A DNA stretch of 31,917 nt from a virus, in IMG/VR virus record IMGVR_UViG_3300027736_000152, positions 1 through 31,917 of that record; one strand, given 5' to 3'. This document shows, piece by piece, positions 1-31,917 of this stretch. Positions within the stretch are counted from its first letter, which is position 1. Each line of letters starts with the position of its first letter. The position numbers were made by a program, and so were the translations under genes. Under the pieces are notes generated by a model. It was not told the DNA's origin and did no database searches. It saw only the letters and a program-made list of their open reading frames with translations.

Positions 1-7
1 ACCCCTA

Positions 8-2593
8 ATGCCAAGCGACGCAAACCAGACCCAAGGCGGCGACCAGATCCGAGTGGCTCCCGTGTTCCAAGCACTCGTCACCCCGGTCGAGATGCAGAGG
101 TCGTACTACCTCTCCGTCAACAAGATTCTCCGTCAAGGCTCGCTGGCGTTCCGCAAGGACAGAAACCTTCAGCGGCAGATGCGCTACGACCCCGACATCA
201 TGGGGCCGCTCGTCATGCTGCAACTCTCGGTCGCGTGCGCGGAGTGGGCGGTTCAGGTTCCCGCCGACATGCAGGGCGACGAGCAGGCTACGGAGCAGGC
301 TGCGTTCGTAGAGAAACTGCTGAAGAACACCCCGCGCTTCACGGACATGATGCGCCATCTGCTCGACGCGCTCTGGTACGGGCGGTCGGCGGTCAACATG
401 GTTTTCGGCAAGCAGGGCGAAACGATCTACATCCGCGACTGGATGCCGATCCACGGCGACAGCCTGACCATGACCGAACTCGGCCAGTTGGGCCTGAAGG
501 TCGGCCCGCGCTACTACACCCAGACCATTGGCGGCGCAGCCCCGGACACGGACAAGATCAATGGCACGGTCATCGGCTGGGACTCGCGCGTCCTGCCGCT
601 GGACGATCAGCAGCGAGCCACCATTGCGCTGCACACCTACCAGCCACAGGGCGTGGATTTTGATGATCCCTACGAGGCAGAGAATGCCTACCTCGGTCGC
701 GGCATGCGCGATCTGGTCTGGTACTACTGGTCGCTGAAGCAGGCCGCACTACAGAACTGGGCGACCTACATTGAGCGATACAGCATGGGCATCCGCGTGG
801 GTAACTACCCCGTGGGCAATGAGGCCGCAAAGGCTGACATGGAGTCAGCCATGCAGAACTTGCTCGGCGATGTGTCGGTGCTGATTCCGAAGAACGCCGA
901 CGGCAGCGACGCAGGATTCGGCATCGACATCAAGGAACCGAATGGTGGCAACGCAGAAGCGTTCGCCAAGATGGTTGAGTACCTGACGGAGAACATCAAG
1001 GAAGTCATCCTCGGCCAGACTGGAACTTCGCAGGCGGTTACTAGCGGCCTCGGCTCAAGCATCGGCGACCAACACGCGCAGACGCTCAACCGTCAAGTGA
1101 CCTACATCGCCAACGCGCTGGCCGAAACCATCACGCGCGAAATCGTCACGCCCCTGTTCCGCATGAACTTCGGCGACGATGCCATTCCGCCTTCGTTCTC
1201 ATTCAGCGTGAGCAAGCCCAACCCCGAGGAATACATGAAGGCCATTGAAGCCTTCACCAAGTTAGGTGGCCGCGTCAGCGAGCGCGAAGCACGCAAGGTG
1301 CTTGGACTCGCCGAGCCAGAGGATGACGAAATGGTGCTTCAGGCTCCGTCCGAGGGTGGCATGGGCGGTGACGGAATGCCTCCGCTTGATGTCCGCCCGA
1401 TGGGCGAAGAACCGGGTGACGCAGGCCCGGACGAAAGCCAGCCGTTTCAGAAGGACAGATTCGCCCTGTCCGATGTAGACCTGACCCCACCCAAGGGCGC
1501 AGCCGAGGCCGCTGCCCGTGGTCTGGAACTGCGCCGCAAGCACGGTCGAGGCGGAACCGAAGTTGGCGTGGCTCGCGCACGCGACCTGTCGAACCGCAAG
1601 ACGCTCTCGCCTAGCACCGTGCGTCGGATGCACTCGTACTTTGCGCGGCATGAGGTTGACAAGCAGGGCGAGGGCTGGGGCGAGGACAGCGCGGGCTACA
1701 TCGCGTGGCTGCTCTGGGGCGGCGATGCTGGCAAGTCTTGGGCCAAGAAGAAGTCTGCCGAACTGGATCGCGCCGAGGGCAAGGACGAGAGCGCGAAGCG
1801 CGGCAGCAAGGATCGCTTCGACGGTGCGAACTGTGGCATCGGCGAGGGCGGCTTTCAGCCGGGGAACAAGTGCGCCGATGGCGGTGGTGGCGGTGGCGAG
1901 CAGCCAAAAGGGGTCGAGGGCCGAGAGCGCGCCGCGCCGAAGAAGGAACGCCGACGCGACCGGATCGAAGGCACGGACGAGGAAGTGAAGGATGAGGTTC
2001 GCAGGATTGAACGAAAGATCAAGCGCATTCAGTCGAAGCGAGCAGCATTGAAGAATGACTTGTCGGCAGTCAGCAAGCCGATGTCTAGCGAGCAATGGAA
2101 GCAGACGGTGGATGCTGCGGCACAGCAGAACATCAGCGAGCGGTCAAAAGAAATCATCGCCAAACTAGAAACGCAATATGCTGAAGATCGCGCTGCACTA
2201 GATCGACACTTTGCGCCGCTAATTGCCGAAGCAGATGCGCGCCTTAAAGCAGCAAATGAGCGCGTAGCCGCAGCAACAAAGAAGATCGAAGAAAGTAAAG
2301 AGCGGAGCAGGAAAATGCACTTGGAATTCCGCAAGAAGTTTGGCAAGGAACTTGATGCCAAGCATGCCAAGAAACTTGGACTTCCTCCGTACAAGGCAGA
2401 GAACTCCATTCGTGGTAAGAAGTCGATGTTCTCCATTGCTGAACAGAAGATGCGATCCGCATACGCTGCGCTGGTGAAGCAATTCAATAAATACTCCAAG
2501 ATGAGCAGCATGGCGATGGAAATCATTGATGAAAGCGATGCTCTGTACGATGCCATCGGCGCAATCTTGACCGTGGCTCGTCGTCGCAAGTGA
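8..2593 (+). CDS. Portal protein (DUF935 / Mu gp29-like) with long C-terminal extension
   Basis: The portal forms the dodecameric DNA gate at one capsid vertex and nucleates head assembly. Residues 1 to about 440 look like a DUF935 portal core: an N-terminal stretch rich in YYLSVNK and DPDI, a central WATYIERYSMGIRVGNYP segment, and QTGTSQAVTSGLGSSIG followed by DQHAQ. The protein has 861 aa, whereas DUF935 portals are usually about 500. The extra part has a domain at about 493-590 (GGTEVGVARARDLSNRK, LSPSTVRRM, GYIAWLLWGGDAGKSWA), a CGIGEGGFQPGNKCA motif near 608-622 followed by a poly-Gly linker, and a long charged coiled-coil-like region from about 655. DRF tripeptides lie at 483-485 and 602-604, just before and after the inserted domain. 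The ATG overlaps the stop (TAA, 6-8) of an upstream gene, probably terminase. The last third uses more A/T-rich codons than the core, suggesting separate acquisition. The portal call is strong; the role of the extension is unknown. Confidence 0.88.
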   Translation: MPSDANQTQGGDQIRVAPVFQALVTPVEMQRSYYLSVNKILRQGSLAFRKDRNLQRQMRYDPDIMGPLVMLQLSVACAEWAVQVPADMQGDEQATEQAAFVEKLLKNTPRFTDMMRHLLDALWYGRSAVNMVFGKQGETIYIRDWMPIHGDSLTMTELGQLGLKVGPRYYTQTIGGAAPDTDKINGTVIGWDSRVLPLDDQQRATIALHTYQPQGVDFDDPYEAENAYLGRGMRDLVWYYWSLKQAALQNWATYIERYSMGIRVGNYPVGNEAAKADMESAMQNLLGDVSVLIPKNADGSDAGFGIDIKEPNGGNAEAFAKMVEYLTENIKEVILGQTGTSQAVTSGLGSSIGDQHAQTLNRQVTYIANALAETITREIVTPLFRMNFGDDAIPPSFSFSVSKPNPEEYMKAIEAFTKLGGRVSEREARKVLGLAEPEDDEMVLQAPSEGGMGGDGMPPLDVRPMGEEPGDAGPDESQPFQKDRFALSDVDLTPPKGAAEAAARGLELRRKHGRGGTEVGVARARDLSNRKTLSPSTVRRMHSYFARHEVDKQGEGWGEDSAGYIAWLLWGGDAGKSWAKKKSAELDRAEGKDESAKRGSKDRFDGANCGIGEGGFQPGNKCADGGGGGGEQPKGVEGRERAAPKKERRRDRIEGTDEEVKDEVRRIERKIKRIQSKRAALKNDLSAVSKPMSSEQWKQTVDAAAQQNISERSKEIIAKLETQYAEDRAALDRHFAPLIAEADARLKAANERVAAATKKIEESKERSRKMHLEFRKKFGKELDAKHAKKLGLPPYKAENSIRGKKSMFSIAEQKMRSAYAALVKQFNKYSKMSSMAMEIIDESDALYDAIGAILTVARRRK

Positions 2594-3642
2594 CGGAGTT
2601 TGAGCGCATCTACAGGCGCGGACTCGCCGATGTCCGGCGGTGGTATCTCGCGGCTCTCGCCGCGCAGGTGCGCGACGAGCCGGAGGATGCCGCCGAGGCG
2701 TGGGAGCGGTACGGCGAGGTTCTAGGGCAGGTGATGACCCTGACGGCCCTAGCGGGCGCAGCGCAGGCCCACGCGGCCACCAAGGAGCAGGGGAACGACT
2801 GGGAGGCCGGAGAATGGCCGGAGGAGCGTCCCGAGACATTCGCGGCCGACGACGGTGGCTTCGGCCCCGGCGCGTACTGGAAGGCCATCCAAGCCTTCAG
2901 GAACCGTATCCCGCGTTCATGGTTGGAGGTGCGCCGTATCCGGGCGAAGATGCGACGGTTGGCCGAGCGCATCGCCAAGGCCGAGAGCCGGGAAGCCATC
3001 CGCGACCTGTCCAAGCGGCTGCAAGCGTTGCAGGACACGCTGTCCGGATCGTTTCGCGTCAAGGGCGCAACCGACGCGCAGGCTCGTCGCATCCGCGACC
3101 TGATCGCGCAAAGCATGGTGAACCAGTCCATCCCGAAGGGGCTGAAGACCGGGAGCCTGTCTGCATTCATCCGGCGGGCGCAAGTCGAGGGCATCATCGG
3201 CATGACCTCGGCTAGGTTGGAGACTGTCTACCGCACCAACACGGCAACGGCCTACAACGAAGCAACAGCAGAAACGATGGACAGCCCAGCGGTTGCGCGA
3301 TGGGCTCCGCTGGTGCGGCTAGTTGAGATTCACGACAGCCGGACGCGCGGCGCACCCGGAGGCGTGTACCGCCCGAAGGGCAAGAGCAAGAACCCCGGTA
3401 GCCATTGGCAGATGGATGGATACATCGCTACGGCGGCTGACATGCGCTCGCAGGGTCTTGTGCCACCAAACGGATTCAACTGCCGAGGCTCGCTAGAGCC
3501 TGTGACCTTTGACGAGGCCAAGGACATGGGCTTCATCAGCAAGGACGAAACTCTAGATCGTGCTGCGTTGGCACGGTATAACGCAACCCGGCAACGCATC
3601 ATCGACAGAGGCGATTACCCCGATCCCGGATTCAAACGATGA
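2590..3642 (+). CDS. Minor head / head morphogenesis protein (Mu gpF-like)
   Basis: This is a 350-aa protein of the Phage_Mu_F type, an internal head protein normally encoded just after the portal and needed for correct capsid assembly. The C-terminal third shows the family pattern: a helical TSARLETVYRTNTATAYNEA segment, HDSRTRGAPGGVY, GSHWQMDGYIA, and the near-invariant GLVPPNGFNCRGSLEPV at about 298-314. In relatives the last motif usually reads CRC; here it is CRG. The N-terminal 200 residues are helical and charged. The gene starts with GTG overlapping the portal stop (GTGA), and its own stop overlaps the next ATG, so expression is translationally coupled. Unlike its neighbours it lacks the repeated ERF/SRPG tags. 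Confidence 0.85.
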   Translation: MTEFERIYRRGLADVRRWYLAALAAQVRDEPEDAAEAWERYGEVLGQVMTLTALAGAAQAHAATKEQGNDWEAGEWPEERPETFAADDGGFGPGAYWKAIQAFRNRIPRSWLEVRRIRAKMRRLAERIAKAESREAIRDLSKRLQALQDTLSGSFRVKGATDAQARRIRDLIAQSMVNQSIPKGLKTGSLSAFIRRAQVEGIIGMTSARLETVYRTNTATAYNEATAETMDSPAVARWAPLVRLVEIHDSRTRGAPGGVYRPKGKSKNPGSHWQMDGYIATAADMRSQGLVPPNGFNCRGSLEPVTFDEAKDMGFISKDETLDRAALARYNATRQRIIDRGDYPDPGFKR

Positions 3643-4181
3643 CCAACAAGACAGAAGATCGGTTCTACTTCGGCAAGCACGGCCAGCCCGAGCGGTTTGG
3701 AGCAATTGAAGAAGCCGCCAAAATCCGCATCTCGGATATTCAATTAGGAAACGAGCAGCAGTTGAACAAGATCGAACCCATTTTGCAGGCGGCAGCAAAT
3801 ATGGGAGATGAGCGAGCAGCGCGGTATCTCAAGATGCTTCGGTTTGAACGCAAGCACCTTGGAACTTCTGTTCCACAGGCTCCTTGGCATCGCTCCTCCC
3901 GACCCGGCCAGCCCGAGCGGTTCGATGCGTCGAGCCTTGACCGCAAGGGGTTTGCGGCGGCTTCGTCCTCGCCCATGCTTGGCAAACTGCTTTCCGAGAA
4001 GCAGATGCCCGAGGGCGGATGGCGTGCGGTCGAGACTGGCGGCAATGCGCTGGTCATTTCGTTTGAGGACGGCGATGTGGCTGGGAACTTCGCTCGCCGC
4101 GTGGCGAGCAACGGCTACAGCGCGACGGCTCCGGTGCAGTCCATCGGACGCTACTGGAATGTGGAGGTGAAGAATGGCTGA
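3639..4181 (+). CDS. Modular head-locus protein with ERF/SRPG tags, function unknown
   Basis: I do not recognise this 180-aa protein as a named family. It is built from tags and small modules. Residues 7-20 carry DRFYFGK followed by PERF. A charged helical segment follows (to about residue 75), then SRPGQPERFDA at about 87-97, then a small alpha/beta-looking domain ending with RYWNVEVKNG. GGCCAGCCCGAGCGGTT occurs exactly twice in the gene (3681-3697 and 3906-3922), and the DRFYFGK coding segment recurs in the next gene. The helical segment is visibly richer in A/T codons than its surroundings. ATGA overlap with the F-like gene and an 8-nt overlap with the next gene place it within the head operon. 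The position between minor head protein and protease suggests an internal or packaged head protein; this is inference only. Confidence 0.6.
   Translation: MTNKTEDRFYFGKHGQPERFGAIEEAAKIRISDIQLGNEQQLNKIEPILQAAANMGDERAARYLKMLRFERKHLGTSVPQAPWHRSSRPGQPERFDASSLDRKGFAAASSSPMLGKLLSEKQMPEGGWRAVETGGNALVISFEDGDVAGNFARRVASNGYSATAPVQSIGRYWNVEVKNG
3657..3698 (+). repeat. Tag repeat DRFYFGK...ERF, copy 1
   Basis: The first 21 nt (3657-3677) match 4762-4782 at 20 of 21 positions. The segment encodes DRFYFGK followed by HGQPERF at the N-terminus of the 180-aa modular protein. It also contains GGCCAGCCCGAGCGGTT, repeated exactly at 3906-3922. Confidence 0.75.
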
Positions 4182-5274
4182 CGGCGCATCGGAACAGTTT
4201 GGAAAGCATGAAATGAAACTGTTGGATATTCGCAACCAATTCTTCAGGGCGTATGGCAATGCCATCCATGAAGCGAAAGTGAATGCGGATAGCCGTGCAG
4301 CGCAATCAGATGATGCAATCTTGCGTGCTGCGTGGTCGGAAATGTCTGGAACAAATTATGGCGGAGCAATCAAAACGCTAGACAGGCTTTCGTCGTTCAT
4401 GCGTTCCAAGCCATCTGTTGCACAGATGAAAAAGGCAGCGAACGATGCTGCAACCGAATATCGGCAGAACAAACTCGCCGTTCTTTCGCAATACGACCGC
4501 TTCTCCCGCCCCGGCGCGAAGGACATGATGGCGCGTGAAGTCGTTGCGCGAAAAGGCAGCAAGCGCGTTGAATTGAGCGGGCCAAACGGCAACGGTCAAT
4601 GGGTTGTGACCGTGATGCAGGAGGAAAAGCAGGTTGTGCCCGGAGAGGCAAATGATCGCTTTGTGGATTCCAAGTTCTATTCGACCGAGGCTGCTGCGCG
4701 TCGAGCCGCGAGCAAGATGCTTGCCTCCCGCCCCGGCGCGAAGGCGACCTTCAAGGTCGAGGATCGCTTCTACTTCGGCAAGGGCCGCAAGGAGCGGTTT
4801 GATCGCTACGGGTACGAAAAGATGGATTATGATCGGCTGGTGCGCGAGAGTTGGCATTTGAAGGATTCTGCGGAATACGCAGTAAGTCTTGGGCAAAAAG
4901 ATAATGAACTCCGACAGAAGATGAGTGCGTTGCAAAAGGAGTTCACTCGACGCGGATTCACGGCAGCAGCCACGGTTCTGGATGCAGCATTGCGAAAGCC
5001 ATTCTCCCGCCCCGGCAATCCCGAGCGGTTTGCAAGCATTTCGCGTCCGAAGCAAAGTGTTACTTCGGGGCCGACAGGAACTTGGAAGAAGCGAGAAGTA
5101 ACCGTGCGCGGGATAAAGGCATGGCTCGTTGAACTGTATCGCGGCGGCATTCTGGTTGGATATCTAAACCAGCATCCCGATACGCGACAATTCCACGCAT
5201 TTGATGGCAAAAACGATCAGCAGATTGGCGTGGGTTCTGAAGCCGAAATGAAGCGACTCGTAGAATCTCTGTAA
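4174..5274 (+). CDS. Larger modular head-locus protein with repeated SRPG / DRF-ERF tags
   Basis: This 366-aa protein is unrecognised as a whole. It is a chain of small domains separated by the same tags as the preceding protein: DRFSRPGAK at 108-116, SRPGAKA at 185-191, DRFYFGK...ERFD at 197-210, and FSRPGNPERF at 277-286. The first module (1-105) is helical. The second (about 117-184) looks beta-rich (GNGQWVVTVMQEEKQVV). The third (211-275) is helical. The last (about 290-366) has a beta-strand-rich WLVELYRGGILVGYLNQ segment. TCCCGCCCCGGCGCGAAGG is repeated exactly at 4504-4522 and 4726-4744. The gene overlaps its upstream neighbour by 8 nt and ends 2 nt before the protease-scaffold start. 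It may be a set of virion-internal cargo domains joined by linkers, but no enzymatic motif is evident. Confidence 0.6.
   Translation: MADGASEQFGKHEMKLLDIRNQFFRAYGNAIHEAKVNADSRAAQSDDAILRAAWSEMSGTNYGGAIKTLDRLSSFMRSKPSVAQMKKAANDAATEYRQNKLAVLSQYDRFSRPGAKDMMAREVVARKGSKRVELSGPNGNGQWVVTVMQEEKQVVPGEANDRFVDSKFYSTEAAARRAASKMLASRPGAKATFKVEDRFYFGKGRKERFDRYGYEKMDYDRLVRESWHLKDSAEYAVSLGQKDNELRQKMSALQKEFTRRGFTAAATVLDAALRKPFSRPGNPERFASISRPKQSVTSGPTGTWKKREVTVRGIKAWLVELYRGGILVGYLNQHPDTRQFHAFDGKNDQQIGVGSEAEMKRLVESL
4762..4803 (+). repeat. Tag repeat DRFYFGK...ERFD, copy 2
   Basis: This is the second copy of the DRFYFGK-coding segment, in the middle of the 366-aa modular protein, followed by GRKERFD. It separates a beta-rich module from a helical one. 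The near-identity to 3657-3677 at nucleotide level points to recent duplication or recombination. Confidence 0.75.
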
Positions 5275-5276
5275 CC

Positions 5277-6506
5277 ATGCCAGCCTCCCACACCGTCGAG
5301 AAGACCGAAGAAGGCAAGGTTCGCATCAAGAACCTTGAACTGTTCATGGGCTTCGATCCGTCCATCGACTCGGACGATGACGAGGCCATGCAGGGCTATG
5401 ACAATCGCAAGGTGCGCGACATCGTTTCACGCACCGGGAAGTTCATCCAGCGCGGCTCGCGTCCCAAACTCGTCATCGAACACGAGAAGGACGGCAAGGC
5501 CACGCGGCCCGAGGCGGTCGGCGACATCACCAGCGTCCGCTACGAGGAGCGCAACGGCGTTGCCTATGTGGTCGGCGATGTGGAGATGCCGAAGGAGGCG
5601 TTCGATTCGCTGCTGGCGACCAACGCATTCCCTCGCCGCAGCGCGGAGATTTGGAAGGACAATCATCTGTCGGAGGTGGCTCTGCTCGGGCGAGATACGC
5701 CGCGCAGGCCGCTGCCTGACACTCGGTTCACGAAGCACGGCTCAAAGGTGGTCTTTGAGCGTCCGCTTGGAGTGGTGCGCGTTTCTATTGACTCCAAGGA
5801 AAAGTTTGATGAAATTGGCGTCGGCGGAGGACTTAACACCTTCGTCCCGTCCGCAGGAACCAAAGGAAAGAACATGCCAAAGCACATGAAGAAGAAGATG
5901 GAAGCCGACGAGGAGGCCAAGAAGGCTCTGGAGGCTGCTGCCGCTATGGAGTGCGCGGTTGACGAGGACGAGGACAAGATGGCCGAGGAGGCTGATGCCG
6001 AGGCGATGGCCGCCGAGGGCATGGAGTTCGCTGGCCCCGTCGATGGCGACGAGGACGAAGAGAACTTTGAGGGCGACGAGGAAGAGAAGGACGAGGAAGA
6101 AATGGAGGCTGCTTACGGCGGAAAGGCCAAGATGTCCAAGGGTGACAAGTCCACCAAGGCTCTCTTCGCGCGCGTGCAGGAACTGGAGAAGCAACTGAAA
6201 CTGGAGCGGTTCGGCAAGGAAGTCGATTCCATGATCCGCGACGGCTACCGCTGCGGAAAGTTCCGCAACAGCATGGTGGAGGAACTGTCGGACGCTGCCA
6301 ACCCCGGCGCGAAGATCGCGTTCTGGAAGGCCACGATGGCCCGCCTGCCGCTGAATGTTCCGACCGTGGCGCAGCACACCGTGACCGATGAGGGTGGTTC
6401 GATCCTTGATCCCAAGGAAGCAACGACCCGAGCCGTGCGTGAAGCGGCTGGCGATCTCGCCAAGTTCAAGCAACTGTTCGCAAAGTACACGGGCCAGAAG
6501 GCCTAA
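5277..6506 (+). CDS. Prohead maturation protease-scaffold fusion (Mu gpI-like)
   Basis: This 409-aa protein combines a protease with a scaffold, as in Mu gpI. The N-terminal domain (about 1-165) has the layout of I-like/S78-like head proteases: a His in KLVIEHEKDG (H69) and a Ser in FPRRSAEIW (S122), followed by LSEVALLGRDTPR, which resembles the conserved loop after the catalytic Ser. I infer H69 and S122 as catalytic. Residues about 200-290 are an extreme acidic, Ala/Glu/Asp-rich helical scaffold region, then a coiled coil (FARVQELEKQLKLERFG) and a C-terminal helical domain that probably binds capsid protein. Between the halves are EKFDEIGVGGG and GGGLNTFVPS, the latter shared with the major capsid protein N-terminus. 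An internal start at 5874 may make the scaffold alone. The neighbours (portal, F-like, decoration, capsid) fit this role. Confidence 0.82.
   Translation: MPASHTVEKTEEGKVRIKNLELFMGFDPSIDSDDDEAMQGYDNRKVRDIVSRTGKFIQRGSRPKLVIEHEKDGKATRPEAVGDITSVRYEERNGVAYVVGDVEMPKEAFDSLLATNAFPRRSAEIWKDNHLSEVALLGRDTPRRPLPDTRFTKHGSKVVFERPLGVVRVSIDSKEKFDEIGVGGGLNTFVPSAGTKGKNMPKHMKKKMEADEEAKKALEAAAAMECAVDEDEDKMAEEADAEAMAAEGMEFAGPVDGDEDEENFEGDEEEKDEEEMEAAYGGKAKMSKGDKSTKALFARVQELEKQLKLERFGKEVDSMIRDGYRCGKFRNSMVEELSDAANPGAKIAFWKATMARLPLNVPTVAQHTVTDEGGSILDPKEATTRAVREAAGDLAKFKQLFAKYTGQKA
5862..5870 (+). promoter_or_regulatory. Internal ribosome binding site for the nested scaffold
   Basis: AAAGGAAAG lies inside the protease-scaffold frame, 5 nt (measured from AAGGAA) before an in-frame ATG at 5874. 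The stretch encodes TKGK, a low-complexity linker, so the purine run is not forced by a conserved motif. Confidence 0.6.
5874..6506 (+). CDS. Nested in-frame scaffold protein (gpZ-like), predicted
   Basis: An in-frame ATG at codon 200 of the protease-scaffold gene would give a 210-aa product (starting MPKHMKKKME) containing only the acidic scaffold and C-terminal helical domain. It has a good ribosome binding site (AAGGAA, 5 nt upstream) very like that of the decoration gene at 6525. In Mu and lambda, scaffold proteins (gpZ, Nu3) are made from internal starts inside the protease genes, and the geometry here is the same: protease domain, junction, internal start, scaffold. The evidence is the start signal and domain boundary only; translation is not proven. 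Confidence 0.62.
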   Translation: MPKHMKKKMEADEEAKKALEAAAAMECAVDEDEDKMAEEADAEAMAAEGMEFAGPVDGDEDEENFEGDEEEKDEEEMEAAYGGKAKMSKGDKSTKALFARVQELEKQLKLERFGKEVDSMIRDGYRCGKFRNSMVEELSDAANPGAKIAFWKATMARLPLNVPTVAQHTVTDEGGSILDPKEATTRAVREAAGDLAKFKQLFAKYTGQKA

Positions 6507-6524
6507 TTCTCGAAAGGAAACACA

Positions 6525-6965
6525 ATGGGTGCATTCTCTGATACTCCGGCACTTATCGCAGGCGGCACGGTCTATGCGTACCGCTTCATCAAGGTCGATG
6601 CGACTGGCCCGACTGCCAACACCGATGACAACACGGGCGTGCAGGTTAGCAGCGCGGCTGACAATGTGGTTGGCGTGACCGATGGCAGCACCCGTCGCTT
6701 TGATACGAGCGACGGCACGCACGCGCTTGATGGCGAGCCGATCACCCTTCAGGGTGGCAATGTGGTTCTTGTGGAATGCGGCGGTGCAGTTGCTCGCGGC
6801 AGTCGCGTGCAGGCTGACTCAAACGGCAAGGCAGTCACGGCTGTCGAGACTGTTGGCCCCGTATTCCGATATCAGGGCTATGTGGCTCTGGAAGCAGGCG
6901 CGTCCGGCCGAATCATTCGCATCGTGAAGAATGGTGGAATGGTTTACTACCCCACCACTCTCTGA
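6525..6965 (+). CDS. Capsid decoration / stabilisation protein (DUF2190-like)
   Basis: This is a 146-aa beta-rich protein between scaffold and major capsid genes, the usual place for a decoration protein that trims the outer capsid surface and stabilises the filled head. AGGTVYAYRFIKVDA, DNTGVQVSSAADNVVGVTDG, and EPITLQGGNVVLVECGGAVARG resemble the DUF2190-type fold, in which an open beta structure binds at capsid three-fold positions. The start follows GAAAGGAAACACA, a good Shine-Dalgarno sequence. No cleavage or targeting signal is evident. Assignment rests on fold-like patterns and position, so an alternative small head protein cannot be excluded. Confidence 0.7.
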   Translation: MGAFSDTPALIAGGTVYAYRFIKVDATGPTANTDDNTGVQVSSAADNVVGVTDGSTRRFDTSDGTHALDGEPITLQGGNVVLVECGGAVARGSRVQADSNGKAVTAVETVGPVFRYQGYVALEAGASGRIIRIVKNGGMVYYPTTL

Positions 6966-6990
6966 AACAACTAAAAAGGAGCATTGACCA

Positions 6991-8052
6991 ATGACTGAAG
7001 TTGCACCCGGCGGCGGACTGAATACATTCATCCCCACCTTCTCGCCCGCTACGGGCCAGATCCAGATTGAGTTCACCCGTTCGGTGAACAAGTTCCCTCT
7101 GACCCGCTACAGCCAGATCGTGCCTGTGCAGGCAATGGCGGGTTACTACCTCGCCATCGACGAGGAGGAGACTGCTCGCGTCGTGCAGACGCAGGATCAG
7201 TTGTGGATGCTCGGCGAAGATCGCCCGACTGGCATTAACAGCGACTTTGACTTCAAGTCGTTCGCTTGCGCTCGCTACCAGTCGTCGTTCCACATCCCGC
7301 AGGAGACTGCTCGTCAGGCTCAATGGGATATCGTGGCAAGCCATGCCCGCATCGCTGCTGCGAAGATGATGACTCATCGTGGCGTGCGACTGGCAACCAC
7401 GATCACGACCGTTGGCAGTTACGCTGCCGACTACAGCGGCGGCTCATACAGCGCATCTTCGGGCGTTGGCTACTACAACAACGCAACGAAGTTGATGAAC
7501 AGCGACCTTGCGGACTCTGGCGATCAGGTGCAGAAGTTGTTCCGCACCGCTGCCGAGAAGATTGTGCAGGCGACCAACGCTGCCGTCAGCCCAAGCGACA
7601 TCTGCGCGGTGATGAATCCCATCACCGCCCGAATCATCGCATCGACTGAAGGCGTGCGCGACTATGTGAAGAACTACCCCGCCGCGTTCAACTTCCTTCA
7701 GGGTGACGCGCAGTTTGCCACCTATGGCCTGCCGAGTCAGTTGTTCGGCGTGCAGGTGGTGGTCGATGACACCGTGCGCGTTACGAATCGCAAGGGTTCG
7801 ACCAAGGCGACCAGTTTCTTCTACGGTGATGCTTCGGCCCCCGCGATTGCGTTCGTCAGCCGTCCCGGCGGTCTTGTGGGCAATGAAGGCCCGTCCTTCA
7901 GCAGCCTCACGATCTTCGCATACGAAGACATGACCGTGGAGACTCTGGACGATCCGTGGAACCGTCGCGTCAAGGGCAGCGTGACCGACAACAGCGCAAC
8001 GGTGATGACCTCGCCTCTGTCGAGCCTGTATGTCGCCGACATCCTCACCTGA
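6991..8052 (+). CDS. Major capsid protein
   Basis: This 353-aa protein is the expected size for an HK97-fold capsid subunit lacking a long delta domain; here the scaffold is supplied by the separate upstream gene. It follows protease-scaffold and decoration genes and precedes the connector genes. Features include FTRSVNKFPLTRYSQIVPVQ near the N-terminus (E-loop/N-arm region), IVQATNAAVSPSDICAVMNPITAR and NFLQGDAQFATYGLPSQLFGVQVVVDDTVRV typical of the P- and A-domain strands, and FAYEDMTVETLDDPWNRRVKGSVTDN at the C-terminus. The N-terminus MTEVAPGGGLNTFIPTFS shares GGGLNTF with the protease-scaffold junction. The start is preceded by AAAAAGGAG. A hairpin terminator follows at 8075-8105. Confidence 0.88.
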   Translation: MTEVAPGGGLNTFIPTFSPATGQIQIEFTRSVNKFPLTRYSQIVPVQAMAGYYLAIDEEETARVVQTQDQLWMLGEDRPTGINSDFDFKSFACARYQSSFHIPQETARQAQWDIVASHARIAAAKMMTHRGVRLATTITTVGSYAADYSGGSYSASSGVGYYNNATKLMNSDLADSGDQVQKLFRTAAEKIVQATNAAVSPSDICAVMNPITARIIASTEGVRDYVKNYPAAFNFLQGDAQFATYGLPSQLFGVQVVVDDTVRVTNRKGSTKATSFFYGDASAPAIAFVSRPGGLVGNEGPSFSSLTIFAYEDMTVETLDDPWNRRVKGSVTDNSATVMTSPLSSLYVADILT

Positions 8053-8074
8053 TCGGCTCTGACTCTGCAACTTC

Positions 8075-8105
8075 AGGGCCGCTCCGCTAACTCCGGGGCG
8101 GCCCT
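8075..8105 (+). terminator. Hairpin after the capsid gene (probable terminator or attenuator)
   Basis: AGGGCCGCTCC (8075-8085) pairs with GGGGCGGCCCT (8095-8105) to give an 11-bp stem with one G-T pair and a 9-nt loop. Only a short ATTT follows, so termination may be partial. Placement after the capsid gene would let capsid mRNA accumulate above the downstream tail genes. Confidence 0.6.
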
Positions 8106-8125
8106 ATTTCATGGAGGACTGACCT

Positions 8126-8617
8126 ATGGCAATGGCGCAACTGCTCTCCAACACGCTCTTCATCCGTTACGCAGACGAGCGACTGCTGAAGGAACTGGCT
8201 ACCGACACCAACGCAGACGGAACAATCTCGTCGTCCGACATCATCACGGAAGCCCTGCTCCGAGGAGGCGAGGAGGTGGCTAGCGCGGCTACTCGGTCGA
8301 ACGCCTACACGGTCGCGGAACTAGAGGCTCTGGCTACGGACGGCAACGCGCTAGTGCGCGGGCTGGTGGCCGATCTGGCTCTGTGCTTCCTGTTTGAGCG
8401 TCGCGGCGGCGATGTGCCAGAGTCCGTCAAGGCCAAGGCTAATAGGGCGCAGGAGGCTCTAGGATCGCTCCGGGACGGCAAGCGGGTGTTTGCCGTTGAT
8501 GCCAACCGAGGGGCTGGGACGGCCTCTGTGTCGGTCATATCGGCTACCACGCGAGGTAGCCTGCACATGGCCTCCGATGACTCGTTCTACCCGCCCCGGC
8601 GCACGCAGGCGTACTAA
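8126..8617 (+). CDS. Head-tail connector protein (Mu gp36 / DUF1320-like)
   Basis: This 163-aa protein sits directly after the capsid gene. The N-terminal half follows the gp36 pattern: a short FIRYADERLLKELATD segment, then DIITEALLRGGEEVASAA, then a helical ALVRGLVADLALCFLFERRG. Members of this family act as adaptors at the portal-tail joint. The C-terminal 50 residues (FAVDANRGAGTASVSVISATTRG...) are extended and probably beta. It starts with ATG after TGGAGGACTGACCT, and its TAA stop overlaps the next start (TAATG). The family call is based on pattern and gene order. Confidence 0.68.
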   Translation: MAMAQLLSNTLFIRYADERLLKELATDTNADGTISSSDIITEALLRGGEEVASAATRSNAYTVAELEALATDGNALVRGLVADLALCFLFERRGGDVPESVKAKANRAQEALGSLRDGKRVFAVDANRGAGTASVSVISATTRGSLHMASDDSFYPPRRTQAY

Positions 8618-9147
8618 TGGATCTAGGGCGCGAACTAGTCCGGCGGCTAGGCAGCAGGGGGGCCAATGTGGCCCTTGTGTTGGTCAAGCAGGCCAAGCAG
8701 CGCATCCGCACGCGAGGCGCGGATGTGGGCGGCTACGCTCGCCTGTGGGCCGACACGGCCACCATCAAGGTCTGGAAGGGCCGGGGCAAGAACCGGAAGC
8801 AGGTCGATCTGCCCCACTATCGGGCTGGCGGAGTGCCGCTGGCCGACACGGGCAACCTGCTTCAGAGCCTGAACGGGACGATTCAGGAGATCCCGAACGG
8901 CGTGCGGCTGTTCCTGCGCGGCCCGCTCTACGCGGTGTTCCAGCACCACGGCTTCAAGACGAGCGGCGGCAACTTCATCCCGTTCACCCGTGGTGCTGTC
9001 CGGCGCGATCCGAAGGCCATGAAGGCCAAGGAGTATCTGTACGCGAAGCACGGCGTGACCGTCCCGGCTCGCCCTATCTTCGCCGTGCCACCGACCGCGA
9101 AGGCCGAGTTGGCTCGCGCTATCGCTCGCGCTCTGGGTGCGCGTTAG
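8617..9147 (+). CDS. Tail completion / virion morphogenesis protein (Mu gpG-like)
   Basis: This 176-aa protein resembles the phage virion morphogenesis family (Phage_tail_S / Mu gpG). It contains the characteristic PLADTGNLLQSLNGTI, then GVRLFLRGPLYAVFQHHGF, and PARPIFAVPPTAKAEL near the C-terminus (the usual ARP-F motif before a final helix). Such proteins cap or connect the tail to the head during assembly. The N-terminus is basic and helical. It is translationally coupled to the connector gene and is followed by the probable tail tube gene, consistent with a neck protein. Confidence 0.75.
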   Translation: MDLGRELVRRLGSRGANVALVLVKQAKQRIRTRGADVGGYARLWADTATIKVWKGRGKNRKQVDLPHYRAGGVPLADTGNLLQSLNGTIQEIPNGVRLFLRGPLYAVFQHHGFKTSGGNFIPFTRGAVRRDPKAMKAKEYLYAKHGVTVPARPIFAVPPTAKAELARAIARALGAR

Positions 9148-9168
9148 AATCAAACAGGAGGAATCCTA

Positions 9169-9642
9169 ATGGCAACACCAGTCATCGAAGTAGTCGGCCC
9201 CCACACCATTTCCGTCGGCGGCGTTGTTTTGGGCCGTGGCGATAACGACGATCTGTTTCGGATCGAAGTCGAGTACGCATATACCGATGTGTTCACCAAT
9301 GAAAGCGGCACGATGCCCGCTGCGGCGATTCGCACGGGTACGAAGGCGCAGGTGTACTTCTCGCTGGTGTCGATCAGTCGATCTGACATTTCAACAGCCG
9401 TGGAGGCCACCGACGGCGGACAGTCCACTAGCGGCTACGCATGGGCGAAAGTCGGAACCGATGCCCAGAGCAGTACCGTCGCCATTGTGCTGACTGGCGC
9501 AAAGACCATCACGGTGTCCCGCGCTCGGCTGATTTCGATGAAGCAGCAGGACTTCGGCAACAAGGCCAGCCGCGTTGTGTTCCACTACGAAGCCCTGCCC
9601 AATCCGTCCTCGCTTGATTCGGCTATCTTCACAGTCGCATGA
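9169..9642 (+). CDS. Probable major tail (tube) protein
   Basis: This 157-aa beta-rich protein lies between the neck gene and the chaperone frames, the position of the tail tube gene in siphophages. VGPHTISVGGVVLGRGDNDD, then EVEYAYTDVFTNESGTMPAAAIRTGTKAQVYFSL resembles the tube pattern in which ligand-like strands precede an I-x-TG-x4-V strand. A good AGGAGG Shine-Dalgarno lies 7 nt before ATG, stronger than most neighbours, as expected for an abundant structural protein. Its stop overlaps the chaperone start. No signature is definitive; it could be another beta-rich tail protein. Confidence 0.62.
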   Translation: MATPVIEVVGPHTISVGGVVLGRGDNDDLFRIEVEYAYTDVFTNESGTMPAAAIRTGTKAQVYFSLVSISRSDISTAVEATDGGQSTSGYAWAKVGTDAQSSTVAIVLTGAKTITVSRARLISMKQQDFGNKASRVVFHYEALPNPSSLDSAIFTVA

Positions 9643-9896
9643 GCAACGAAACCCAATTCATCTCCGAGTACCCGGTCGGCGACAAGGCGTTCAAGATCGA
9701 CGCGCTGCTGGTTCTGTCCGAACTCACCCTTGCGGGTGCAACGGACAATCCCACATCCGATCAACTCATCAAGGCCGTCAAGGCTGCGGTGCGTCCTGTC
9801 TCTGATGCAGAAGCGATGACCAACGCCGAAGCCCACGCGCTCGCGCTGCGAGTGATGATGAGTCTGAAGCAATTGGGAAACGCTGGCGCACCGTAG
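9639..9896 (+). CDS. Tail assembly chaperone, short (G-like) form
   Basis: This 85-aa helical protein starts by ATGA overlap with the tail tube gene. In lambda-like phages, the short G protein and its frameshifted G-T extension both coat the tape measure and recruit tube subunits. Here the ORF contains FKIDALLVLSELTLAG and AEAHALALRVMMSLKQLGN, and ends AGAP at a TAG stop at 9894-9896. The stop lies just after GGGAAAC (9875-9881) and within a stem. Only a few residues are added after the slip site before this stop, as in other chaperone pairs. Confidence 0.78.
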   Translation: MSNETQFISEYPVGDKAFKIDALLVLSELTLAGATDNPTSDQLIKAVKAAVRPVSDAEAMTNAEAHALALRVMMSLKQLGNAGAP

Positions 9897-10144
9897 CGAT
9901 CTTCGCCGCTGTCTACGGTGTGACCCCTTGGCAGTTGCCACCAGAGGTGGCGTTGGGCCTGATGATGAATCTCGGCCTTGCGAATGCTTGGAAGTCCGTA
10001 CCCGTTGTGCAGGGTGTGGGCCTAGCGTTCGGAGGCAAGGATGCCATCAGCGGCTTCATGCCGACGCTGTTTGGTCGAACCGCTAGCGTTCGGGAACAGA
10101 TTGCGGCATCATTTGGCGAGATGAGGAGAAGCCATGACCGTTAG
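9639..10144 (+). CDS. Tail assembly chaperone, long (G-T-like) form by -1 frameshift
   Basis: A -1 shift on GGGAAAC at 9875-9881 joins residues 1-81 of the short form to 87 residues of the -1 frame read from 9881 (RWRTVAIFAAVYGVTPWQLP onward), giving 168 aa. The -1 frame is open across the junction and ends at a TAG at 10142-10144, 11 nt inside the next gene. The extension is helical (EVALGLMMNLGLANAWKSV) and ends basic (EMRRSHDR). By analogy with lambda G-T the extension would bind tail tube subunits. The frameshift is inferred from sequence alone, but heptamer, spacing and stem all fit. Confidence 0.8.
9875..9920 (+). promoter_or_regulatory. Programmed -1 ribosomal frameshift signal
   Basis: The slippery heptamer G-GGA-AAC (9875-9881) is in the exact zero-frame phase and fits X-XXY-YYZ; lambda uses GGGAAAG. 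After a 7-nt spacer (9882-9888), CACCGTAG (9889-9896) pairs perfectly with CTACGGTG (9913-9920), an 8-bp stem with a 16-nt loop that can fold further (CGA/TCG). The zero-frame stop codon is buried in the left arm. Confidence 0.85.
9920..10144 (+). CDS. Chaperone C-terminal (T-like) frame, expressed via frameshift
   Basis: This is the -1 frame half of the chaperone pair. A GTG at 9920 could formally start a 74-aa protein, but no Shine-Dalgarno precedes it; the GTG lies in the right arm of the frameshift stem. The frame is continuous upstream to the slip site, so I read it as the extension of the long form rather than an independent gene. It overlaps the following ATG at 10134. Confidence 0.6.
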   Translation: MTPWQLPPEVALGLMMNLGLANAWKSVPVVQGVGLAFGGKDAISGFMPTLFGRTASVREQIAASFGEMRRSHDR

Positions 10145-11411
10145 TTTTTCAACCCTGTATGCCCGCATCGGCAAGTTGATGGGCATCGCCAAAGCGCAGA
10201 TTGATGCCCGCTCCGCGCTGCAAGACCGCGTGAAGGGGACGGGATCATTTTCAGGCTCGGGCCTCGACGGTCAGTACGACGCATCGACGCGGTACATGAT
10301 TTCCGGCGTGCTGGATTACTTCCTGAACCTGACCCGGACTGCAGACACCAGCATCACGAACTCCATCGGCGGCGCGACCAAGACCGTGACAGAGATGGTG
10401 ACGGCTGACAATGGCAACATTCCCAAGAGCGCGATCCCGGCGTTCAAGGAACTGAACCGCCAGATGCGAGCGGCTAGCACCACGCTCTATCAGAATGTGG
10501 TGACGCAGGGCAGCGTGTCCTACGCGGCTGCAAATGTCGGCACGGGCAAGATCATTCTCCACGGCACTCCTTCGCAGATGTCGCCGACCGAAACAATCAC
10601 CTTTCAATGCATCAGCGATACCACGACCGGGGCGACGGCTGGCCGCGAGGTGTTCCAGATCACGGGCGGGCTGCGAGTTCCGGATGTTACCTCCAATCTT
10701 TGGCCGGGTGGTAGCGGCGCGAACTTCACGCTTGCAAGCAGCGACTACAACGACTCAAAGAACACGCTGACCAATGGAGGCTTCGACACCTTCACGGGTG
10801 GCGTGCCGGACGGTTGGACGGTCACGGGTTCGTCTGCGCTGTCTCAACTCTCGACAGGCACATTCCGCAATGGGTCGGCATTGCAGTTCAGCGGAGCGGT
10901 TGCAGCAACGGCGGTGCAGACGAGCGCACAAGTTGTGCTTGGCCCCGGCAAGCGCATCGTGTTTGGGTTCTGGGCGAAGAAGATCAGCGGCACATCTACA
11001 CGCGACATTGCGATGGCTTTGGCTACGCCAACTGGCGATCTCATCGAACAGGATGCCGCAGCGTTGACCACATCATGGGCGTTGAATGTGTTCTCATACA
11101 CCATGCCCTTTGATGCTCCGGCAACCACGGTCACCGTGGAGTTGCGATTCGATCAGGATGTGGGCTGCGTCAAGGCCATTGACTGCGCGTTCGTGTTTGT
11201 GCCTCCGCAGGCTGGCACGAACGGCCAGTTCATCCAGATCATCGGCGGCGCGACCGACTGGCGCATCGGCGACTACGCGACCGTGGCGATCTCCAACAAC
11301 TACCAATCGAATGTGCTGACCTACACCGAGAGGTTCTTTGCTCCGTTCGCCAACGGGATCGAACTGCCGACCGCATCGCCGGGAAGCATCACAAACAGCG
11401 TCATCCCGTGA
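10134..11411 (+). CDS. Tail-locus structural protein with jelly-roll (CBM-like) domain, paralogue A
   Basis: This 425-aa protein begins with an amphipathic helix-like FSTLYARIGKLMGIAK and has a helical N-terminal half to about residue 160. Residues about 215-360 look like a carbohydrate-binding jelly roll: LTNGGFDTFTGGVPDGWTVT is the classic N-G-x-F-E...P-x-W-T start of CBM4/9-type domains, followed by alternating beta strands. The end, ATDWRIGDYATVAIS, matches ATDWAAGDSATIAAVS in the protein at 18439-19794. LWPGGSG and the N-terminal helix are also shared, so the two are paralogues. It lies between the chaperone and the tape measure, where siphophages usually have none. It may be a tail-side decoration or adhesion protein; glycan binding is inferred, not shown. 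Confidence 0.62.
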   Translation: MTVSFSTLYARIGKLMGIAKAQIDARSALQDRVKGTGSFSGSGLDGQYDASTRYMISGVLDYFLNLTRTADTSITNSIGGATKTVTEMVTADNGNIPKSAIPAFKELNRQMRAASTTLYQNVVTQGSVSYAAANVGTGKIILHGTPSQMSPTETITFQCISDTTTGATAGREVFQITGGLRVPDVTSNLWPGGSGANFTLASSDYNDSKNTLTNGGFDTFTGGVPDGWTVTGSSALSQLSTGTFRNGSALQFSGAVAATAVQTSAQVVLGPGKRIVFGFWAKKISGTSTRDIAMALATPTGDLIEQDAAALTTSWALNVFSYTMPFDAPATTVTVELRFDQDVGCVKAIDCAFVFVPPQAGTNGQFIQIIGGATDWRIGDYATVAISNNYQSNVLTYTERFFAPFANGIELPTASPGSITNSVIP

Positions 11412-11869
11412 GCGACATAACCGCCACAACCACGCTCGGCGATTTCTTCTCTGCGATTGCGGGACGCATTGCATCGCAACTGTCCCTTGCCGGGAATCGA
11501 GTGTTCGTGGTGGACAAGTTGCGGCTACAGGATTCGGCTGTTCCGAACATCCAAATCGAACCCGTGAGCCTGACGGCTCTCGGCGATATGAGCGGCCTGA
11601 ACGGCTCCGCTATTGAGTACCGCGTGCATGCCGTGGTCAAGGTCGAGTACGACTTCGCCAAGCGCATGACCGAAAGCCTCGTAGACAACAAGAGCGCGTT
11701 CTTGACTGCCAACGCGGCTGCGGCTGCGCTCAAGGGCTATGTGCCGAACACGGGCAGCAGCGAGCAAGTGTGGATGAAACTGGATGCAGGCACGCACGAT
11801 GACATGACCGGGCTTGTGAGTGCGTCCGCGACGATGCGTTCATTCGTGAGGATCATGGCCGATGGCTGA
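11408..11869 (+). CDS. Small tail protein, possible tail terminator
   Basis: This 153-aa protein begins with helix LGDFFSAIAGRIASQLS and then has alternating strands (NIQIEPVSLTALGD, AIEYRVHAVVKVEYDF), a helix (AKRMTESLVDNKSAFL), and further strands. The alpha/beta order and size are compatible with tail terminator proteins, which cap the tube and fix its length. However, that gene usually precedes the tube gene, so the assignment is weak. GTG start overlaps the preceding stop (GTGA), and its end overlaps the tape measure start by 8 nt. If not a terminator it is an unassigned tail component. Confidence 0.4.
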   Translation: MSDITATTTLGDFFSAIAGRIASQLSLAGNRVFVVDKLRLQDSAVPNIQIEPVSLTALGDMSGLNGSAIEYRVHAVVKVEYDFAKRMTESLVDNKSAFLTANAAAAALKGYVPNTGSSEQVWMKLDAGTHDDMTGLVSASATMRSFVRIMADG

Positions 11870-12794
11870 CGAATCTCTAGGACACATTGACCTCCGCATG
11901 GTCACTAGCGGCTTGACTAGCGGGGCTGTCGGTGGCGGTGCGGCAGGTGGTGGCGGTCAGAACACCGTGTCATCAATCACGCAGGCCATGTCGAAGATGT
12001 CATCCGCGCTGGATGTCATTCGCATGGGCACGCGAGGTGCAGGCGTTGGCGAGATTGCCAGTTCCGGACTTGGCATGGCGGCAGGTGCAGGCGTTGGCGG
12101 TGCGGCGATGGCTGGCGTGGCTGTTGGATTGGGAGTGGTTGCTGCGGCGGCTCTTGCCATCAAGGCTGGGGTGTCTGCCATTCAGGGACGAATCTCTGAA
12201 CTGGCTCGCGTGAACGCAGGCATGGCGCAGCAGGAGGCGTTGAATCAGATCGCAGACATCCGCAGGGACATGGCAGAGGCCCGAGTTCTTGGCCCGCTAT
12301 ACGCGAAGGTATCGGAGATCATGCGTTCGCTGAAGGACGCAATTCAGCCGTTCTTGGTTCTGTTCAAGGGATTGTTCACGGCCATCATCATTCCGATCCT
12401 CAATGCCTTGGTGGTACGACTCAATGAGTTGGCAAAGTACATCCCGCAAGTATTGAAGTTCATCATTACCATTTTCCAGACCCTTGCATTCACGGCCAAT
12501 CTGTTCTCCGTGTTCGTGGCAGGGTTGGCGCAGTCATTCACGAATCTGTCAGGCCCGCTCACGGGCTTCTCGCAGGGACTGTCCAACATTGGCTTCAACA
12601 TGCTGACGATTGTCGGTGCGCTCGGACAGATTTTGAACTCCTTGAACAATCAGCAGCAGGCGCAGAACCCCAACCAATGGGCGATCAACACGCTGAATGC
12701 TTTGTCTAGCGGCGGCGCGGCCACTCCTGCGCTCGTCCCGGCTGGCCCGACCATGCCGGGATACAACCCAACCAAGCCGAAGGTGACTCCATGA
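11862..12794 (+). CDS. Short tape measure protein
   Basis: This 310-aa protein has the composition of a tape measure: a Gly/Ala-rich start (GAVGGGAAGGGG), a long helical body and three hydrophobic stretches, roughly residues 78-106 (Ala/Gly/Val rich), 161-185 (PFLVLFKGLFTAIIIPILN) and 198-224 (LKFIITIFQTLAF onward). The end is Pro/Ala-rich. Tape measures set tail length at about 0.15 nm per residue, so if this is the entire ruler the tail would be about 45 nm, much shorter than lambda. It is located between the chaperone region and the distal tail genes as expected. No lytic transglycosylase or peptidase domain is visible. The stop overlaps the next ATG. Confidence 0.7.
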   Translation: MADESLGHIDLRMVTSGLTSGAVGGGAAGGGGQNTVSSITQAMSKMSSALDVIRMGTRGAGVGEIASSGLGMAAGAGVGGAAMAGVAVGLGVVAAAALAIKAGVSAIQGRISELARVNAGMAQQEALNQIADIRRDMAEARVLGPLYAKVSEIMRSLKDAIQPFLVLFKGLFTAIIIPILNALVVRLNELAKYIPQVLKFIITIFQTLAFTANLFSVFVAGLAQSFTNLSGPLTGFSQGLSNIGFNMLTIVGALGQILNSLNNQQQAQNPNQWAINTLNALSSGGAATPALVPAGPTMPGYNPTKPKVTP

Positions 12795-14539
12795 TTTTGA
12801 CCTATGTGGTTGGAGCGACGACCTACACAGTCAACAATGTGAAGTTGACGCGATTCTCTACCGAGAATCTGTACGAGGGCGATGCGTTCAACCGAACCGG
12901 ACGCAAGCACACGATTGAAGGCACGGGCCTGATTCTCGGGACAAGCGATCCATTCACGGGAACTATCGCCGACATTAGACAGGGCTTAAACCGTCCTCGC
13001 GGCACGCTGTCGCTGAAGTTTGATGATGGAAGCACCGTCGCACTTGCATCGTCATCGGACTCGGGAACCGCAACGGCTGACACGCGCAACGGCCCGCTCC
13101 CGAGCGTGACGGTCAGCGAGATCATCGGCGGCAACAATAGGAACGCGATCATCGTCGGGTTCTCCTACACCTTCTTCAACTGCGGCGACACGCGAGTGCA
13201 GCGGTTTGAGATGATCGTAACGCAGTCGATTGACGAGGCCGGGTTCATCACGATGAGCCGTTCGGGCACGCTGTCCGTATCGCGCAAGACGGGTGCATCG
13301 ACAGTTCCACTCAATACGCCGGACACAATCATCACGGGGCCAGCGCAGGCAACATCGACGGGCAACAGCCCTGACCTATACCGCCGACTGGTTGCGGGAA
13401 CGCCAGCACCGGGATTCCGTCGCATCAAGCAGGAGTTCACACTAGACGCAAGCCTGCATCATCTCACCTTTGCCATTGATGATCACTTGGTGCTGCGCGA
13501 TCTGAAGTACCCGGTGATGATGGGCGATGCCTCGTTCGACTACCAGCGCAGCATCGACAATCCGCTAGGAACAAAGACCTTCAAGGCCACCTTTGAGGGC
13601 GAGCCAAACACGCCACCGCAGCAGTTGCTGGCGATTGCATACGAGGCCGCACAGTCACGCATCGACTTCACAAACGACTTTGTCCAGTCGATCACGGTGC
13701 GAGAGCCGAGTATCTACTCGCGCAACAAGATTGAACTAGAGGTGACGGCAAAGGGACAGGGTTCTGACAAGGTTGACCCTGCGGTGATGAAGCAAATCTT
13801 CAGCGCACCGCATACAGGTGGCACGACAAAGTATGTAAACGCCTACCCGCAGCGTGGCGTATATCTAGAGAGCAACACTTTCCTAGAGTGGGATCCCTGC
13901 AACGCTCCAACATTGGTGCAGGATGTCATCCCGAACCCCGAGGATGCCACCACAGGCACAACAATCACGGTCACGGATGAGAGCAAGGATGCTCCGGTAG
14001 GCAACCCGGAAGATCCCAAGACCACGCCAGTCGCTCCGGACGCGGGCATGCCGCAGACAGCCAACGCCATCAAGCACTTTGAGTCTTCGCAGACCTACGA
14101 GATCGCCGATACGGGCATGGCGTATCTGGAATCGACCGGAGGCGCGTTCCAGTATCCGATCCAAGTCCGCACGCCCGTGGTGATGATCACGCAGACCGTG
14201 CGGATGGTGACGACGAGTTCTTCGCAGCCGATCCCGTGGCCGGAGATCAACGACGCATTCATCGTGAAGGCCCAGACCATCGCGGTAAACAATGCGCCCA
14301 TCGACGCTACGGGCAAGCCAACCTACGCCATCGTGGCTACGCGCACGATTCAAGCGCAGGCAGCGAACAGCCCGAACACCGTCCGCAGGACGGGCGGAGA
14401 CGAACTCGGCGGGCCTCCGCGACTGGTGTACGCTCCCACGAGTATTGGGCAGGCACGCGACCCGTACAGCAAGGACAATCAAATCAACACCCAGCAGGTT
14501 GATACGAGCGGCACATCGAAGCAGATGGACTTCATCTAA
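12791..14539 (+). CDS. Distal tail structural protein
   Basis: This 582-aa, largely beta-rich protein directly follows the tape measure, where siphophages encode distal tail/baseplate proteins. I recognise no specific family. The N-terminal part opens with MILTYVVGATTYTVNNVKL, then strands with FNRTGRKHTIEGTGLI reminiscent of tube-like domains. A Pro/Thr-rich linker (PNPEDATTGTTITVTDESKD, near residues 384-403) splits the protein, and a second beta domain follows (about 430-520). The C-terminus is polar and ends KQMDFI. It is joined by ATGA and TAATG overlaps to neighbours, implying equimolar production with the tail-tip proteins. Confidence 0.55.
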   Translation: MILTYVVGATTYTVNNVKLTRFSTENLYEGDAFNRTGRKHTIEGTGLILGTSDPFTGTIADIRQGLNRPRGTLSLKFDDGSTVALASSSDSGTATADTRNGPLPSVTVSEIIGGNNRNAIIVGFSYTFFNCGDTRVQRFEMIVTQSIDEAGFITMSRSGTLSVSRKTGASTVPLNTPDTIITGPAQATSTGNSPDLYRRLVAGTPAPGFRRIKQEFTLDASLHHLTFAIDDHLVLRDLKYPVMMGDASFDYQRSIDNPLGTKTFKATFEGEPNTPPQQLLAIAYEAAQSRIDFTNDFVQSITVREPSIYSRNKIELEVTAKGQGSDKVDPAVMKQIFSAPHTGGTTKYVNAYPQRGVYLESNTFLEWDPCNAPTLVQDVIPNPEDATTGTTITVTDESKDAPVGNPEDPKTTPVAPDAGMPQTANAIKHFESSQTYEIADTGMAYLESTGGAFQYPIQVRTPVVMITQTVRMVTTSSSQPIPWPEINDAFIVKAQTIAVNNAPIDATGKPTYAIVATRTIQAQAANSPNTVRRTGGDELGGPPRLVYAPTSIGQARDPYSKDNQINTQQVDTSGTSKQMDFI

Positions 14540-17049
14540 TGACCACCGTCATCGGTTCGATCACCTATAGCCCGGATGTCAAAAACCCGTTCAACGAATC
14601 GCTTGCGGGCTATGTCATCAATCGCAGCGAGACAATCGACGCGATGCTAGACAGGGCTGGGATTGATCCGAACAGCGTCAACTGCATCACCACGCCCCTG
14701 ATCGGTGCGAGCCGCTACGCAGAGGTGTCGCTGCTTGTGGCGGTGAATGCAGCAAGCACGCCAACGGGCGGCACGAATCCATTGCCGGGAGCGCAATGGC
14801 TGAACGGTGTTGACGGATCAAATCGCTTCTCCATCATCGTCTGGGAACCGTTTGCGGGCAACACGGACAAGCCCGGAGGCGGCGACACGGGCGGGCCGAT
14901 CACGGGGCCGGGTGTGGGTGGTGGCGAGATTCCAGACACCTTGCCGGATGTGGAGCCGGACACGCGCGGCGGCACGCGCGAGAGTTTCGCGCCACAGGGG
15001 TTGACCGCGCCAACCTACAGCACGCTGGCCTTGATGAATCTGGGGCGAGCATTGCGCTGGCGCGGGATGATTCAACTGTCGGCGCAGGAGTTGATGGTGA
15101 GCGTGACTGGCCCCGGCCTGATCGCCACGCTGCCCAACGCATCGCAGACGAGCGGTCTATGGGTGGTCAAGTTTGCCGATCCTCGACTGTCCTTGCAGGC
15201 GCAGGGCATTGCGATGCCGTCGCGTGGCAATGACGGAACCACAGCCCTGTCCGGCTTCGCTGCCGACCAATGGAACATGCTTGCGGAGAACCCGCTGCAT
15301 CTCGTCGCTGCCACTTGCAAAAGCAGCACCGCCTATGCGCCGAGCGACAATCCGGCTAGTGCGATTCCCGCCGGAAGCGCGGGCGACATCCCTACTGCAA
15401 GCCTTGCCGGAATCCCATCGCCGCAGTTCTGGTACGACGACAAGCCGTGGTCAGCGGTTGAGATCCTCGACTACTACACGGGCGTGGCAGCGAACAATGT
15501 GGGCCGCGCGTCATGGGATCGCTACCCAATCACCTACGACTACAAGTCCGTGGCAGGGATTCAAGAACAGCGCGGCGACATGCTCAACCTCGACCTCCGA
15601 GGCCGCAACATCGGCGAAGCGTTGGACGAGATCGCAGCGCGCATCGGCTGCATTTGGATCTGGGATCGGTTCTTGATGCGCTTGTCGCTTGTCAAGTTGG
15701 ACTACGGAAATACTTGGCTTCAGAACTACACGCCGGGGCCAACTGACCTCACCAACATCAACATGTGGCACAGCGCGAACTCGCCCTTCAGGACGGGCGG
15801 CGGGTTCAACCAGATCACGAATGAAGTGCCAGACCTGCTCTATGGCACGGTGCATCAGACGCGCCATGTGTCATGCTGGGGCAAGGTGACTGGCGGCAAG
15901 AGCGAGGTGTATGTTGACAGCCGAGCGTCGCAGTCTCCGGATGGCGTGCGCGTACCGGGCAGCGAAGCGACCGCGCCGCATCTGGCTATGGCTGGCTCGC
16001 CGCGCCCGCCGCTCTACTTCCAACTGAACAAGAATGGCACGACGGGCCGAGTGGCCTTCATCGGCGACCACCTCCCGGCCTTCATCGGATACCAAAGCGA
16101 CACGACGGATACGGGTGCAGGGTGGTTCACGCCTTCGGCTACGGCTGCTACCAGCCCGATGCCGTCCACGCCGTGGAATGCTGCCGCGACGAGTAAGCAA
16201 TGCCCGTGGTGGAAGAAAGACTGGACGACCAGCCTAGAGGCCCGCTTGGCGGTGGTGGTGAATCGATACAACCGAGCGCAGTACATCATCGACGGGGAAG
16301 TGACGCTGAACCGCATCCCTGCGTACCCCGGCAACTCGCCGATGAACCGCACTTGCTCTAGCGGATTCCAGTACGACCAAATCCACTTTGGGCGTGGTGG
16401 CGTGCCGCTTATGTACCGCATGTGGGGCAGCAATGCCGATGCGCTGCTGCTGCCGCATCTCATGCCGGATGCCCGAGTGAAGTCTTACGGCCTCGGCTCG
16501 CAGTACCGCGCAAACGGCTTCGTCAACCTCGTCCACATTCCAAAGCGGTGCGGCATCGTGCGAATCTTCCTAGCGCAGTTTCAGGCTGCACGCATCCTAA
16601 AGGAAGATGCCAACGGAGAGGCGTATGTGTGGCTGTATCAGTTCAACGAAGTGTTCCCGAGCAGCCTAACCAACGGCACATTCAGCCCCGGAAACGAATA
16701 CGGCGACGCTGCGCTGGGAGCGCGTGGTGTGGCTTTGAACTTGGCCGAGATGACAGGAAGCCTTTCAAGTGCGCCGCAGTTGAACTTCGACGGCGGCTTG
16801 CTGCGCTACAACGCGACTTCGTTTGAGACTTTTATTGCACGAACAGATCCGAAGGGTGTTGCGCCGTGCTACGAGTACGCGCACCCCAGCGGCTTCACGA
16901 TGTACTACTTGATGGCTCCCAACGGTGTCTATGTGAGATGCCCAACCACCGTTCCGTTCACGGCTCCAAACCCGGCGTGGCAGAAGTCCGGTGCAAGCGG
17001 CATCGCGGACAATAGCAGCGCAAGTATCGCTAGTATGATTCAGCAATGA
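14539..17049 (+). CDS. Tail hub / tip protein
   Basis: This is the largest tail protein after the tape measure (836 aa), a typical position for the baseplate hub. Residues about 350-385 contain DLRGRNIGEALDEIAARIGC followed by IWIWDRF, a pattern like hub (gpD/gp27-like) domains in which a helix-strand module tests a short basis. A Gly/Pro-rich linker occurs near 112-150 (GGGDTGGPITGPGVGGGEIP). The rest is beta-rich with many aromatic residues (YFQLNKNGTTGRVAF, MYRMWGSNADALLLPHLMP). No peptidase motif was seen. The role is inferred from order and size; a receptor-binding function is possible. Confidence 0.55.
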   Translation: MTTVIGSITYSPDVKNPFNESLAGYVINRSETIDAMLDRAGIDPNSVNCITTPLIGASRYAEVSLLVAVNAASTPTGGTNPLPGAQWLNGVDGSNRFSIIVWEPFAGNTDKPGGGDTGGPITGPGVGGGEIPDTLPDVEPDTRGGTRESFAPQGLTAPTYSTLALMNLGRALRWRGMIQLSAQELMVSVTGPGLIATLPNASQTSGLWVVKFADPRLSLQAQGIAMPSRGNDGTTALSGFAADQWNMLAENPLHLVAATCKSSTAYAPSDNPASAIPAGSAGDIPTASLAGIPSPQFWYDDKPWSAVEILDYYTGVAANNVGRASWDRYPITYDYKSVAGIQEQRGDMLNLDLRGRNIGEALDEIAARIGCIWIWDRFLMRLSLVKLDYGNTWLQNYTPGPTDLTNINMWHSANSPFRTGGGFNQITNEVPDLLYGTVHQTRHVSCWGKVTGGKSEVYVDSRASQSPDGVRVPGSEATAPHLAMAGSPRPPLYFQLNKNGTTGRVAFIGDHLPAFIGYQSDTTDTGAGWFTPSATAATSPMPSTPWNAAATSKQCPWWKKDWTTSLEARLAVVVNRYNRAQYIIDGEVTLNRIPAYPGNSPMNRTCSSGFQYDQIHFGRGGVPLMYRMWGSNADALLLPHLMPDARVKSYGLGSQYRANGFVNLVHIPKRCGIVRIFLAQFQAARILKEDANGEAYVWLYQFNEVFPSSLTNGTFSPGNEYGDAALGARGVALNLAEMTGSLSSAPQLNFDGGLLRYNATSFETFIARTDPKGVAPCYEYAHPSGFTMYYLMAPNGVYVRCPTTVPFTAPNPAWQKSGASGIADNSSASIASMIQQ

Positions 17050-17366
17050 GTACACCATTCCTGCTACGCAAGGCTTTGTCTGAAACCGAGTCGCCGCTGC
17101 TGATCGCGTCTGGTGGTTCGTATTTCTTCCGCTCTATCAACCTGTGCAACGCACACAGCGCAGCGGTAAAGGTAACGCTAGCCGTCACGGCTGGCCGAGC
17201 ATTCGCGCAGCAGGGCGACTTCATCCTGTACGAGTACAGCGTTAACAGCACCGATATCTTCGTGGTGGAGAATGTGCTTGTGCCGGACGGCCACGAATTG
17301 CGGGGATATGTGAACGCGGGACATGCGAACTACATCAGCGTAGTCGGCTCTGGGGTGTTTGAGTGA
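17046..17366 (+). CDS. Small beta-rich tail-locus protein
   Basis: This 106-aa protein shows a pattern of strands and no transmembrane segment: FFRSINLCNAHSAAVKVTLAV, FILYEYSVNSTDIFVVEN, and a Gly-rich ELRGYVNAGHANYISVVGSG end. A compact beta sandwich is likely. Small proteins of this pattern occur in tail modules near hub genes, but I cannot name a family. It overlaps neighbours on both sides (ATGAG, GTGA), so it belongs to the tail transcript. Confidence 0.5.
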   Translation: MSTPFLLRKALSETESPLLIASGGSYFFRSINLCNAHSAAVKVTLAVTAGRAFAQQGDFILYEYSVNSTDIFVVENVLVPDGHELRGYVNAGHANYISVVGSGVFE

Positions 17367-18064
17367 GCCAGAGGCTCGCTGGCTGCTGCTGCGAATCGAA
17401 TCCGTGTCAAGGCCCGAGCGGGAGTTGCTGCTTCCCTGATGGATCGTGCCGCGATGTGGCGTGCGCTCACTACTGCTCGCAACAGGGCGGCGTGTTCCGA
17501 CCCAATGTCCAATGCTCTGGCAATCCGTGCGTGCCGCCTACGCAGAAGTGCAACTGCGACGATGCGACTTGGCGCAAGTCAAATTTGGGAATCACCGTCA
17601 CGCGCATTTGGACGCGCACGATTGTCGAAGAAGCGGATGCCAATGCACAGGCGGCAGGGCTGTACTACAAGTCAAGCACCACAACATTTTTCACGACCTC
17701 GTACTACTTGACGCAAGCGCAGATTGATGCAGGCTTGCTGCCAGCGATACCGACCGACAATCCAACTGGCTACCAATTTGGATTCAACAACTATCACTTC
17801 GGCGATGTCGATGCGACCTCAAATGTGACGGTTCAGGAATACCGAGACACGCAGGAGTGTTGCAATCTGGTGAGCGTTACGCGCACCGTATCCGGGCCGG
17901 ATGACTACTACTACGACAATCAAGGAACGACCAGCGGCCCATATCCGACTAGCACTACACGCATCACAACAGACACGCCGTACTACCCATCGGGCTTTGG
18001 CTACTGCTACGACTGCTGCTGCCAGCGAATCCCGACAGCCTGCGCTCAAGTCATCACATGCTGA
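17363..18064 (+). CDS. Cysteine-rich tail-locus protein with host-like CCxPDGxC motif
   Basis: This 233-aa protein contains 21 cysteines. Thirteen lie within the first 65 residues (C8-C10, C15, C22, C23, C29, C34, C38, C51, C56, C63, C65). The pattern GSCCFPDGSCRDVACAHYC followed by QQGGVF and CSGNPC matches a short repeat (GACC-PDG-C...C...GG...C...C) that I recall mainly from secreted or surface proteins of Planctomycetota. Residues 70-165 are a beta-like, Thr/Tyr-rich domain, and the end is again Cys-dense (YCYDCCC, 215-220). No signal peptide is evident. It begins with GTG overlapping the preceding stop. If disulphide bonded, the protein would likely act outside the cell, fitting a tail tip or receptor-contacting role. 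Function is unproven. Confidence 0.55.
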   Translation: MSQRLAGCCCESNPCQGPSGSCCFPDGSCRDVACAHYCSQQGGVFRPNVQCSGNPCVPPTQKCNCDDATWRKSNLGITVTRIWTRTIVEEADANAQAAGLYYKSSTTTFFTTSYYLTQAQIDAGLLPAIPTDNPTGYQFGFNNYHFGDVDATSNVTVQEYRDTQECCNLVSVTRTVSGPDDYYYDNQGTTSGPYPTSTTRITTDTPYYPSGFGYCYDCCCQRIPTACAQVITC

Positions 18065-18429
18065 CTCCACCGCCTAGACCATCCTTCATCCTCATGCGCG
18101 ACATGCGCGAGGCTATGGATCGTGTGCGTGCCGACCATCTCCGGCAGCAGACGGAAGACCCGACCTACTGGGAGCGCGACAAGGCCGCACAAGCGGCAGC
18201 GCAGCAGACTCCGGCGCACGGCCCCATGCACTACATCGCAGGCGCAGCGAAGGCGGTAGTGGCCTCCGTGACCGCCGACAGTCCGATGTCCGAGCGGCGG
18301 CTAGCGATCTGCAAGGGCTGCGATCAATGGGACGGCTCGCGGTGCAGGCAATGCGGGTGCTTTACCGGGCTGAAGGTGCGATTGCCAGCCGAGGCATGTC
18401 CTATCGGAAAGTGGTCGGCCGAAGGCTAA
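18058..18429 (+). CDS. Small zinc-ribbon-like phage protein
   Basis: This 123-aa protein ends with CKGCDQWDGSRCRQCGCF followed by LKVRLPAEACPIGKW, a four-Cys ribbon plus an additional Cys that probably binds a metal ion. This C-x2-C...C-x2-CGC-F-x3-K...CP-GKW signature recurs in phage tail-end genes; its function is unknown to me. The N-terminal half is helical and charged (DMREAMDRVRADHLRQQ). It overlaps the cysteine-rich gene by 7 nt. Confidence 0.6.
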   Translation: MLTPPPRPSFILMRDMREAMDRVRADHLRQQTEDPTYWERDKAAQAAAQQTPAHGPMHYIAGAAKAVVASVTADSPMSERRLAICKGCDQWDGSRCRQCGCFTGLKVRLPAEACPIGKWSAEG

Positions 18430-18438
18430 ACTGCCCGC

Positions 18439-19794
18439 ATGAGCCTGCTACCTGCATTCGGTGCGCGTCTTGGATCGCTGTTCGGCTACGCGAACAATGT
18501 GAAGACCGTCACATCGCCGTTGTACACCACCAACATCGGAACTGTGCTTTCGTTCTACGAGGGAACATCGTTTCGACAGGACACCGCCAATCTTGCACCG
18601 CTCCAAAATCTTTCGACCGGGCTTTCATCAACGCTCGGGGTGTCTGTGTATTCCGCGATTCAGCAGAGCATTACGGACACGATCATCAACGACATGCGCA
18701 ACATGTACAGCGCATACGATGGAACGCTGGCAACGGCTCTCCGCAAGTTGCGCGACCAGATGATTGCGGACGACTACAAGTTCCAAGCGGTTGGAACAAG
18801 CAGCGTCACCTATACGGCGACAAGCGGCAATCAGGGCACGGGCACGGTTCTGGTGCGCGCCTATCGTCCGGCCTCGTCTAGCCTGTATTTGCAGGAGATG
18901 TACAACGAAACCATCCGCATGAACTGCACGGTGGGCGGCGACATCGGAAACTTTGGCGAGGCCACCTTTGCTTTCACGGGCTTCTCGTCATACGCCGCGA
19001 ACAACATCGCGTGGCCGGGAGGCTCGGGCCTGAACACCACGGTGCAGGCGACGAGCGCGAGCATTACCGCTAGCGTCGGCGCACCGGGCGTGAGCATCCT
19101 TGCCAACGGAGACTTTGAGAGTTGGAGCAGCAATACGCCGCGTGCGTGGACGATTGTGACGGGCACGGCGGGCACGCAGGTGACGCAGGGCAGCACGCCG
19201 TGCCGTGGAACCTACGCGCTCCAGTTCGTCGGGAACGGCTCGACCCTTACCCGCATTCGACAGCAGATCGCGTCCGGCTCTGGCGCACCTACGAGCGTGC
19301 AGGCCGAGACTGATTACGCGATCACCTTCTACGCTCGCGTGGCCTCTGCGACGACGGGAACCGTCGTGGTTGCGCTGCGAGATGCGTCGGGAACGACGGT
19401 CGGTTCTGCCGTCACCCTGAACCTCGCCAGCCTGTCCACGACTTACGCCTTGCAAAGCGCGACCTTCAGCATCGCCAAGTCTGCGCTGCCGACCACGCTT
19501 TACCTCGACATCTACAGCACGGCAGCGATCGCCAACACGGGCACGCTGATGATCGACGAACTGGTGCTGGCTCCCATGACCCGGCTCTACGCGGCTGGCC
19601 CGTCAGTCCTCATCACTTGCGGCGCGACCGACTGGGCGGCTGGCGACTCGGCGACCATCGCGGCTGTGAGCGATCCTAGTTCCACAGGTCTGTTTATGAA
19701 GGGTTTTGCACGGTGGGTCGGTGCAGAGCGTCAGGGCATCTATCTGCCGCTGGCCGGAACCAACACACTTGCCGACACGCTGGTGACGATCTAA
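18439..19794 (+). CDS. Tail-locus structural protein with jelly-roll (CBM-like) domain, paralogue B
   Basis: This 451-aa protein shares architecture with the product of 10134-11411: an N-terminal helix FGARLGSLFGYAN (compare YARIGKLMGIAK), WPGGSG near the middle, LANGDFESWSSNTPRAWTI (the CBM4/9-like jelly-roll start), and CGATDWAAGDSATIAAVS near the C-terminus. The N-terminal 230 residues differ and are more helical. Strand pattern DYAITFYARVASATTGTVVVAL supports a jelly roll of about 150 residues. It ends the tail transcript and overlaps the opposing ORF by 4 nt. The start lacks a strong ribosome site (AAGG lies too far upstream). It could be a second adhesion or fibre protein. Confidence 0.62.
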   Translation: MSLLPAFGARLGSLFGYANNVKTVTSPLYTTNIGTVLSFYEGTSFRQDTANLAPLQNLSTGLSSTLGVSVYSAIQQSITDTIINDMRNMYSAYDGTLATALRKLRDQMIADDYKFQAVGTSSVTYTATSGNQGTGTVLVRAYRPASSSLYLQEMYNETIRMNCTVGGDIGNFGEATFAFTGFSSYAANNIAWPGGSGLNTTVQATSASITASVGAPGVSILANGDFESWSSNTPRAWTIVTGTAGTQVTQGSTPCRGTYALQFVGNGSTLTRIRQQIASGSGAPTSVQAETDYAITFYARVASATTGTVVVALRDASGTTVGSAVTLNLASLSTTYALQSATFSIAKSALPTTLYLDIYSTAAIANTGTLMIDELVLAPMTRLYAAGPSVLITCGATDWAAGDSATIAAVSDPSSTGLFMKGFARWVGAERQGIYLPLAGTNTLADTLVTI

Positions 19795-20093
19795 CGCATC
19801 GGACGGCGTGCGCGGCGGTCTTTGCGCTGCCCGCGCATTGGGTCGAATGCCGTGCCTCGCCGTGGCCGGAGCGCGTGCCGGATGTTCAGGATGTTGCGTA
19901 TCTCATCCCCGAACAGGCAGTCGCCAAACTTGGTCAGGTCGAGCATGGTGCGGAGCGATTCGCTAGCGGCTTCGATGTCCCCGGCAAGGCCGTGGGCTTC
20001 CATGTCGCGCAGCGTGTCCGCTACATCGCGCAGCATGTCTGTGATTGATGGTGGGCGTGGTGGTGGCTTCCTTGCCATGCGAGCAGCGTACAA
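19791..20093 (-). CDS. Small hypothetical protein, leftward
   Basis: This ORF (100 aa from TTG, or 95 from the ATG at 20078) has a plausible protein pattern: SITDMLRDVADTLRDMEAHG, then a helical SESLRTMLDLTKFG, and a very basic C-terminus (QRKDRRARRPMR). No Shine-Dalgarno precedes either start. A leftward terminator (20092-20129) overlaps the TTG start, so transcription would depend on readthrough or another promoter. It overlaps the end of the rightward tail gene by 4 nt. Of the leftward genes it is the least certain. Confidence 0.4.
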   Translation of the reverse strand: MYAARMARKPPPRPPSITDMLRDVADTLRDMEAHGLAGDIEAASESLRTMLDLTKFGDCLFGDEIRNILNIRHALRPRRGTAFDPMRGQRKDRRARRPMR

Positions 20094-20129
20094 AAGAAAG
20101 CCCCTACCGCACGGAAGTACGGCAGGGGC
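20092..20129 (-). terminator. Rho-independent terminator of the leftward cluster
   Basis: On the minus strand, GCCCCT...AGGGGC brackets an inner stem (CCG and AC paired with GT and CGG around a GGAA-type loop) with two internal mismatches. It is followed by TTTCTTTT (complement of 20092-20099). Stem plus U-tract is a good intrinsic terminator for leftward transcripts. No U-tract follows in the rightward direction. Confidence 0.75.
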
Positions 20130-20189
20130 GAGACACCCGCAGCGCGGTTTAGTGATGGGGGCGACCGCGCAGCAGAATGATTGTAGCGG

Positions 20190-20690
20190 CTAGCGGTGCG
20201 CGTCCGCGCCGAAGACATCGTAGATCGACGCATCTTCGGCCCAGCGGTTTACCCAGTCGCCGCGCTTGCCCAGCCAGTATTCATTGCCGTCGCCGTCAAT
20301 GCGAGCCACGGCGTACATGATCTCTCCATCCGGCACGCAGCCTCGATCGCGGATATCGCATTCCAGTTCGATGGAGTGCGTGATGATCGGCCCCCACGGG
20401 GACTTCGCGCGGATCACCTCATGCGCTAGGTTCTCTAGCGACTGCATGTAGAGCGTGTGGACGCGCCCGATCTGACCGTTCCCGTGCATTATCCATGCGA
20501 TGTGCGTGGCATCGCGCGGCAAGCGAGCGTTGTGCCACGGGATGGGCGAGGCCATGTCCGGTCGATTCATCGGATCACCCGGCAGCACCACGCGCATCTC
20601 CGGCGTTCGCTTGTGCGTCAGAACGATGTAAGTACAGGCGCACACCATGATGATGGAGCAGCCTATGAGGATTTGCATGAGTTCAATCAT
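20190..20690 (-). CDS. Membrane-anchored hypothetical protein
   Basis: This 166-aa protein starts with an N-terminal hydrophobic segment, about residues 4-24 (LMQILIGCSIIMVCACTYIV), followed by HKR, predicting a single membrane anchor with a cytoplasmic C-terminus or a signal anchor. The soluble part includes HIAWIMHGNGQIGRVHTLY, a helix SLENLAHEVIRAK and a beta-rich IMYAVARIDGDGNEYWLGKRG. I do not recognise a family. A strong AGGAG lies 6 nt upstream of ATG. Its start overlaps the end of the preceding gene by 8 nt. Confidence 0.6.
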   Translation of the reverse strand: MIELMQILIGCSIIMVCACTYIVLTHKRTPEMRVVLPGDPMNRPDMASPIPWHNARLPRDATHIAWIMHGNGQIGRVHTLYMQSLENLAHEVIRAKSPWGPIITHSIELECDIRDRGCVPDGEIMYAVARIDGDGNEYWLGKRGDWVNRWAEDASIYDVFGADAHR

Positions 20691-21018
20691 TGGTGACTCC
20701 TAGTCGGGCCTCGACGGCCAGCAGCAGTTCCCGGCCTTGGCGTAGCCACTCCTCGCTGGTGGCGTTGGGCGTGCCGCCGTTCGACACGGCATCGGAATCG
20801 GCTTGCGCCTGCATTCGCACCACATGCATGCGAAGGACGGGCCGGACGCGAGCGAGCAGGCGGGCCTGAATCTCCTCCTCATCGGCTGCGTTGGCTACGG
20901 CCTCGCGTAGCGCAACCAGAGCCGCGCAGTTGACTGGCTGGGTGACAGACGATCCGCAGCAGGCTACGACCTGTGGGATCGTGGAGAGGATGTCTGCGGC
21001 GGTTTGGATCGGTGTCAT
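20683..21018 (-). CDS. Hypothetical helical protein
   Basis: This 111-aa, mostly helical protein has Ala/Arg/Glu-rich segments (CAALVALREAVANAADEEEI, ARLLARVRPVLRMHVV). It carries two consecutive Cys at 20-21 (VVACCGSS). No domain is recognised. The start has GGAGA 7 nt upstream and overlaps the stop of the 39-aa membrane protein (ATGA). Short early proteins of this kind are often host-takeover factors, but nothing here demonstrates this. Confidence 0.55.
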   Translation of the reverse strand: MTPIQTAADILSTIPQVVACCGSSVTQPVNCAALVALREAVANAADEEEIQARLLARVRPVLRMHVVRMQAQADSDAVSNGGTPNATSEEWLRQGRELLLAVEARLGVTND

Positions 21019-21134
21019 GGGATGATCTCCAAGAGTACCCCGTTAGCCCAAGTCCCCGCGAGGAACGCCGCGACGGACAAGGAGCCGAACGCGAAGCCCA
21101 GCCAGAAGTCCAAGTAGGAGTCGCTGCGCTTCAT
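21015..21134 (-). CDS. 39-aa single-pass membrane protein
   Basis: Read leftward from 21134, the frame encodes MKRSDSYLDF then a hydrophobic stretch WLGFAFGSLSVAAFLAGTW and the tail ANGVLLEIIP. AGGAGG lies 6 nt upstream of ATG, an excellent ribosome site. The start overlaps the preceding stop and its own stop overlaps the next start (ATGA both sides), the same coupling seen between neighbouring genes. Function is unknown; small early membrane proteins can affect the host envelope, but there is no evidence for a particular role. Confidence 0.68.
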   Translation of the reverse strand: MKRSDSYLDFWLGFAFGSLSVAAFLAGTWANGVLLEIIP

Positions 21135-21331
21135 TCGCGGCCTCCTGCCGGGTAAAGGTCGGCGAACATCTCCGTGATGTGGTCAGTCGCGCTACGCAGT
21201 CGGCGCGAGTCGGTGAGCGCGTCAAGGATGCGCTCGGCGTGCAGGCTGTCTTGGCCGCGCTCGTTCATCACGGTCAAGCGCAGGCGTGTCTCAAGAAACT
21301 TCGCTTCATCTTCGGTCAAGTGCAGTCTCAT
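21131..21331 (-). CDS. Hypothetical small helical protein
   Basis: This 66-aa protein starts MRLHLTEDEAKFLETRLRLT and is nearly all helix with alternating charges. The ATG is preceded by AGGAGACACCCC, the same leader element found before several early genes. Its stop overlaps the start of the 39-aa membrane protein. No family is recognised. Confidence 0.58.
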   Translation of the reverse strand: MRLHLTEDEAKFLETRLRLTVMNERGQDSLHAERILDALTDSRRLRSATDHITEMFADLYPAGGRE

Positions 21332-21341
21332 GGGGTGTCTC

Positions 21342-21755
21342 CTAATTCAGTCTCTTGCGCTCGGCAGCAGGCAACGCGCCTACCGCATCATCGAACGCTG
21401 CCCAGTCGCCCGATGCTCGCGCAGCAATCGCTGCACGAATCGCGGCTCGTAATCCATCGGCTCGCCCTGTCCGTGGACTTGAAAACAGAGTCCCGGGTTC
21501 TGTGTAGATGTAGACCGCTGCCGCGCTGCCCGTGCCCGTCGTCCGGCGACGATCCGTGCGCCGCAACCATCCCTTTCGCTCTAGCGTGGTGAACGCCGGG
21601 GACGCGGACTGGTGCTGCAGTCCAAGCGTGCGAATGACCTCATCGCAGGTGGCTCCGTGGCTGCCCGAGGACTTCACGAACGACAGAACGCGCTCTTCGT
21701 TCTCGCCGATCTGCGCCGTCGCATAGGCCGCGCGGCTGGTGTCTCGGTAGGTCAT
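21342..21755 (-). CDS. Winged-helix DNA-binding protein (MarR-like fold)
   Basis: This 137-aa protein carries a winged helix-turn-helix in residues about 15-75: ENEERVLSFVKSSGSHGATC, then DEVIRTLGLQHQSASPAFTTLERKGWL, then RRTDRRRTTGTG and AAVYIYTE as the wing. The HQSASPAFTTLERKGWL recognition helix recurs in small phage regulators. It could be a transcription regulator of this leftward operon or of the divergent promoter region. The C-terminal 50 residues are Ala/Arg rich. A GGAGGAGCC sequence lies before the ATG. Confidence 0.7.
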   Translation of the reverse strand: MTYRDTSRAAYATAQIGENEERVLSFVKSSGSHGATCDEVIRTLGLQHQSASPAFTTLERKGWLRRTDRRRTTGTGSAAAVYIYTEPGTLFSSPRTGRADGLRAAIRAAIAARASGDWAAFDDAVGALPAAERKRLN

Positions 21756-21889
21756 GGCTCCTCCCGTGGGAATGCGTCAGGCTCCGGCTCGTCCAGCGGC
21801 TCCGGCTCCTCGTCCACCTCCTCCGGCTCCTGCTCGGGTTCATCACCAAACCAGTAGTCGGAATCGAATCCGCTCGGAAAGTTGCTCAT
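21752..21889 (-). CDS. 45-aa acidic protein
   Basis: This short protein starts MSNFPSGFDSDYWFGDE and continues as Glu/Pro-rich repeats (EPEQEPEEVDEEPEPLDE). A longer frame starts at 22036, but AGGAGA 4 nt upstream of 21889 supports the internal start. Such acidic proteins can mimic DNA or bind basic host proteins, but this is speculation. The stop overlaps the winged-helix start (ATGA). Confidence 0.58.
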   Translation of the reverse strand: MSNFPSGFDSDYWFGDEPEQEPEEVDEEPEPLDEPEPDAFPREEP

Positions 21890-22089
21890 CGGTTCTCCTG
21901 TCGGTCGTAGCCGTAGACCGTCAACGCCTCGCGTAGTTTCAGCAGCAACTTCTGCTCGGCGTGTCGCAACTGGTGCGATGTCATGCCAAGAGCCTTGGCG
22001 GCTTCTAGATGCGACCGGATGGGCGTGAACCCACACAGTGGCTTGCGGTCGCCCGTCCCCGGCACGCTGGGCTTGCGGTCACACCGCAT
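21886..22089 (-). CDS. Small sigma-70 region-4-like HTH protein
   Basis: This 67-aa protein has a C-terminal helix-turn-helix: LEAAKALGMTSHQLRHAEQK then LLLKLREAL. It resembles sigma-70 region 4 (the usual form is about VAKxLGxSxxRVRQIExKALxKLR), here lacking region 2. The N-terminus has KPSVPGTGDRKPL. AGGAGG lies 6 nt before ATG at 22089; a longer frame begins at 22185 but lacks such support. A lone region 4 could bind -35 DNA or the RNA polymerase flap, so a transcription role is plausible. Confidence 0.6.
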   Translation of the reverse strand: MRCDRKPSVPGTGDRKPLCGFTPIRSHLEAAKALGMTSHQLRHAEQKLLLKLREALTVYGYDRQENR

Positions 22090-22282
22090 GGGCGACCTCC
22101 TCGCGTCCGATGGATTGCGCCCAGCGCACGATCTCGCCGACGGGTGCGCGAGACACCCATTCCCAATGGTCACGAAACTGGTCAAACTCGTCCTGCATGA
22201 TGATGCTCGCTAGCGCACGCAGGCGAGGTGATCGCTGCACGCGCACGCGTGCGCTCTCGCGTCGGATTGAATCAGACCGCAT
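22079..22282 (-). CDS. Hypothetical basic protein
   Basis: This 67-aa protein begins MRSDSIRRESARVRVQRSPR, is highly basic, and then has acidic-aromatic DEFDQFRDHWEWVSR. GGAGG lies 6 nt before the ATG at 22282; a longer frame starts at 22303. Its start region and 3' end both contain the repeated 18-nt ACCGCATGGGCGACCTCC (plus strand). The 3' end encodes EEVAHAV, also the end of its upstream neighbour. Confidence 0.55.
   Translation of the reverse strand: MRSDSIRRESARVRVQRSPRLRALASIIMQDEFDQFRDHWEWVSRAPVGEIVRWAQSIGREEVAHAV
22083..22100 (-). repeat. 18-nt direct repeat at gene junction, copy 1
   Basis: ACCGCATGGGCGACCTCC (plus strand) contains the GGAGG ribosome site and ATG of the sigma-4-like gene and the end (VAHAV codons) of the previous gene. 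An identical copy lies at 22276-22293. Confidence 0.8.
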
Positions 22283-22607
22283 GGGCGACCTCCACTTCCA
22301 CATTGGCGCACAAGCGCATCAGGTGCGATTCGGCTTCGATCCACGCGCTATGGGCGCGGTCTAGCGCGGCCTCCGCTTGCAGTTCCGGCATGCCGTCGCC
22401 CGCTCGGTCAAACTCCGCGCGACGCTGCTCAAGGATGCGGCAGGCTGCGAGGTACACATGCACGGCCTCCAGTTGCGCGGGGCCGACTCCTGCGCGGCTC
22501 TGAATCGCCTCCGCGCATTGGCGCATCCGCTGATCCTCGGTCGGCCCGTTCAGCCGGGTGTGATGGTTGATGATCTCCTCAACCGTGGCCTTGATCGTGT
22601 TACGCAT
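22272..22607 (-). CDS. Hypothetical helical protein
   Basis: This 111-aa protein is almost entirely helical (VEEIINHHTRLNG, EDQRMRQCAEAIQSRAG, EAVHVYLAACRILEQRRAEF, AALDRAHSAWIEAESHL). The start has GGGAGG 6 nt upstream and overlaps the previous stop (TAATG). The C-terminus EVEVAHAV repeats the end of the following gene. A coiled-coil or bundle protein is likely; no function is assigned. Confidence 0.58.
   Translation of the reverse strand: MRNTIKATVEEIINHHTRLNGPTEDQRMRQCAEAIQSRAGVGPAQLEAVHVYLAACRILEQRRAEFDRAGDGMPELQAEAALDRAHSAWIEAESHLMRLCANVEVEVAHAV
22276..22293 (-). repeat. 18-nt direct repeat at gene junction, copy 2
   Basis: This is the exact second copy of ACCGCATGGGCGACCTCC. It forms the ribosome site and start of the gene at 22079-22282 and the 3' end of the gene at 22272-22607. 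The pair suggests a gene insertion or duplication event that copied the junction. Confidence 0.8.
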
Positions 22608-22807
22608 TAGCGGCCTCCCTTCGATGCAGCGCGGATTGCCTGATTGCGATTCTCAAACCGCATGCGACCCATCACGCTCAAGTACCAGATGGTTCCGCTG
22701 CTCATCTTGCAGAGCAGGGCGCGGGCCTCCTCAATTGTGCGGAACTGCTCATTGACCCGTGCGCCGAACCCGTATGAACCCGTGACCTCGTAGAACATGT
22801 CGCGCAT
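22607..22807 (-). CDS. First gene of the leftward operon, hypothetical
   Basis: This 66-aa protein starts MRDMFYEVTGSYGFGARVNE; a longer frame begins upstream, but ATG at 22807 has AGGAGACACCAA directly before it. It contains RTIEEARALLCKMSSGTIWY and a basic C-terminus (AASKGGR). It is the first gene after the leftward promoter, so it is likely among the earliest expressed. No family is recognised. Confidence 0.58.
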   Translation of the reverse strand: MRDMFYEVTGSYGFGARVNEQFRTIEEARALLCKMSSGTIWYLSVMGRMRFENRNQAIRAASKGGR

Positions 22808-22843
22808 TTGGTGTCTCCTAGTCAGGCATCCGGCCTGCGCGGT

Positions 22844-22860
22844 GTGGTCGCCCCGACCAC
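22844..22860 (-). other. Hairpin at the start of the leftward transcript
   Basis: On the minus strand GTGGTCG pairs with CGACCAC around a GGG loop, a 7-bp stem located at about +1 of the leftward transcript (after the -10 at 22867-22872). A smaller CAGGC/GCCTG hairpin follows downstream. It mirrors the hairpin of the rightward transcript. Confidence 0.65.
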
Positions 22861-22866
22861 GCCCAC

Positions 22867-22894
22867 ATCCTACCCCATCCCGGCCCAATGTCAA
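22867..22894 (-). promoter_or_regulatory. Leftward sigma-70-like promoter
   Basis: On the minus strand TTGACA (22894-22889) is followed by a 16-nt spacer and TAGGAT (22872-22867), close to TATAAT. It is preceded by GGC, making GGCTTGACA, as in the rightward promoter. The predicted start site near 22860 gives a leader of about 53 nt before the first leftward ATG at 22807. Confidence 0.72.
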
Positions 22895-22990
22895 GCCCCT
22901 ATAGGAACATTTCCGAAAGATTTGTGAAATAGTCTTGGCGCATCCATATATATAGTGGACGGCAACCCTCGAGAAATATCTGAAGAAATA
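22895..22990. promoter_or_regulatory. A/T-rich divergent control region
   Basis: No gene is apparent here. The stretch is much richer in A/T than its surroundings, with TATATATA near 22947-22954 and ATTTC...GAAAT arms near 22909-22930. It separates the two divergent promoters and is a likely binding site for a regulator, but no specific operator can be assigned. Confidence 0.45.
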
Positions 22991-23009
22991 CTGTCAAAGG
23001 GCTTGACAG
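22991..23009. promoter_or_regulatory. Palindrome overlapping the rightward -35 box (possible operator)
   Basis: CTGTCAA (22991-22997) and TTGACAG (23003-23009) form a perfect 7-bp inverted repeat with a 5-nt spacer. The right arm contains the -35 box of the rightward promoter. A dimeric repressor binding here would block the promoter; the binding protein is unknown. Confidence 0.55.
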
Positions 23010-23030
23010 CCTGCGGATGTGTGGTACAGT
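23003..23030 (+). promoter_or_regulatory. Rightward sigma-70-like promoter
   Basis: A consensus -35 TTGACA (23003-23008), a 16-nt spacer and TACAGT (23025-23030) form a good promoter. The predicted start is near 23037, giving a leader of about 47 nt before the DUF2958 gene. GGCTTGACA and the 16-nt spacing match the leftward promoter. Confidence 0.75.
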
Positions 23031-23038
23031 ACGCACAT

Positions 23039-23057
23039 GCAAGCCGGGGCGGCTTGC
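23039..23057 (+). other. Hairpin at the start of the rightward transcript
   Basis: GCAAGCC (23039-23045) pairs with GGCTTGC (23051-23057) around GGGGC. The 7-bp stem begins within 1-2 nt of the predicted start site, and GAGACACCC follows immediately. A 5' hairpin of this type could stabilise mRNA or affect its translation. Confidence 0.65.
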
Positions 23058-23083
23058 GAGACACCCAACCAAAGGACACCACA

Positions 23084-23398
23084 ATGCGACTCATCACCAA
23101 GACCATCGCTGCAAAGATCCCGGCCCTGTATGCACAAGACGGCAAGGGCATGGACGCGATCTGCAACCTGAAGTTGTTTGTGCCGTGGGGCGGCGAAACC
23201 TACTACATCACCGAACTGAACCCCGCGACGGGCGAGGCATTCGGACTGGCCGTCACTCCGATCTGTCCCGAGGGCGAGTTTGGCTACTTCAACCTGAACG
23301 AAATGCAGGCCGTGCGCGGCCCGCTTGGTCTTGGAATTGAACGCGACCTGCACTTCACCCGCAAGACGCTGCGCGATTGCGTGGCGCAGGCAGCCTAA
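23084..23398 (+). CDS. DUF2958 family protein
   Basis: This 104-aa protein matches the DUF2958 pattern: a first helix AAKIPALYAQDGKG, the LKLFVPWGGETYYITELN strand, EGEFGYFNLNEMQAVRGPLG and LGIERDLHFTRKTL. DUF2958 proteins are common in phages and plasmids; their molecular role is not established. The start at 23084 is preceded by AAAGGACACCACA; an upstream in-frame ATG at 22955 would lie before the promoter and is rejected. It is the first gene of the rightward early transcript. Confidence 0.82.
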   Translation: MRLITKTIAAKIPALYAQDGKGMDAICNLKLFVPWGGETYYITELNPATGEAFGLAVTPICPEGEFGYFNLNEMQAVRGPLGLGIERDLHFTRKTLRDCVAQAA

Positions 23399-23411
23399 CG
23401 GCGCAAGGCTC

Positions 23412-23431
23412 GCCACCCCTCCGGGGGTGGC
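23412..23431 (+). terminator. Intergenic hairpin after DUF2958
   Basis: GCCACCCC (23412-23419) pairs with GGGGTGGC (23424-23431) around TCCG, a very stable 8-bp stem. No U-tract follows, and a second small hairpin (CCTGC/GCAGG) lies just downstream. It may be an attenuator or mRNA-processing element. Confidence 0.5.
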
Positions 23432-23464
23432 CTGCCCTGCTTCGCAGGAGAAACGAGACACCCC

Positions 23465-24379
23465 ATGACAGACACCAAGAATCTTGCCAGCGCGTTGCTG
23501 GCGGCACAGAAGGCTTTGCCGAGCGTCGGCAAGGACGCAAAGAACTCATTCCACCACTACTCGTATGTGAGCGCGGAGGCGATGATCGGAGCGTGCCGGG
23601 ACGCGCTTCACGGCGCAGGATTGACCGTCCGCCGCGCAGGCTGGAAGTACGACGGATCGCCGGAGGGCGGCATCGTGAACAGCACCTTCGTCTTGACCCA
23701 CGGCTCCACGGGCGAGTCGGTCAGCGACGAGATCGCGTGGATCTGCGTGCCGGAGAAGGGCAAGCCCATCGACAAGGCGATGGCCGGGGCGTTGACCAGT
23801 TCGCTCGGCTACTACCTGCGCGACCTCCTGCTGGTTCCCCGCGAAGATGAGTCCGAGATGGATCGCCGCGACGACCGAACCTACGAGCCGCGCAAGGCAG
23901 CCCCGGCGCGGAGCAATTCCACCACACTTGTGCAGAACCGTACCGCAAACGCTCCGGCGCAGCAGGATGCCCCACAAGCCATCCCGGCTCCAAAGGCTAC
24001 CCCGACCCCACCCAAGGCCAAGGAACCCGCCACGGCGGCTCCTAGCGCGTTTGGCGAGGTACTGGCTTCCCGGCCCGCCAAGGACTGCACATGGCGACAG
24101 GGGTTGCGCGTCACCAAGGTGGGGCAAGGCAAGCCGACCGCCAAGGGCGGCAACCGATACCCAATCTTGTTCGCCACGGACAGCGGCGAGCAATGGGCTT
24201 CGTGCTTCGACCAGACCGTGATGCAGGCCGCGCAAGATGCGATGGGCGGCGATTCGGTCGAGGCGTTCATTCAAGAGGGCCAGTACGGCTGGACGCTCTA
24301 CGGAATCCGCACCACGCTAGAATCCACCCAGCAGCAGGCCGCGACCGTCGCGATTGAGGCTGACGAGATCCCGTTCTGA
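23465..24379 (+). CDS. ERF-family single-strand annealing protein with SSB-like C-terminal tip
   Basis: This 304-aa protein has an ERF superfamily N-terminal domain (about 1-135): LASALLAAQKALPSVGKDAK, then HHYSYVSAEAMIGACRDAL, and DKAMAGALTSSLGYYLRDLL with LLVPREDE. ERF proteins anneal complementary single strands during phage recombination and replication. A Pro/Ala-rich linker (about 145-195) leads to a beta-rich C-terminal domain (about 205-285: GLRVTKVG, NRYPILFATDSGEQWASCF, YGWTLYGIRTTL). The last residues, ADEIPF, copy the acidic tip of bacterial SSB (DDDIPF), which recruits repair and replication enzymes. GAGACACCCC immediately precedes ATG. Neighbouring Gp157 and RusA fit a recombination module. 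Confidence 0.85.
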   Translation: MTDTKNLASALLAAQKALPSVGKDAKNSFHHYSYVSAEAMIGACRDALHGAGLTVRRAGWKYDGSPEGGIVNSTFVLTHGSTGESVSDEIAWICVPEKGKPIDKAMAGALTSSLGYYLRDLLLVPREDESEMDRRDDRTYEPRKAAPARSNSTTLVQNRTANAPAQQDAPQAIPAPKATPTPPKAKEPATAAPSAFGEVLASRPAKDCTWRQGLRVTKVGQGKPTAKGGNRYPILFATDSGEQWASCFDQTVMQAAQDAMGGDSVEAFIQEGQYGWTLYGIRTTLESTQQQAATVAIEADEIPF

Positions 24380-24391
24380 TCCCCCGGAAAG

Positions 24392-24422
24392 GCCTCGGCG
24401 TGAGCGAAAGTTCCGCCGAGGC
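24392..24422 (+). terminator. Hairpin between ERF and Gp157 genes
   Basis: GCCTCGGCG (24392-24400) pairs perfectly with CGCCGAGGC (24414-24422), 9 bp with a 13-nt loop, followed by TATTTC. It is a probable weak terminator or attenuator separating ERF from the downstream gene. Confidence 0.62.
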
Positions 24423-24451
24423 TATTTCACCCCACACCCAAGGAGACACCC

Positions 24452-24967
24452 ATGACCGCAATCACACGACTGTACGAAGCCTCCGTCGCAGCCCGCGAAC
24501 TTGAAGCGATGCTGACCGAAGCCGACGGAGAACTGACCGCCGAGATGGACGGCCACTTCGACATCCTCGCGCGTCAGGCCGAGAGCCTGCCCGCAGCCAT
24601 CGACGATGTGCTGTCTCTCGTCCGCGACATCGAAGCACGCGCAGAGGCACGCAAGGCCGAGGCCGACAGGCTCAAGCAGCGAGCCAAGCGCGATGAAGCC
24701 GTCGCGGCGTGGTTCAAGAGTCAGGTGCTTCGCACGATGCAGGCACAAGGACTCAAGAAAATTGAATGTTTGCGCTGGCGTGCGACCGTGGCGCAGCCGG
24801 GTGGGAAGGCCGCGATGGAGATTGTCGGCGAGATCCCGCCAGAGTTCATCACCGAGCGCATCGAAATCGTGCCGGACAAGGAGCGCATCCGCGCCGCGCT
24901 TGAATCCGGCCAGACGCTACCGTTCGCAATGTTCGTCCCCAAGCAGCCCTACCTGAAAGTGAGTTGA
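24452..24967 (+). CDS. Siphovirus Gp157-like protein
   Basis: This 171-aa protein follows the Gp157 pattern: N-terminal AITRLYEASVAARELEAML, a central long coiled coil (LSLVRDIEARAEARKAEADR) leading to AVAAWFKSQVLRTMQAQGLK, and a short beta-rich C-terminus (LRWRATVAQPGGKAAMEIVG, IPPEFITERIEIVPDKERIR). The family is typically encoded next to phage annealing/recombination genes, and its biochemistry is unclear. ATG follows GGAGACACCC, the repeated early leader. No frameshift or truncation is seen. Confidence 0.85.
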   Translation: MTAITRLYEASVAARELEAMLTEADGELTAEMDGHFDILARQAESLPAAIDDVLSLVRDIEARAEARKAEADRLKQRAKRDEAVAAWFKSQVLRTMQAQGLKKIECLRWRATVAQPGGKAAMEIVGEIPPEFITERIEIVPDKERIRAALESGQTLPFAMFVPKQPYLKVS

Positions 24968-24968
24968 G

Positions 24969-25295
24969 ATGTACTCCGCAACTATCGTCATCCCAGCCGT
25001 CGAAGCAGCCCTGTCCCGCCGGGGCTTCGCGTTCCCAAGGCCCGGTAGCGGCATCGGCAAGGATGCCGTTGCGGCACGCAGGCTCGCCTACGACGCGCTG
25101 CACAGCCTCACCAACGGCACGCCAAGCGGCATCTCCAAACTGATCGGATGCACGGCCACGACCGCGCTGGTGATGCAGCAGGCAGCGGCAGGCTTCTACC
25201 GCTCGCCGGAGGAGCGGCAAGCATGGCTAGACGAGGTGCGCGGGCTTGTGGAGCGCAGTACGCAGGGCTTGCAATCCGCCCCGGATCAGGGATGA
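24969..25295 (+). CDS. Hypothetical, possible DnaA-domain-IV-like HTH
   Basis: This 108-aa protein has a C-terminal half resembling a DnaA domain IV helix-turn-helix: ARRLAYDALHSLTNGTPSG then ISKLIGCTATTALVMQQAA. In DnaA the equivalent contains GRDHTTVLHA. The basic TTV-type segment is only loosely conserved here (TATTALVM), so DNA binding is suspected, not established. It precedes the probable replisome organiser. ATG lies 1 nt after the previous stop and lacks a clear Shine-Dalgarno, suggesting coupling to Gp157. Confidence 0.5.
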   Translation: MYSATIVIPAVEAALSRRGFAFPRPGSGIGKDAVAARRLAYDALHSLTNGTPSGISKLIGCTATTALVMQQAAAGFYRSPEERQAWLDEVRGLVERSTQGLQSAPDQG

Positions 25296-25375
25296 TGGAA
25301 AGCGAAACGGCCCCCGTGTGTCGCGGGAGCCGCTTCTGACCGTAACCGCGCCGAGACGGGCGCAGGAGGCTTTGA

Positions 25376-26209
25376 GTGAGTGTAGCGAATGCCACGAATG
25401 AAACGGATGGCACGGCCAAGGGCCGCGCACCGTGGATGCCATTCTGGGGAACGGACTTCATGGCCGCAACTCTGGGGTGGAGCGCAAGCGAGCGCGGCGC
25501 GTACATGATCCTGCTCTGGGCGGCGTGGGAGGGCGACGGACTTCCGAGCGATCCCGAGCGGCTGTTCAGGCTCGACCCAGACATCCGATCCGCGTGGCAT
25601 CTGCTGGAGGACAAGTTCCCGGTCTACGGCGACGGCAAGCGGCGCAACCCACGGCAGGAACGCGAGCGTGGCGAGATGCGCGAGTCCGGCAAGCGCAACG
25701 CAGACCGGGCACGCAAGGCCGCAGCAGCACGGTGGGATGCTCCAAGCAATGCTCGTAGCAATGCTCCAGCCATGCTTGGCTCATGCCAAACACAAACACA
25801 AACACATACACAATCACTATCAGAGACAGAACCAATCAGAGATACGCTCAACGGCGTTGCCGTCGAGCCAGTTTCATCCGTAAATGATCCGAAGCCGAGC
25901 AGGGCAGAAGCACGGCCCCGCATAGGCACCGACGCAGACTTCAAGGCATTCTGGGATATCTACCCACGACGAGTAGGCAAGGGCGCGGCAAGGGCGGCAT
26001 TCTTCAAGGCGTTGCCGCTGCTGGCTGATGAGATGGAACTGATCGAGGAGGCGGCTGCCAGACACATGATCCAAGCCGTGGAGGCATACGCCAGCAAGCC
26101 CGAGACGCGAGCCTTGGAACAAAAGTTTATCCCACACCCAGTCACTTGGCTAAATCAACGCCGATACATCGACGAACTTGAAGCAATCAGAAAGGCAATC
26201 TTCCGATGA
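25376..26209 (+). CDS. DUF1376-containing replication protein (replisome organiser-like)
   Basis: This 277-aa protein has a DUF1376-like N-terminus: WMPFWGTDFMAATLGWSASE, then RGAYMILLWAAWEGDGLPSD. A low-complexity hinge (about 118-158) includes NARSNAPAMLGSCQTQTQTH. The C-terminus resembles phage O/DnaD-like domains: FKAFWDIYPRRVGKGAARAA followed by FIPHPVTWLNQRRY. Such proteins bind the phage origin and help load helicase. GTG start is preceded by AGGAGG 6 nt upstream. Tandem AGCAATGCTC lies inside the hinge, as origin iterons do in lambda O. No helicase gene is visible in the window. Confidence 0.7.
   Translation: MSVANATNETDGTAKGRAPWMPFWGTDFMAATLGWSASERGAYMILLWAAWEGDGLPSDPERLFRLDPDIRSAWHLLEDKFPVYGDGKRRNPRQERERGEMRESGKRNADRARKAAAARWDAPSNARSNAPAMLGSCQTQTQTHTQSLSETEPIRDTLNGVAVEPVSSVNDPKPSRAEARPRIGTDADFKAFWDIYPRRVGKGAARAAFFKALPLLADEMELIEEAAARHMIQAVEAYASKPETRALEQKFIPHPVTWLNQRRYIDELEAIRKAIFR
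25745..25812 (+). repeat. Iteron-like repeats plus A/T-richer patch, candidate origin
   Basis: AGCAATGCTC occurs twice with a 12-nt period (25745-25754, 25757-25766), followed by CATGCT (25771-25776) and an AAACAC-type run from about 25788. This lies in the hinge of the replication protein, where lambda-like phages place the origin. Only two clear iterons exist, so the call is tentative. Confidence 0.4.
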
Positions 26210-26865
26210 TGAGCCGCATGGAACGAATAGCACAGGCATTTCCAGACACAGGCTGGGCCAACAATCCGAGAAGCCCAAAGCGCAAGTCGAATCAGCAGAT
26301 AATCGACAATCTGACTGAACAGCACTTCGAAGCGAAGTTCGCCGAGTTTCGGAACAGACGAATCAGCAACACGAAAATTGAGGAATGGGAAGCACCTACA
26401 CAACGCTCTGCAGTCGGTGGTGCCGTTGTGACTTTGACTGAAGAGGACTACGAAGCCATCTTCATGGCATTCCCGAACCTTCGGCATTACAAGCATGAGG
26501 TGCGAACCATGCAGGCAGCACATCGCAAACTACGAGGCATTGCACCATTGACGAAAAACGATGTTCAACAACTGGCGACAGAACTCCCGCATATCTACGG
26601 GCCACGCGGTAAGGAATACATAGAAAAAGTTATTACCAAGACTAGCGATGGAACGGAAATCGCAATAGAGCGACAGGTTCTTGATGAACGCAAACAGGCA
26701 AGGAACACCGTCCTACTCGCTCCGCGAGAAGTCATAGCAGCAGCCGTCGCACGATGCCGGAAGGTGGGCGCGCTCGACGGCACGCCGCTGTCGCCCAAGG
26801 TTGAGGAGTGGAGCGCGTACACCGTCGGCATGGTTTATGCAGCAATTGAGGAGGCACACGGATGA
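26206..26865 (+). CDS. Hypothetical protein, replication region
   Basis: This 219-aa protein has no family I recognise. It starts MMSRMERIAQAFPDTGWANN, includes a helical NQQIIDNLTEQHFEAKFAEF, and ends PKVEEWSAYTVGMVYAAIEE. It is basic in its first half and has no membrane segment. A/T content is higher than in structural genes. Coupled by ATGA-type overlap to the preceding replication gene, it may be a helicase loader or accessory replication factor, but this is only contextual. Confidence 0.5.
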   Translation: MMSRMERIAQAFPDTGWANNPRSPKRKSNQQIIDNLTEQHFEAKFAEFRNRRISNTKIEEWEAPTQRSAVGGAVVTLTEEDYEAIFMAFPNLRHYKHEVRTMQAAHRKLRGIAPLTKNDVQQLATELPHIYGPRGKEYIEKVITKTSDGTEIAIERQVLDERKQARNTVLLAPREVIAAAVARCRKVGALDGTPLSPKVEEWSAYTVGMVYAAIEEAHG

Positions 26866-27161
26866 GAAACGCATGGCGACAAGCACCCGTCACGATGAGC
26901 CGCAAGGCTCCGAGCGAAACCGTAAGCCTCGCCAAGACGGTGCAAAAACTGTTCAGTCAGGCCGCGTATCAGGATGCCGCGCTACGCCACACAGGGCCGC
27001 GTGCGATTGAGCAGGCCAAGCGTGGTCGGAGCCTGCGCGAACTGTCTAGATCAACTGGGTTGAGTCCAGCGTATCTCTCGCTGGTCGCCCGTGGAGAACA
27101 GCGAATCAGCCTCGCCGCTCTCCAACTCCTACTGGCTGAATGTGAAGGAATCGAAGCATGA
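26862..27161 (+). CDS. XRE-type helix-turn-helix regulator
   Basis: This 99-aa protein has a Cro/CI-type HTH at about residues 55-90: GRSLRELSRSTGLSPAYLSL followed by VARGEQRISLAALQLLLA. The N-terminus is basic with KAPSETVSLAKTVQKLF. It could regulate the divergent control region at 22808-23083, for example at the CTGTCAA palindrome, but no link can be shown from sequence alone. It is coupled by overlap (ATGA) to both neighbours. Confidence 0.75.
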   Translation: MRNAWRQAPVTMSRKAPSETVSLAKTVQKLFSQAAYQDAALRHTGPRAIEQAKRGRSLRELSRSTGLSPAYLSLVARGEQRISLAALQLLLAECEGIEA

Positions 27162-27406
27162 TCGAACAAATTGAAATCACTCAAGCCGGAGTCGGAGAGT
27201 CTGATGGATGCTGGATCTGGCACGGTAATGCTTTGCATCAGATTCAAATTCAAGATGGTTCAGTTGGTGAAATCCACTCGCTGCGTCTGACATGTCACAA
27301 GGGTGATTGGAGTCTGATTCCAGAAACTACGCATGACCCGGTTTTGTGGAACATGCTCGCCTCAAGGGTTGCAAAGAAACTCAACGCATGGCAGGTAGTG
27401 GCATGA
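27158..27406 (+). CDS. Hypothetical small protein
   Basis: This 82-aa protein has beta-rich segments CWIWHGNALHQIQIQDGSVG and IHSLRLTCHKGDWSLIPET and a C-terminal helix PVLWNMLASRVAKKLNAW. No family is recognised. It lies in a run of short early genes linked by ATGA overlaps. Confidence 0.5.
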   Translation: MIEQIEITQAGVGESDGCWIWHGNALHQIQIQDGSVGEIHSLRLTCHKGDWSLIPETTHDPVLWNMLASRVAKKLNAWQVVA

Positions 27407-27828
27407 CCGACATCGTAGAACGGCTGCGCTTGAAGTGGGACAGCATGGGAGACATGGCGAACGCCGAGCGCGACGAGGCCGCGTATGCAATCATCTGCCT
27501 ACGCAACGAATGCGCGATGGAGGTAGCGCACACCAAGGAGATTCGTCAGCAGGTGACGGATCTGCGTGCATTGCTTGCCGAGGCTCTATCACAGCGCGAT
27601 GAGGCGAAGTCCAAACTTGGCCGGATCATGGAGGGGCTGGAGGGCACTTGCATGACCTGCGAGCCTGTCGGCGTTCGCAATCAGCAGATGCAGCGGGACA
27701 TCAAGACGCTGCAAGACCAGCGCGATGAGGCACGGCGCATGGTGTGCCGTTCGCAGTTCACCATGACCGAACTTCAACATGACTACGCCAAAGACAAAGG
27801 CTGGGACTGCTTCAAGGAGACAATGTGA
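27403..27828 (+). CDS. Coiled-coil protein with C-terminal GWDCF motif, paralogue A
   Basis: This 141-aa protein starts at the ATGA overlap (27403) rather than at an earlier ATG at 27346. It is mainly coiled coil (IRQQVTDLRALLAEALSQRD, QMQRDIKTLQDQRDEARRM). The end, DYAKDKGWDCFKETM, resembles HADDEGWDCFLEPA in the next protein, and RDEARR precedes both, so the two are related. Cysteines at CMTCEP may bind metal. Function is unknown. Confidence 0.58.
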   Translation: MTDIVERLRLKWDSMGDMANAERDEAAYAIICLRNECAMEVAHTKEIRQQVTDLRALLAEALSQRDEAKSKLGRIMEGLEGTCMTCEPVGVRNQQMQRDIKTLQDQRDEARRMVCRSQFTMTELQHDYAKDKGWDCFKETM

Positions 27829-28058
27829 TAAATCATCAACCCGTAGACGCAATGACCGACGAAACCTCACAGCCCGTGCAGAAGCACGATTGCCAAACGT
27901 CAGTCGAAAAGTCCCTTTGGCGTGCGCTAGGCGAAGCGCGTCGGGAACGCGATGAAGCCCGCCGGGAACTATGCCGATGGCAGGCGGAGGCCGAAGGTGG
28001 AACGCCGAAGGAACACGCCGATGACGAGGGCTGGGACTGCTTCCTAGAGCCAGCATGA
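27825..28058 (+). CDS. Short coiled-coil protein with C-terminal GWDCF motif, paralogue B
   Basis: This 77-aa protein starts with GTG, supported by AAGGAG 5 nt upstream, overlapping the previous stop. RRERDEARRELCRWQAEAEG precedes HADDEGWDCFLEPA. It shares the last 40 residues in pattern with the preceding gene product, as a shortened copy. A second possible start is ATG at 27852. Function is unknown. Confidence 0.57.
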   Translation: MINHQPVDAMTDETSQPVQKHDCQTSVEKSLWRALGEARRERDEARRELCRWQAEAEGGTPKEHADDEGWDCFLEPA

Positions 28059-28297
28059 CACAGCCAAGCGAATTGACCGAGCGGCTCCTAGAGCATTGGC
28101 GCAGCACGGGCATGACGCTCTGCGTCGAGGCCGCAGCCCAGATCGAAGCGCAGCGCGAACGCATCGCGCAACTGGACGATGAACTGCTGCGAGTCAGTCG
28201 GCAGAAGTCCCATCTGGTCATCGAAGCGGATGCCCTCAAGGCCCGGTGCAATCGACTCACGCACCAGTTGCAGGAACTTGAAGCGAGGGAGCAATGA
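28055..28297 (+). CDS. Hypothetical coiled-coil protein
   Basis: This 80-aa protein is almost fully coiled coil (AAAQIEAQRERIAQLDDELL, SHLVIEADALKARCNRLTHQ). Start overlaps the previous stop (ATGA). No domain is recognised; it resembles the two upstream small proteins in length and style but lacks GWDCF. Confidence 0.52.
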   Translation: MTQPSELTERLLEHWRSTGMTLCVEAAAQIEAQRERIAQLDDELLRVSRQKSHLVIEADALKARCNRLTHQLQELEAREQ

Positions 28298-28354
28298 GCC
28301 GCGATACAATGTACGCGCAAGCCCTTTGAAATAAGGGGTAGGGGTAAAACTGCC

Positions 28355-28597
28355 ATGACCTTGCCACGCGAACGATTCCGAGCCATCTCAAAGACCCGCT
28401 ACTTGTTGGGCGCGTTGTGCGATGCCAAGCGCACGCCGGGGATTCCGAAGCCCATCCGAGACGAGGCAGCAGCGTGTCTCAAGCACTACCCCAGCCCGCT
28501 GGACATGGACGAGGCCATCAGCGGGCTGCGACTGGCTGCACAAGTGTTCGCAGCAGTTGAACCGATCCCACGCAGGAAGCGGCGACCACCGGAGTAG
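28355..28597 (+). CDS. BPSL0761-type small protein
   Basis: This 80-aa protein has the pattern YLLGALCDAKRTPGIPKPIR then DEAAACLKHYPSPLDMDEA, which matches the small family I know as BPSL0761 (L-DP-RTP-VP--VR-EA--LLRHYP-xxD). Its function is not established. It follows a 57-nt intergenic stretch and ends basic (PRRKRRPPE). Confidence 0.68.
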   Translation: MTLPRERFRAISKTRYLLGALCDAKRTPGIPKPIRDEAAACLKHYPSPLDMDEAISGLRLAAQVFAAVEPIPRRKRRPPE

Positions 28598-28678
28598 GAT
28601 TCCCAGCGCAGGACGCGCCGGAAGCCACGGATGGCACTTCCCCTTCCATCTCGCGATTTGGCGTGGCACGCTACGCGC

Positions 28679-29056
28679 ATGCCCGAGAGCCTCACCGTCA
28701 CGGTTGGGATACCACCTCGGGTGTTGAGTCCGAATGCGCGTTGCCATTGGGCCGTCAAGGCCAAAGCCGTCAAGCGTGCGCGTGTCGAGGCGTGGGCGCA
28801 GGCCCAGATCGCCATGCACGAAACGAACTGCAAGGGCGGCTGGAAGGCCGCGTCTTGCGTGGTGCATTGGTACGCACGCGACTCGCGCAGGCGTGACCGT
28901 GACAACTGCCTGTCGAGCCTGAAGGCCACATTTGACGGGCTGACGGACTCTGGGCTGCTAGTCGATGACAGCGGCATCACGCACCTGCCGCTGGTGCTGG
29001 CGGTCGATCCCAAGAACCCCCGCGTGGAACTGCATCTCACACAGGAGGCCGCGTGA
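28679..29056 (+). CDS. RusA-like Holliday junction resolvase
   Basis: From ATG 28679 the product is 125 aa. An alternative ATG at 28631 adds 16 residues; neither has a clear ribosome site, and I prefer 28679 because LTVTVGIPPRVLSPNARCHW is the usual RusA N-terminus. DRDNCLSSLKATFDGLTDSG then LLVDDSGI holds the RusA acidic residues: D73, D75, N76, K82, D86 and D96-D97. RusA dimers cut four-way junctions; in phages they resolve branched DNA before packaging. It sits just upstream of a phosphoesterase and fits the recombination set with ERF. Confidence 0.8.
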   Translation: MPESLTVTVGIPPRVLSPNARCHWAVKAKAVKRARVEAWAQAQIAMHETNCKGGWKAASCVVHWYARDSRRRDRDNCLSSLKATFDGLTDSGLLVDDSGITHLPLVLAVDPKNPRVELHLTQEAA

Positions 29057-30036
29057 AGCGCAAGCCCAAGCCCAAGCCGTCGAAGAACGGCGAGATTGTG
29101 GTTCCCGGCATCAAGCGATACCCAGACCGCAAGCGCGGCTGGGAGATCGAACACCACGGCAGCAACATCCATGTGGTCAAGGTGAAGCGACCTCATATGC
29201 AGCAGTTTGAGCAATGGTGTCTTCTGCTCGCGGACAATCATGTGGACAGCAAGGGCGCGAACAACGAGATGACCACGCGCCTGCTGGCGCAAGCCGTTGA
29301 GCGCGACGCCGTGGTGCTTTGCATCGGCGACAGCCTTGACCTAATGCAGGGCGTCGGCGACAAGCGTGGCAGCAAGTCGGCTTTGCGTAGCACGCTGCTC
29401 TCGGACAATTACTTCGACCGGGTGATAGATCAAGCCGCTGACCTTTTCGCACCTTACGCATCGCACATCGGGATGGTCGCGCAAGGCAATCACGAAAGCG
29501 CATGGCTCCGACACCGCGAAAGCGACCCTACCGCGCACCTCGTCCGGGCCATCAAGGATCGCGCACACTCGCAAGTCGGCACGGGCGGCTACGGCGGCTG
29601 GATCAAATGGCAGTTTGAGTTGGGCGGGAACAAGTTGACCTATACGCAGCGATACCACCACGGAGGCGGCGGATCGTCTTTGATGAGTTTTGGCGTCTTG
29701 GACGTGAGACGTATGTACTCCATGATCGAAGGCGCGGACAGCATCGTGACGAGCCACCTCCACACCAGCAATGTGGTTGGCATTGCACGCGAGTTCTTGT
29801 CCACGCAGAACGGGGTCTACAAAATCGAGAAGAAGTACTGCGACTTCATTCGGGTGGGTACGACAAAATGTGGCTGGAAGGACGGCAGTAAGGGTTGGGA
29901 GGTAGAAAAAAACTTTGGCCCATCACCGTTGAGACAGAAATGGATTCGCATCTATCTGCAATGGGATGCAACGGGAGAGGACAGCAAGCGCAGGGGCGTA
30001 CCTCGCATCGCGTGGGATGTTCACGATGCACAATGA
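29053..30036 (+). CDS. Calcineurin-like metallophosphoesterase
   Basis: This 327-aa enzyme has the full set of metallophosphoesterase motifs: D61-x-H63 (LLLADNHVDS), GDSLD (D93, D96), GNHE (145-148), HH at 202-203 and SHLH (234-237). These residues bind two metals and cleave phosphoester bonds. The N-terminus (to about 50) is basic (KPKPKPSKNG), which could favour nucleic acid. Phage relatives act on nucleic acid ends or nucleotides, but the substrate here is not predictable. GTG start with AGGAGG 4 nt upstream overlaps the RusA stop. Confidence 0.8.
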   Translation: MKRKPKPKPSKNGEIVVPGIKRYPDRKRGWEIEHHGSNIHVVKVKRPHMQQFEQWCLLLADNHVDSKGANNEMTTRLLAQAVERDAVVLCIGDSLDLMQGVGDKRGSKSALRSTLLSDNYFDRVIDQAADLFAPYASHIGMVAQGNHESAWLRHRESDPTAHLVRAIKDRAHSQVGTGGYGGWIKWQFELGGNKLTYTQRYHHGGGGSSLMSFGVLDVRRMYSMIEGADSIVTSHLHTSNVVGIAREFLSTQNGVYKIEKKYCDFIRVGTTKCGWKDGSKGWEVEKNFGPSPLRQKWIRIYLQWDATGEDSKRRGVPRIAWDVHDAQ

Positions 30037-30328
30037 GGCGCGGCTGAAGATCAACGGGCGCAAGTGGCGCGTGCGACTGGTCAAGGCCAGCGAACTGCCA
30101 CGCGACCGATTCGGAGACTGCGACCATCCGCCCGGGCCGCATCCCACCATCCGCGTGCGCCGCGACCTGCCGCAGCAGCGTTTGGCCGAAATCGTCTGCC
30201 ACGAAATCCTGCATGCAGCCCTACCCTCGCTTTCCGAGGAGGCGACAACCGATGCAGCAGCCGTCCTCGGGCGTGCGCTTTTCTCTTTAGGCTGGCGCAG
30301 GAAGCCGCTACCATCACAAAAGCCATGA
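30026..30328 (+). CDS. Small HExxH metalloprotein
   Basis: The product is 100 aa from ATG 30026; ATG 30017 is an alternative. HEILH (H59-H63) with following EE at 71-72 in IVCHEILHAALPSLSEEATT forms a zinc-peptidase-like site of the SprT/ImmA type. The N-terminus is a basic strand domain (LKINGRKWRVRLVKASELPR). This size and motif occur in small phage proteins; activity is unproven. Its stop overlaps the next ATG. Confidence 0.6.
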   Translation: MHNEARLKINGRKWRVRLVKASELPRDRFGDCDHPPGPHPTIRVRRDLPQQRLAEIVCHEILHAALPSLSEEATTDAAAVLGRALFSLGWRRKPLPSQKP

Positions 30329-30609
30329 GCGAACAGACCGAGGTAAAGATCGGCAAGCAGGTGAGCCTCCAGACCTTGATGCAGGGCGTGCAGACCGTTG
30401 TGCTGCTCGGCAGCATCGCTGGCGCGTTCTTGATGGTGGGCCGCAAGGATCAGGCCATCGACAATCAAGCCGAACGGCTGAAAGAACTCGCAGCCATCAC
30501 CGCAGACCTCGCACGCACCGTATCGACCCTATCCGCTACCGACCGCGAGTACGCAGCCCGCATCGACAGCATCCAGTCCCGCATCGACCGACTCGAAAGG
30601 AAGCCATAA
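30325..30609 (+). CDS. Membrane-anchored coiled-coil protein
   Basis: This 94-aa protein starts at the ATGA overlap at 30325. A hydrophobic segment (VVLLGSIAGAFLMVG, about 24-40) is followed by a long coiled coil (IDNQAERLKELAAITADLAR, RIDSIQSRIDRLERKP). A transmembrane helix with periplasmic or cytoplasmic coiled coil fits holin-like or spanin-like small proteins. No endolysin is next to it in the window, so the lysis call is weak. Confidence 0.55.
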   Translation: MSEQTEVKIGKQVSLQTLMQGVQTVVLLGSIAGAFLMVGRKDQAIDNQAERLKELAAITADLARTVSTLSATDREYAARIDSIQSRIDRLERKP

Positions 30610-31755
30610 ATGGCGAACGCAATCATCTCGACCGCACAGCCTAGCCTTCAGCGTCTCGCGCTCGCATCCGCCAGCGCGTCGTATCCCACGACTGCCCCGA
30701 CATCAACAAAGCCGACAACTGGGGTGCTGTATGACTTGGGCACGAACTACCCAAGCCTGCTGCGCGCCGTTCCCGTGAGTAGCGTGAACAACGCTACGAG
30801 TGTCGGAATGAGGTTCGTCGGATGGAATCCGGTATACATCCCAATCGAATACACCAACCTGCTGACCCAAAGCCAGACTCTTGACAACGCGGCGTGGATA
30901 AAGTCCAACATTGCAGTTACGGGCGGATCAATCGACGCTGTCACCGCGCCAGATGGAACCTTGACGGCTGACAACGCGCTTGAAACCGGCGCAACTGTCA
31001 ATCATTACATTGGACGCGATACTGGTTCTCCCGGAGCCGCAACAACTATCCGAACCCTTTCCGTGTATGCCAAGGGTGGCCTTGGACGGGATCATGTGTC
31101 CATTTGCGCTGGCAATGCTTCGGGCGGCCCGTATTACACCGTCACCGTCAATTTGACTACCGGAGCGGTGACGCAGGCCGATCTGGTCAACACAGGTACA
31201 TGGTTCACCACCACACCAACCAACAGCGTCACGAGTGTTGGCAACGGCTGGTATCGAATCACGATTACAAGCAGGCTTACGCAATATTACCTTATCAGCC
31301 CATCAAACACCGCAACTCCTACGAGTGGCGCTAACTGGGGTCTTGGATCATATGCAAGTGATGCGGCAAAGGGCGTTTCACTCTGGGGCGGACAGTTGGA
31401 GTTCGGAAGCACGGCTTCGCCATACCTTGCAACAACTACCGCTACGGTTACGGCAACGAATACGACCGTATCGCCGGAGCGCGTTTGGATTCCAACGATT
31501 CTCGGGGAGTTCGATCTGACATACTCGACCGGAACCGTTCCGTCTGTTCTGGTGAACAACAACAACTACTACTTGTTTTCCACTATGTCGCAGGTTGGAA
31601 TCAGCCCGGATGCGTCTATGTATCGGCCATCGGTTTCTACGGCAACGCGAACAGAAATCGCGTCTTGCATGGTTGATTCGGTCGGCTCGCAGTTGGTACA
31701 GGCGCAGTTCAAAGCCAGCACGGGAAGCATGGGCGCATACTGGTATACCATCTGA
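30610..31755 (+). CDS. Tail fibre protein with beta-sandwich binding module
   Basis: This 381-aa protein has a module at about 80-270 resembling the concanavalin/jelly-roll repeats of phage tail fibres: NLLTQSQTLDNAAWIKSNIA, VTAPDGTLTADNALETGATV, RTLSVYAKGG, NGWYRITITSRLTQ and GVSLWGGQLEFGSTASPYL. The N-terminus (1-75) is Ala/Ser/Thr rich. It is separated from the main tail cluster, which is common for fibres. The ribosome site is AAAGGA before ATG. The target glycan cannot be inferred. Confidence 0.7.
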   Translation: MANAIISTAQPSLQRLALASASASYPTTAPTSTKPTTGVLYDLGTNYPSLLRAVPVSSVNNATSVGMRFVGWNPVYIPIEYTNLLTQSQTLDNAAWIKSNIAVTGGSIDAVTAPDGTLTADNALETGATVNHYIGRDTGSPGAATTIRTLSVYAKGGLGRDHVSICAGNASGGPYYTVTVNLTTGAVTQADLVNTGTWFTTTPTNSVTSVGNGWYRITITSRLTQYYLISPSNTATPTSGANWGLGSYASDAAKGVSLWGGQLEFGSTASPYLATTTATVTATNTTVSPERVWIPTILGEFDLTYSTGTVPSVLVNNNNYYLFSTMSQVGISPDASMYRPSVSTATRTEIASCMVDSVGSQLVQAQFKASTGSMGAYWYTI

Positions 31756-31917
31756 TGCGAAACAGATTGTCTTTCACGCCTCGTAGGTTTCGCAGGCCCG
31801 GAGTAGATAATTACTCCGCTGGCAGCGTCACTTATTACGCGCCAAATAATGCAAACCTAACGATCAGCGATTACTCAACGATCAGCGTTCAGAACGCAAC
31901 TCGACTTCGATTCTCCC
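31755..31917 (+). CDS. Partial gene after the tail fibre, truncated by the window end
   Basis: The frame begins at ATG overlapping the fibre stop (TGATG) and is open to the window end. The visible 54 residues start MRNRLSFTPRRFRRPGVDNY and continue SAGSVTYYAPNNANLTISDY, a basic N-terminus then a likely beta region. It could be another fibre or a short tail-side protein. Confidence 0.5.
   Translation, partial: MRNRLSFTPRRFRRPGVDNYSAGSVTYYAPNNANLTISDYSTISVQNATRLRFS

Follow-up and report, generated by a model that had tools for sequence, protein, structure and literature searches.

Here, we describe two adjacent genes, ORF A and ORF B, in the head-gene cluster of an uncultured phage (IMG/VR record IMGVR_UViG_3300027736_000152; the 31,917-nt stretch analysed is hereafter the window). 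We conclude, at a probability of roughly 60%, that both encode tag-bounded cassette polyproteins, that recombination takes place at their tags, that the prohead protease probably cuts them after Phe and that they probably travel in the phage head. In both ORFs small modules are parted by short tags (Table 1).

Table 1. Features of the head-gene region and the ERF gene in the window (a slash marks the candidate cut).
Feature	Position	Strand	Remarks
Portal protein (Portal_Mu, PF06074)	8..2593	+	Pfam 174.4 bits, above cut-off
Candidate cleavage/tag site KDRF/ALSD, portal Phe 485	1451..1462	+	matrix 16.2, best outside A/B
Portal insert module (DVDLTPPKGAAEAAARGLELRRKHGRGG...)	1463..1807	+	related to phrog_2859, function unknown in PHROG
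Candidate site KDRF/DGANCG, portal Phe 604	1808..1819	+	matrix 13.7
MuF minor head protein (PF04233)	2590..3642	+	Pfam 41.9 bits, above cut-off
Candidate site RPETF/AADD, MuF Phe 84	2827..2841	+	matrix 9.8, fourth-best outside A/B
ORF A	3639..4181	+	N-terminal tag, one variable module, tag, constant domain
ORF A N-terminal tag MTNKTEDRFYFGKHGQPERF	3639..3698	+	near-constant ORF A N-terminus among relatives
Near-exact repeat, 20/21 match	3657/4762
Exact repeat GGCCAGCCCGAGCGGTT	3681 and 3906
Variable module m35 (GAIEEAAK...PWHR), helical	3699..3893	+	relatives carry other modules there
Tag SSRPGQPERF	3894..3923	+	low-confidence, disordered stretch 76-92 in ORF A model
Constant C-terminal domain m0 (DASSLDRKGF...NVEVKNG) of ORF A	3924..4178	+
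ORF B	4174..5274	+	four variable modules, three tag kinds
Module m36 of ORF B	4174..4503	+	in ORF A of L029
Tag SRPGAKDMMA	4504..4533	+	includes AAGGA and ATGATG
Exact repeat TCCCGCCCCGGCGCGAAGG	4504 and 4726
Exact 13-mer copies CCCCGGCGCGAAG	4509, 4731 and 6302
Module m6 (REVVARKGSK...SKML)	4534..4722	+
Double tag ASRPGAKATFK-VEDRFYFGKGRKERF	4723..4800	+
Module m3 (DRYGYEKMDYDRL...)	4801..5001	+	ORF B here; ORF A in L007, L028, L131
Tag FSRPGNPERF	5002..5031	+
C-terminal module m26 (ASISRPKQSV...) of ORF B	5032..5271	+	also in L032 and L131
Predicted prohead protease-scaffold protein	5277..6506	+	position, layout, invariant H69/S122
Candidate protease-scaffold site EKF/DEIG, Phe 177	5799..5807	+	matrix 13.9
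GGGLNTF in scaffold	5823..5843	+	copy of capsid-protein N-terminus
Probable major capsid protein, N-terminus MTEVAPGGGLNTFIPTFS	6991..8052	+	gene position; phrog_1005 E=0.0014 (weak)
ERF-family single-strand annealing protein	23465..24379	+	PF04404 37.1 bits, cut-off 25

A first-pass annotation had reported exact and near-exact DNA repeats here, and an exact position check recovered them where they had been placed. They encode SRPGQPERF and SRPGAK tags, set between non-homologous modules of the two adjacent proteins. The longest exact repeat inside A and B is 20 bp, and when the codons of both ORFs were shuffled 2000 times, a repeat of at least 17 bp arose once and one of at least 15 bp eight times; repeats this long almost never arise under codon shuffling. 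A further copy of CCCCGGCGCGAAG, reported in the scaffold, is indeed present at 6302; its proposed role as a tag was rejected. There the 13-mer encodes NPGAK in a conserved scaffold region, where aligned relatives have NPTAK, NPSAK or RPEAK, so that the match is coincidental.

ORF A opens with the near-constant peptide TEDRFYFGK..PERF, and most tags of A and B are internal. The second tag of ORF A is predicted to be disordered and flanked by two folded domains, m35 forming helices at residues 39-74 of the AF2 model; the ORF A fold, including the constant domain, gave no significant PDB match. In lineage 4 (L051, L074 and L085) m0 is a separate tagged gene.

Comparison of related phages strongly supports the earlier proposal of swappable modules between identical tags. 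The A/B arrays of 50 relatives draw on approximately 94-100 unrelated families of small modules (median length 70 aa), at about 1-11 modules per phage in A and B together, and the accumulation of families across these loci is unsaturated. A fixed module order is excluded, because the 50 loci show 50 different orders. Several different neighbours were found for every family with at least three copies (34/34), and 15 families are found in both ORFs. The m6 family, for example, also occurs in L009, L010, L020, L051 and L074 beside different neighbours. Where the neighbours of a shared module differ, the DNA match ends a median of 27 nt outside the module, which is the length of one tag, and 224 of 265 such edges have an overhang of 5-45 nt; for modules with the same neighbours the median is 287 nt. 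The match of m3 to L007, for instance, stops 55 nt to the left and 29 nt to the right of the module. Close pairs differ by whole cassettes: L019 and L021 are 99.7% identical over 2280 nt with two modules missing from L021, and L036 and L037 are 99.8% identical over 4466 nt with the first module of B missing from L037. Moreover, an ORF A module of L169 is 77% identical to a portal insert of L005. Module shuffling in A and B is thus well supported by these sequence comparisons. It is very improbable that metagenome assembly created the variety by joining contigs at the 27-30 bp tags. One locus, L028, does resemble a two-lineage hybrid joined within a tag, with the constant domain present twice, and may be misassembled. 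However, the same arrays recur across samples (L003/L004, L025/L026, L045/L046 and L014/L017), shared modules are often 2-15% different rather than identical, open frames are kept and lineage 3 uses other tags.

A search of IMG/VR for coded tags returned almost only this phage group, plus L063, an apparent chance match. L131 is one GTDB contig of 6.5 kb that is labelled as a Nitrospiraceae MAG and is itself phage-like, which is too weak a basis for naming Nitrospiraceae as host. Our literature searches turned up neither an array of this kind nor GFQPGN.

The tags take the forms SRPGxPE[RK]F, SRPG[AE]K[DA][MT][MF] and VEDRFYFGKGRKERF, and over their 27-30 bp the DNA is nearly identical and nearly fixed at synonymous sites. 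In tags Pro is CCC in 46/46 cases (25% in modules), Arg is CGG in 41/46 (11%) and Ser is TCC in 42/46 (15%). Within-phage homogenisation of tags was not significant (permutation p 0.29). Lineage 3 carries homologues of the same modules between other tags, SRTG[AS]KAKFA, with KSKF/DEIG at its junction; the tag version thus goes with the phage and not with the module it borders. Given near-identical tag DNA, any cassette would be exchangeable in frame. During mixed infection, recombination between tags would then lead to gain, loss or replacement of cassettes, an exchange seen in the comparison of relatives. It is probably carried out by the phage's ERF annealing protein, our candidate for the shuffling enzyme, which is present in 12 of 20 relatives and was not found in lineage 3. 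Phage Rad52-like/ERF recombinases have been put forward as drivers of exchange where homology is short and imperfect (PMC3945230). The present case differs from such mosaicism in that the short homologies are dedicated tags, repeated in frame in a protein-coding array.

A motif matrix was learned from the tags of other phages and then run over the window proteome. Outside A and B its four best sites lie in the portal (two), in MuF and at the protease-scaffold junction, and each exceeds the 95% limit that shuffling gives for its rank. The top ones include the DRF and EKF peptides that the first-pass annotation had picked out at the portal insert (KDRF, both copies) and the junction (EKFDEIG, Phe at 5805-5807). 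The tag peptide has the appearance of a processing signal of the phage itself, with the putative consensus [EDA][RKTQ]F/[ADGE]. Portal Phe 604 begins a C-terminal extension that is optional and exchanged, being replaced by a different domain or absent in relatives, and the MuF site reads PETF/A, PDTF/A or PDRF/D among them. The junction Phe is invariant in 23 homologues with varying neighbours and is kept in a 35% identical outgroup whose upstream residues differ; in lineage 4 (L057, L168, L169 and L171) it is replaced by Asn.

Indirect support for the tags as protease sites comes from this motif, common to portal, MuF and the protease-scaffold junction, and from predicted tag disorder. Disorder would equally suit tags that are flexible linkers only, persisting as recombination scars in an uncut multidomain virion or cytoplasmic protein. 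The Asn at the lineage 4 junction and the finding that modules are not depleted in the motif, internal sites not being avoided, also agree with linkers and speak against cleavage by the prohead protease. Such a role is nevertheless unlikely, in view of the recurrence of the motif at the portal insert, MuF and the junction, a Phe held constant while its upstream neighbours differ, and tag versions that go with phage lineage. The tags might instead be capsid-targeting peptides, like the T4 CTS, that dock proteins to the scaffold, with cutting secondary or absent. An EDRFYFG-type peptide opens ORF A, is found again ahead of the final part of ORF B and stands at the start of the separate constant-domain gene in lineage 4, and a short N-terminal signal sends T4 internal proteins into the head (PMC7411985, PMC12373910). 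Docking is clearly unlikely, as most tags are internal, a position that targeting from the N-terminus alone would not require. For the KDMM/KDTM tags of ORF B, cutting would need Met at P1; otherwise they would be internal translation starts, and B would give separate small proteins by internal initiation. The tag DNA GAAGGACATGATGGC has a Shine-Dalgarno-like AAGGA beside ATGATG, and module m5 (MASENEVRL...) is found both as the start of ORF B and after KDM. This would explain only those tags of ORF B that contain ATG, since a start codon is absent from the PERF and KATF tags, and we regard it as decidedly improbable.

Cleavage by the prohead protease also has the family of that protein against it: Pfam and PHROG searches with the window protein, its relatives and the 35% outgroup gave no known protease family. 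It does not match Mu-like_Pro (PF10123), whereas the D3112 protein does; hhalign against the Mu-like I/Z protein of D3112 gave nothing, and Foldseek placed T4 gp21 weakly at rank 19 (prob 0.25). The order portal, MuF, protease/scaffold and capsid, together with the Portal_Mu and Phage_Mu_F matches, resembles the Mu-like head module (gp29 portal, gp30 MuF, gpI/Z); unlike that module, the window has MuF and protease separated by two cassette ORFs.

Returning to the cassette polyproteins, MuF overlaps both the portal gene and ORF A by 4 nt, and A and B would probably enter the prohead because they are translationally coupled to portal and MuF. There, as the shared motif suggests, the modules would be freed by prohead-protease cuts after Phe. 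They would probably leave the particle together with the DNA and act as small proteins for host takeover or counter-defence. The suggestion that modules occur alone elsewhere held for two, m18 and m22, which in other phages and in plasmids have relatives that are free-standing small ORFs. Together with gene position and the optional portal extensions, this is consistent with the role as cargo with packaging tags that had been proposed. The portal insert matches phrog_2859 (E=2.4e-18, portal residues 481-599). Among 49 ORFs A/B there was no meaningful Pfam, functional PHROG or any PADLOC match, all PHROG matches being to families of unknown function. That the 27-30 bp tag is doubly used, as DNA crossover handle and as in-head processing signal, so that the set of injected mini-proteins would be combinatorial and open-ended, we propose tentatively, at a little under even odds.

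Once injected, T4 internal proteins block type IV restriction (PMC7411985, PMC12373910). A and B resemble IPI-IPIII and Alt as small proteins that vary and that carry a short conserved peptide, tied in T4 to cutting by the prohead protease (gp21) and probably so here. However, the T4 proteins have separate genes with one N-terminal signal each, whereas A and B, putative head proteins, have many modules per polypeptide, internal tags, another motif and a Mu-like head cluster. Phage polyvalent proteins are likewise multidomain, with shuffled domains, and encoded near portal/MuF genes (PMC5512222), and A and B resemble them in holding several unrelated domains per polypeptide at this position. 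Up to 50 domain combinations are reported for H. pylori jhp1044 (Iyer et al. 2017, PMC5512222). Polyvalent proteins mostly carry recognised catalytic or binding domains, unlike A and B, whose modules of ~70 aa lack known families and are parted by near-identical DNA tags resembling processing sites. Recognised polyvalent domains (MPTase, ART, PBECR, ParB, etc.) were found by Pfam, PHROG and PADLOC in none of the 49 ORFs, and the word 'linker' is absent from the polyvalent-protein paper (PMC5512222).

If this model is true, these phages already possess the means to load small, interchangeable proteins into the capsid, and a library of ~100 unknown mini-proteins, probably injected first, may counter host defences. 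The tags would serve as a search key for injected effectors of uncultured phages. Moreover, domain shuffling tied to a specific short DNA sequence would represent an unusually clear case of channelled phage mosaicism.

The window is a complete IMG/VR record (31,917 bp), and start and stop codons from portal to ORF B overlap by 4, 4 and 8 nt. Because of these overlaps, ORFs A and B, both arrays of small modules separated by near-identical tags (e.g. SRPGQPERF, SRPGAK), are probably co-translated with the head proteins. The repeats quoted in the first-pass annotation are all exact and lie where it placed them. Within ORFs A and B the longest repeat is 20 bp, and 17 bp was reached in 1 of 2000 codon shuffles. 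At the level of sequence, repeats and modular arrays in both ORFs are well established.

Features of the head gene region and best-scoring tag-like sites outside ORFs A and B (slash, candidate cut after Phe)
Feature	Position	Peptide	Score
Portal	8-2593		
MuF	2590-3642		
ORF A	3639-4181		
ORF B	4174-5274		
Predicted protease-scaffold protein	5277-6506		
Cement-like protein	6525-6965		
Probable capsid protein	6991-8052		
Matrix site, portal	Phe485	SQPFQKDRF/ALSD	16.2
Matrix site, protease-scaffold	Phe177	SIDSKEKF/DEIG	13.9
Matrix site, portal	Phe604	RGSKDRF/DGANCG	13.7
Matrix site, MuF	Phe84	EERPETF/AADD	9.8

Scans with ORF A, its C-terminal constant domain and the protease recovered 47 viral loci, 52 loci and 62 loci respectively, the last including one outgroup at ~35% identity. 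When both ORFs of 50 loci were divided at their tags, the 300 resulting segments formed 102 clusters, of which ~94 are usable as module families (median 70 aa). It had been suggested that related phages be compared for different modules between the tags, and each of the 50 loci, some of them partial, indeed has its own module order. Each of the 34 families with at least 3 copies is found next to more than one neighbour, 15 families are represented in other ORFs as well as in the one that ends in the constant domain, and the family count is unsaturated as loci accumulate. Module m3 lies in ORF B of the window and of relatives L005 and L011 and in ORF A of L007. ORF A of L023 carries no module, and ORF B stops directly after VEDRFYFGK in several loci (L012, L041, L045). 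Module m1, in ORF A of many loci, is a short peptide, CWxGYEPVGxKxKxGxxVPNCVP, also present in structural-region proteins of cyanophages, e.g. Syn33_105.

Where two copies of a module have different neighbours, their DNA match overruns the module by a median of 27 nt, the tag length, and 224 of 265 match edges fall within 5-45 nt, whereas between the same neighbours the match continues for a median of 287 nt. L019 and L021 are 99.7% identical across 2280 nt, L021 lacking two between-tag modules; L036 and L037 are 99.8% identical across 4466 nt, L037 lacking the first ORF B module. Sequence comparison shows that near-identical phages differ by whole modules and places exchange at the tags. L028 and L030 are identical along 6979 nt and diverge inside a tag; this pair was given no weight, since L028 has two copies of the constant domain and is a possible misassembly. 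The L028 contig, in which arrays of lineages 2 and 4 meet within a tag, is probably hybrid or misassembled. Codon use shows that the tag is conserved at the DNA level: CCC encodes Pro in 46/46 cases, compared with 25% in modules, CGG encodes Arg in 41/46 (modules, 11%) and TCC encodes Ser in 42/46 (modules, 15%). The window encodes an ERF-family annealing protein, as do 12 of 20 relatives; proteins of this class have been connected with exchange at short imperfect homology (PMC3945230), and ERF acting on the tags could be the shuffling agent.

A weight matrix trained only on other phages' tags was scanned over 33 window proteins (8966 positions). Its top four sites outside A and B (Table) each exceed the rank-matched 95% limit from shuffled proteomes, and three lie at the portal insert and protease-scaffold junction, where similar peptides had been noticed. 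By this measure the tags share their motif with portal, MuF and protease-scaffold. In lineage 3, homologues of the same modules are bounded by a different tag, SRTGAKAKFA, and the junction, KSKF/DEIG, matches that tag. In the AlphaFold model of ORF A, the tag (76-92) has low confidence and separates a helical module from the constant domain, which is folded. The tag may be cut after its Phe. However, no motif avoidance was found inside modules, and lineage 4 has Asn in place of the junction Phe; both count against the tag as a protein signal.

Phe177 is invariant across 23 homologues, and the preceding residues vary among K, R, Q, T and S, as they do in the tags; the outgroup reads RPVTF/AEV. 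In all lineages, including this outgroup, the scaffold right after the candidate cut repeats the capsid N-terminus (e.g. RPVTF/AEVAPGGSNTFVP versus capsid M/AEVAPGGGNTFVPT; 5808-5852 and 6991-7040 in the window, pattern D/A-E-x-G-x-GGGLNTF-I/V-P), and the boundary is therefore marked independently. This copy may be a shared docking motif. In the predicted protease-scaffold protein, the N-terminal half is rich in strands and contains invariant His69 and Ser122, and the other half is acidic, helical and scaffold-like. No Pfam or PHROGs protease family matched this protein, directly or via the outgroup, and hhalign against the Mu-like I/Z protein of D3112 was negative; T4 gp21 is a weak fold match. 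From position and layout, we predict that the protease-scaffold protein is the cutting enzyme.

The portal C-terminal extension is optional among relatives: absent in L003 and L010, coiled-coil-like in the window, L005 and L012, and replaced by other domains after DRF/DGANCG in L007/L023 and in L036. Those of L007 (1924-4797) and L023 (2038-4797) look ADP-ribosyltransferase-like by eye, with no Pfam match. Another segment found in only some portals, among them that of L005, serves in L169 as an ORF A module (77% identity). A MuF insert of ~270 aa in L192 (3872-5707) relative to L184 (4694-5716) has a KATYAK direct repeat on both sides, starts with GCGAG..GFQPGNTC and lies near the position of the window's RPETF/AADD site.

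Modules alone elsewhere, a further suggestion of the first-pass annotation, were found for two families. m22 stands free as Milano_093 (94 aa) and likewise in numerous phages and conjugative plasmids; m18 forms an ORF of its own (72 aa) in Variovorax phage V45v66, and Pseudomonas plasmids encode small proteins 60-64% identical to it. Plasmid records matching the module set number 876, mainly m18 and m22; on one IncX4 conjugative plasmid (L135, 6037-6360) the m22 homologue lies among consecutive small hypothetical genes. Such proteins have their best precedent in the internal proteins of T4: these bear a short signal, the prohead protease processes them, and their injection serves to block restriction enzymes (PMC7411985, PMC12373910). 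Polyvalent proteins are the nearest multidomain class (PMC5512222). In the proposed reading, the modules would be packaged, ejected and delivered by this phage. The array arrangement is a variant, so far new, of injected or polyvalent head proteins. If cutting is proven, one tag with a double use would be without precedent in the literature searched.
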